A stretch of DNA of 39,015 nt from a virus. The position numbers and the translations under genes were made by a program. Positions 1-39,015 of the stretch are shown in pieces (the stretch's first letter is position 1; each line of letters begins with the position of its first letter). Where the stretch lies: positions 1 to 39,015 of IMG/VR virus record IMGVR_UViG_3300025889_000030; one strand, given 5' to 3'. A model generated the notes under the pieces. It saw nothing but the letters and a program-made list of their open reading frames with translations. It did not search any database and was not told the origin of the DNA.

Positions 1-127
1 CGAGGAACGGTATCAGAAGATCGAGATCGGTCTGATCAAACGCTGGCCCTCCGGGTGCTTCGAGATCGCCGCCCTCAGCTACTCCGGGGAGCTGGTGTTC
101 CACGGGCCCTACCGCGAGCGCGCCGGC
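1..127. repeat. Terminal direct repeat, left copy (circular closure)
   Basis: Bases 1-127 are identical to 38889-39015. The reading frame of the ParB-like gene continues without a break across the join, so the two copies are one locus in a circular or circularly permuted molecule. A length of exactly 127 is typical of the k-mer overlap left by short-read assemblers, so I infer an assembly overlap rather than a biological terminal repeat. Confidence 0.9.
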
Positions 128-859
128 GGCCAGTCGGCCGACAGCGACCCCGACGACGAGACGGGCGAGACCAAGCCGGTCATCGCGCCGGATGAAGATG
201 CGGCCGGCCTGTCCGGCGCCGCCACTCGTCGCCGGGACGCCATCTTCGCTCAGATGCTGGGAGCGGCAATCGCCACTGACCACAAGTTCGGGTTGGCCGT
301 CGCGGCGTTCGAGCTGTACCGGCTGGCCCGGTCATTCATCGTCGGCGAGGCTGCCCGTCCCAAGGTCAGCGTGCTGACGGCGCACTACGAGCAGGACTCG
401 ATCGCCGACTACGTCAACGACAGCAACCGCAAGATCCTGTTCCGCGGCGAGTTCGAGAAGCCGCTGACGATGACGGACTTCATCGCCTCGTCCGAGAAGG
501 CCCTCAAGACCTCGATCTGCGTCAGCGTCGCCTGTCTGGTTTCCCGCCAGAACTGTCACAAGGAGCTGGGTGAGCTCCTGGCGCTGTCCGGCAAGCTGCC
601 GCGCGACCTCTACGACAGCATCGCCGAGCCGGCGCACGTCGCCAACTGGCTGGGCGGACTCACCAAGCCCGCGTTGCAGGAGTTCGTCGACAAGCTGGAT
701 CCGGAGGCCAAGTCCATCGCCCGCATGGTGAAGGACATGAAGAAGGCCGACGCGATCTCGCTGATCGGCCGGGCGCTCGACGGCACCGCCACCGGCCACC
801 CCGACGACGTGCGGACTGCCGCCGCCGGCATGATGCCCCCGGGCCTAGGCATCGAGTAA
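1..859 (+). CDS. ParB-like protein, C-terminal part (continues from 37912-39015)
   Basis: This is the 3' part of the gene that starts at 37912. The frame is open from base 2 (EERYQKIEIG) to the TAA at 857-859. Joined over the 127-bp overlap, the whole protein is 611 aa. The GTG at 95 lies inside the gene and is not a real start. This part has an acidic linker (SADSDPDDETGE, near 134-170) and then a helical domain with several Cys residues (ICVSVACLVSRQNC). I do not recognise a catalytic family in the C-terminal half. By analogy with other large phage ParB-domain proteins it may be an oligomerisation or partner-binding region, which is inference. The DUF932 gene follows 29 bases downstream and is probably co-transcribed. 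Confidence 0.85.
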   Translation, partial: EERYQKIEIGLIKRWPSGCFEIAALSYSGELVFHGPYRERAGGQSADSDPDDETGETKPVIAPDEDAAGLSGAATRRRDAIFAQMLGAAIATDHKFGLAVAAFELYRLARSFIVGEAARPKVSVLTAHYEQDSIADYVNDSNRKILFRGEFEKPLTMTDFIASSEKALKTSICVSVACLVSRQNCHKELGELLALSGKLPRDLYDSIAEPAHVANWLGGLTKPALQEFVDKLDPEAKSIARMVKDMKKADAISLIGRALDGTATGHPDDVRTAAAGMMPPGLGIE

Positions 860-888
860 TCCACTTTCGCCGCCAGGAGTTCGAGACC

Positions 889-1998
889 ATGAACATGATG
901 ACGAACGGCCGTGCCAGCATCCCGGACCGCTGGATCACGCGCCCGCGTGACGAGACCTACCGGAGCCTCGACGCGCTCTATGAGGCGACCCGGCAGATGG
1001 CCGACAACTCGAACGCCACCGTCCACGACGTCCGCCAGATCGAGGTCGTCACCGACAGCAGCCTGTCCCGGCCGGAGAGCCTGACGGCCCTGGCCCTGCG
1101 GCTGCCGGACGGCTCGCTGACGCAGGCAACGCACTGGTCCTTCGGCCAGATGTGCAGCCTGATCGGTGCGCCGTCCGGCTTCATGCGGGACCTGCCGGCG
1201 CCGGTCGCCGCGGTGCCGCTGCAGTACAAGCTGACGTCGTACAACGGCGAGCTGGTCAAGACCTACGTCGATCAGCGCGACAGCACCCTGCGGGCACTCA
1301 CCTCGCCGACCTACGGGCGGGTCAACGACCACAAGCTGGTCGATGCCATCCGGCAGATCGCCGGCAACGGGGTCGGCGACACCAACTGGATCGCCGCGCA
1401 GATGGCGAACGGCAAGGAGCCGGGCTTCTACGCCTCCGACCGGGACATGTTCGTGTTCCTGGTCGACCGCGAGCGCCCGATCGAGCTGCGTCAGCACAGC
1501 AACAACCGGCTGGTCCGCCTGTTCCGGGGCTTCTTCGCCTGGAACAGCGAAGTCGGCAGCCGGTCGCTGGGCATCAAGACGTTCCTCTACTGCCAGCACT
1601 GCGACAACCGGCTGATCGCCGGTGTCGATCAAGTCGAGCAGATCGTCATCCGGCACACGAAGAGAGCGCCCGAACGCTTCCTCCAGGCCGCCAAGCCGGC
1701 GCTGCTGGAGTATGCGACCGGCTCGACTACCGGCATCGTCGACGCCATCCAGCGGGCGATGAACACCCGCGTCGCCAGCGATCACGACGAGGCGGTCGAC
1801 TTCCTCAACTCCAAGACCAGCTTCTCGCGGTCGGCTGCCAAGGCCGCGCTCGAGCAGCACATGGTCGAGGAAGGCATCCCCGCCCGGTCGGCCTGGGAAA
1901 TGGCCCAGGCGATCACTGCGTTCGCTCGGTCGATCCCGCACCAGGACGACCGGATTGACATCGAGAAGCAGGCGACCAAGCTCCTGAGCGGCCGTTAA
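889..1998 (+). CDS. DUF932-family phage/plasmid-like protein
   Basis: The 369-aa protein resembles the DUF932 / phage-plasmid-like family (TIGR03299-type), which is common on phages and plasmids and has no proven biochemical role. Family-like segments are SPTYGRVNDHKLVDAI near residues 143-158 and ASDRDMFVFLVDRERPIEL near 183-201, followed by a Trp/Phe-rich central part (FRGFFAWNSEVGSRSLGIK). There is no signal peptide or membrane segment. The start at 889 follows a CAGGAG-type ribosome site; ATGs at 895 and 898 are alternatives. It lies directly after the ParB-like gene. ParB and DUF932 genes are often neighbours on mobile elements, which suggests a joint role in replication or early takeover; that is inference. 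Confidence 0.8.
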   Translation: MNMMTNGRASIPDRWITRPRDETYRSLDALYEATRQMADNSNATVHDVRQIEVVTDSSLSRPESLTALALRLPDGSLTQATHWSFGQMCSLIGAPSGFMRDLPAPVAAVPLQYKLTSYNGELVKTYVDQRDSTLRALTSPTYGRVNDHKLVDAIRQIAGNGVGDTNWIAAQMANGKEPGFYASDRDMFVFLVDRERPIELRQHSNNRLVRLFRGFFAWNSEVGSRSLGIKTFLYCQHCDNRLIAGVDQVEQIVIRHTKRAPERFLQAAKPALLEYATGSTTGIVDAIQRAMNTRVASDHDEAVDFLNSKTSFSRSAAKAALEQHMVEEGIPARSAWEMAQAITAFARSIPHQDDRIDIEKQATKLLSGR

Positions 1999-2049
1999 TC
2001 GAAACAGGACCGCGCTTGGGGTTGGTCACCCCGTCTCCCTCCTGTCGAT
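1998..2049. terminator. Stem-loop in the convergent gap between the DUF932 gene and the repressor
   Basis: ATCGA-(AA)-CAGGA at 1998-2009 pairs with TCCTGTCGAT at 2040-2049, a 10-bp stem with a 2-nt bulge. Inside it, GGGGT (2018-2022) pairs with ACCCC (2028-2032). The structure lies between the stop of the rightward early operon (1998) and the end of the leftward repressor gene (2074), where a bidirectional terminator is expected. There is no U-tract, so it may instead protect mRNA 3' ends or act with Rho. Confidence 0.45.
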
Positions 2050-2073
2050 CCGGCCAAGGCGCGGGCAACCGGA

Positions 2074-2748
2074 TCACCTGTTTAGGACGTGCCGCTTCAT
2101 CTCTACGACAACGCCAAGCAGCGTCACATCGTCCAGCGGCCGCGGGTCGTAAGTCCGGTCGGTCGACCTGGGCACCGCCACCGGCGGGTAGTAGGTCAGC
2201 GGCATGATCTGGCCCATGTCATCGACTAGGACCACGTCGTTCGGCTCCGGCGCAACCGACCAGACCGGCTCGCAGACCAGGATGTCCCCGACCAGGATCC
2301 CAATCTGGTTCAAGCTCGGGTGCTCCGCCTCGACCGCAAAGGCCGACTGGCTCACCAGCCCCCGGTCAACGGTTGTCAGCGGCGATTGATCCAGCGCAAT
2401 TTTCGCTTCCAGCATCGACTGCCGGCTGGCGAACGCCGCGGCCAGATCGGGCCGAACCAGCCGGACCGTGTCCGTCGTCGTCCGGCTGACCGGCACCTTG
2501 TCGGCGAACGAAAGAGTCGGCCCGTAGCCGGCCACCCGCGCCAAGGCGTCGATGGTGTCCAGCGACGGCGTCGGCGCTTCGGGCCCACCGTTCAGGAACC
2601 GCCGGATGGTCGTTCCCGCCATGCCGGCGTCGCGCGCCCAAGCTTCGGCCGACATCCTTTTGGTTGCCAGGACTTGACGCATCCACACCCTCAGCTCACG
2701 CCGATAGGCGTCTTCCGCATTGTGCATAATCCGAATTACACCATTCAT
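2074..2748 (-). CDS. CI-like lysogeny repressor, HTH plus S24/LexA-type C-terminal domain
   Basis: The 224-aa protein has an N-terminal helix-turn-helix (about residues 20-75: MSAEAWARDAGMAGTTIRRF, then a repressor-like SLDTIDALARVAG segment). Its C-terminal half aligns with the S24/LexA fold (HPSLNQIGILVGDILV, 143-158). Ser145 sits where the LexA nucleophile is expected. The place of the catalytic Lys (IMPLTYYPP, 181-189) holds no Lys, so self-cleavage is doubtful. I chose the start at 2748 because a GGAGG lies 6 nt upstream; the open frame reaches 2856, but that part reads as noise. It is transcribed divergently from the HTH-nuclease gene at 2890, as expected for a cI/cro switch. Presumed role: silencing of lytic promoters in the lysogen. 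Confidence 0.8.
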   Translation of the reverse strand: MNGVIRIMHNAEDAYRRELRVWMRQVLATKRMSAEAWARDAGMAGTTIRRFLNGGPEAPTPSLDTIDALARVAGYGPTLSFADKVPVSRTTTDTVRLVRPDLAAAFASRQSMLEAKIALDQSPLTTVDRGLVSQSAFAVEAEHPSLNQIGILVGDILVCEPVWSVAPEPNDVVLVDDMGQIMPLTYYPPVAVPRSTDRTYDPRPLDDVTLLGVVVEMKRHVLNR

Positions 2749-2889
2749 CTGAAGCCTCCGTCGTCCCCGGAGCCCTGTTTCTTTGCGCTTATTGCATGTT
2801 GCTGGCAATCGAAACTTTCCAGCATCCGTGCTTGACCGCTTGAAAAGCTCCTGCATTCTTGCCTAACCGCAATCACAGGACGACAGGCA
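2749..2889. promoter_or_regulatory. Divergent lysogeny control region with candidate operators
   Basis: These 141 bp separate the repressor from the rightward operon and are less GC-rich than the flanks. They hold an inverted repeat ATTGC-N9-GCAAT (2791-2795 / 2805-2809) and a shorter TTGC-N6-GCAA (2860-2863 / 2870-2873), which share TTGC/GCAA half-sites and are plausible operators. A rightward -35-like TTGACC (2832-2837) is followed after 17 nt by a poor -10 (ATTCTT). The segment CCTGCATTCTTGC (2850-2862) recurs with one change at 4523-4535. The assignment as operators is inference from position and symmetry. Confidence 0.55.
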
Positions 2890-3534
2890 ATGATAGACGC
2901 CCCGGCTTATCTCGCCGACCTCAAGGTGCTCAGGCGCCAGCAGAACATCAGCCAGGTCGACCTCGATCAGCTGGTGGGCGTTGCCGACGGCTACACGGCC
3001 AAGATCGAGTCCCGTGCGCGGAATCTCTCACTCGCGATGCTCGGCTTTTTCGCAGAGGCGCTCGATGCCGACATTCGCCTGATCCGCCGGAAGGACGACG
3101 ACATGAGCCAGGGTGGCCGCAAGCCCCGCAGCAAAAACTTCTCGAAGAACAAAGGAAGCCGGGTCGAGCACGAGATCGTCCAGAAATTGCGCGAAATCGG
3201 CGTCGAGGCCGAGCGCATCGTCCTATCGGGCGCCGCCGGCCGGTTCCATTCCCGGCTCGAACACGACATCCGGATCGCCGACACCTTCCAGTGCGAGGTC
3301 AAGGCCCGGGCCAACGGCGAGGGCTTCATCACCCTCGAACAGTGGATGGGCACCGCGGCCATGCTGCTGCTGCGGCGCGACCGCCAGGACCCGTTCGTGT
3401 TCATCCCGTGGGACACGTTCACCAAGCTGATCCAGGCATTCGAGAAGGAGCGCCTCGCATGTCAGACGAACACCGCATCCGATACGAGCTCATCGCCCAC
3501 TACCACCCCGACCGAACTCCCGGCTACCGGGTGA
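2890..3534 (+). CDS. XRE-type HTH domain fused to a PDDEXK (Hjc-like) nuclease domain
   Basis: The protein is 214 aa. Residues 8-65 form a Cro/C1-type HTH (LRRQQNISQVDLDQLVGVAD). Residues 75-188 match the small PDDEXK endonucleases found in many proteobacterial phages, related to archaeal Hjc resolvases: basic NKGSRVEHEIV, then the active-site run D126, E136-V-K138, then GEGFITLEQW. The family is expected to cut branched or recombination intermediates. ATG at 3103 (Met72) is preceded by GGAAGGA, so a separate 143-aa nuclease could also be made from inside the frame. The last 25 residues are Ser/Thr-rich and overlap the next gene. Facing the repressor, the HTH half may act like Cro. The combination is unusual; the frame is clearly open throughout. 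Confidence 0.75.
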   Translation: MIDAPAYLADLKVLRRQQNISQVDLDQLVGVADGYTAKIESRARNLSLAMLGFFAEALDADIRLIRRKDDDMSQGGRKPRSKNFSKNKGSRVEHEIVQKLREIGVEAERIVLSGAAGRFHSRLEHDIRIADTFQCEVKARANGEGFITLEQWMGTAAMLLLRRDRQDPFVFIPWDTFTKLIQAFEKERLACQTNTASDTSSSPTTTPTELPATG

Positions 3535-3683
3535 GCGAACGGATCGTCGTTCGCGGCGACACCGTCCTCGAACAGCTCGCCGGACACTTCCGTCGCATCG
3601 ACATCGTCGGGCGCACGGACGGCCCGATTACCCACCTCATCAACGACGACGGCAGCTTGACCGTCATGGCCCCGGCCTTTTGA
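3459..3683 (+). CDS. Small hypothetical protein (74 aa)
   Basis: The protein starts MSDEHRIRYELIAHYH and is rich in beta-type segments (RVSERIVVRGDTVLEQLAGHF, then HLINDDGSLTVMAP). ATG at 3459 has AAGGAG 8 nt upstream, which decides this start. The gene overlaps the 3' end of the HTH-nuclease gene by 76 bases in another frame, so the Ser/Thr-rich tail of that nuclease is probably a by-product of the overlap. I do not recognise a family. It sits in the rightward replication/recombination operon. Confidence 0.65.
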   Translation: MSDEHRIRYELIAHYHPDRTPGYRVSERIVVRGDTVLEQLAGHFRRIDIVGRTDGPITHLINDDGSLTVMAPAF

Positions 3684-3690
3684 GGATCGC

Positions 3691-4014
3691 ATGGAGGACC
3701 GTCATGTCGAGCTTCCCCGTAATTGGCAGCCTCCGGCCGATCTCGCCGATCGGCTCACACGCCGCTACGGGGGGCTCAACTTTGAAGCCGCCGTCGATGA
3801 GTTCCGAACCACCTTCGCCGGCAACGCCCGCGACCGACGAACCAGCCGACAATGGCACGTCGCGTTCAGTCGCTACGTCGACCACCGCCAGCGAACCCTC
3901 GCTCCCCCACCCGCAGACAGTCGCCATTATTCCTCTGAGCGCGACCGAGCAAGCCTGGTCGAAGGACTACTGCTCGCGCGTCAATCAGCTGGACGGTTCG
4001 GCTCTGACCTATGA
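3691..4014 (+). CDS. DnaT-like DNA-binding protein (primosome-type domain)
   Basis: The 107-aa product has a domain at residues 8-70 that resembles the C-terminal single-strand DNA-binding domain of DnaT and DnaT-like phage replication proteins: W.PP.D..DRL, then VDEFRTTFAGNARDRRTSRQW ending in HVAFSRYV. The family helps load replicative helicase or assemble the primosome. GAGG lies 5 nt before the ATG. After residue 72 the sequence becomes Pro/Arg-rich and less protein-like, just where the overlapping +1 frame begins to look real. Either it is a short gene with an overlapping neighbour, or the two frames are joined by a shift near the C-run at 3903-3907. Confidence 0.6.
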   Translation: MEDRHVELPRNWQPPADLADRLTRRYGGLNFEAAVDEFRTTFAGNARDRRTSRQWHVAFSRYVDHRQRTLAPPPADSRHYSSERDRASLVEGLLLARQSAGRFGSDL

Positions 4015-4522
4015 CGAAGACGCCTACGGGCGGCTTCAGACCTACCGCAACCGCTTCCGCGCCCAGGTGACGATCGCCGACACCGACCTCGGCCGGATGT
4101 TCGATGAGCTGTGCGTCTATCTGGACTGCAAGCCGCCAGCGCCGAAGGCGATGGCCCACTACTTCAAGGAAATGACGACATGGCCGCAGGCCCTGGTCGT
4201 CCTCGCTTTCGAGCGGGCCCGCCGCAACTGGACCTACAAGAAGCTGCCGCTGATCGCCGACTTTTTGCGGTGGATCAAGGACGAACAAGCCGAGCGCGAC
4301 GAGCTCTACATCGCCGTCGCCTCCGCCTACGGCCGGCTGCGAATTCCCCGCCGTCGCGCCGTCGAAGAGGCCGAGCGCGCCGCCATTCGCGCCAAGCAAT
4401 CCGCAGCCGCCGACGCATGGCTGCTGTCTCTTGATCCCGCCGAGCGGGACGAGAAGATCCGCAAGCACCTGTCCGCGGACATTGCCCAGCGGCTGATCGA
4501 CCGGCTTTCCGCTGCCAAGTAA
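3704..4522 (+). CDS. Putative helicase-loader-like replication protein
   Basis: This frame could encode 272 aa from ATG 3704, which has GGAGG 6 nt upstream inside the previous gene. The first ~75 residues are Ser/Pro/Thr/Ala-rich and low in complexity, in the zone shared with the DnaT-like frame. From SATEQAWSKDYC on (about 3940) it is a normal helical protein, with WPQALVVLAFERARRNWTYK, KLPLIADFLRWIKDEQAERD and a long charged C-terminal helix. The pattern of an all-helical protein with P.IADFL..I resembles G39P-type helicase loaders; this is inference. It would act with the DnaT-like product to recruit host replication enzymes, since the phage has no polymerase or helicase of its own. Confidence 0.65.
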   Translation: MSSFPVIGSLRPISPIGSHAATGGSTLKPPSMSSEPPSPATPATDEPADNGTSRSVATSTTASEPSLPHPQTVAIIPLSATEQAWSKDYCSRVNQLDGSALTYDEDAYGRLQTYRNRFRAQVTIADTDLGRMFDELCVYLDCKPPAPKAMAHYFKEMTTWPQALVVLAFERARRNWTYKKLPLIADFLRWIKDEQAERDELYIAVASAYGRLRIPRRRAVEEAERAAIRAKQSAAADAWLLSLDPAERDEKIRKHLSADIAQRLIDRLSAAK

Positions 4523-4559
4523 CCTGCATTCCTGCTTGTGAAACCAGCAAGTTTGCAGG
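4523..4559. repeat. Imperfect inverted repeat between two early genes
   Basis: CCTGCA (4523-4528) and TGCAGG (4554-4559) are complementary, with an inner CTTG/CAAG pair. The left arm CCTGCATTCCTGC repeats, with one change, a segment of the repressor control region (2850-2862). It could be an extra operator or an RNA hairpin; there is no U-tract. Confidence 0.35.
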
Positions 4560-4592
4560 AACATCCCCGAACCGCTATCCGAGGACGTACCA

Positions 4593-5009
4593 ATGACCGA
4601 GGCACTCCCCGCCCTGGCGCCCGGCGCCGCACCGGCCCCTGTCACCATTTCCGCCGACCCGACCGTGGCTGACGAGGCCGTGCATTTTTGCAGGCGCGTT
4701 GTGCATCGTCTCGGTCAGATGCGTCAGCAGATCCGCGTAATGCGCGACGCCAAGTTCGACACCGTCCGAGTTGCAGTCGCCGAGTGCGCCGCGGAGGACA
4801 TCGACCGGCTGGTGGCCCTGGCCGCCGACTTTGAGCGGACCGCCAACACCATCGCCGCCGTGGAGATCCCGCCAAGTCTGGCGCTCTTGGTTCTTCAGAT
4901 TTGCCGGGACATCGAAGACACGTCCAAAAGCCACGCGCTGGTCAGTGCGGCGGCGAACATCCGCCCGCAACTGCGGGCCATCCTCCAAAAGAAAGGGGTC
5001 ATTCGATGA
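4593..5009 (+). CDS. Hypothetical helical protein in the recombination operon (138 aa)
   Basis: An Ala/Pro-rich N-terminus (APGAAPAPVTISADPTV) is followed by an all-helical body with heptad-like spacing (HRLGQMRQQIRVMRDAKFD; DRLVALAADFERTANTIAAV). I do not recognise a family. Its stop overlaps the start of the RecB/Cas4-like nuclease (ATGA at 5006-5009), so the two are translationally coupled. This suggests a partner of the nuclease or annealase, which is inference only. Confidence 0.7.
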   Translation: MTEALPALAPGAAPAPVTISADPTVADEAVHFCRRVVHRLGQMRQQIRVMRDAKFDTVRVAVAECAAEDIDRLVALAADFERTANTIAAVEIPPSLALLVLQICRDIEDTSKSHALVSAAANIRPQLRAILQKKGVIR

Positions 5010-5938
5010 AGCTGACAAACAAGCTCGGCTTCCCCGAAGCCGTGGTTCAGGCCGTCGCCTATGACGACTACGACAAAGGCGACGCTGACTACTCGGTCAC
5101 CGGGCTGATGGAGCCGGCGCGCAAGTCGACGCTGATTCAGCGCCACGGCAATTCGCTGACCGAAGACGTTGCCGACCGCATCTACGCCTTTATCGGCAAG
5201 ATCGGACACGCCGTCTTCGAGCGCGCCAAGGTCACCGGGGACGTAGTCGAGCACCGCGTCAGCATGTCGATCGACGGCTTTAAGATCAGCGGCAAGTTCG
5301 ACCGGCTGGTGAAGGGCGACCTGCTGATCGACCTCAAGCTGATGAGCGTGTGGGAGATCATCTTCGGTCTAAAGGAAGAACGGATCTGGCAGCTTAACAT
5401 GTACCGCTACATGGCAGCGCAGAACGGTATTCGCGTCGACCAGATGGCCGTCATCGGCATCCTGCGGGACTGGTCAATCGGCGAAGCCGAGCGCCGGGCC
5501 CAGCGCGGCGACACTAACTACCCGCAGAAGCAGGTCATCCAGATCCCGATCCCGATCTACTCGGACAATCTGGTCCTGAATTTCATCAAAGACCGGATCA
5601 AGGCGCACGAGCGGGCGCGGAACACCCCCAACTGGCTGCCGGAGTGCACGGCCGACGAACGGTGGGAGAAGCCGACCACCTACGCGCTGATGAAGGAAGG
5701 CCGCAAGTCGGCGCTCCGCGTCATGGACGACGAACAGGCCTTGATGCGCTGGGCCGTCGAGAACTCGTTTGCCGACTGGCCGGCCGGCAGCCTCTGGACG
5801 CCGCGCAAAGGCGTCAAGATCGACGTCCGCCTGGGCGAGAGCACCCGCTGTCAGCGGTACTGCAACGCGCTCGAAGTCTGCACCCAAGGCCAGAAGCTGG
5901 TAGCCGCGGTCGCCGCCGGCACTACTGAAGCCGCGTAA
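5006..5938 (+). CDS. RecB/Cas4-type PD-(D/E)XK exonuclease with a Cys cluster
   Basis: The 310-aa protein carries the RecB/Cas4 nuclease signature: G-x2-GH in GKIGHAVFER (64-73), G-x2-D in SGKFDRL (95-101), the active-site D109-L-K111, and the Q-x3-Y motif QLNMY (129-133). Four Cys (C214, C282, C286, C292) match the spacing used by Cas4/AddB-like members to hold an iron-sulphur cluster. ATG 5006 is favoured by the upstream AAAGGGG and the ATGA overlap; the longer open frame back to 4901 is noise. It lies just before the Rad52-type annealase, so it probably resects DNA ends for single-strand annealing, like a Red-alpha substitute. Confidence 0.8.
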   Translation: MKLTNKLGFPEAVVQAVAYDDYDKGDADYSVTGLMEPARKSTLIQRHGNSLTEDVADRIYAFIGKIGHAVFERAKVTGDVVEHRVSMSIDGFKISGKFDRLVKGDLLIDLKLMSVWEIIFGLKEERIWQLNMYRYMAAQNGIRVDQMAVIGILRDWSIGEAERRAQRGDTNYPQKQVIQIPIPIYSDNLVLNFIKDRIKAHERARNTPNWLPECTADERWEKPTTYALMKEGRKSALRVMDDEQALMRWAVENSFADWPAGSLWTPRKGVKIDVRLGESTRCQRYCNALEVCTQGQKLVAAVAAGTTEAA

Positions 5939-5988
5939 CCGAACGCCGGCGCTGTTTGTCTCCCATCCTCGGCAGCGTCGGCTGCCCT

Positions 5989-6008
5989 CGCCGGGCTTGC
6001 ACCCGGCG
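5989..6008. terminator. GC-rich stem-loop upstream of the annealase gene
   Basis: CGCCGGG (5989-5995) and CCCGGCG (6002-6008) form a perfect 7-bp stem with a 6-nt loop in the 94-bp gap between the nuclease and annealase genes. No U-tract follows. It may be an attenuator or a processing site that separates the two cistrons. Confidence 0.4.
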
Positions 6009-6032
6009 GGGGCCCCCTTTCAGGAGAACCCC

Positions 6033-6824
6033 ATGTCGAAAGCACCCCTCCGCGCGCTGCTGGAAAAGCCGTTCGATCCGCCGACCGTCAAGTGGCGGCT
6101 CGGCTCGACTTTCCAGCGCGACGGCCAGCTGCGCGGGCTAGCGCTCGCCTACATCGACGCCCGGCACGTCATGGACCGGCTGGACGAGGTTGTCGGCCCG
6201 GCAAACTGGCAGTCGGCAATCGCCGAAACCCCAGTCGGCCGCGTGCTCTGCACCCTCTCGCTGCGGATCGACGGCGAGTGGATCGCCAAGACCGACGGCG
6301 CCGGGGCTACCCAGGTCGAGGGCGACAAGGGCGGGATCTCCGACGCCCTCAAGCGCGCCGCGGTCCAGTGGGGCATCGGCCGCTACCTCTACGCCATGGG
6401 CGACACCTACGTTCGTGTCGAGGAGCGCGGCAAGACAAAGTTCATCCCGAAGGACGAGTTCAAGCGGCTGGCGCGGGTCATCGAGCTTCAGTTCGCCGGC
6501 AAGTTCGAAGAGATGAAGCGCGAGATCGAGACCGTGCATTCCGACCAGGAGCCGCCTGCCGACAGCAAGCCGGCTGCCGCACCCCAGGCCGACGAGACGC
6601 CGATCGAGGACCGCGCAACCGCGATGGCCGAAGACTGGCTAGCCCGGATCAAGGACTCGGGCACGCTGGACGACCTCAAGGACATCCTTTCCGAGATGAA
6701 CAAGCAGCGCGCAGTGTTCAGCGCCCTTGGCGAGCCGCACGTCAGCACGTTCGCCAGCACCGTCGACCAACTGCGCGCTCGCAAGGAAGCGCTGATCGCA
6801 GCCGACCAGGAGAAAACAGGATGA
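6033..6824 (+). CDS. Rad52/Rad22-family single-strand annealing protein
   Basis: The 263-aa protein has the Rad52/22 core: YIDARHVMDRLDEVVGPANW near residues 40-60, and GDKGGISDALKRAAVQWGIG near 97-116, the conserved run of phage and plasmid Rad52 annealases. The C-terminal third is acidic and Ala/Pro-rich, then helical (DDLKDILSEMNKQRAVF), a likely partner-binding tail. ATG 6033 has AGGAG 6 nt upstream. The role is pairing of complementary single strands made by the upstream exonuclease, with the phage SSB encoded further along. It overlaps the next small gene by 4 bases (ATGA). Confidence 0.85.
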   Translation: MSKAPLRALLEKPFDPPTVKWRLGSTFQRDGQLRGLALAYIDARHVMDRLDEVVGPANWQSAIAETPVGRVLCTLSLRIDGEWIAKTDGAGATQVEGDKGGISDALKRAAVQWGIGRYLYAMGDTYVRVEERGKTKFIPKDEFKRLARVIELQFAGKFEEMKREIETVHSDQEPPADSKPAAAPQADETPIEDRATAMAEDWLARIKDSGTLDDLKDILSEMNKQRAVFSALGEPHVSTFASTVDQLRARKEALIAADQEKTG

Positions 6825-6985
6825 CCGACGAACAGGCCCGGCGCCTCTGGCGCGAGCACTGCTGGCCGTTCATCGACGCCGGCGCGGCCCTTGTCTACGG
6901 CAGCCCAGAGCACCTGGCGCACTTGGCGGCAAAGGACGCGCCGAAAGTCGAGCCGACCCTCACCATCCCCGACTACGTGCTGTAG
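6821..6985 (+). CDS. Small hypothetical protein (54 aa)
   Basis: The protein begins MTDEQARRLWREHCWPFIDA and ends LTIPDYVL. It starts at ATG 6821, which overlaps the annealase stop, with CAGGAG upstream. It is Trp/Ala-rich and helical at the N-terminus. No family is recognised. Tight coupling suggests a small accessory factor of the recombination module. Confidence 0.6.
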   Translation: MTDEQARRLWREHCWPFIDAGAALVYGSPEHLAHLAAKDAPKVEPTLTIPDYVL

Positions 6986-6994
6986 GAGCGCTTA

Positions 6995-7204
6995 ATGCCC
7001 GTTCAAGAAGTGACGCTGTCGGTCCGCCTCAAGAGCAGCAATGCCGCCGTAGTCGACGCCCCTCACGACGCCACCCGCCGCGCCCTCGATCATGTGAAAA
7101 CCGCAATCCTGGCGGTCCACGACAACGACGCCGGGATTATCCGCGACGCCAACGGCAATGAAGTCGGCACTTGGTACTTCGAGATCCGACGGGGCGACAA
7201 GTGA
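6995..7204 (+). CDS. Small hypothetical protein (69 aa)
   Basis: The protein reads like a small alpha/beta domain: MPVQEVTLSVRLKSSNAAVV, a helix DATRRALDHVKTAI, then NEVGTWYFEIRRGDK. Its TGA overlaps the ATG of the next gene (7202-7206), so the two are coupled. I do not recognise it. Confidence 0.6.
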   Translation: MPVQEVTLSVRLKSSNAAVVDAPHDATRRALDHVKTAILAVHDNDAGIIRDANGNEVGTWYFEIRRGDK

Positions 7205-7578
7205 TGCAGCTGCTCACCTACGCTGAAATCATACGGCGCTTGGACCCGACCGGCGCTCTTGGCATCACCCGGGCCTGGGTCAAGGCCCGCGTCGGTTATG
7301 TGAAGGTTGGCAAAAAGCACGCAGTCCCCGATGCTGAGGTCACCGCACTCTATGACCGCCTCATGGACGAATGCCGCGCCAACCAACCCCGCCCCGCCTC
7401 GTCTGGCGCGAAGACATCGCCGCCTGGATCATCCGATGGCGCGAGCACAGCCGAAAGCGGGAGCATTCCACCGGCACTGGCGATCGCGAACAAGCTCAAG
7501 AAGCTTTCGCGGCGTGGCAAGCCAGCCGCATCGCAGGACAGCTCCGACAACGTGGTCGTCCTGCCGACACGACTGTAG
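7204..7578 (+). CDS. Excisionase-like small DNA-binding protein overlapping the integrase
   Basis: The 124-aa frame starts at ATG 7204, overlapping the previous stop. The N-terminal ~55 residues (LLTYAEIIRRLDPTGALGIT, then WVKARVGYVKVGKKHAVPDA) look like a winged-helix or MerR-like DNA-binding fold of the kind used by excisionases, with a GYVKVGKKHAVP wing. Position directly before int supports an Xis or directionality role. The C-terminal ~65 residues are Ser/Pro/Ala-rich and are read from the same DNA as the integrase N-terminus (7371-7578, another frame). The functional part probably ends near residue 58. Confidence 0.6.
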   Translation: MQLLTYAEIIRRLDPTGALGITRAWVKARVGYVKVGKKHAVPDAEVTALYDRLMDECRANQPRPASSGAKTSPPGSSDGASTAESGSIPPALAIANKLKKLSRRGKPAASQDSSDNVVVLPTRL

Positions 7579-8411
7579 ACGAGATCCTCGCCGTGTACCT
7601 CGTTGACCGCGAGACCGTCGTCGCCGACCCCGGCCGCCTGGGCTACGCCGCCGCCGCACTGCTCGGCTGGTGGGCTGGCAAGAAGGTCGCCGACGTTCGG
7701 GGCCAGTCCTGCAGGGACTACGCCGCTGCCCGCGCCCGCCAGGGCATCGCTCAGTCCACAATCCGCCGGGAACTCGGAGCCCTTCAAGCCGCCCTTCACC
7801 ACGGGCACCGCGAGGGCCTGCTGAACGTGCCTGTAAGCGTCACCCTGCCGCCGAAGGCACCACCAAAAGAGCGGTGGCTGACCCGCCGCGAAGCCGCCGC
7901 CCTGCTGCGCGCCGCCCGGGCCCAGCCGCACCTCGTCACCTTCATCCGGATCGGCCTCGAGACCGGCCAGCGCAAGACCGCGATCCTGCAACTGCACTGG
8001 CACCCGTCCGACGCCGGCGGCGTAGTCGACCTGAAGGCCGAGCGCATCAACTTCAACCCGCGGGGCCGGGCCCGCAGCAAGAAGCGCCGGCCGATCGTCC
8101 CGATCAGCGCGCCCCTGCACGGTCACTTGTCGCACGTCCGCACCAGGACCGGGGACCGGGTGATCGAGTTCGAGGGGGAGGGCGTCGACAACATCCGGCG
8201 CGCGTTCGCCACCGCCTGCCGCACCGCGAAGCTGCGCGGCGTCACGCCCCACACGCTGCGGCACACCGCGATCACCTGGGCCTGCCAGGACGGCAAGGAC
8301 CCGTGGGCGATCTGCGGGTATTTCGGCGTCACGATGGAGGTGCTCGAAAGCACTTACCTGCACCACCACCCCGACTACCTGTCGGGCATGGTCACAAGGA
8401 GCCGGGCATGA
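7371..8411 (+). CDS. int: Tyrosine-family integrase
   Basis: The 346-aa protein carries out site-specific recombination between attP and the bacterial attB. It has an arm-binding-type N-terminus (LVWREDIAAWIIRWREHSR), a core-binding helical domain (about 66-160) and a catalytic domain with R201 (ETGQR), a Lys in KKRRP (237-241), H294-x2-R297 (HTLRH) and the nucleophile Y329 (STYLHHHP). The usual LGH box reads CGYFG, so the second His position is aromatic. The first 208 nt overlap the excisionase-like frame. attP follows 150-300 bases downstream. The ribosome site is weak, fitting translational coupling to the upstream gene. Confidence 0.9.
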   Translation: MPRQPTPPRLVWREDIAAWIIRWREHSRKREHSTGTGDREQAQEAFAAWQASRIAGQLRQRGRPADTTVDEILAVYLVDRETVVADPGRLGYAAAALLGWWAGKKVADVRGQSCRDYAAARARQGIAQSTIRRELGALQAALHHGHREGLLNVPVSVTLPPKAPPKERWLTRREAAALLRAARAQPHLVTFIRIGLETGQRKTAILQLHWHPSDAGGVVDLKAERINFNPRGRARSKKRRPIVPISAPLHGHLSHVRTRTGDRVIEFEGEGVDNIRRAFATACRTAKLRGVTPHTLRHTAITWACQDGKDPWAICGYFGVTMEVLESTYLHHHPDYLSGMVTRSRA

Positions 8412-8554
8412 TCTCTCAGGACGACATCGACTTGTGCTGCGAAGCCGAAGAGACGGTCGGGCTAGACATGCTGGAGCGGTTTGCAGAGCTGGTCCGGGCG
8501 GGCGTTCCGTCACGGGAAGCGTCACGCGAGACGGGTGAAATTCCCGCTAAGTAG
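8408..8554 (+). CDS. Small hypothetical protein after the integrase (48 aa)
   Basis: The protein starts MISQDDIDLCCEAEETVGLD and is acidic and helical. ATG 8408 overlaps the integrase stop (ATGA), which supports translation. Its 3' end contains the left arm-type repeat of attP (8508-8526), so the coding and attachment functions share DNA. No family is recognised. Confidence 0.55.
   Translation: MISQDDIDLCCEAEETVGLDMLERFAELVRAGVPSREASRETGEIPAK
8508..8526 (+). repeat. Integrase arm-type site pair, left arm of attP
   Basis: Two CGTCACG heptamers (8508-8514, 8520-8526) lie 12 bp apart, joined by GGAAG. The same 19-bp arrangement recurs at 8687-8705 with one change, on the other side of the tRNA-like core. 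Paired repeats on both sides of the core are typical of arm sites bound by the integrase N-domain. Confidence 0.7.
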
Positions 8555-8555
8555 T

Positions 8556-8601
8556 TGGTCGGGGAGAGAGGATTCGAACCTCCGGCCCCTGCCTCCCGAA
8601 G
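8556..8601 (-). other. attP: attP core: copy of the 3' half of a tRNA-Pro(CGG) gene
   Basis: Read on the minus strand from 8601, the sequence gives an anticodon-loop-like CTTCGGGA, stem GGCAG, T-arm GGAGG-TTCGAAT-CCTCT, acceptor CTCCCCG, discriminator A and CCA. The ACCA end with G72 and the TTCGGGA loop fit proline, anticodon CGG. The 5' half is absent: the bases before the loop do not pair with GGCAG, so this is not a functional tRNA. Integration into a host tRNA-Pro gene would rebuild its 3' end, the classic arrangement for tyrosine integrases. Confidence 0.85.
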
Positions 8602-8672
8602 ACCCGGTCCGACCGGCTGTGCATAGGGTTTCTGCCGTTTTTCGGTAGCGTCGACCCCGCTCCAACCCCATC

Positions 8673-8705
8673 CGTGACGGCTATAGCGTCACGTGAAGCG
8701 TCACG
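8673..8705 (+). repeat. Integrase arm-type sites, right arm of attP
   Basis: CGTCACG occurs at 8687-8693 and 8699-8705 with the same 12-bp spacing as the left arm, and one inverted copy (CGTGACG) lies at 8673-8679. The ribosome site of ssb (AAGGAGG) follows immediately, so integrase binding could affect ssb expression. Confidence 0.65.
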
Positions 8706-8720
8706 TCAAAGGAGGCCGCC

Positions 8721-9164
8721 ATGAGCGCCAACCATATGAACCGGGTGACCCTGATCGGTCGCCTGGGCAATGACCCCGAGAGCAAGACTTTCAACAACGG
8801 CGGCAAGGTCGTGAACTTCCGCCTCGCCACGTCCGAGCGGTGGAAGGACAAGAGCTCCGGCGAGATGAAGGAGCGCACCGAGTGGCACTCCGTCGCCATC
8901 TACAACCCGCACCTCTGCGGCATCGTCCTGCAATACGCGGTGAAAGGCTCGCTGATCCTGGTGGAAGGCTCGCTGCGAACCCGGAAGTGGCAGGACTCGA
9001 ACGGCAACGACCGCTACACGACTGAGGTGGTGCTGGCGAACTTCGACGGCACGGTCAAGCTGTTCGACGGCAAGTCCAGCGGCCAGCAGTCCGGCGGCGG
9101 GTCCTCGGATAACGGCGACAGCGACGGCGGGGCCAGCATTGATGACGACGAGATCCCCTTCTGA
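8721..9164 (+). CDS. ssb: Single-stranded DNA-binding protein
   Basis: The 147-aa bacterial-type SSB has an OB-fold at residues 5-112 (NRVTLIGRLGNDPE; VVNFRLATSERW; TEWHSVAIY; LILVEGSLRTRKWQD), a Gly/Ser-rich linker and the acidic tip DDDEIPF that binds host replication and repair proteins. AAGGAGG stands before the ATG. It protects single strands during replication and works with the exonuclease and Rad52-type annealase. It is the first gene after attP; in a prophage it would be separated from the integrase gene and lie at the opposite end. Confidence 0.95.
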   Translation: MSANHMNRVTLIGRLGNDPESKTFNNGGKVVNFRLATSERWKDKSSGEMKERTEWHSVAIYNPHLCGIVLQYAVKGSLILVEGSLRTRKWQDSNGNDRYTTEVVLANFDGTVKLFDGKSSGQQSGGGSSDNGDSDGGASIDDDEIPF

Positions 9165-9352
9165 GTGAGCGGGGGCATTGCTGCGTCTGCCGCGGCCTAG
9201 TCGACTACCACCAGCACACCTTCGTGGTCGACGCCATTGGCCGGGACGCGCACCTGGCTTGCTATGAGCAGCAACAGGGCTTCCCGCCAATCCCCGCAAC
9301 TCTGTCGGTCGCCGCCGGCGTCCTGCCGGAACTCGATTTCGACGCCCTGTAA
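9161..9352 (+). CDS. Small zinc-finger-like protein with a probable CTG start (63 aa)
   Basis: After the ssb stop a frame reads HCCVCRGLVDYHQHTFVVDA and then DAHLACYEQQQGF. Its C-x2-C and H-x2-C pairs are spaced like the small zinc-ribbon proteins common in phages. The only start in this frame before the motif is CTG 9161-9163, which overlaps the ssb TGA in the same way as the ATGA junctions elsewhere in this genome; the frame is closed further upstream at 9143. It ends with TAA at 9350-9352. The start is uncertain, the motif is clear. Confidence 0.55.
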   Translation: MSERGHCCVCRGLVDYHQHTFVVDAIGRDAHLACYEQQQGFPPIPATLSVAAGVLPELDFDAL

Positions 9353-9395
9353 ATCGCTGTAGGAGCCCCCAGGACGGCCGCGATGCCCCTGAGGG

Positions 9396-9608
9396 CTACC
9401 TGCGTTCCTCAAAAAGGCACAAAGCCTCCCAGCGGGCGTTGTGTTCGAGGATCGCGTCGACCGTCTCAGCGGTGTCGGACCGGGAGAAGGTCAGCGGCTT
9501 GAAAGCGAGGCAAGCGACGTCAGTCCCGCTGGTAGCGGTCGCGCAACTCGTCACGCCGCTGAAGGTCATTGCAGACAGCGTCAGCAGCCCGATCAGCCTT
9601 GGCAACAT
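9396..9608 (-). CDS. Rz1-like outer-membrane spanin lipoprotein
   Basis: The 70-aa protein has a signal peptide (MLPRLIGLLTLSAMTFSG) and a lipobox VTSC with Cys22 as the lipidation site. The mature part is short (ACLAFKPLTFSRSDTAETV). It starts at 9608 with AGAGGA 6 nt upstream and overlaps the 3' end of the Rz-like gene out of frame (9520-9608), the standard Rz/Rz1 arrangement. Role: disruption of the outer membrane in the last lysis step together with Rz. The C-terminal HNARWEALC occurs in several alphaproteobacterial phage small lipoproteins, as far as I recall. Confidence 0.65.
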   Translation of the reverse strand: MLPRLIGLLTLSAMTFSGVTSCATATSGTDVACLAFKPLTFSRSDTAETVDAILEHNARWEALCLFEERR

Positions 9609-9744
9609 CGTCCATCCTCTTCCTGAGATCGTCGGCCCGCTGGCTGGCTTTGCCAGCTTGCAGCAGCTGCCGGTCCCGCAGATACGCGAAGAGGGCGGCC
9701 AGAAACTGAACCGCCCCCTTTGCGATCAAAGCGAGGATGTTCAT
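9520..9744 (-). CDS. Rz-like inner-membrane spanin
   Basis: The 74-aa protein has one N-terminal membrane segment (ILALIAKGAVQFLAALFAYL) followed by a charged helical, coiled-coil periplasmic part (ASQRADDLRKRMDDVAKADR). ATG 9744 overlaps the holin stop (ATGA). The topology, size, overlap with a lipoprotein gene and position after holin identify the i-spanin role; sequence identity to known Rz is not claimed. Confidence 0.7.
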   Translation of the reverse strand: MNILALIAKGAVQFLAALFAYLRDRQLLQAGKASQRADDLRKRMDDVAKADRAADAVCNDLQRRDELRDRYQRD

Positions 9745-9917
9745 TCGGAGCCGCGTTCGCCAAGAAACATGGCGACGACGCCGGCGACGCCTGCAACCGC
9801 AGCGGCGACCGAAAGCCACTGGTCTTCGCTAAGACCAGCGACACCAAGGGAGGCCAGGAGTGCCGCGACACCAGCGTAGGTCGACGGCTCCTTCAGGCGA
9901 GCAACGATCTTGTTCAT
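9741..9917 (-). CDS. Holin-like membrane protein (58 aa)
   Basis: The product begins MNKIVARLKEPSTYAGVAAL and has two hydrophobic stretches (TYAGVAALLASLGVAGL and WLSVAAAVAGVAGVVAMFL) with a charged C-terminus. This is the pattern of small two-helix holins in proteobacterial prophages. The start at 9917 has AAAGG upstream and overlaps the endolysin stop. Role: timed holes in the inner membrane that release the endolysin. Confidence 0.75.
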   Translation of the reverse strand: MNKIVARLKEPSTYAGVAALLASLGVAGLSEDQWLSVAAAVAGVAGVVAMFLGERGSE

Positions 9918-10318
9918 CGGGAGACCTTTCCGTGGAACAGGAGCGGCTCTCGGCCGTGGTCGAGGCGCCGGTCCAGGTGGAGGAATGTCGGGTAGACCCC
10001 AACTGTCCAGCCCCAGTTCAGGGCCAGGACCGCCAGCTTGCGGGCGTACATCGCGTCGGGCACCGCGATGTCGATGGCGCACGTTCCCAGGCTGACGGGG
10101 TTGATGGTCAGGTGGAAGCTGCCGGGGGCGCCGCCGACCTTCTCGTTGTGCGCCGGCGACCGCGCGCAACTGTTTATGTTTATGGGTTCATCGAACGCCA
10201 CGCGCAATCGCAGCAGGCTGTCGAGGAAACCCGGCGCGAAGGTCGACGCCTCTTCGTCGGGGCTGTTCAGTTCGGTAGCTGAAAACAAGACCCGGCCAGT
10301 AGACGGATGCAAAAGCAC
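9914..10318 (-). CDS. Endolysin, M15-type peptidase
   Basis: The 134-aa protein resembles the peptidase M15 (D-Ala-D-Ala carboxypeptidase-like) endolysins. The Zn ligands are likely H69 (GSFHL), D83 (CAIDIA) and H114 (FLHLD), after the CARSPAHNEKVGGAPGS entry loop. It cuts cell-wall peptide bridges. The start is a GTG at 10318 with AAGGAG 7 nt upstream. There is no signal peptide, so export needs the holin encoded directly downstream. Confidence 0.85.
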   Translation of the reverse strand: MLLHPSTGRVLFSATELNSPDEEASTFAPGFLDSLLRLRVAFDEPININSCARSPAHNEKVGGAPGSFHLTINPVSLGTCAIDIAVPDAMYARKLAVLALNWGWTVGVYPTFLHLDRRLDHGREPLLFHGKVSR

Positions 10319-10329
10319 GTCCGGACTCC

Positions 10330-10776
10330 TTACTCTATGACGCGGAAAGAGACGCTGGGCTGCGGGACGATGAAAGAGATGTGCGGGCAGGAATGGACAA
10401 AGCCGACGTGCAGGGCATAGAGCCCAGGCGCAAACAAGTTAGCTGTTTCGTATTCGATATCAACATAAGGATATTCGGCCGGGCCTTCGGGCCATGCAAG
10501 GTCTGGAACATCGACCAGCATTCCCTCGGCAGAAGTGGTGTAGCGCGTAGGAGTCACGGGACAGTCGTACCGGATCTTCTTGCGCCACACCCGCACCAGG
10601 AGATTCTCGCCCCGTGGGACCGGTGTGTTCAGCGCGGCCGCCTTCTCGATCGACACCAAAACGCGCAGGTCCGTCCACATGTACCGATAAAGCGCCTGGC
10701 CGGCGGACGAAGACAGCGCGCCGATGACGATCAGCAGCAGGGCCCAGCGCGGTGTAATGAGCCGGAGCTTTTGCAT
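10330..10776 (-). CDS. Membrane-anchored hypothetical protein in the lysis cassette (148 aa)
   Basis: One N-terminal membrane segment (ALLLIVIGALSSSAGQALY) is followed by a beta-rich soluble domain with Cys residues (IRYDCPVTPTRYTTSAEGML; HSCPHISFIVP). The ATG at 10776 overlaps the stop of the preceding gene (TGATG), and GGGAAG lies upstream. I do not recognise the family. Its place before the endolysin suggests a lysis or superinfection-exclusion role, which is inference. Confidence 0.65.
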   Translation of the reverse strand: MQKLRLITPRWALLLIVIGALSSSAGQALYRYMWTDLRVLVSIEKAAALNTPVPRGENLLVRVWRKKIRYDCPVTPTRYTTSAEGMLVDVPDLAWPEGPAEYPYVDIEYETANLFAPGLYALHVGFVHSCPHISFIVPQPSVSFRVIE

Positions 10777-11045
10777 CACTTGCTTCCCAGCGCTTTGACA
10801 AACGCCTCGAAGCCAGTCACCACCCAGCCGCCAAGCGTTGTCGCGACACCGCCCAGCAGCAGCAGGACCAGCGCGCCCGACGCCTTGTCGCAGCGGTTGC
10901 GCTGCCGGTTTACCCACCCCAGGTCGTCGCGCGCACGGCTCATGCTTTCGACGCTGTTCACGTCGATCCCAAGCACCCGGAACTGCTCAAGCACCTCGGC
11001 CTGCACTTCCCGGCGGACCTGCTCAAGATCGACCGGGTCGTTCAC
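10776..11045 (-). CDS. Small membrane protein with coiled coil, after the tailspike (89 aa)
   Basis: From a GTG at 11045 the product reads MNDPVDLEQVRREVQAEVLE (helical), a basic stretch (NRQRNRCDKA) and one membrane segment (GALVLLLLGGVATTLGGWVV). GAGG lies 7 nt upstream, and the GTG overlaps the tailspike TGA (GTGA). Proteins of this shape are common between tail and lysis genes in podoviruses. It could be a holin partner or antiholin; the function is not known. Confidence 0.65.
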   Translation of the reverse strand: MNDPVDLEQVRREVQAEVLEQFRVLGIDVNSVESMSRARDDLGWVNRQRNRCDKASGALVLLLLGGVATTLGGWVVTGFEAFVKALGSK

Positions 11046-14000
11046 CGGATGACCTCGACGTCGATGAAGCACGCGCCGCGGTTGGCGCCGGCGATCACCG
11101 TCACAGTCCCGCCCGTGTTGTTTGTGATCATCGGTTCGAAGTAGTCGCCGGGCGACACGGGGATGATCCCACTTTGCACCTGTAGCGCGCCGGAGCTTCC
11201 GCCCGTGGGAAAGAAGCTCGAGCGCGGCGAGCCCGCCCACGTCGTTGAGCCGTTCTTCATCAGCGCGAAGTCCACGATGCCGCCGCCGCTGGCGACCTGC
11301 AGGGCCACGTTCACCGTGATCCGCACCCGGCTGATCCCGCGTCCCGACGGGATCGTGATCCGCCCGCCGGCGTGGTAGCTGTCGTCGTCGTAATCTTCGG
11401 TCGCCGCCGACCACAGGCCCGCGCAGCTGCCGCTGCTACTGGACGAGAATGCCGCCGTGGCGCCCGCCGGGGCCACCGCCCGCGCACCGCGCCCGGCCGC
11501 GTCCATATAGACCGTCGTGCTGGACCCGATGCTGGCCCAGGTGGCGACGTTCGAGTAGCTGTTCCCCTGCACCTTCACGCGGCTGGACGCACCCGACACC
11601 GTGACGCCGGTCGCGGACCCGGCGCCGGCGGCTTCGATCAGGTTGCCCGTGATTGTGCCCGGCCCGGACGAGTTGGCCGACCAGATCGACGTGTCCTTGA
11701 TGGTTCGCAGCACGTTGTTGCTGACGGTGAAGTTCGTCGTCGCGTCGAGGACAATGCCGTTCACCGACGACGCGGACGGGTAGGCGCTTTCGATCTTGTT
11801 GCCGCTCACGACGACGTCGCGGCACGAGGCGAGATTGATAAGGTTGCCGGCGAGGTTCTGAAGCGCGGCTGTCGCGCACCCGTGGTAGAAGTCGTTGCCG
11901 ATGATGTTCACGGCCGTCATGTTCGTGACGGAGATGATGTCGGACCCGCCGTTCAGGTGCATCTGGCTGATAAAGCACGCGCCGGCTAAGGTCGCGCCGC
12001 TCCGGTCAACTCGGATCGGATGGCGGCACTCCCAGATTTCGCCCTTCGATCCGTAGATGCCCTCGACCGCGCCGGTGGCGTGCAGGCCGTAGTAGCAGCT
12101 TTGGATCGACAGCTGGTTCCAGATCATCTGGAACTGAGCCGTGCCGGTCGTCGCGATCCAGCGGATGCCGGTGATCCCCGCGATAGCGCCGCCGCCGGCA
12201 GCGGTCGGGCCCCAGATCGTCACGTTGTCCAGGTTGACGAACCCGACCTCGTTAAGCTCGATGAAGGTGTTGAAGGTCGCCGACGAATGCGCGTTCGTGC
12301 CGCGCAGCCACAAGTCGCGGAACAGGTGGCGGCCTTCGTTGTAGCCGCTGTGCTCGACGGCAATGGCGCGGCCGCCCTGGCTGCCGGTCTTCTCGATTGC
12401 CATGCCGACGACAGCGAGCGCGTAGCCGTCGGCTTCCCCGCCGCTTAGTTGCAGCACCAGACCGTCGCCGGCGTGGTTAGCCTGCAACGTCGTCAGGTTG
12501 ACGCCGTCGCCACGCACCATCAGGAACTTCCGGGCGATCGTCAGCGCGCCCGTGAGCCGGTAAATGCCGGCTGGGAAATAGAGCACCGCCCGCGTCGCTG
12601 GCAGGGCCGCAATCGCCGAGTTGATCGCCGACGTGTCATCGGTCGCACCGTCGCCGGTCGCGCCGTAGTCCTTGACGTTGATCCATTCCAGCGTGGTCCC
12701 GCCGGTCCCCGCCGCGTTAGACGACGCCGCGCTGATCCGCCCATAGGCGTCAACCGTCACAGTCGCCCGGGCATAGGTGCCTGGAGCCACGCCGGTCATC
12801 GCCAGCGCCAGCGCGCGGTCGGCGGACAGGTCGCCGCCGCCCGTCAGCCCGGCGCCCGCCGTAATCTGCCGGGTCGGGGGGACCGGCGCGTCGCCGTTGG
12901 CCGCCGCCGTCAGCCGGCCCTGCGCGTCCACCGTGAAAGAGCCATAGGTGTAGGAGCCCGCCGCGACCGCCGTGTTCGCCAGGGCAAAAGAACGGTCCGC
13001 CGTTAGGTCGCCGCCGCCGGTCAAGCCGGTGCCAGCCGTGAGCACGCGGCTGGTCGGCACGTCGGCGCCCGCCGGGTTGCTAGCGGCGGCCGTCACCCGG
13101 CCGAAGCTGTCCACGGTGAAGCTTGGGTTCGTGTAAGCGCCGGGCGTGACGCCGCTCGCCGCCATGCCGAGGGTCCGGTCGGCAGACAGGTCGCCGCCGC
13201 CTGTTAGCGGCGCGGTCGTGGCGATCGCCCTGGTCTCGATCACCGGGGCCGAGGGGTTCGCCGCGATGCTGGTGACGATGCCTTTCGAGTTTACCGTGAT
13301 CGTGGCGTTCTGGTAGGTGCCGGCCGACACGCCGCTGTTCGCCAGCGAGAGGGTCAGGTCGTTGTTCAGCGTGCCGCCGCCGGACAACGGAGACTGCGTC
13401 GTGATCGCCCGGGTAACAGGGACGCCACCGGAGCTCGCGCCCGTCGAAACCGCGATTGTGCGGCCGTAGCCGTCGACCGTCACCGTCGCGTTCGAGTAGG
13501 TGCCGGGAGTCACAGCCACCGTCGCCAGCGACAGTTCCCGGTCGGCGGACAGGTCGCCGCCGCCGGTAAGCCCGGTTCCGGCGTTTACCCGGCGGGTCGT
13601 CGGCACTCGGGTCGGGTCGGTCACCACGGTCACGCCGTCCGGCGCTTCGGCCATTGCCACGTTGCCGTCGTCATCGAACCCGATCAGCTTGCCCGCGCGT
13701 TCGGCCGCGGTGCCCGGCAGGAACAGCGACGGGGTCGAGGTGTCGTGGTCGGGCACGCGGACCGCCCGCTCCGCCCGCTCGTTGATCTCCTGCGCGATCG
13801 CCGTCAGCCGGTCCAGGTCGCGGTTCAGGATCTCGATGGACAGGGCCGAGCCGGTCGGGAAGTCGCTCTCGCGGGAGATGGCCGTCGAGCGGATCAGCGC
13901 GACCGTCACGTTGGTCACGCCGGCGGTCATCGCGACCGAGCCGCCCAGGTAGCCGACGTCGTCCGCTTCGATGGCGTTGATGTCGTAGTCGTCGCCGCGG

Positions 14001-14140
14001 ACCTGTAAGGCGCCGTCGACATAAACGTCGATGTCGTCCAGAGCGAAGAAGGGCCAGGGGATCTCGAAGGACGACGTCGAGACGCCCCCTACGCTGTAGA
14101 CCCGCTGGATGTCGGCTTCAGTGACCTTGAGAGTGGGCAT
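11042..14140 (-). CDS. Tailspike: T7-fibre-like N-terminus, five beta repeats, pectate-lyase-type helix
   Basis: The 1032-aa protein is organised in three parts. Residues 1-150 resemble the T7 gp17 N-terminal attachment domain (VTEADIQRVYSVGGVSTSSF; then EILNRDLDRLTAIAQEINER). Residues 179-480 are five ~60-residue repeats with the core GLTGGGDLSADR and a GTY...VDxxGR motif. From about 485 (WINVKDYGATGDGATDDTSA) a right-handed beta-helix of the pectate-lyase superfamily begins, as in polysaccharide-degrading tailspikes. The C-terminal ~130 residues form a beta-rich tip. Role: host-surface binding and probably cleavage of capsule or O-antigen. GGAGG precedes the ATG, and a GTGCATTGA motif lies 49 nt upstream. 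Confidence 0.85.
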   Translation of the reverse strand: MPTLKVTEADIQRVYSVGGVSTSSFEIPWPFFALDDIDVYVDGALQVRGDDYDINAIEADDVGYLGGSVAMTAGVTNVTVALIRSTAISRESDFPTGSALSIEILNRDLDRLTAIAQEINERAERAVRVPDHDTSTPSLFLPGTAAERAGKLIGFDDDGNVAMAEAPDGVTVVTDPTRVPTTRRVNAGTGLTGGGDLSADRELSLATVAVTPGTYSNATVTVDGYGRTIAVSTGASSGGVPVTRAITTQSPLSGGGTLNNDLTLSLANSGVSAGTYQNATITVNSKGIVTSIAANPSAPVIETRAIATTAPLTGGGDLSADRTLGMAASGVTPGAYTNPSFTVDSFGRVTAAASNPAGADVPTSRVLTAGTGLTGGGDLTADRSFALANTAVAAGSYTYGSFTVDAQGRLTAAANGDAPVPPTRQITAGAGLTGGGDLSADRALALAMTGVAPGTYARATVTVDAYGRISAASSNAAGTGGTTLEWINVKDYGATGDGATDDTSAINSAIAALPATRAVLYFPAGIYRLTGALTIARKFLMVRGDGVNLTTLQANHAGDGLVLQLSGGEADGYALAVVGMAIEKTGSQGGRAIAVEHSGYNEGRHLFRDLWLRGTNAHSSATFNTFIELNEVGFVNLDNVTIWGPTAAGGGAIAGITGIRWIATTGTAQFQMIWNQLSIQSCYYGLHATGAVEGIYGSKGEIWECRHPIRVDRSGATLAGACFISQMHLNGGSDIISVTNMTAVNIIGNDFYHGCATAALQNLAGNLINLASCRDVVVSGNKIESAYPSASSVNGIVLDATTNFTVSNNVLRTIKDTSIWSANSSGPGTITGNLIEAAGAGSATGVTVSGASSRVKVQGNSYSNVATWASIGSSTTVYMDAAGRGARAVAPAGATAAFSSSSSGSCAGLWSAATEDYDDDSYHAGGRITIPSGRGISRVRITVNVALQVASGGGIVDFALMKNGSTTWAGSPRSSFFPTGGSSGALQVQSGIIPVSPGDYFEPMITNNTGGTVTVIAGANRGACFIDVEVIR
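12701..13606 (-). repeat. Five tandem ~180-bp coding repeats in the tailspike
   Basis: These bases encode tailspike residues ~179-480. The unit pattern is R-x-I/L-T-x2-GLTGGGDLSADR, a short helix-like LALA stretch, then GTYxNATxTVDxxGRxTA. Units begin near residues 179, 240, 300, 361 and 421; unit 2 is the most diverged (SGGGTLNND). They are probably a trimeric beta stalk spacer. Such repeats can recombine and change length. Confidence 0.8.
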
Positions 14141-14184
14141 CGGGGCCTCCGGCTGGAACGCCCCAATGCTCTACTTTCGCGTTA

Positions 14185-14199
14185 TCGCCTCAATGCACT
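14185..14199 (-). promoter_or_regulatory. Late-region motif A (GTGCATTGAGGCGA)
   Basis: On the minus strand this reads AGTGCATTGAGGCGA. It ends 49 nt before the tailspike ATG, in the 65-bp gap after the gp16-like gene. It is one of six copies, all on the late coding strand and upstream of gene starts, and shares 15 bases with motif C. It is probably a phage-specific promoter or activator site. Confidence 0.6.
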
Positions 14200-14205
14200 G
14201 GCGAA

Positions 14206-17200
14206 TTACCGGTCGCCGCTGACCGCGCCGGTGCCCAACATTCCGGCGCCCCTGATGCCCGCCTCGACCTGGTCGAACACCATGTCCAGGTGCGCCGTGT
14301 TCTGGTACGGCAGCACCCGCCGCATAGCCTTCGCTGTGTACTGGTCGAACTCGCCGCCCATCACATCGGTGACAATGCCGGCGATGTTCGCCGCCTGAGC
14401 GCCGGCCGGCCCCGCCAGCACACCGGCCAGCGTGCGCGACGAGGGGCGATACTCGCGGGCGTCGCCAAACAGCGGCCGCAGACCGATGGTGTTGCCGCTC
14501 AGGCGCTCGATGACGTTGTTCGGCTCAAGGAACCAGCCCATGACACCGGCACGGTCGAGGCCGCTCAGAATGGCGTCGAACGGGTCCGTCGCCGGCGCGT
14601 AGCCGCCCTGCCGCGACCTGATCTGGTCGATCATCACGCCGATGCCCGTTGCGATCGCCAGCATGGCAATCACGTCCGTGTCCCGCTGCTGTAGAGCCGG
14701 GATCATGGTCCTGTAGACGCTGGACATCATGAAGGACTTGAACTGAGCGACCAGGGACAGATAGGGCTGGGACAGCCAGCTTGGCGACGTCCCCTTGATG
14801 CCCAGCGTCTTGTCGAGGGTCTGGCTCATCCACAACGGGCGCTCGGAGACGCCCGGCGTGAGGATCACGATGTTGAGCTCCCTCGACAGCGCCGCCCGGA
14901 AGACGTCGGCCGCCGCCTGATTTCCCCAGGTCGACGCCTGGGCAATGATGTTGTGGTCCGTCCGGTGCCAGTTGGCCGCTTCGTCAGCCATGCGCCGCGC
15001 CATGCCGGCGTCGATGCCGTTGGCCGCAAGGCGCGCGATCACCTTCGGCGATGCCTTGCCGCGGCTCAGGGCTTCCACATCCGATAGGATCTTGGTGCTG
15101 ATCACCAGAGACGACGCCGACTTCAGGGTCTCGTTCCAGAAGTTCATGAGGTTGAGGTTGAAGGTCTGCTGTCCAACCTCCGCGGCGATCCGCTCGGCCC
15201 GGCTAAAGGCGCCGACCGCTTCGCCGATGTCGGCGAACACCGCGGCGCGGGTGCCCAGCACCATGTCCCACGCTTCGCCCACGGCCCGCGCTTCCGACTT
15301 CGCCATCTTGTAGAGGGCCGGGTTTCGAAGCGCCTCGAACAGCGAGCCGAACGACTTCTGTAGCCCGTTGGCGGTGACGACACGGGCGACGTCCGGCACT
15401 GCCGCCAGGGCGCCGGTGAGCATAGTCGCGACGTTCCAGTTTTTCGCGATCCGAATGGCCCGGCTGACCGGGTGCTCCGGGTCCGGCGGGATCATGTAGG
15501 TGCCCCGCAGGAGATCACGTACCGCCTTCAGGTCCTCGAGACGCTCGTCGCGGGCGTGTCGTAGCCGGGCGCGCTCGGCCGGTGTCGTCGCTGCCTGGAT
15601 CTTGGTTTCATAGGCGGCTGCGACGTCGGCCAGCTGCTCGCCCATGTCCGCGGTTCCGAAGGCGCGGGCAAGCTCAATGTCCGGCGACATCGTCCGCATG
15701 TAGAGCGTGCCCCCGTTGAGCACGTCGGTGTCGAGCCACTCGCTCCACGCCAGCGGGTCGTCCACCAGGGTCCGCTCATGCAGCGACCTTGGGGTGCCGA
15801 CTCGGTTGCTGTCGTCCAGGTGCCGGAAGGGCGCCTGCTGCAAGACCTGGTCGACGGCCTGCTCTGCCTCCGCCCGGGAGATGCGCTTCTTGACCTGGAC
15901 GAACGCAACGAAGTCGTCACGGCGGGACCTGATCTTCTCCTTGTCGAAGATGACGTTCACAAACCGGTCGCGGTTGCGGTTGATCCCGTCCGTCCGCCCC
16001 TGGATCTCCGCTTTGATCCGGGCGCTCTCGGCCGGGTCCTTGACGGACCTCAGCTGCTCGCGCAGGTCCTTGACGTGCAGTTCGAGATCCATCGCGTCAT
16101 CGACCAGACGGTTGTACATATCCCGGGTCGAACGCGACGCGCGCCGTACAGCATCCCCAGGCGCCCAATCCGCGCTGTCGACGTGGCCGCGTGCCATGTC
16201 CTCCCACACGGCGCGGCGGAAGGACCCAAAATCGCCGCCGGTGCCGCGCGTGCGCTGCTCCATGTCAGACAGCAGGACCGTTCCGAGACGTGGGGCCTCG
16301 CCGCGCTCCTTGAGCCATTCCAGATACTCAGTATCGAGACCGCGGCGCCATTCGGCATGGAGCGGCCGCCACGTCCGCCGCAGCGTATTTTCCACGCTCA
16401 CGCCCGTCGCCTCGCCGCGCCGGTTCTTGTTCAGCAGGTAGGGCACCTCAAGAAGCAGCTCTCCGAGCTCCGTCACCTCCGGGATGTCTGTCGAATGCAT
16501 GATCCTGGTGATCGGCGCGACGGCGTCGGGGACCTTTTCGAGCCCCATCGCGTCCGCTATCCCGTTCTTCCAGATCCGCTCCGCATCGGTCGGCATAGCG
16601 CCCGTACCGGCGGCGCCCACGCTTCGGGCCTCCGCTGACAGCGGGTCGCGCACATGGAAGGGGTCGACGGCGCTGTTCTCTCCACGGATAGCGCCGACCT
16701 GGGCCTCGGACCGAACGGCGTCTTCGACCATCTGCTCCGGCCCCCGCTTCATGCGGACGATCTTGTTGCCGGCGTAGAGGACCCCCTGAAGGGTCGCGGC
16801 GATCGCGCTGCCGAAGGCCACGTTCATCGTGGCTTCTTCAAGGCTGCGCTCGCTCGACATGCCCGTGGCGAGCGCCTCTTCGGCGGTCATCGTCAACGCC
16901 GTCACACCCACCGTCCGGGCAATCGACGCCAGACGCAGCGGGGCCGCGAACGGGATATAGCTCGACGGATACAGGGCCGCGGTCGCGAGCGCCCCGGCGA
17001 CCGCCGCCTGCGGGGACAGCCCCAGATCACGCGCACGCTTCAGGCGGTCGTCCTCGATGCTCGAAGAGATCCAGTCGAACTCGGCCTGCGACCGCGCCCC
17101 TCGGAGCACATCAATGTCCCCGACGTTCCCCCGCTTGATCGCTGCGCCATACGGGTTGAAGTCCGGCTCGTCGGCAAACGACGGACGCCGCAAGTAGTCG

Positions 17201-17373
17201 AAACTGGGCAAGGCCTGGGCCGCGCCGGCGACCATGCCGCGCCGCACCGACGTCATGTCTTGCCGCAGAAGGCCGGGGCCTTGGCTCACGAACGTGTTTG
17301 GCGCCGGGAGGTCTCTCACACCCCCGGGCGCCACCGGCTGATCGAACTCGGCGATGGTGTCGTAGTCGATCAT
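14206..17373 (-). CDS. Internal virion protein, T7 gp16-like ejection protein
   Basis: The 1055-aa protein sits at the place of T7 gp16 (after gp14- and gp15-like genes, before the fibre). It has a hydrophobic Ala-rich region (AAVAGALATAALYPSSYIPF) near residues 125-145, long charged helices in the middle (about 370-520) and a C-terminal part typical of internal core proteins (NFWNETLKSASSLVIST). No N-terminal transglycosylase motif is evident, unlike T7 gp16. Presumed role: part of the ejected conduit that moves DNA through the cell envelope. Its start overlaps the previous stop (ATGA, 17370-17373). Confidence 0.75.
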   Translation of the reverse strand: MIDYDTIAEFDQPVAPGGVRDLPAPNTFVSQGPGLLRQDMTSVRRGMVAGAAQALPSFDYLRRPSFADEPDFNPYGAAIKRGNVGDIDVLRGARSQAEFDWISSSIEDDRLKRARDLGLSPQAAVAGALATAALYPSSYIPFAAPLRLASIARTVGVTALTMTAEEALATGMSSERSLEEATMNVAFGSAIAATLQGVLYAGNKIVRMKRGPEQMVEDAVRSEAQVGAIRGENSAVDPFHVRDPLSAEARSVGAAGTGAMPTDAERIWKNGIADAMGLEKVPDAVAPITRIMHSTDIPEVTELGELLLEVPYLLNKNRRGEATGVSVENTLRRTWRPLHAEWRRGLDTEYLEWLKERGEAPRLGTVLLSDMEQRTRGTGGDFGSFRRAVWEDMARGHVDSADWAPGDAVRRASRSTRDMYNRLVDDAMDLELHVKDLREQLRSVKDPAESARIKAEIQGRTDGINRNRDRFVNVIFDKEKIRSRRDDFVAFVQVKKRISRAEAEQAVDQVLQQAPFRHLDDSNRVGTPRSLHERTLVDDPLAWSEWLDTDVLNGGTLYMRTMSPDIELARAFGTADMGEQLADVAAAYETKIQAATTPAERARLRHARDERLEDLKAVRDLLRGTYMIPPDPEHPVSRAIRIAKNWNVATMLTGALAAVPDVARVVTANGLQKSFGSLFEALRNPALYKMAKSEARAVGEAWDMVLGTRAAVFADIGEAVGAFSRAERIAAEVGQQTFNLNLMNFWNETLKSASSLVISTKILSDVEALSRGKASPKVIARLAANGIDAGMARRMADEAANWHRTDHNIIAQASTWGNQAAADVFRAALSRELNIVILTPGVSERPLWMSQTLDKTLGIKGTSPSWLSQPYLSLVAQFKSFMMSSVYRTMIPALQQRDTDVIAMLAIATGIGVMIDQIRSRQGGYAPATDPFDAILSGLDRAGVMGWFLEPNNVIERLSGNTIGLRPLFGDAREYRPSSRTLAGVLAGPAGAQAANIAGIVTDVMGGEFDQYTAKAMRRVLPYQNTAHLDMVFDQVEAGIRGAGMLGTGAVSGDR

Positions 17374-19967
17374 TGCTTGGTCCCCATCATGTTCTTGGCA
17401 AATCCGACCTGCTCGTTGCCGAACATGAACAGGCTCTGCACTCGACCATCCTCGGCGTGATAAGTCAGGCGAACCGGCGGGCGCTCGCCGTCGGGTTGCA
17501 ACAGGATGGCGTAGCGAGGCCGCCCATCGGCACCGAAGCCTTGCGGCTCAACCCACAGCCGGCGGCCGGTGACCAGGAAGCTCATGCGGACTGCCGTCAA
17601 AACGTCTTGCCGGAGGTTGTCGACGCTGAGCTTGGAGCCGTCGGCCAGCGTCACAGAGAGACCGTTCAGGCTCTCCTGCAAGGTGTTCTTTCGCATCGAC
17701 ATCAGCGCCTGCACCGACATCGCGGAAAGGACGTAGCTGTGATACCCCGCCGCTTCCGGATAGGCGAGTTCCGGCGGATCGAGAGTGAGCACCTTGCTGC
17801 CGCCTTCGACCGGCCGGGTGATCCCGGAAACGCCCATTCGGGGGAGCAGTCGATCGACCGCTCCGTTTGCTAACTGCCGCTCCGTCAGGGCCACCGGGGA
17901 GGCGGTGTTCAGAACGGACGCCGACAGCCTGACATGGGTTTCCACCCGCGGGTCGACGGCCACGCTTTCCGCGCCAAGGGACAGCATGACGCCGCGGCCG
18001 CTCGCGGTTTCCGTGATCGACGGGACGGCCAGGGTGCCATCGCCACCCAGCGCCCGGCTCATCCGGGCGAGCCACGTCGCATCCGACAGGCCCTCCTGAA
18101 GCCGTGCGCCGATTGCCTCGTTGACGACGGCTGGATCAGACGACAGGCGGGCGATGGCCTTGTCCTTCTCTTCCCGAACCGCAGGGTCTTCGGGGCGGAA
18201 GGACGCCTGAGCGAACTTGCTGATCTCGACCGGCTGGACCTTGTTGGCGATCATGTCGCGGATCGTCAGCCAGATGCCCTGTTCGCGCGCCTGGCCCTCC
18301 CACAGACCATAGCGGCCCAGCTGCACCGACAAGTCGGACATCTGCCGAAGCTCATCCTCGGTCCGGCTGCCGATCACGGCGAACTGCCGCTTGATCGAAG
18401 ACGGCACCATTTCCGCCCGCGACGCCACGGCAATGATCTTCATGTAATCGGCATCCGAGCCGACATTCAGCTTGAGGGCGTCGGCATACTTGTTGATCGC
18501 CCGGCGCTCTTCGTCGGTATAGGCGCCGCCGCCACCGTCCATAATCCGCGTCGCGGTGACGGCCCACTCGTTGCCCTCGGCTGCCTTGTCGTAGGCCGCC
18601 AGGACCTGCTTCCCGTGGGTCTCGCTCACAGAACCTTCGCGCATCATTTCGATGACAGCCTCAGGCGCCGGCGGCGGGTTGGACGGATCGGGCGTCGCTG
18701 TTCCCTCGATTTGGCGCACCCACTCCTGGGTCTGAGCCGCAGCGGTGGCTGCGTCGCGAGCCTTCACGGCGTCCGCAGTGGCCTTGTCGCGCTTCACCTG
18801 GTTGTCCACCAAGATCCGCACCTCTGCGCGCCGGCGCTTTTCGATCAGTGCCGACCGGACCTTATAGGGGAGGATGTCGAAGGCGCCTTCCGGCGGCAGC
18901 TCCGACAACATCCCCGTCGTGACCGCGTTGACGATCTGCGTCTCAGCCGCAGCCGCCACGGCAGCGTCGGTTTCCTCCGCGGCGGTGGCCTGGAACCCTG
19001 TGATCGCAACATCGCGGGCGGCCTTGGCGCGGGCACGCTGCACTGTGTCGAGGCCCGAAGGCACGGCGAGTTTGGCGACGTCCGACAGTTCCCGTGCCTT
19101 CTTCAGCTCGGCCTCGTAATTGATGAGCGCAACCTCGCGCTCCTCTTTGGTCGAAACCATCGACTCGTCGGCCTCGTTGCGGGCCAGATCGGTCGCGGCC
19201 TCCATTTCCTCGGGCGTCATCGACAGCTTGGTTCCGTCGAGCCCGTCGAGGAACTTGTTCATGGCGTCGGCGCCCTGCTCGCGCCGGATCGTGACGGCGG
19301 TCTGCCGCGCCCATTCGCCGTATGCCCACTTGTTCAGGTTCACGCCGACCTGAGCCAGCGCGGTCGGTGTGATGATCCCGCGATCGGCAAGCCCTACGGC
19401 ATACTCGCGCAGGACCTGGGCGTGGGTTTCCGCCAGCTTCGTCGGGTCGAAGTCGGTCCGCCCGGTCTGTGCAGCGGCGGCGATCTCGGACCCCAGCTGC
19501 GACTTCACCTTGCCGGCCAGAACTTCGAACTGAGCCTTTGCGTCGTCGTTCTGGCGAGCCCGCGCCACGTCGTACTGGCGCGACACGCCGGCGGCGCCGA
19601 TCGCGCGCACCCGCTCGTCATAGAGCGCGACGCGCTGCTCCTCGGCCGGGCCCAGCATTTCGCCGAGACCCTTGATGCGCTCCCGGCGCCAGGCGTCATA
19701 GGTCCGCAGAATGACGTCCGGCTGCCCCTCATGCTGGCGCGACAGCTGGTCGATCTGGACACGCGCGTCGGTTTCCAGCTTTGCCTGCTGCGTCTGAAGG
19801 AAAAGCTGGTGGTCCTCCTGCATGGTCCGCGACAAGTCGCGAGCGAAACCGGCCGCGTTGCTGGCGAGGGCCTCGTAGCCGGCTGCAGAAACGCGAAGGC
19901 CGGAAGCTGCCGTAGGCGCCACCGGCCGGACCGTCGTGCGGCGTTCGCCGCGGATGAGCTCTGCCAT
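17370..19967 (-). CDS. Internal virion protein, T7 gp15-like ejection protein
   Basis: The 865-aa protein is mostly alpha-helical and Ala/Arg/Glu-rich (TMQEDHQLFLQTQQAKLETD; EREVALINYEAELKKARELS), with no membrane segment or catalytic motif that I can see. It matches T7 gp15 in size range, composition and position between the gp14- and gp16-like genes. gp15 and gp16 together form the periplasmic tunnel after ejection. The call rests mainly on gene order. Confidence 0.7.
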   Translation of the reverse strand: MAELIRGERRTTVRPVAPTAASGLRVSAAGYEALASNAAGFARDLSRTMQEDHQLFLQTQQAKLETDARVQIDQLSRQHEGQPDVILRTYDAWRRERIKGLGEMLGPAEEQRVALYDERVRAIGAAGVSRQYDVARARQNDDAKAQFEVLAGKVKSQLGSEIAAAAQTGRTDFDPTKLAETHAQVLREYAVGLADRGIITPTALAQVGVNLNKWAYGEWARQTAVTIRREQGADAMNKFLDGLDGTKLSMTPEEMEAATDLARNEADESMVSTKEEREVALINYEAELKKARELSDVAKLAVPSGLDTVQRARAKAARDVAITGFQATAAEETDAAVAAAAETQIVNAVTTGMLSELPPEGAFDILPYKVRSALIEKRRRAEVRILVDNQVKRDKATADAVKARDAATAAAQTQEWVRQIEGTATPDPSNPPPAPEAVIEMMREGSVSETHGKQVLAAYDKAAEGNEWAVTATRIMDGGGGAYTDEERRAINKYADALKLNVGSDADYMKIIAVASRAEMVPSSIKRQFAVIGSRTEDELRQMSDLSVQLGRYGLWEGQAREQGIWLTIRDMIANKVQPVEISKFAQASFRPEDPAVREEKDKAIARLSSDPAVVNEAIGARLQEGLSDATWLARMSRALGGDGTLAVPSITETASGRGVMLSLGAESVAVDPRVETHVRLSASVLNTASPVALTERQLANGAVDRLLPRMGVSGITRPVEGGSKVLTLDPPELAYPEAAGYHSYVLSAMSVQALMSMRKNTLQESLNGLSVTLADGSKLSVDNLRQDVLTAVRMSFLVTGRRLWVEPQGFGADGRPRYAILLQPDGERPPVRLTYHAEDGRVQSLFMFGNEQVGFAKNMMGTKQ

Positions 19968-19977
19968 CGTGGACCCC

Positions 19978-20484
19978 TCAGGTCATCAGGTATTTGTTGT
20001 CGCCAATCAGGTCGCCGGTGAGCCCTTTCTTGGCGCCGGTCGCGTTGGTCTTGTAGTCGTAACCGCCGCGCAGGAGCGTCGTCGTGCCGCCGAAAATCCC
20101 GCCGATCAGACGCGACCGGCTCTCGATGCCGGACTGCTTGGCCTGAAGGTTGTAACGGTTGCTTTCCGCAGCGGCCTGGAACTCAACATTTTTCACGTCG
20201 TCGTCGGCGCGTTGCTGCACATCGGACTGGATGGTCATGAAGCTGCCGCTCTCGAGGCCGAGACCGGACGCCGCCCGCAGCGCGATGTTGCGCCTGCGCA
20301 CACGGTCCGCCTCGTCGCGGATTGCGTTCGCCTCCTGGCGGCCTTGAAGCTGCCGGTCTTTGGCCGCCTGCTCTGCCTGGGCCTGCTCGATCTTCGCGGC
20401 CTTGGCCCCGGCGACGCCGCCCATGACGGTCGCGCCGGCGCTCAGGGCGGTCGAAACGACGAGTAGCGTGACTGGATCGCTCAT
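19978..20484 (-). CDS. Internal virion protein, T7 gp14-like
   Basis: The 168-aa protein begins with a hydrophobic stretch (VTLLVVSTALSAGATVMGGV) followed by an Ala/Gln-rich helix (IEQAQAEQAAKDRQLQGRQE) and ALRAASGLGLESGSF, the typical layout of gp14-like core proteins, which insert in the outer membrane on ejection. ATG 20484 overlaps the tail tubular B stop (ATGA); the longer open frame upstream is a shadow of that gene. It belongs to the ejection-protein set with the next two genes. Confidence 0.8.
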   Translation of the reverse strand: MSDPVTLLVVSTALSAGATVMGGVAGAKAAKIEQAQAEQAAKDRQLQGRQEANAIRDEADRVRRRNIALRAASGLGLESGSFMTIQSDVQQRADDDVKNVEFQAAAESNRYNLQAKQSGIESRSRLIGGIFGGTTTLLRGGYDYKTNATGAKKGLTGDLIGDNKYLMT

Positions 20485-22568
20485 TCGGACACCACCTCCA
20501 CAAGCACAGCCAGCACCGCGCCGCCGGTGGGCTGGTCGTTGACGACTTCTACCTGTGGCGACCGCTGGCTGTCGTACAGGTAGAACTCTTCCGGGTCGCT
20601 GGTCGGCACCGCCAGCGTGTAGCCGCTCACCGTCGTCGTGGTCTGGATGATCGGCCAGCCGTTCACCAGCACCCGCTGAAGATCCTCCGGCATCAGGATC
20701 GCCCGCACGATGCGGCGGACCTTCCCCTGCTGCACGTTGCCGGTCACGCGCTGCGTGAAGTCGGCCGGCAGGAGCCTGATCTGGAAGCCGAAGAACTCCC
20801 CGATCTCGACGTCGGTCACCGCCGGGATCGAGGCGGCTGACAGATCGAGCACGCCGCTGACGACGGTGCCCGATCCGAGGACGTAGCCGCGCCACACCAC
20901 CCAGGCCGTCCGGCCTTCAAGGTGAGAGAGGCCCGTAAACCTCCGTCCGGGGGCCGTCAGGCTCACAGCCAGGGACCGGTCGACCATCAGGGCCGGCTCA
21001 AACTCTTCGAGCGTGTAGGAGCCGTCCCGCTCGACCACGGCATAGACCCGCTCGTCTAGCGCGGCGACCGACACGAACCGGCCGGCGGGGTTATTCGCGT
21101 CCATCGTGAAGACGGTCGTGCTGTCCATCGTCAGCACGTCGTTGTCCATCGTGACCCCGCCGTCGCCGTCGTGCGAGGCCCCCAGGTGCCAGAGCCCCCA
21201 GCCGCCGACCTTTTGGTCCCGGATGCCGTGGAACACGGCAATCGAGCCGTCGTTGTTTACTAGGTAGACGTACTGTTCCGGCCGGTCGGTGGTGCCGTAC
21301 TGGACCGCGCTGTCGATCGGGTTGCGGATCAGGTGCCCGGCCAGGAGCGACGTGCTGTCGGCCGCATACTGCTGCTCCAGCTCGTCCCACCGCAACTCTC
21401 GGATCGACTTCCCGTTCTTCTGCACGAACATCACGCTGCCGTCGTAGAAGACCGGCTTCACGCCATAGCGCGAGCCGTAGCGGGTGTGCTGCTTTGGCTC
21501 AAAGTTCGCCGGCGTCGGCGACGAGTTGTCAGCCGGCGGCAGGGCGATCCACTCGCCGTCGCGGGTCAGGAAGGCGATGTCTTTCGGCGCCGTGATGTGC
21601 CGGACCTCCTGGACTCGGTCGCCCGTCAGGCCAAACCGGATCGGGTCGTCGTCTTCCGGGCCGATGTCGTAGTCGTAGAACGCCGAGATTCGCGACGCCC
21701 AGACACCTTCCGGCGCGCTGCGGCCGCCCGCCCACCACAGCCGCTCGCCGTAGATGCCGACCGCCGAGGGATAGCCGCGGGTGCTGTTGAACGCCTCTTC
21801 CGTCCAGTCGGTCGTGAACTCCGCGTTGACGATCGTGCCGGCCACCGTGCGGGTGCCGATAACTTGGGCGGCGATGTCGTGGGAGCCAGGGACATAGGGC
21901 CCGACAATTTGCAGCTCACCGACCTGAGCCGAGACGGTGTCGTTAATCCGCACGCGGCGGCCGACATGGGCCGCGGTCCAGTAGTCCGTCACCGGCGCCG
22001 AGCCGTTGTTGCTGTAGACGCCGAGCGTGACGGTCCCGGTGATCGCGCTCAAGATGATGCCGTAGCCCGCCGGCGCGTAGCGCCAGAACAGGCCCTTCGT
22101 CATCCCGGTCAAATAGGATTCCTCAGCCACCGGCGCCAGCGTAAACGTCGAGAGACTGGTCCGGACAATTCGCTGCCGAGGCATGTTCCGGTGCGCCAGG
22201 AACATCACGTCGTAGAGCTGGGCGTAGGTGATCTCGTACACGTCGGACAGCGACCAGGGCGCCGAGATGGTTTGCAGGAGCGAGCCGTCCAACGCGTAGA
22301 AGCTCGCAACCTGGTGACCCAGGCCGATCAGATACTTTTCGTCGTCATCAAAAATGAACTCGATCACCCGCTGCTTGCCGGACAGGGTCGCCCGGTGGCG
22401 CGTGCCGGGGCGTGGCCGCACGCCGCCGGTGGCGAACATCTGCATGTTCCGCAGCCGCGTCGCCGCTTGCAGATAGGTGACAAGGTCGGGCCGGCCGCGC
22501 AGCTTGCTGTCGACCTCGCCCGACGAGAAGTTCGTGATGAGGGTCTCACCCCGGCTGTTGCGTGCCAT
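20481..22568 (-). CDS. Tail tubular protein B (T7 gp12-like nozzle)
   Basis: The 695-aa beta-rich protein begins like the podoviral tail nozzle family: NFSSGEVDSKLRGRPDLVTY, then RLRNMQMFATGGVRPRPGTR, and IEFIFDDDEKYLIGLG. These are the hallmarks of tail tubular protein B. It forms the distal tube below the gp11-like ring and carries fibres. Its ATG overlaps the last base of the tail tubular A stop. The length is close to T7 gp12 (about 790 aa). Confidence 0.85.
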   Translation of the reverse strand: MARNSRGETLITNFSSGEVDSKLRGRPDLVTYLQAATRLRNMQMFATGGVRPRPGTRHRATLSGKQRVIEFIFDDDEKYLIGLGHQVASFYALDGSLLQTISAPWSLSDVYEITYAQLYDVMFLAHRNMPRQRIVRTSLSTFTLAPVAEESYLTGMTKGLFWRYAPAGYGIILSAITGTVTLGVYSNNGSAPVTDYWTAAHVGRRVRINDTVSAQVGELQIVGPYVPGSHDIAAQVIGTRTVAGTIVNAEFTTDWTEEAFNSTRGYPSAVGIYGERLWWAGGRSAPEGVWASRISAFYDYDIGPEDDDPIRFGLTGDRVQEVRHITAPKDIAFLTRDGEWIALPPADNSSPTPANFEPKQHTRYGSRYGVKPVFYDGSVMFVQKNGKSIRELRWDELEQQYAADSTSLLAGHLIRNPIDSAVQYGTTDRPEQYVYLVNNDGSIAVFHGIRDQKVGGWGLWHLGASHDGDGGVTMDNDVLTMDSTTVFTMDANNPAGRFVSVAALDERVYAVVERDGSYTLEEFEPALMVDRSLAVSLTAPGRRFTGLSHLEGRTAWVVWRGYVLGSGTVVSGVLDLSAASIPAVTDVEIGEFFGFQIRLLPADFTQRVTGNVQQGKVRRIVRAILMPEDLQRVLVNGWPIIQTTTTVSGYTLAVPTSDPEEFYLYDSQRSPQVEVVNDQPTGGAVLAVLVEVVSE

Positions 22569-23164
22569 CAGCCCCTCCGAGCGCCGCGGCGAACCGCCTT
22601 CATGTTCCCGCGCGGCAGCCGGCGGCTGGTGACCTGCTGGCTGTCGATTGACCGGACGCGCGGCAGAATCAGCTGCTCGCGCTCGCGCATCAGGTCGCCG
22701 GCCAGTTCCTTGTCGCGGGCGACGGACAGCGCCACCCGGGCGCCCAGGCGCATCGCCAGCACCTCAACGAAATGCGGCGAGAACGCCGTCTCGTCCACGT
22801 TGCTCGTCACGTACTCCAGGATCACCTTGCTGGACGTGCCAGCGCCGCCGATCAGCAGCTTGTCGCGGGACTGCCGGAATTCGACGTCGGGGTTGCCGTC
22901 GACCTCGACGTTGACGGTTCTGATATGGTCCGCCGGAAGCTGGTACTGCGGGGTGTCCTGGTGGACCGAGACAGCAACCAGCCGGTTCAACACGGCGAAC
23001 TCGCGGGCAAAGTTCCAGGTGTGGTCCGCAAGCGCCGACAGCAATTCGGTCTGGTAGATCGTGTCGATGAACTCGGCGATCATCGACTGTTCGTCCAGCG
23101 ACGAGATCGGGGACTGTGCTGCGTGCGCCAGCCCCTTGTTCACGATTGCGATCTTGCTTGCCAT
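22568..23164 (-). CDS. Tail tubular protein A (T7 gp11-like adaptor)
   Basis: The 198-aa protein matches the gp11-like family: KGLAHAAQSPISSLDEQSMI at the start, LLSALADHTWNFAREFAVL, then QYQLPADHIRTVNVEVDG and a C-terminal helix pair (LAMRLGARVALSVARDKELA). It forms the ring between portal and nozzle. An intrinsic terminator stands directly upstream (23179-23209), so its expression must come from read-through or a separate start. Confidence 0.85.
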   Translation of the reverse strand: MASKIAIVNKGLAHAAQSPISSLDEQSMIAEFIDTIYQTELLSALADHTWNFAREFAVLNRLVAVSVHQDTPQYQLPADHIRTVNVEVDGNPDVEFRQSRDKLLIGGAGTSSKVILEYVTSNVDETAFSPHFVEVLAMRLGARVALSVARDKELAGDLMREREQLILPRVRSIDSQQVTSRRLPRGNMKAVRRGARRG

Positions 23165-23178
23165 CGGCGGCTCCTAAG

Positions 23179-23209
23179 AAAAAGGCCGGACCCCTTTCGA
23201 GGCCCGGCC
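23179..23209 (-). terminator. Intrinsic terminator after the capsid/decoration genes
   Basis: On the minus strand the transcript folds into an 11-bp stem (GGCCGGGCCUC with its partner, two G-U pairs) closed by a GAAA tetraloop and followed by UUUUUC. It lies between the decoration gene (ends 23241) and tail tubular A (starts 23164). It probably reduces tail gene expression relative to capsid, as T7 does after gene 10. Confidence 0.85.
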
Positions 23210-23240
23210 AGCACACGCCCCCTGGGAGGAAGGGGGAGGA

Positions 23241-23489
23241 TCAGGCGTTGGTCAGGTAGGCGGTCGTAACCGTGCCGGCGCCGGAAGCCGTGACCGTCAG
23301 CACCTGGCCAGTGCCGGTGGCCGGATCAGCCACCAGGATGATGTCGCCGGCAACCATCCGGTCCTCGATGGTGAGGAAGTAGTCGGCGGCCTTGATGTCC
23401 GCGGCCACGTCGCCGGCGGGGGCAACGTAGTGGAAGACCCCTGGCGTGGTTGCCACGATCTTCTGAAGCTTCTTGGTATTGAATGCCAT
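23241..23489 (-). CDS. Small capsid-associated (decoration/stabilising) protein (82 aa)
   Basis: The product MAFNTKKLQKIVATTPGVFH... is a small beta-rich protein (YFLTIEDRMVAGDIILVADP; QVLTVTASGAGTVTTAYLTN), without Cys. It follows the major capsid gene after a UUCG hairpin, has GAAAGGAG before its ATG and ends just before a strong terminator. Small abundant head-stabilising proteins are usually found exactly here. No specific family is claimed. Confidence 0.65.
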   Translation of the reverse strand: MAFNTKKLQKIVATTPGVFHYVAPAGDVAADIKAADYFLTIEDRMVAGDIILVADPATGTGQVLTVTASGAGTVTTAYLTNA

Positions 23490-23508
23490 CGCGCGCTCCT
23501 TTCAGGAA

Positions 23509-23526
23509 CCGGGCCCGAAGGCCCGG
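23509..23526 (-). other. UUCG-tetraloop hairpin between capsid and decoration genes
   Basis: The minus-strand RNA is CCGGGCC-UUCG-GGCCCGG, a perfect 7-bp GC stem with an extra-stable cUUCGg loop. No U-tract follows (GGUUCCUG), so it is more likely an mRNA-stabilising or processing element than a full terminator. It lies 20 bases upstream of the decoration-protein ATG. Confidence 0.7.
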
Positions 23527-23531
23527 CCCAA

Positions 23532-24350
23532 TTACTCGGTGATCTGCACCTCGTACAGACCCGTGTTGTCGATGATGACCGCGCCAAGGGCGAGGTCGCC
23601 GGCAATCAGCCAAGACCGCTTGTGCGGGATCCAGTCGATGTCGACGTTCGGCTCCTTGTTGTAGGCCACGCCAGTCGAGCCGTAGTGGTAGCAGAAGGTC
23701 TTGCGGGTGGTGGACGACAGCGGCAGGCCGCTAAACGTGAACCACATGAAGCTAAACCAACGCTTCGCGGTCATGCCGCCCCGGTAGGGAAGCTGGTCGT
23801 AGCCGACATACTCGGCCTGGGTAAACGCCGCGATCGACAGCAGGTCGACCCAGCCCGCCGGGGACACCGGCCAGAACCGGCGGCCGTCGTCGGGCACGTC
23901 GTTGTTGCCAAAATACTCGAACACGGGGTTGATCTTGGCCGCCGTCAGGCCGGTCGAACCGTGCGCGGTCACGTTTGTGGCGCCGTCGAGCGTGGTGGTG
24001 ATCACCTCGTCGATCTTCCGGCCGAAAGCGTAGGACACCGCGTTCGAGGCCAGCTGGCGCTCGGCCAGGTTGGTCTTGATCTCGTCCATGCTGTCGACGT
24101 AGTCGCCGGCGACGTAGTCGGCGATGTCGGCATAGACTCGGGTGTGATCGGCGTTGCCCGGCTCGACGTCGGCCGCCCGCGGCTTCTGCGTCGCAGCCAG
24201 GGTGCCGTATTTCGGGAAGTGCACGCGCTTGGAGTTGGCCGGCTTCGAGCGGAGCGTGTTCCGCAGCTTCGAGCCCATGCGCTGATACGCGACATGAACC
24301 TCCGCCTCGAACTCTTCGATAAAGGTGGCCTCAATCGTGGGAGTGGGCAT
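23532..24350 (-). CDS. Major capsid protein
   Basis: The 272-aa protein reads like podoviral/siphoviral major capsid proteins with a probable HK97 fold: a helical N-terminus (EATFIEEFEAEVHVAYQRMG), RNTLRSKPANSKRVHFPKYG (N-arm), YVAGDYVDSMDEIKTNLAER (spine helix region), a central beta domain with many Trp/Tyr (AKRWFSFMWFTFSGLPLS), and C-terminal HKRSWLIAGDLALGAVIID. Position after the scaffold gene and before a decoration gene supports it. AGGAGG precedes the ATG and is part of a hairpin. Confidence 0.85.
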   Translation of the reverse strand: MPTPTIEATFIEEFEAEVHVAYQRMGSKLRNTLRSKPANSKRVHFPKYGTLAATQKPRAADVEPGNADHTRVYADIADYVAGDYVDSMDEIKTNLAERQLASNAVSYAFGRKIDEVITTTLDGATNVTAHGSTGLTAAKINPVFEYFGNNDVPDDGRRFWPVSPAGWVDLLSIAAFTQAEYVGYDQLPYRGGMTAKRWFSFMWFTFSGLPLSSTTRKTFCYHYGSTGVAYNKEPNVDIDWIPHKRSWLIAGDLALGAVIIDNTGLYEVQITE

Positions 24351-24386
24351 CCCGCCCTCCTATGTGTTGGTTTCACACGGGGCGGG
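24351..24386 (-). promoter_or_regulatory. Hairpin at the capsid ribosome-binding site
   Basis: CCCGCC (24351-24356) is complementary to GGCGGG (24381-24386), with an inner GTGT/ACAC pair (24364-24367 / 24375-24378). In the transcript the AGGAGG of the capsid gene lies between the inner stem and the outer stem, and the outer stem abuts the ATG. It could tune capsid translation. Confidence 0.4.
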
Positions 24387-24457
24387 AGTCGTCGGCAGGG
24401 TCAGGCGATAGTCCGAGGCCGGGTCGCCATCGGCCCCTGCACCGGGCCGCAACAAGA

Positions 24458-24486
24458 ACGGGGGCATGATCCTGTCACGCCCCCGT
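24458..24486 (-). other. 8-bp hairpin at the likely 5' end of the capsid mRNA
   Basis: ACGGGGGC (24458-24465) and GCCCCCGT (24479-24486) form a perfect stem with a 13-nt loop. On the late strand it starts 6 bases after motif F and is followed by TCTTGTT. It could be a terminator for upstream transcripts or a stabilising 5' hairpin on the capsid transcript. Confidence 0.5.
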
Positions 24487-24491
24487 CCAAG

Positions 24492-24500
24492 TCACTGCAC
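24492..24500 (-). promoter_or_regulatory. Late-region motif F (GTGCAGTGA)
   Basis: The minus strand reads TGTGCAGTGACTTGG. It lies in the 167-bp gap between scaffold and capsid genes, 141 nt before the capsid ATG, farther than the other copies because two hairpins intervene. It belongs to the GTGCAGTGA subclass with motifs D and E. Confidence 0.5.
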
Positions 24501-24517
24501 AGCGCTCCCAGGCGCGT

Positions 24518-25432
24518 CTACATGCCGCTTCGCGCCGCCCGCCTCCGTCCGCTGGCCGCGAAATGCCGGTCCTTCATCATGTCGACCTGGGCGACATAGG
24601 CCGGGTCCTGCATCGGGCCCGGCTGGTAGCGGTCGTCGTTCATCGCCGACTTGATCTCGGACCAGGACGGCCCGGACTGCGGGTTGACGCCGCCGCCGTC
24701 GCCGACGCGCTCGCCGGCCGCCTTGATGCCAATCAACGTCTCGATTAGCCGGACGCCATCGGCGGTCGAGGCCAGCGTCTTCGCCAGCCCGTTTAGCGCC
24801 GTGTCGGTGACGTTCTTGTCCACGAACCGCGAGATCCGGTCGATCCGCGCGTCGGCGTCCGATCCGAGCTTGGCGGTTTCGGCGGCCGGGTCCGGTGGGG
24901 GGTTGGCGGCCAGAACCTTCCCGACGATCGCCTGGAACGCCGCCGGTGACAGCTTCGCTTCATGAGCAGCCTCTCGGAACGCGCTCAACAGGGGATCGTC
25001 GTCGCCAACCAGCTTGGCTTGGTCTTCTGTCAGCGCGTAGTCCTTGGCCTCTTTCGGCAGATCGGTCGGCGCCACTTCGGCCATGATCTCGTCGCGGAGC
25101 CGGGAACGCATGGCGTCCTCCTTCTCGCCGACCTTGGCCTTGGTGTCCTTGTACGATTTCAGCAGGCTGTCCATCCGGATCTCGCCCTTGCGCGGATCCC
25201 AGAACTGTTCCGGCAGGTCGGCCGGGCGCTGGCGGTCCTTGCCGTCGTTGTTCACGACCGGCGGCGTCTCGGACGGCGGCGCACCATCGGTGCCCGGCGG
25301 CGGCGGATCCTCCGGGGTGTCGTCGTCGTCGCCCGGCGGCGGGTCGGCCGCCGTGCTGCCGGTGTCGTCGTCCGGCACACGCAGCGCAGTGCTGCTCATC
25401 AGGTTCAGGCGAACATGCCAGGGAAGGCTCAT
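24518..25432 (-). CDS. Scaffolding protein
   Basis: The 304-aa protein is acidic and Pro/Asp-rich at the N-terminus (ADPPPGDDDDTPEDPPPPGT), then helical with charged coils (DSLLKSYKDTKAKVGEKEDA; DALLSAFREAAHEAKLSPAA-like stretches) and a basic C-terminal tip (RHFAASGRRRAARSGM) suited to bind the capsid shell. This layout and the place between portal and capsid are typical of podoviral scaffolds (T7 gp9-like). AGAGGA lies 8 nt before ATG 25432. Confidence 0.8.
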   Translation of the reverse strand: MSLPWHVRLNLMSSTALRVPDDDTGSTAADPPPGDDDDTPEDPPPPGTDGAPPSETPPVVNNDGKDRQRPADLPEQFWDPRKGEIRMDSLLKSYKDTKAKVGEKEDAMRSRLRDEIMAEVAPTDLPKEAKDYALTEDQAKLVGDDDPLLSAFREAAHEAKLSPAAFQAIVGKVLAANPPPDPAAETAKLGSDADARIDRISRFVDKNVTDTALNGLAKTLASTADGVRLIETLIGIKAAGERVGDGGGVNPQSGPSWSEIKSAMNDDRYQPGPMQDPAYVAQVDMMKDRHFAASGRRRAARSGM

Positions 25433-25435
25433 GGA

Positions 25436-25747
25436 TCAGTCCTCTTTTGCGGTGACGGCCTTGCGGCGGTTGTCGTATGCCCGGATGCGGGCAATCAGCC
25501 CGGCAACCAGCCGGCGCTGTCCCTCGAGCTCCCGGAGCTCCGCGTCCGTGGCCCCCGGCGCCGAGATGCGGTGCAGGGTGACAGAGCGCAGGTAGTCCAG
25601 GGCTTGCTGGCCGACTGGCGAGGCGAACGCCAGGGCCACCATCTCGGTGATGTTGTCTTCTAACTGGCCCGATCGGCGGACCCCGTCGTAGTTGCTAGTG
25701 ATCGCAGCGTCGCCTTCGCGCTGCAGGTTCCTCGGCGTGCGTGCCAT
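25436..25747 (-). CDS. Hypothetical protein between portal and scaffold (103 aa)
   Basis: The product begins MARTPRNLQREGDAAITSNY and continues as a helical, charged protein (ALDYLRSVTLHRISAPGATD; ELRELEGQRRLVAGLIARIR). ATG 25747 lies 2 bases before the portal stop codon's strand position, and AAGGG precedes it. Genes of this size are common between portal and scaffold in T7-type podoviruses. The role is unknown, possibly head assembly. Confidence 0.65.
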   Translation of the reverse strand: MARTPRNLQREGDAAITSNYDGVRRSGQLEDNITEMVALAFASPVGQQALDYLRSVTLHRISAPGATDAELRELEGQRRLVAGLIARIRAYDNRRKAVTAKED

Positions 25748-25748
25748 G

Positions 25749-27320
25749 TCAGGCCCTTGCAATTGGCGGCGGCGGCGGTGCCGCAGGCTCCTGCAGCTGC
25801 TGCTGCTGGCTCGCCGCTTCCAGCATCTTTTGCAGCAATTCCGTCGACTGCTTTTCGTCGCGGACCAGCTTGGCCGGCACCATCATGCGCTCGGCTAGGT
25901 AGGTCGCCGTCTGGACGCCCTCGATCACCACCATGGACAGCTGCGGGCCCAGGATCTGCTGCATGTACTGGCCGAACCGGGCGACGTTCTGCACGTCCTC
26001 GATCCGCTGGGCCTGGGCGAGCGGCGACTGGATCTCGATGTCGATGACCTTGCCGTTCACCTTCGGCAACTCGATCATCCCGGCCTTATCCAGAAGCCAC
26101 AGGACCCGCATGATCACTGGCCGGGCAAGCTCGGCCTGCAAGCGGCCGAACGAGGCGCCGATGTCACGGGCCAGTTCTAGCATTCGCTCCTGGATTTCGA
26201 ACGCCGTGGGCGGCGTCCCTTCGCGCGGGCCAAGGCGCTCGTTGTAGAGCCCTTTCTTGATAGCGTCCTGGATGTGCGCCACCAGCTCGAGGCCGACGTT
26301 AAAGTCGGATCCGTTCTTGATCGGCTCGATTTTCGAGCCCACCGCCCGGGGAATGATTGCCCGCGGTTCCAGGATCACGGTGTCCGGGTTGATCACGCCG
26401 TCATCGTCCGCCTGGAAGGCCCCGCTTACAGCCCATTCGGCCGCTTCTAGAATGAACTCCATCAGCATGTTTGCGGTCCGCACGCTTGGCAGGACCGACA
26501 GCAGCGGGCCGCGCCCGTAGCTTTCGCCGGCGCCTTTGGCCCAGCGGAAGATGATCCACGGGGACGCGCCCTCGCCGTCGTACTGGCGCGGCTCGCCGAT
26601 CACGCAGTCGGGGCTGAGCATGAACTTCGTGCGCGTCCACTTCGGGCGGCGAATCGAGCCGGCGGTCCGGATGAACGAGTCCACGACGCGGACTTCCCGG
26701 TCCTTCGAGCCGCCGGCAAGCTCCTGACGCTTCTCTGGGGAGATGTCGTCGCCGTGCTTTTCCAGCACCGCGTCGGCCTTGAGGATCTCGCTGTAAAACA
26801 CGGCCCAAGTCTGGCCGTCCGGACCGACCAAGACGTGGATGTTTGACAGCGGCACCGACCGGCTCGTCAGAAACTCGCCGGGGACGTCGCTTTCTTCCAG
26901 CAGCAACTGACCCTGGCTGACGGCCAGGTCCAGGCACGCCTCGTTGACGTCCTGGTCGAAGGTCGACTGCTCCAGCGTCTCGAACACCAGCGCCGTGATT
27001 TTGTCCAGCTGCTCTTGGATCGCGTCGCGGTCACTTTCGTCCACCATGCTGCCGGGCACCAGCCGGGCCCAGCGAGAGAACGGCGGCATCATGTTGTACT
27101 GAAGCCGGGAGGCGAACTCCTGCACGCCGACCACCGCGGTCTGGTCGAACAGGTAGTCGGTGTTGCGGTCGCCCTCGCGGTTGGCCCCGGCCTGGATCGC
27201 CTTCTTAAATTGCGTCCGGTTTGGGAGCGCGTAGTCGTAGCATTCTTCGAACAGCGGCTCCCACTGCCGGCGGACCTGCTCGGCGCGCTCAAGGTATTCC
27301 TTCAGGGCTTTGATGTGCAT
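25749..27320 (-). CDS. Portal (head-tail connector) protein, T7 gp8-like
   Basis: The 523-aa protein matches the podoviral head-to-tail connecting protein family: WEPLFEECYDYALPNRTQFK, DYLFDQTAVVGVQEFASRLQ, NMMPPFSRWARLVPG, then YGRGPLLSVLPSVRTANMLM and ERLGPREGTPPTAFEIQERM, which are family landmarks. It forms the dodecameric ring through which DNA is packaged and ejected. ATG 27320 is preceded by GGGAGG; the longer frame to 27350 has no ribosome site. The C-terminus is a Gln/Pro-rich tail. Confidence 0.9.
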   Translation of the reverse strand: MHIKALKEYLERAEQVRRQWEPLFEECYDYALPNRTQFKKAIQAGANREGDRNTDYLFDQTAVVGVQEFASRLQYNMMPPFSRWARLVPGSMVDESDRDAIQEQLDKITALVFETLEQSTFDQDVNEACLDLAVSQGQLLLEESDVPGEFLTSRSVPLSNIHVLVGPDGQTWAVFYSEILKADAVLEKHGDDISPEKRQELAGGSKDREVRVVDSFIRTAGSIRRPKWTRTKFMLSPDCVIGEPRQYDGEGASPWIIFRWAKGAGESYGRGPLLSVLPSVRTANMLMEFILEAAEWAVSGAFQADDDGVINPDTVILEPRAIIPRAVGSKIEPIKNGSDFNVGLELVAHIQDAIKKGLYNERLGPREGTPPTAFEIQERMLELARDIGASFGRLQAELARPVIMRVLWLLDKAGMIELPKVNGKVIDIEIQSPLAQAQRIEDVQNVARFGQYMQQILGPQLSMVVIEGVQTATYLAERMMVPAKLVRDEKQSTELLQKMLEAASQQQQLQEPAAPPPPPIARA

Positions 27321-27321
27321 G

Positions 27322-27540
27322 TCAGCCTCCCAGCGTGCCCTGAGACCCAAAGCCGGCGCTGGTGCTGCCGCTGATCAGCGACGACCGGCCCCGGAAGCCG
27401 AGAGCGATCGACCGCCGGCGCTCGGCGTCGTTGGCGGCCGCCAGCCGCTCCTGCTCGGCGGCCCGCGCCTCGGCCTCCTGGCGAAGCTGCTCGGTCTTGG
27501 CGTCAGGCTTAGGCGCCTTCACGGGGAGGATGTTGCTCAT
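27322..27540 (-). CDS. Small coiled-coil protein upstream of the portal (72 aa)
   Basis: The product MSNILPVKAPKPDAKTEQLR... has a charged coiled-coil centre (RQEAEARAAEQERLAAANDA) and a Gly/Ser-rich end (SLISGSTSAGFGSQGTLGG). Similar short proteins precede the portal in many T7-type and related podoviruses; their function is unknown. Motif B lies 60 nt upstream of its ATG. Confidence 0.7.
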   Translation of the reverse strand: MSNILPVKAPKPDAKTEQLRQEAEARAAEQERLAAANDAERRRSIALGFRGRSSLISGSTSAGFGSQGTLGG

Positions 27541-27952
27541 CTGCGGGATCCTGCTCTGGCGCGGTGTCGCCGATCAGAAAATCCGTTCCCCCCGTCGCCC
27601 TCAATGCACTGACGAACCAGCGCGGGGTCGGTGCCCAACGATGCAAGCCTATGGCGTGCGCCAGGACCGTCGTGCAGTAGGCCGGCCAGCACACCCGCGG
27701 CCGAGTGCCAACCGGCCCCTCCCAGCGGATCAGCAGGCCGCCGTCGTTGACTATTTGCGTCCACAGGCCGGCCACGTCGTACCGCCGCCACGCCTTGACC
27801 GTCATTTCGATGTGGTTCCAGTCGATTGCGATCCATACTTGGGCTTCGGGGTCGTACCGGAAGGCGACGACATGCCGCCACGGGCCCCGATACAGCCAGT
27901 CCCACCAGAACCGGCGAGGCTTGGCGATAAAAGCCAGGATCCAGATTGTCAC
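27509..27952 (-). CDS. Hypothetical protein, possible permuted papain-like fold (147 aa)
   Basis: The Trp-rich protein starts MTIWILAFIAKPRRFWWDWL. A His-containing strand segment (YRGPWRHVVAFRYDPEAQVW, then IAIDWNHIEM) comes before a Cys-containing helix (CWPAYCTTVLAHAIGL). That His-then-Cys order is what permuted NlpC/P60-like proteins show. This is inference; no family is assigned. It starts inside the terminase large stop region (4-bp overlap) and overlaps the next gene by 32 bases. Motif B is embedded in its coding sequence. Confidence 0.6.
   Translation of the reverse strand: MTIWILAFIAKPRRFWWDWLYRGPWRHVVAFRYDPEAQVWIAIDWNHIEMTVKAWRRYDVAGLWTQIVNDGGLLIRWEGPVGTRPRVCWPAYCTTVLAHAIGLHRWAPTPRWFVSALRATGGTDFLIGDTAPEQDPADEQHPPREGA
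27595..27610 (-). promoter_or_regulatory. Late-region motif B (GTGCATTGAGGGCGA)
   Basis: The minus strand reads AGTGCATTGAGGGCGA, with TTCGTC just upstream (motif A has TTCGCC). It lies inside the 3' part of the upstream gene and 60 nt before ATG 27540, ahead of the small coiled-coil and portal genes. Confidence 0.6.
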
Positions 27953-29535
27953 CGGCGGCTTTGCCGGTAGTTCCGGCGGCGCTCGCGCTGGCGCTGCACC
28001 GGCGACTTTACTTGAATCTCGCGGTTCTGGTGCCGCTTGACTTCCTCCCCCCGGCGGCGCCCGGCAAGCATACGGGCCGTCTCGCCGCCACCTGAGACCA
28101 AATACTGCAGCCCGTCGTGCGGGTGACTGTAACGGTCTTTCTTCGGCAGATCCTTGTGCTCGCCCGACTTCGACTGCGAGCGGGTCTGCTCGTATTGATA
28201 CTTTCCCTCAAATCCGCGGATCAGCATCCGGCAGCTCGGGTCGATTATGATGGCCGGGTATCCGTCGATCATCGCCGTCAGCAGCGCGTCGACACCGTCG
28301 ATCCGCAGGCCTGGGTCGTTGGTCGGCGCCGGGCGCACCCGAAAGCCGTTTTTCGACAGGATCTGGAAGGCCGTCTTCTCGTCGGCCTGGGACCGCTCGT
28401 CGCCAGCCGGGTCACCCCACACCACCGGCACCGCGAGGTTGTCATCGACGTCGCTGGCGAGCCACTGGTCGAACCGGCCGTCCGCCTGCAGGTCCTTCCA
28501 CACTTCCTGGCAGAACCGCTCGGCGCCCATGTTGACGCGGACGATCTCTTTCAGCACCAGCAGCCGGCCGCTCGGCGTCCACTGGCCGACGATCGCCGCC
28601 GGCGTCAGCCCAAAGTCCCACCCAAGCTGCAGCGGGACGCCCTGCAGCGGCCGCAGGGTTTGTTTGGCGACGTGCGTGTCTGTGATCCAGTTGCGGTAGA
28701 CCGCCAGATCGTGCTCGATGCCGCCGATCTTGTTGCCGACGTACACCTTTACCCAGCCCGACCGCTTGCCTTGGATCAGGTTCGGGTAATAGTCGGGGTG
28801 CAGGTTCGCGAGGTTCTCGGCCAGCGGGTTCTTGTGCCACCCAACGATGTTGCCCGCCGTGTCGAGCTCTTCGATCATCCCTGCTGGCTGAGCAAAAAAG
28901 TGCCACTTTTTTGGCCGAATCAGGGCGTTCCGGTCGCTTTCGCTCATCCAGTCCGGCGGGTTGACAATGCCCTCCATGATCGGCCACCAGTGATCTTCGT
29001 CCGGCGGGTTTGTGTCCGACCACCAGCCAAACCACGTCGGGCCGCCATGTCGCATGGAAGGGTAGCGGCCGACGCGCATGGACAGGCCGTCGAAAATCTC
29101 TTTTGGAACCTCGCGCCCTTCGTTCACCCAGGCGCCCGTGAGCTCCAGCGACAGCAGCTTGGCCACGTCCTCGGGCTTGTCGAGCGCCAAGAAGATCACC
29201 TCGCAGTCCAGGTCCCCGATTCGGATGTGGTGCGTATACGGGGCCGTCATGATGATCGGGCCCCAGGCGTCCTCGGGGAACCAATCCCGCCACGTCTTCA
29301 TCGTCGTGGTCTTGAGCTCGGGAAAGGTGTTGCGGACTACGGCCCAGCGAGTCATCCGGCGGCCGTTCAGCGGCGACTTCTCCTGCTGCAGCGCGCGTCG
29401 GATGATCTCGATGCAGCCGGCGACCGACTTGCCTGACCCGACCGGGCCGCGCAGCAGCCGGCCGAAGGCGTCCGACCGGAGGAACTCGGTCAAGGTTTCG
29501 CCGTTGGGGGTGTAGTCGATCCGCGCGTCCGTCAC
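27949..29535 (-). CDS. terL: Terminase large subunit
   Basis: The 528-aa packaging ATPase/nuclease has Walker A GPVGSGKS (30-37), followed by FPELKTTTMKTWRDWFPEDA and FLALDKPEDVAKLLSLELTG, then AWVNEGREV (Walker B region, E139). The C-terminal nuclease half includes LQLGWDFGLTPAAIVGQ and AIIIDPSCRMLIRGFEGKYQ, as in large terminases of T7/P22-like podoviruses. The C-terminus is very basic (QRQRERRRNYRQSRR). The start is a GTG at 29535, with GGAGAG upstream, overlapping the previous TGA (GTGA). It pumps DNA into the prohead through the portal. Confidence 0.9.
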   Translation of the reverse strand: MTDARIDYTPNGETLTEFLRSDAFGRLLRGPVGSGKSVAGCIEIIRRALQQEKSPLNGRRMTRWAVVRNTFPELKTTTMKTWRDWFPEDAWGPIIMTAPYTHHIRIGDLDCEVIFLALDKPEDVAKLLSLELTGAWVNEGREVPKEIFDGLSMRVGRYPSMRHGGPTWFGWWSDTNPPDEDHWWPIMEGIVNPPDWMSESDRNALIRPKKWHFFAQPAGMIEELDTAGNIVGWHKNPLAENLANLHPDYYPNLIQGKRSGWVKVYVGNKIGGIEHDLAVYRNWITDTHVAKQTLRPLQGVPLQLGWDFGLTPAAIVGQWTPSGRLLVLKEIVRVNMGAERFCQEVWKDLQADGRFDQWLASDVDDNLAVPVVWGDPAGDERSQADEKTAFQILSKNGFRVRPAPTNDPGLRIDGVDALLTAMIDGYPAIIIDPSCRMLIRGFEGKYQYEQTRSQSKSGEHKDLPKKDRYSHPHDGLQYLVSGGGETARMLAGRRRGEEVKRHQNREIQVKSPVQRQRERRRNYRQSRR

Positions 29536-29771
29536 CGGCTCTCTCCGTAGATCGCCTCTTCGGCCATAACCCGGGCTTCGATAGCCGACCGGAGGTAACT
29601 CGGGCCGCTCTGCGTCGAGGCGTCGGCAAACCAGCGTCCGTCCGCCATCTGGTAGACGACCACCACGCTCCGCATGGCCCGGGCGCGCTCTTTGGCCCGG
29701 TTCAAGCAATCGTCGGGGGTGTCGAGGTCAAGGTCGACACTTTTCGGCAGCAGGTTTAGCGCTTGGGTCAC
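29532..29771 (-). CDS. Small hypothetical protein before the large terminase (79 aa)
   Basis: From GTG 29771 the product reads MTQALNLLPKSVDLDLDTPD, then RAMRSVVVVYQMADGRWFAD and a C-terminal helix (AIEARVMAEEAIYGESR). The GTG overlaps the stop of a 27-codon membrane ORF (GTGA), and its own TGA overlaps the terminase GTG. The open frame back to 29837 looks non-coding before this point. No family is recognised. Confidence 0.6.
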   Translation of the reverse strand: MTQALNLLPKSVDLDLDTPDDCLNRAKERARAMRSVVVVYQMADGRWFADASTQSGPSYLRSAIEARVMAEEAIYGESR

Positions 29772-29851
29772 CAGCACACCGTCCAGTTCTGGACCACCAC
29801 GGCTATCAGGGTTACGGCGATAATTGCCGCGAACCAATCCATCGGCTCCAT
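29768..29851 (-). CDS. Tiny membrane protein (27 aa)
   Basis: A short frame between two coupled genes encodes MEPMDWFAAIIAVTLIAVVV plus QNWTVCW, essentially one membrane-spanning helix. It starts 1 base after the previous stop and its TGA overlaps the next GTG, so it fills the only gap in an otherwise overlapping chain. There is no good ribosome site for the first ATG; a GGAG lies just before the second (Met4). It is too short for standard gene finders. Confidence 0.45.
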   Translation of the reverse strand: MEPMDWFAAIIAVTLIAVVVQNWTVCW

Positions 29852-29852
29852 G

Positions 29853-30194
29853 TCAGTCGAACATTCCGTGCTCGACCGCCTTGGCAATCAGCTTCTCGCG
29901 CGTGATAGGCCCCATCGCTTCGATCACCCGGTCGGCCTCGCGGTCGGTGATCATGTCGCCGGGCACATGCCGAAGGTGGACCTTCTTGACGACCTGCCGA
30001 AGCCGGTCCCGGTCCTTTACACTGATGGTCGCCAGGAAGCTCTCGGCCGACAGCAGGCCGCTGGTCTCTTCGTCCGGCGCGTCCATGGCCGCTGACATAT
30101 CCAGGTCTAGCACAAGGCCACCCAGGGGGCTCCCGGCTTTCTTCCGCAGCGCCTGGACGCGCCGTTTCACGTTGTCGTCAGCGATCGCCGTCAT
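29853..30194 (-). CDS. Hypothetical protein (113 aa)
   Basis: The product MTAIADDNVKRRVQALRKKA... is helical and charged. The C-terminal half (ATISVKDRDRLRQVVKKVHL; DREADRVIEAMGPITREKLI) looks like a small helical bundle. It overlaps the previous gene by 17 bases in another frame. I do not recognise it. Its place upstream of terL suggests packaging or head assembly. Confidence 0.65.
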   Translation of the reverse strand: MTAIADDNVKRRVQALRKKAGSPLGGLVLDLDMSAAMDAPDEETSGLLSAESFLATISVKDRDRLRQVVKKVHLRHVPGDMITDREADRVIEAMGPITREKLIAKAVEHGMFD

Positions 30195-30375
30195 GGTCGT
30201 CTCCGATCTCCGGAATCTCGAAGTATTCGACGGCCGACAGGATCGGCTCGGCGGCCTCGTAGGGCTGCCGGCGCAAAATCGTCTCGATCTGCTTCCATGT
30301 AGACGGGCTGATAATGACCGTTTTTGGCCCGATCAGCACTCGGTCGACGGCCTGGAACTTGGCTTCTGCAGCCAT
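30178..30375 (-). CDS. Hypothetical protein (65 aa), first of the terL-portal chain
   Basis: The product begins MAAEAKFQAVDRVLIGPKTV and continues PSTWKQIETILRRQPYEAAE. AAGGAG lies upstream of ATG 30375 and motif D lies 52 nt upstream, so this gene opens the transcription unit leading to terL and portal. No family is recognised. Confidence 0.65.
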   Translation of the reverse strand: MAAEAKFQAVDRVLIGPKTVIISPSTWKQIETILRRQPYEAAEPILSAVEYFEIPEIGDDHDGDR

Positions 30376-30423
30376 AAGGGGCTCCTTCGCGGTGGAGCGC
30401 CCACACTGGCTGCGGTCCCGCGG

Positions 30424-30438
30424 CCGATCACTGCACTT
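30424..30438 (-). promoter_or_regulatory. Late-region motif D (AGTGCAGTGATCGG)
   Basis: The minus strand reads AAGTGCAGTGATCGG in the 86-bp gap after the lectin-like gene. It is 52 nt before ATG 30375 and identical over 14 bases to motif E. It is flanked by the inverted pair GGCCG/CGGCC. Confidence 0.6.
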
Positions 30439-30461
30439 GCGGCCGGGTCACAAGTCGCTCA

Positions 30462-31739
30462 TCACGGCCCCGGAAGGTAGGTGAAGCCAGACGGCACCGA
30501 GTAAGTCGGCGTCGCCGGGATGGTGAACACGCCAGAACCGCCGAAGTTCGCGGCAATCTCTATTGCCTTTCCTGCGGCAACTTTACTCGAAGTCTCGACA
30601 GGGGAGTCGACGCCAGGGACCAAATTGCTGTACCAGCCGCTGTTGGTGCCAAACCATATGCCGCCAGTGGTCGGGTCGAAGGCGAGCTTGAGGATGTCGT
30701 TCGTCGACCAGGACTGCGTTCCCCGCTCGCCGCCAGAGCCTCCACGGGTGTTGCCGTCGTTCCGCCATTCCCAGGCGGCCCCGTCACCACCCCAGTCGCC
30801 GGTTGTAGTGCCGTGAAGCGACGCGGAACCGCAGCCGACCCCGACGCTGCTAGTGAGCGAACCACCGACGTGGATCTCGATGTAGACCTTCTGCCCCGAG
30901 GGGATGACGTTGTCGACGACCGAGTGGCGGATGTTCCCAGAGCCAGGTGCGGTGATGGTCAGGATGGAGCCACCACCGGACACCGCCATACCCGAGGCGA
31001 GGCCGGTGGATTTCCAAAGGGGCGGTGGGTAGGAAGGCTCGGCGTAGGTAACCAACGCACCCGGAGGGGTGAAGTTCGCCGTCCACTTTGCGATGTTGAA
31101 AATGCGAACGTCTTGGATGTAGACGGCCTGGTTACCGCCGATGACGAACTTGTTCGCCGACTGGTACACAGAGCCGCTCATCGCCCCGATGTTTGTTACG
31201 GCACCATCCTTGCTCGTGTAGAGCGTCCCGCTACTACGAGACAGGGTGTAGTAGTGCCAAGCGGTCGAGTCGAAGGTCCCATAGTAGGTGCCGTTCTTAG
31301 CCCAACCACCTCCAGAGTTCGAAAGGTACAGGTCGAGGTTGTTGGTGTCCTTGTAGGCGATGTAGCCGTCGAAGGTGGTGAGCCCGCCGATGCGCAATGG
31401 CGCCTTGTAGTTGGTGGCGCCCGAGTGGAACCGTGCCCAGAAGCCAATCGCGAAGTCGCCGCTCCCAAGCGCAAATGAGGCATTGGTCGCCGAGAAGATG
31501 TTAGTGCCGTTGAAGTAGGCGGCGCCACCGTAGTTCTTCTGAACGGAGGTCTGCCAAACTGCACCCGAGTTTGACAGGTCGAGACGGAGTGGCGAATAGT
31601 CGGTCAGGTCTAGTCCATCGCCGACATCAGCCAGGGACGCGAGAAGTATGGCGTTGGCGCGGTCTGGTTCGTTAATGATGACGCCCCCGCCCCCGCCTGA
31701 GGCGGCGAGGGCACCAGTTATCATTGCGCGTGCGAACAT
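30462..31739 (-). CDS. LamG/lectin-like receptor-binding protein with a SPRY-like C-terminus
   Basis: The 425-aa protein has a Gly-rich N-terminal linker (ALAASGGGGGVII), then a concanavalin/LamG-type domain (about residues 50-235: FALGSGDFAIGFWARFHSGA; AWHYYTLSRSSGTLYTSKDG; FVIGGNQAVYIQDVRIFN). A second beta domain resembles SPRY/B30.2 (KVYIEIHVGGSLTSSVGVGC; DILKLAFDPTTGGIWFGTNS; IEIAANFGGSGVF). It probably binds host-surface sugars as the tip of the fibre encoded just upstream (ATGA overlap at 31739). Codon use is a little less GC-biased than its neighbours, which fits exchange of receptor-binding genes. Confidence 0.75.
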   Translation of the reverse strand: MFARAMITGALAASGGGGGVIINEPDRANAILLASLADVGDGLDLTDYSPLRLDLSNSGAVWQTSVQKNYGGAAYFNGTNIFSATNASFALGSGDFAIGFWARFHSGATNYKAPLRIGGLTTFDGYIAYKDTNNLDLYLSNSGGGWAKNGTYYGTFDSTAWHYYTLSRSSGTLYTSKDGAVTNIGAMSGSVYQSANKFVIGGNQAVYIQDVRIFNIAKWTANFTPPGALVTYAEPSYPPPLWKSTGLASGMAVSGGGSILTITAPGSGNIRHSVVDNVIPSGQKVYIEIHVGGSLTSSVGVGCGSASLHGTTTGDWGGDGAAWEWRNDGNTRGGSGGERGTQSWSTNDILKLAFDPTTGGIWFGTNSGWYSNLVPGVDSPVETSSKVAAGKAIEIAANFGGSGVFTIPATPTYSVPSGFTYLPGP

Positions 31740-33424
31740 CAGGCGATATCCCCGATTAGGTCCCAGGTGTCCGTTCCGACTTTCTTGAGGGTCGCCGCCG
31801 CATACTGGTCGCTCAGGCCGAGCGCGGCGCCTTTTGAGTTAATTGTCACCCCGGCACCCGCAGCAAACGTCACCGCGCCGGCGCCTGCCTGCATTACCAC
31901 GATCTCGGCACCCGTCGCGAACGCCGTCGTTGAGTTCGGCGGCACCGTTAGCGTCGTCGCCGAAGCGTTCGTGCACCGAATGTAGCTGCCGGCGTCCGAC
32001 AGCCCGAAGGTCCGGGCCGTCGTGCTTTCCGTCACCAGCGGCATACCGCCGGTCGCCGCCGCCGTGCCGGGCACCGTCAGCTTCGAGCCGTCCCACGTCG
32101 GCGCCCCGGAGGTCGTGAACATGGACGAAGCTGCATCCCAGAACGGCATACCATTGTCGGTCGGCGTTCCCTCCCGCGTGGCGACCGCCTGCAGGCTGCC
32201 GGTCTGGCCGACCTTGAACAGATCGTCGCTCTCATCGAACAGGAAGTCGTAATCGGTGGCTGACCCGCGCTCGACCCGGATGCCAGCAGAGCCCGCGGTC
32301 ACACCCGCTCCGACCTCGCCGTAGTTGATGACGATCAGGTTATCCGTCACCTGGACCGTTTGGCTGTTAACCGTCGTGGTCGTGCCGTTGACCGTCAGGT
32401 CGCCCGTCACCGTCACGGGGCCCGAGAACGTCGCCCCCGACAGCAGCGCGAACGCCGACGCCTCGTTGCCGTCCAGCTGGTCGGCGTCCAAGCCGCTGCC
32501 GGTGCCGTCGACCGTCTTTACCGCCGTCAGGATCTCGGCGGCACTCATGTCGGCCGTCGCACCCGTCTCGACGCCGTCAAGCTTGGTCTTGTCGGCCGCC
32601 GACATGAACCCGGCCGTGCCGGTCGTCGCGTCCGAGTGCGCGTGTCCGGCCGCCGCCTTCTCGGTGTCCAGCTCTACCAGCGCCGCTTGGACGTCGGTCG
32701 CAGCCAGCGCGCCCGCCGGCGTAAACGGGATCTCGGACGCAACGGCGTCCACCGTGATCGTCAGCGCCGTGGCGCTCGCGGCGATCGCAATGCCGGCACC
32801 CGCCGTCAGCCCTTTGAACCGAAAGTCGACACCCGACTTGTCCGAGAAGACCGCCTCGCCACCCAGGCTCGAGGCTGTGTTCGCCTCGCCGGCCGCGGCG
32901 CTCGACGACACCGTCACCGTGGTCGAGTCCGCCGAAAGAGTGATCCCGGTGCCAGCGACCAAGCCCTTGAACGCAAGGTCAGCGCCCGTCTTTGCCGAGA
33001 ACAGCCCGGTCCCAGCAAGGTTCGACGCCGTGTTCGCCTCGCCACCCGACGTAGTCGACCCGCTCGTAATCGACACCACCCGGCCGGCCGCGTCCACTTG
33101 AAGCGTCGCCAGCGAGTAGGTCCCCGCCGTCACCCCCGTCGCCTTCAACGTCGGCGCCGGACTGCCGCCAGAAGCGTCCGCGTTCGCCCACTGAATGTCA
33201 GCCGTGTCGGCCAGCGATCGCAACCCGACCGAGGAACCGTTCACGAACAGCAGCCCGGCCGACGAAAGCCCGACGATCCCCGTCAGCCGAGGCGACAGGT
33301 CAGTGCCGTTACCGAGCCCGGAGTAGAGCTCGTCGGCCTGCTCCTGCAACATCACCATCGTCTCGTAGGGCGACGGCCCCGCGCCACCGTTCGCCGCGCC
33401 CGTCGAAAAGTCTTTCTTCGCCAT
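31739..33424 (-). CDS. Tail fibre-type structural protein with repeats
   Basis: The 561-aa, Ala/Thr/Gly-rich beta protein has an N-terminal MAKKDFSTGAANGGAGPSPY, a fibre-like LSPRLTGIVGLSSAGLLFVN, one GTYSLATLQVDAAGRV motif like the tailspike repeats, and two copies of a ~50-residue unit starting GEANTAS. It then has VTGDLTVNGTTTTVNSQTVQ, common in structural fibre stems, and a C-terminal beta domain. GGAGG lies before ATG 33424; motif C lies 50 nt upstream and a terminator just before that. It is probably the shaft carrying the lectin-like protein encoded next. Confidence 0.75.
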   Translation of the reverse strand: MAKKDFSTGAANGGAGPSPYETMVMLQEQADELYSGLGNGTDLSPRLTGIVGLSSAGLLFVNGSSVGLRSLADTADIQWANADASGGSPAPTLKATGVTAGTYSLATLQVDAAGRVVSITSGSTTSGGEANTASNLAGTGLFSAKTGADLAFKGLVAGTGITLSADSTTVTVSSSAAAGEANTASSLGGEAVFSDKSGVDFRFKGLTAGAGIAIAASATALTITVDAVASEIPFTPAGALAATDVQAALVELDTEKAAAGHAHSDATTGTAGFMSAADKTKLDGVETGATADMSAAEILTAVKTVDGTGSGLDADQLDGNEASAFALLSGATFSGPVTVTGDLTVNGTTTTVNSQTVQVTDNLIVINYGEVGAGVTAGSAGIRVERGSATDYDFLFDESDDLFKVGQTGSLQAVATREGTPTDNGMPFWDAASSMFTTSGAPTWDGSKLTVPGTAAATGGMPLVTESTTARTFGLSDAGSYIRCTNASATTLTVPPNSTTAFATGAEIVVMQAGAGAVTFAAGAGVTINSKGAALGLSDQYAAATLKKVGTDTWDLIGDIA

Positions 33425-33469
33425 CACCGCCTCCAACCGTGCTGGCCGGATCGTCAGCGGCAGACCCCA

Positions 33470-33484
33470 TCGCCTCAATGCACA
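33470..33484 (-). promoter_or_regulatory. Late-region motif C (GTGCATTGAGGCGA)
   Basis: The minus strand reads TGTGCATTGAGGCGA, 50 nt before the fibre ATG and directly after the intrinsic terminator at 33488-33516. Terminator followed by motif is the order expected for the end of one unit and the promoter of the next. Confidence 0.65.
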
Positions 33485-33487
33485 TGC

Positions 33488-33516
33488 AGAAAGGGCCCCA
33501 GGTTTCCCCAGGGCCC
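33488..33516 (-). terminator. Intrinsic terminator after the 33583-33927 gene
   Basis: The minus-strand RNA forms a 10-bp stem (GGGCCCUGGG with CCUGGGGCCC, two G-U pairs) closed by a GAAA tetraloop and followed by UUUCU. It lies 67 bases after the stop at 33583 and just before motif C. Confidence 0.75.
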
Positions 33517-33582
33517 CTCCCAGCCGCGGACACCGCTATCCGGCGGCAACTCAGCCGGTGGACGAGCCGGCCGAGGTCTCCA

Positions 33583-33927
33583 TCACTCCGCAGCGTCCGC
33601 GGCGAACATGTCAGCCGTGTCGCCGCCGAACGCCGACCTCCGAAGCAGGTCGAACTGACGCATCCAGTCAGCCCGCTGGCTCTCCGTCATCTTCGACAGC
33701 TTCTTGATCACCCGGCCGACATCCTTGATGCCGCCCTTCTCCTCATACCGCTTCCAGTGGCCCGACAAGCCACCGCGCTCCTCCGCGATCGAGGACTCCA
33801 GCGTCTTGATGTCCTCAAGGATCGGCAGCAGAGCGTTCGGATGCGGCGTCACCGGGTGACCGCCATTCACCTTGGCCTCAGCCTCGCGGATCGCACCGTC
33901 CGCGTCGTCCTTCCTGCGTCGAGCCAT
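33583..33927 (-). CDS. Small helical protein, possibly GapR/DUF2312-like (114 aa)
   Basis: The product begins with a basic segment (MARRRKDDADGAIREAEAKV) and has a helical core (LPILEDIKTLESSIAEERGG; KDVGRVIKKLSKMTESQRAD). The layout of a long helix, short linker and second helix pair recalls the GapR/DUF2312 nucleoid proteins of alphaproteobacteria and their phages; this is weak inference. It has its own upstream motif (E, 57 nt before ATG) and its own terminator, so it is a one-gene unit between small terminase and fibre genes. Confidence 0.6.
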   Translation of the reverse strand: MARRRKDDADGAIREAEAKVNGGHPVTPHPNALLPILEDIKTLESSIAEERGGLSGHWKRYEEKGGIKDVGRVIKKLSKMTESQRADWMRQFDLLRRSAFGGDTADMFAADAAE

Positions 33928-33980
33928 AACGTCGTCCTCAGATCACCTCAGGGACCGACACATCACCCGACACCACACTA

Positions 33981-33994
33981 CCGATCACTGCACT
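33981..33994 (-). promoter_or_regulatory. Late-region motif E (AGTGCAGTGATCGG)
   Basis: The minus strand reads AGTGCAGTGATCGG, identical over 14 bases to motif D. It lies in the 172-bp gap after the small terminase gene and 57 nt before ATG 33927. Confidence 0.6.
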
Positions 33995-34013
33995 CAGCAT
34001 TCCAGGAGATCGG

Positions 34014-34044
34014 AAAAAATCAGGGGAACCGCATCTCAGGCGGT
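34014..34044 (-). terminator. Weak terminator-like element after the small terminase gene
   Basis: On the minus strand, ACCGC and GCGGT (34040-34044 / 34028-34032) form a 5-bp stem. TTCCCCTG follows, then a run of six T (34014-34019). The stem is short and set back from the T-run, so activity is uncertain. It precedes motif E. Confidence 0.35.
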
Positions 34045-34099
34045 GGGGAAAATTGCGTGGGGGAGGGGGAGATCGTACCCGTCGCTCCCTTTTTCCCCC

Positions 34100-34552
34100 C
34101 TACCCTTCTTCATGCTCGATCACCTTCGCTTCACCACCAAGGTTGATAGAGACATGAACCTGTTGACCTTGCCCCTGGCTACGGCTCTTAGCCTCGCTCC
34201 TGTCAAGGATACCGAAGGCTACGTCCTTCCTTACACGGGCATCCACTTCAGTATCTGTCAACAGATCACCAAGCACTTGCACCGCTACTACACGTAGTTG
34301 CTGCAACTTCGCGTGAACACACGCTTTTAAGTACGTGCTTACCCCCTTCTTCTGACTTAACCGCCAACCCTCTTGTTTGGCACGGCTGACGCTGAAGCCA
34401 GATAGGCGTGCTGCATCTGCGTTGGACGCTGCCTGCCCTGTTGCGAGGTACTCACAAAAGCGTCTCTCACGCTCGTTGAGGCCGAGTTCATCGGCTAGCG
34501 TGTCGAGGTCTCTCTGGATCGCTGCCGAGTGGGTTACGACTGGCGCTTCCAT
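34100..34552 (-). CDS. terS: Terminase small subunit-like protein
   Basis: The 150-aa protein has the Terminase_2-type N-terminal DNA-binding region: LGLNERERRFCEYLATGQAA, SNADAARLSGFSVSRAKQEG, then VSTYLKACVHAKLQQL, followed by a helical oligomerisation part (AVQVLGDLLTDTEVDARVRK) and a C-terminal tail. Small terminases recognise the packaging site and hand DNA to TerL; here terL is about 5 kb away, past the fibre genes. Base composition is clearly lower in GC than the rest of the genome, pointing to recent acquisition. The ribosome site is poor, so the start is not certain. Confidence 0.7.
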   Translation of the reverse strand: MEAPVVTHSAAIQRDLDTLADELGLNERERRFCEYLATGQAASNADAARLSGFSVSRAKQEGWRLSQKKGVSTYLKACVHAKLQQLRVVAVQVLGDLLTDTEVDARVRKDVAFGILDRSEAKSRSQGQGQQVHVSINLGGEAKVIEHEEG

Positions 34553-34887
34553 GGCCTCATGTCTCGGGAGGGAGGGAGTGCGCGCGAGGGGAGCAGGCGT
34601 TTGTGCAGGCTGTCAAGACCCAAATCGGGCGGGTGTGCTTGGCACCATGCCGGGAAGCGCAGGAAACGGGCGATCAGGCTAGGCGAGAAGCGACTTGCAC
34701 GTCGTTTGGCTCTATCGAAATAGGTGTCATGCTTGGCTGCATAAGCGTCCTGTTCACCCTGAATGCCGGGCTTCCGGTTAGCCTTCCGCACGGCAATGGG
34801 AGACCAATTGGCACCATCGACGCTTTGCGTCTTAACACCACGATGAAGCCAACGATGCCCGACCCAATTCTCGATCCCCGCTACCAT
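34534..34887 (-). CDS. Hypothetical basic protein upstream of the small terminase
   Basis: The frame overlaps the small terminase start by 19 bases on the same strand. It reads NWVGHRWLHRGVKTQSVDGA, RKANRKPGIQGEQDAYAAKH and DRAKRRASRFSPSLIARFLR, a basic protein with normal codon use but the same lower GC as the small terminase. I chose the Met at 34887 because the frame further up (to 34920) collides with a rightward small gene; the start is uncertain. No family is recognised. It could be a packaging partner or a DNA-binding protein carried in with the terminase. Confidence 0.4.
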   Translation of the reverse strand: MVAGIENWVGHRWLHRGVKTQSVDGANWSPIAVRKANRKPGIQGEQDAYAAKHDTYFDRAKRRASRFSPSLIARFLRFPAWCQAHPPDLGLDSLHKRLLPSRALPPSRDMRPWKRQS

Positions 34888-34894
34888 CACCGCC

Positions 34895-35041
34895 ATGCTG
34901 ACGTTCATCACGATCAGCACGGTCTACGGCTTCAACAACGCCGTGCGAGATCACGAGACGATCATCGCCGTCATGCGGTGCAGCGACATCCCGGACACCC
35001 AGGAGTGCCTGGACCTGCACCAGCGGATCCTCCGCGAATAG
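34895..35041 (+). CDS. Small hypothetical protein at the divergence point (48 aa)
   Basis: The frame encodes MLTFITISTVYGFNNAVRDH, then ETIIAVMRCSDIPDTQECLD and LHQRILRE. Codon use is GC-biased like the core genome, unlike the minus-strand gene beside it. There is no clear ribosome site. The N-terminus is mildly hydrophobic and the two Cys could form a pair. A GGCCGC-agt-GCGGCC hairpin follows the stop. Confidence 0.45.
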   Translation: MLTFITISTVYGFNNAVRDHETIIAVMRCSDIPDTQECLDLHQRILRE

Positions 35042-35419
35042 CCCTCACGGCCGCAGTGCGGCCTGCGACGAAAGCCCTGGACCGGCTGACCGTCGTCGTT
35101 GCCACATCTACCTCACCGTCTTTCGCGTGGAATGCCCGCCACCGCTTTCCGCGCTGGCGTGCCTCGCTGTCTCGTTGTCCAGCTCGCTCCGCGGCTATCC
35201 GGCTCCCGGCCTCCCCGGCCGGTGTCCCTGCACTACGGCACGACCGTTCCATTTCCAAACGCCGCTGCATCCCTATCTCCGCGGCAGGGAACGATCGCGC
35301 ACTCCGTTCCGGGCCACCGTCCTACCGATCACGGGTTGTCGTTGCGGTTCGCCGAATCACGCTAACGACTACACACACACACGATCCGGCTGATCGCTGC
35401 GCGAATGGGCCACGACGGT

Positions 35420-35623
35420 TGCGCCCGCCTGAACGGCGGCGCACCCGCCGCGTCCCGGTATCGGGCGGGTTGGCAAGCTGCGGTAGGGAAAGCCCCTTGT
35501 TCATCGCAGGCCGGTCCCTCGCAACGGGGCTTGCCCAACCTCCGCTAGCCAACTGGCGTTCAAGAGGGACCGTGGCTCAGTCGCTGCGCTCCCTGCGCCC
35601 GCACCACTCCCTCTTGAGCGCCA
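35420..35623. ncRNA. Candidate structured RNA or DNA element: four consecutive hairpins
   Basis: Hairpin 1: TGCGCC-(C)-GCC pairs with GGCGGCGCA (35420-35443), 9 bp. Hairpin 2: ACCCGCC (35443-35449) with GGCGGGT (35464-35470). Hairpin 3: GGTTGGCAAGC (35468-35478) with GCTTGCCCAACC (35529-35540, one bulge), continuing as TGCG and AGGGA with TCCCT and CGCA, about 20 bp in all, loop 35490-35514. Hairpin 4: TGGCGTTCAAGAGGGA (35554-35569) with TCCCTCTTGAGCGCCA (35608-35623), 16 pairs with one G-T, then 4 more, and an inner GCGC/GCGC hairpin. Hairpins 1-2 and 2-3 share boundary bases. The strand is undetermined. Confidence 0.5.
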
Positions 35624-35648
35624 CACCGCCGCCCGATCCCTAACCGTT

Positions 35649-35686
35649 TGAAGTCAGCCGGACCGCGCATGTGCGGATGGGCTTCA
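35649..35686 (+). promoter_or_regulatory. Leader hairpin upstream of the first early gene
   Basis: AGCC (35656-35659) pairs with GGCT (35680-35683), CCGC (35663-35666) with GCGG (35673-35676), and TGA (35649-35651) with TCA (35684-35686). It ends 4 bases before the GGAG ribosome site of the 35701 gene and may affect its translation. Confidence 0.4.
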
Positions 35687-35700
35687 GACGGAGACCGACC

Positions 35701-35826
35701 ATGACCGAATACACGCTTCACCTCGACCACGCCGACCAGCTGCTCGCCGACGACCTGATCTTCGGCTGCATCGACGTGCCGGCGGACGACACCGAGGACG
35801 ACGACAACGACTTCACCGTCCACTGA
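35701..35826 (+). CDS. Very small acidic protein, first early gene (41 aa)
   Basis: The product is MTEYTLHLDHADQLLADDLI plus FGCIDVPADDTEDDDNDFTV and a final H. It is highly acidic at the C-terminus, a feature of small phage proteins that mimic DNA or bind host enzymes; that role is inference. GGAG lies 8 nt before the ATG in a leader (ggagaccgacc) almost repeated before the next gene. It is too short for most gene callers. Confidence 0.55.
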   Translation: MTEYTLHLDHADQLLADDLIFGCIDVPADDTEDDDNDFTVH

Positions 35827-35834
35827 CCGACAGC

Positions 35835-35858
35835 GGAGCCCTGGGCAACCGGGGCTCC
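35835..35858 (+). other. Hairpin between two early genes
   Basis: GGAGCCC (35835-35841) and GGGCTCC (35852-35858) form a perfect 7-bp stem with a 10-nt loop. No U-tract follows. It is probably an mRNA processing or attenuation element between the 41-aa gene and the 223-aa gene. Confidence 0.45.
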
Positions 35859-35893
35859 ACACCCTCGACCGACATTCGACAATGGAGACCGAC

Positions 35894-36565
35894 ATGACCC
35901 AGACCGCCATGACCGCCGCGATGGAACACGCCCAGCGCGCCCTGGCCGCCCGCACCGGCGGCATCAACGCCGAGCGCACCATCGACGACTACGCCGAGGC
36001 CGACAACCAGGTCGACGCGCCCTACACCGGCGACAACGGCATCGTGCGCGCCGAGAACGACGCCTCGTTCTACGGCCTCACCGAGTACCGGCGAATGGTC
36101 GAGCAGGCCGTTCATGGCATCCTGATGCTGATGGACGACAGCGACCTGACCTACGGCGACGGGCGCGGCAACGTCGTCCAGGTCCAGCTGCTGGACACGC
36201 TCATGGCGACCTGCACCAAGCAGATCGAGTTCCACGAGCGCATCGGCGAGCAGGATGCGACCCGAGCCGCCCGGCACCTCTCATCGTACAACGCCGGGAC
36301 CGAGATCGGCATCGAGCAGACCTGGGCCTGGGAAGAGAAGCTGAACCGCCACGAGAAGGCCCTGGCGATCTACGACGCCTTGAAGGCCGTGGTCGAGCCG
36401 CTCTACCTCCAGATCAGCGGGAACGCGGCCTGGGTGCCCTTCTCGGAGCGCGGCAAGGCGGCGCCGACGAAGGATCCGCTGGTGAACGCCCAGCGCGCCG
36501 AGTTCACCAAGCGGTTCGGCCGGTTCATCAAGACCGAGCCGGACGCCGCGCCCGACACGAAGTAA
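35894..36565 (+). CDS. Hypothetical early protein (223 aa)
   Basis: The soluble helical protein begins MTQTAMTAAMEHAQRALAAR. ATG 35894 is favoured because a GGAG lies 6 nt upstream; the ATG at 35882 would put that GGAG inside the gene. Residues ~43-54 (YTGDNGIVRAEN) are nearly identical, also in DNA, to a segment of the ParB-like protein (YTADNGIVRADN). The rest has paired helices (KQIEFHERIGEQDATRAARH; WAWEEKLNRHEKALAIYDAL). No family is recognised. A strong terminator follows. Confidence 0.75.
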   Translation: MTQTAMTAAMEHAQRALAARTGGINAERTIDDYAEADNQVDAPYTGDNGIVRAENDASFYGLTEYRRMVEQAVHGILMLMDDSDLTYGDGRGNVVQVQLLDTLMATCTKQIEFHERIGEQDATRAARHLSSYNAGTEIGIEQTWAWEEKLNRHEKALAIYDALKAVVEPLYLQISGNAAWVPFSERGKAAPTKDPLVNAQRAEFTKRFGRFIKTEPDAAPDTK

Positions 36566-36582
36566 CCTCCCCCGAGGAACCT

Positions 36583-36615
36583 GGGGCTCCGAGAGATCGG
36601 GGCCCCTTTTTTTTT
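36583..36615 (+). terminator. Intrinsic terminator in the early operon
   Basis: A 10-bp stem GGGGCUCCGA with UCGGGGCCCC (one G-U) is closed by a GAGA tetraloop and followed by nine U (36607-36615). It lies 17 bases after the stop of the 223-aa gene, so the genes from 36688 on need read-through or a separate promoter. Confidence 0.92.
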
Positions 36616-36687
36616 GCGCCCCGCACCGCCGCGGCCAGGGGGTTCCAGTAATCAACCGCCGACACCATCCTTTATCGCGAGGCCACC

Positions 36688-37047
36688 ATGCGTGACCTGA
36701 CCCACCCCGACATCGACCGGTTCCGTCTCCGCACTCCACAGGTTCTTGCCGCCTATGGCGGTTACGGAGACGAGGGCAACGGCGTGTTCCAGATCATGTT
36801 CCACAGCCAGCGGCTCTATGTGATCGCGAGCGACGGCGGCGGCTGGGACCACGTCTCCGTCTCAGCCTATCGCCGCTGTCCGACCTGGGACGAGATGAGC
36901 CACGTCCACCGGATGTTCATCGGCGACTTGCCGGCGATGCAGCTGCACGTCCCGATCGCCCAGCACGTCAATGTGCACCCGCACACGCTCCATTTGTGGC
37001 GCCCGCAGATGGCGCTGATCCCACTGCCTCCGCTCAACATGGTGTAG
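36688..37047 (+). CDS. DUF7694-like protein (119 aa)
   Basis: The protein matches a small phage/plasmid family by its run GNGVFQI, VIASDGGGWDHVSVS, RCPTWDEMSHVHRMFIGDLP and LHLWRPQMALIPLPP near the end; I associate this pattern with DUF7694. It is Trp/His-rich, with no known biochemical function. GCGAGG precedes the ATG. It is the first gene after the early terminator. Confidence 0.65.
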   Translation: MRDLTHPDIDRFRLRTPQVLAAYGGYGDEGNGVFQIMFHSQRLYVIASDGGGWDHVSVSAYRRCPTWDEMSHVHRMFIGDLPAMQLHVPIAQHVNVHPHTLHLWRPQMALIPLPPLNMV

Positions 37048-37049
37048 CC

Positions 37050-37343
37050 ATGAAAACGACCTACGCGACGCACGCGGAGCTCGACCAGATCACCAACGCC
37101 CTGTGGCCCGAGTTCCACCGCACGACGGAGGAATGGGAACAGGCGATGGTCGAGTGCCGCCGGCTGGTCTACCGAATGCGCCACCGCCGCCTCGCTGCGT
37201 CCTGGGACGGCGAATTGCCGTTTCAGCTTGGCCTAGACGCCCGTCAGAGCCTCACACGCCGCGTTCTTCGATCCGCCCGATGGATCGGTGCAACCGCATG
37301 GGCGTGGCTGTCCTGGGCCGTTTTTCCGAAGCACCGCCGGTAG
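37050..37343 (+). CDS. Hypothetical protein with a C-terminal hydrophobic segment (97 aa)
   Basis: The product begins MKTTYATHAELDQITNALWP and has basic helical middle parts (ECRRLVYRMRHRRLAASWDG). Its Trp-rich C-terminus (SARWIGATAWAWLSWAVFPK) could touch or insert in a membrane. ATG 37050 follows 2 bases after the previous stop, so the two are probably coupled. No family is recognised. Confidence 0.6.
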   Translation: MKTTYATHAELDQITNALWPEFHRTTEEWEQAMVECRRLVYRMRHRRLAASWDGELPFQLGLDARQSLTRRVLRSARWIGATAWAWLSWAVFPKHRR

Positions 37344-37351
37344 TGCAGCGA
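37343..37351 (+). promoter_or_regulatory. Possible plus-strand variant of the GTGCAGTGA motif
   Basis: GTGCAGCGA differs by one base from the late motif and lies 52 nt before ATG 37404, the same spacing as the late copies. It overlaps the stop codon of the previous gene. One mismatch and a single plus-strand case make this weak. Confidence 0.25.
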
Positions 37352-37403
37352 ACCGCAGCCGGATGCGTGCGGCAATAAGCCACCGCAAACCAAGGAGCCG
37401 ACA

Positions 37404-37898
37404 ATGGATATCGACCTCATCTCCGCCAGGGAGAGCCTTAAGGCGTGGGAAAACGCCGCCGAGCTTCACGGCTACGACGGCAACGTCAACGCCTACATCC
37501 TGATCGAAGCATCCCAGGCGTTCATCCGTCTGCGAGCGTCCGACAAGGACATCAACCGGCAGAACGCCTACGACAAGATCGTCCCCGAAAACGAACTGGA
37601 CGACGCTGTCCACTACGAGCCCGGCGAGACCTTCGATCAGTGGATGGCCCGCTGCTACAACGAGCTCTACCGCCGTCCGGACCGCCAGGGCCGCGAGCGA
37701 CGCATCCTCTGCGTGAAGGCCCAGAGTCTCGTAGCGGGCGACGGGTTCAGCGAGGCGCTCCGCCAGGGCCTGCTCGCCACCCTCCGCAAGCAGCTTGAGG
37801 ACGTCGGGCTCCTGATGCTGACCCATAGGCGCCCTGAGGACGACGCCGAGCGTCCGGATACCAAGGACGCCGACCTTCTTGTCGACCACCCCTTCTGA
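37404..37898 (+). CDS. Hypothetical early protein upstream of the ParB-like gene (164 aa)
   Basis: The soluble alpha-helical protein begins MDIDLISARESLKAWENAAE and contains a Trp/Cys segment (EPGETFDQWMARCYNELYRR) and an acidic C-terminus (DDAERPDTKDADLLVDHPF). AAGGAG precedes the ATG. It ends 13 bases before the ParB-like gene and is probably co-transcribed with it. I do not recognise it. Confidence 0.7.
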   Translation: MDIDLISARESLKAWENAAELHGYDGNVNAYILIEASQAFIRLRASDKDINRQNAYDKIVPENELDDAVHYEPGETFDQWMARCYNELYRRPDRQGRERRILCVKAQSLVAGDGFSEALRQGLLATLRKQLEDVGLLMLTHRRPEDDAERPDTKDADLLVDHPF

Positions 37899-37911
37899 CC
37901 GCGAGGTTCCC

Positions 37912-39015
37912 ATGAACGAACAAGCCCCCCGGGCGGTCGTGATGCGACCGCTCAACCATCTCGTCGTCTCCGAGACCAACGCCCGGTTCACCGGCCAGAA
38001 GGAGGACCTGAACCCCGTGCTGGTCGCCAGCATCAAGGAGAGCGGCATTCTCCACCCGATCCTGGTGAAGCAGCAGGTCGACGGCACCTTCGACGTGATC
38101 GACGGCAGCCGCCGGCTGGCGGCAGCCAAGAAGCTGAAGCTGACGGAGGTGCCGACGCTGGAGGTCGACGGCGACGGCATGACGTCGATCGCCATGAACG
38201 TCTCGGTTCAGGCGTTGTCGTGCTTCGACAAGTACGACGCCTACCGCCGGCTGATCGCCGAGGGCGTCACCGACGCGCAGATCAAGAAAGCGCTGGGCTT
38301 CGGCACCGACGACCAGAAGGTCGTGCGCGCCATCGGCCAGTTCACGGCCCAGGAGATCGTGAAGCTCCGCAAGGCCGCGGTGACGCCGGCGACCATCCTG
38401 AAGCTGGCCCGCATCCCCACCGAGCACCGCAAGGCGGTTCTCGACGCCTGCGAGCGCGAGTCCGGCGGGCTGACCGACAATGGGCTGGCCCACCACGCCC
38501 GGAACTACTGGCACCGGGACATCAACCCGGCCCGCTTCGAGGCGATCAAGGACGCCTACATCACGCTGGGCGGCAAGGTGTCCGAACCCCTGTTCGACCT
38601 GGGCGACGGCGTCAAGGCCACCCCGGTCGACGGGCACCTGATCGAACCGGCCATCGAGGCGTTCCTGAAGCACAAGGCCGACGAGCGCACCAAGCTGACG
38701 GGCCGGCCAACCCGGTTCACCGCCGGGGTCTACGTCCACAGCTACACCGCCGACAACGGCATCGTGCGCGCCGACAACGTCCCGGAAGTCGATGACGTCG
38801 TGATCGCGGACGCCGGCTTCGCGACGATGGAGGAATACGAAGAGTTCCATGATCGCTGCGAGGCCGAGGCCGAGATCAGCGCCGAGGACGAGGAACGGTA
38901 TCAGAAGATCGAGATCGGTCTGATCAAACGCTGGCCCTCCGGGTGCTTCGAGATCGCCGCCCTCAGCTACTCCGGGGAGCTGGTGTTCCACGGGCCCTAC
39001 CGCGAGCGCGCCGGC
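37912..39015 (+). CDS. ParB/sulfiredoxin-domain protein (5' part; continues at 128-859)
   Basis: The N-terminal ~95 residues are a ParB-like nuclease/CTPase-type domain: LVASIKESGILHPILVKQQ, then the ParB box DVIDGSRRLAAAKKL (61-75). Residues ~105-185 form an HTH-like region (DAYRRLIAEGVTDAQIKKAL; VTPATILKLARIPTEHRKAV). The whole protein, read through the join, is 611 aa. A segment at 38743-38778 nearly repeats 36023-36058. Such large phage ParB-domain proteins are usually early genes of unknown role; no ParA partner or parS array is visible, so partition is not implied. GCGAGG lies before ATG 37912. Confidence 0.85.
   Translation, partial: MNEQAPRAVVMRPLNHLVVSETNARFTGQKEDLNPVLVASIKESGILHPILVKQQVDGTFDVIDGSRRLAAAKKLKLTEVPTLEVDGDGMTSIAMNVSVQALSCFDKYDAYRRLIAEGVTDAQIKKALGFGTDDQKVVRAIGQFTAQEIVKLRKAAVTPATILKLARIPTEHRKAVLDACERESGGLTDNGLAHHARNYWHRDINPARFEAIKDAYITLGGKVSEPLFDLGDGVKATPVDGHLIEPAIEAFLKHKADERTKLTGRPTRFTAGVYVHSYTADNGIVRADNVPEVDDVVIADAGFATMEEYEEFHDRCEAEAEISAEDEERYQKIEIGLIKRWPSGCFEIAALSYSGELVFHGPYRERAG
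38889..39015. repeat. Terminal direct repeat, right copy (circular closure)
   Basis: It is identical to 1-127 and lies inside the ParB-like gene. Removing one copy gives a circle of 38,888 bp with all genes intact. Confidence 0.9.

What the first reader, a model, noticed from the sequence alone, without database searches (positions are those of the whole stretch)
35420..35623. Chain of four strong hairpins in a gene-free region: candidate phage structured RNA, packaging site or origin
Within 204 bases there are two adjacent hairpins of about 20 bp each (35468-35540 and 35554-35623, the second with 16 uninterrupted pairs including one G-T) preceded by two shorter ones (35420-35443, 35443-35470). 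Neither strand shows a convincing protein. Hairpins 2 and 3 share bases, so switching between folds is possible. The site lies at the divergence of early and late transcription and near the small terminase gene.
Basis: partly seen in the sequence, partly recalled or inferred. Interest (0 to 1): 0.8.

Follow-up and report, generated by a model that had tools for sequence, protein, structure and literature searches.

The report
Plasmid-type DNA hairpin in phage
A bacterial virus carries, just before its early genes, a conserved DNA hairpin otherwise found in front of gene clusters on transferable plasmids, where its position and evolution suggest it switches genes on, or starts copying, while the incoming DNA is still single-stranded.

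Summary
The hairpins are real. The strongest (35554-35623) belongs to an undescribed family of hairpin elements on plasmids, mainly of Alphaproteobacteria. A covariance model built without the window finds it at 75 bits, E 3e-16. Members share a 38-nt cap on a 16-25 bp stem whose sequence changes completely while pairing holds: 17 of 27 pairs have two-sided changes and 90-94% of cells pair, against about 70% when shuffled.

The element sits about 90-190 bp upstream of a same-strand gene in 15 of 17 annotated plasmids, often after a chain of smaller hairpins. It recurs in leading-region-like clusters (ParB, DUF3560, DUF932). Tolerated mismatches are mostly G.T on the strand that is template for the downstream gene (17 against 3), so that strand appears to be the one that folds. 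This is how Frpo/ssi single-strand promoters of conjugative plasmids are laid out, but no -35/-10 boxes were found, so membership in Frpo is not claimed.

The window is a circularly closed 38,888-bp temperate podovirus, and the element lies 94 bp before its early operon. No second phage copy was found. I judge it a new variant of a known kind: a plasmid establishment-type hairpin adopted by a dsDNA phage. Function is inferred.

The parts
35554..35623 (-). Main hairpin of the family; 16 uninterrupted pairs below a conserved cap
   Evidence: z -4.4 on minus, -5.3 on plus; held-out model R2 matches 35548-35629 minus at 75 bits, E 3.1e-16
35570..35607 (+). Conserved 38-nt cap CCGTGGCTCAGTCGCTGCGCTCCCTGCGCCCGCACCAC
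   Evidence: Identical over 38 of 38 bases to two copies on Methylorubrum populi plasmid pMPPM04
35468..35550 (-). Second long hairpin, in the place of the 5' accessory hairpin of plasmid copies; its sequence has no significant plasmid match
   Evidence: z -2.6 on minus; no significant plasmid hit; accessory hairpins in plasmid copies
35408..35458 (-).
   Evidence: z -3.2 on minus; similar 5' GC hairpins in many plasmid copies
35457..35468 (-). Outer stem, left half (pairs with 35629-35639), closing a three-way junction
   Evidence: DNA fold of the minus strand; similar enclosing stems in L101, L106, L117, L120
35629..35639 (-). Outer stem, right half
35701..35826 (+). First early ORF (41 aa); its ATG lies 94 bp after the cap, the spacing seen in plasmids
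   Evidence: Sequence; plasmid spacings
35882..36565 (+). Early ORF, 227 aa, no known family, not related to the genes next to the plasmid copies
36688..37047 (+). Early ORF, DUF7694 / phrog_7839
37915..39015 (+). ParB_N-domain protein (continues at 1-859 across the 127-bp end repeat)
   Evidence: PF02195 E 2.3e-10; joining of ends
889..1998 (+). DUF932-like protein (below the Pfam cut-off; phage homologues about 40% identical)

Best explanation
35400-35640 is a composite hairpin element of a family found upstream of operons on conjugative and mobilizable plasmids. It heads the early operon of this temperate dsDNA podovirus. Shown: homology, compensatory stem evolution, fixed place and orientation before genes, and the fold better kept on the template strand. 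Inferred: when that strand is single-stranded, it folds into a chain of hairpins whose capped stem recruits RNA polymerase or a priming factor and starts synthesis toward the downstream genes, as Frpo/ssi sites do on incoming plasmid DNA. In the phage this would give early expression or priming from strands exposed on entry or during recombination-linked replication (it encodes a Rad52-type annealase and an SSB), or from hairpin extrusion in dsDNA.
For: Held-out covariance hit 75 bits, E 3.1e-16. 17 of 27 pairs with two-sided changes, 90.4% paired on plus and 93.5% on minus against 69-72% shuffled, collapsing to at most 45% when slid. In stems 17 A.C against 3 G.T on plus, i.e. G.T on minus; 0 of 5000 shuffles as skewed. 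In 15 of 17 annotated plasmid records the next downstream gene is on the same strand, mostly 90-190 bp away. Four or more plus-strand copies per leading-region-like cluster of pOLGA2 and pI; in pOLGA2 they point toward MobF. Low copy number and mostly plasmid-size contigs. Window spacing cap to ATG 94 bp. Chain-of-hairpins layout shared. Frpo precedent: PMC9849209, PMC11541004, PMC8744291.
Against: No -35/-10 boxes: best scores no better than shuffled sequence, none in the window region. One plasmid (pRm1132f) has the next gene on the opposite strand and P. syringae pHL113 is mixed. No oriT was mapped. The phage is dsDNA, so the single-stranded state is hypothetical. No second phage copy, so selection within phages cannot be shown. 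The window's own wobble cells are balanced (one each way). The strand test is not corrected for relatedness.
Confidence: 0.55

Rival explanations
1. The element is a double-stranded operator: an inverted repeat bound by a plasmid or phage regulator upstream of early or leading genes, comparable to CUP sites bound by ArdK.
For: Lies upstream of genes, several per plasmid, with a conserved core; repeated upstream regulatory sites in leading regions are known (PMC6289460).
Against: A protein site conserves sequence; here most stem positions change freely while pairing persists, and G.T on one strand is tolerated. The long covarying stem is unnecessary for a dsDNA site.
Confidence: 0.15
2. A structured RNA: either a sense-strand 5' leader of the early operon or an antisense RNA from the minus strand.
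For: Lies in the 5' region of genes at constant spacing; very strong fold.
Against: Sense-strand wobbles are rare (3) while mismatches that pair only on the other strand are common (17), disfavouring a sense leader. A minus-strand RNA is not excluded, but in pOLGA2 and pI the neighbouring genes are all on the plus strand. No Rfam match, no promoter or terminator match.
Confidence: 0.15
3. A passenger: a plasmid hairpin (or an assembly chimera) recently captured by one phage, without function there.
For: Only this phage has it: no match in 50,697 phage records or in the pattern and model searches of viral contigs. Flanking DNA has no plasmid match.
Against: The stem sequence differs from every plasmid copy seen yet pairs over 16 bp; spacing to the ATG matches plasmids; phage genes lie on both sides and the assembly closes as a circle.
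Confidence: 0.12
4. A packaging (pac/cos) site.
For: Lies about 1 kb from the small terminase gene.
Against: All homologues found lie on plasmids or islands upstream of non-phage genes.
Confidence: 0.03

Closest known systems
Frpo / ssi single-stranded promoters of F-type and IncI plasmid leading regions (PMC9849209, PMC11541004, PMC8744291)
   Same: Stem-loop non-coding element upstream of leading-region genes, several per plasmid, on the strand that is template for the genes; context of ParB-like, SSB and anti-defence-type genes.
   Different: No detectable -10/-35 boxes; different, GC-rich sequence; mainly Alphaproteobacteria (also Burkholderia and Pseudomonas); here in a phage.
CUP elements of IncN leading regions, bound by ArdK (PMC6289460)
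   Same: Repeated conserved sequence upstream of several leading-region operons.
   Different: CUP is a short dsDNA operator; this is a long hairpin with a covarying stem.
Phage N4 early hairpin promoters used by its virion RNA polymerase (from my own knowledge)
   Same: DNA hairpins serving as early phage promoters with the help of SSB.
   Different: N4 hairpins are 5-7 bp and need an N4-type virion RNA polymerase; none was seen here, though not every ORF was searched.

Membership tests
New plasmid hairpin family (models R1/R2) | Conserved cap plus covarying stem, recognised by a model built without the window | tested here: met
   75 bits, E 3.1e-16
New plasmid hairpin family (models R1/R2) | Oriented, about 100-200 bp upstream of a same-strand gene | tested here: met
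   94 bp to ATG 35701; plasmids
Frpo/ssi ssDNA promoter | Stem-loop formed by the template (transferred) strand upstream of leading genes | tested here: inconclusive
   Strand test and orientation fit on plasmids, but oriT was not mapped and the phage has no transferred strand
Frpo/ssi ssDNA promoter | -35 and -10 boxes in the duplex part | tested here: not met
   Best matches 5.9 of 12 on average, shuffles 6.4; none in the window
Frpo/ssi ssDNA promoter | Sequence similarity to known Frpo | not tested
   No Frpo reference sequence was fetched
Frpo/ssi ssDNA promoter | Transcription or priming from ssDNA by host RNA polymerase with SSB | not testable with these tools
   Needs in vitro or conjugation assays
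Known structured RNA (Rfam) | Match at gathering score | tested here: not met
Intrinsic terminator | Stem followed by T run | tested here: not met
REP/BIME or other dispersed chromosomal repeat | Many copies per genome | tested here: not met
   1-4 copies in 16 carrier genomes, mostly on plasmid-size contigs; weaker copies of a look-alike repeat in one genome, G571

The most novel reading that the evidence does not exclude
A temperate dsDNA phage has taken over a plasmid establishment-type single-strand promoter or priming hairpin and uses it to start its early operon from single-stranded DNA; and GC-rich Alphaproteobacterial plasmids possess a whole undescribed class of such elements without sigma70 boxes.
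Probability: 0.3. Interest if true: 0.82.

Novelty: new variant of a known kind. Interest (0 to 1): 0.66.

Why it matters
Single-strand promoters are characterised for a few enterobacterial plasmids. Published searches used five known Frpo/ssi sequences and sigma70 boxes (PMC11541004), so this GC-rich family would probably be missed. The covariance model gives a way to find leading operons, and thus candidate anti-defence genes, in Alpha- and Betaproteobacterial plasmids. The phage copy would show that dsDNA phages can adopt the same early-expression device.

Tried and rejected
Rfam, tRNA, promoter and terminator scans: nothing. BLASTN against phages: nothing. Relatives of the phage's own early proteins: none in viral contigs for the 227-aa ORF or the ParB protein. 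The ParB relatives on plasmids are remote (about 28%), so the element did not travel with its present genes; the proteins next to it in phage and plasmids are unrelated. The seven looser pattern hits in viral contigs have no stem and no model match. Sigma70-box search across 28 family members: no signal. Cap-only matches in Caenimonas, Lysobacterales and Halosimplex (L108, L116, L121, L125) lack the stem. Stand-alone small hairpin 35443-35470: chance level.

Full report
Observation. The region 35400-35640 is strongly structured: as single-stranded DNA z is -7.5 on the minus strand and -5.0 on the plus strand, with no shuffle as stable. The hairpin 35554-35623 is the most certain (z -4.4 and -5.3), 35468-35550 is good on the minus strand only, and the two small ones form one hairpin 35408-35458 on the minus strand. 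The two large hairpins form a three-way junction closed by 35457-35468 with 35629-35639. No tRNA, Rfam family, promoter-like or terminator-like site is present.

Context. The window is a virus record with a 127-bp direct end repeat, so the assembly closes as a 38,888-bp circle. It has a podovirus portal, a capsid protein, terminase, a tyrosine integrase, a Rad52-type protein and SSB. The large terminase is 48% identical to that of Pelagibacter phage EXVC031P. The element lies between the leftward late genes (TerS 34100-34552) and the rightward early genes, which start at 35701 and include DUF7694, a ParB_N protein running across the contig ends, and a DUF932-like protein.

Discovery of relatives. 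BLASTN of 35380-35700 found no phage but 35 plasmids, the listed hits all through the core of hairpin 35554-35623. Methylorubrum plasmid pMPPM04 is identical over 38 bases. A relaxed search gave 103 plasmid records, some with several copies. A 23-base pattern found 28 genome contigs, mostly plasmid-size contigs of Sphingomonadales and other Alphaproteobacteria, and no viral contig. Folding showed the same capped hairpin with different stem sequences; a few cap-only matches without stem were set aside.

Proof of structure. Members were chosen by the cap, so cap conservation is by construction; the stem was not selected. In 17 sequences, 17 of 27 pairs show changes on both sides, 90.4% of cells pair (shuffled 69%), and sliding by one base drops this to 29-37%. 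An anchored analysis of 24 stems gave 72% Watson-Crick pairs over 22 positions against 39% shuffled. A model of 18 plasmid and genome sequences without the window finds the window at 75 bits, E 3.1e-16.

Which strand. At stem positions, A.C on the plus strand (G.T on the minus strand) occurs 17 times and G.T on the plus strand 3 times, a skew not reached in 5000 column shuffles. On the minus strand 93.5% of cells pair. This suggests that the folded strand is the template strand of the downstream gene. Shared ancestry is not corrected for, and the window itself is balanced (one of each).

Place in plasmids. In 15 of 17 annotated records the next annotated gene is downstream on the same strand, mostly 90-190 bp from the cap: SprT, ParA, DUF945, ParB-like and many unknown genes. 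Exceptions are pRm1132f and some copies of P. syringae pHL113. pOLGA2 and pI carry four and six clear copies in long runs of same-strand small genes with DUF3560, ParB_N and DUF5710. In pOLGA2 these run toward the MobF relaxase region at 48984-52508, as leading genes run toward oriT in F (my own knowledge). oriT was not mapped. Carrier genomes have one to four copies; about 3% of 298 genomes of one order have a match. One genome, G571, has five weaker chromosomal copies that look like an unrelated repeat.

Mechanism. Position, orientation, strand of folding and setting match the Frpo/ssi single-strand promoters that drive leading genes on the incoming plasmid strand (PMC9849209, PMC11541004, PMC8744291). 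One defining feature failed: no -35/-10 boxes. I therefore say that it works like such an element, not that it is one. The start of transcription or priming is inferred. In the phage, single-stranded DNA could arise by end resection on entry or by recombination-linked replication; this is hypothesis.

The phage copy. Its cap is identical to pMPPM04 while its stem differs from all others seen yet pairs over 16 bp. Neighbouring proteins in phage and plasmids are unrelated, and only about 50 bases align to plasmids, so the hairpin moved as a module. No second phage copy was found, so capture without function, or a chimeric assembly, remains possible though less likely.

Noticed in passing
window 1-127 and 38889-39015: Exact 127-bp direct end repeat: the assembly closes as a 38,888-bp circle, and the ParB_N gene runs across the ends.
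   Followed up: yes
L090 30450 and 36830; L086 4819: A second, diverged cap-like motif about 180 bp upstream of the main element on plasmids pMPPM04 and p4.
   Followed up: partly
L089 (P. syringae pHL113), six places: Repeats sharing the core GCTCAGTCGCTGCGCTCC but with different, conserved flanks, in both orientations.
   Followed up: partly
L181, L182, L190 (genome G571): Five chromosomal copies with weaker scores (47-67 bits), apparently a dispersed repeat with a similar core.
   Followed up: partly
L183, L187: Weak model matches near what look like an integrase and a relaxase on chromosomes (read from sequence only), suggesting integrative elements also carry the hairpin.
   Followed up: no
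window 34896-35042 +: Small ORF (48 aa) in the otherwise gene-free stretch between TerS and the hairpins.
   Followed up: no
window 35835-35858 +: Perfect 10-bp GC hairpin just after the first early ORF, resembling part of Rfam sX12 below cut-off.
   Followed up: no
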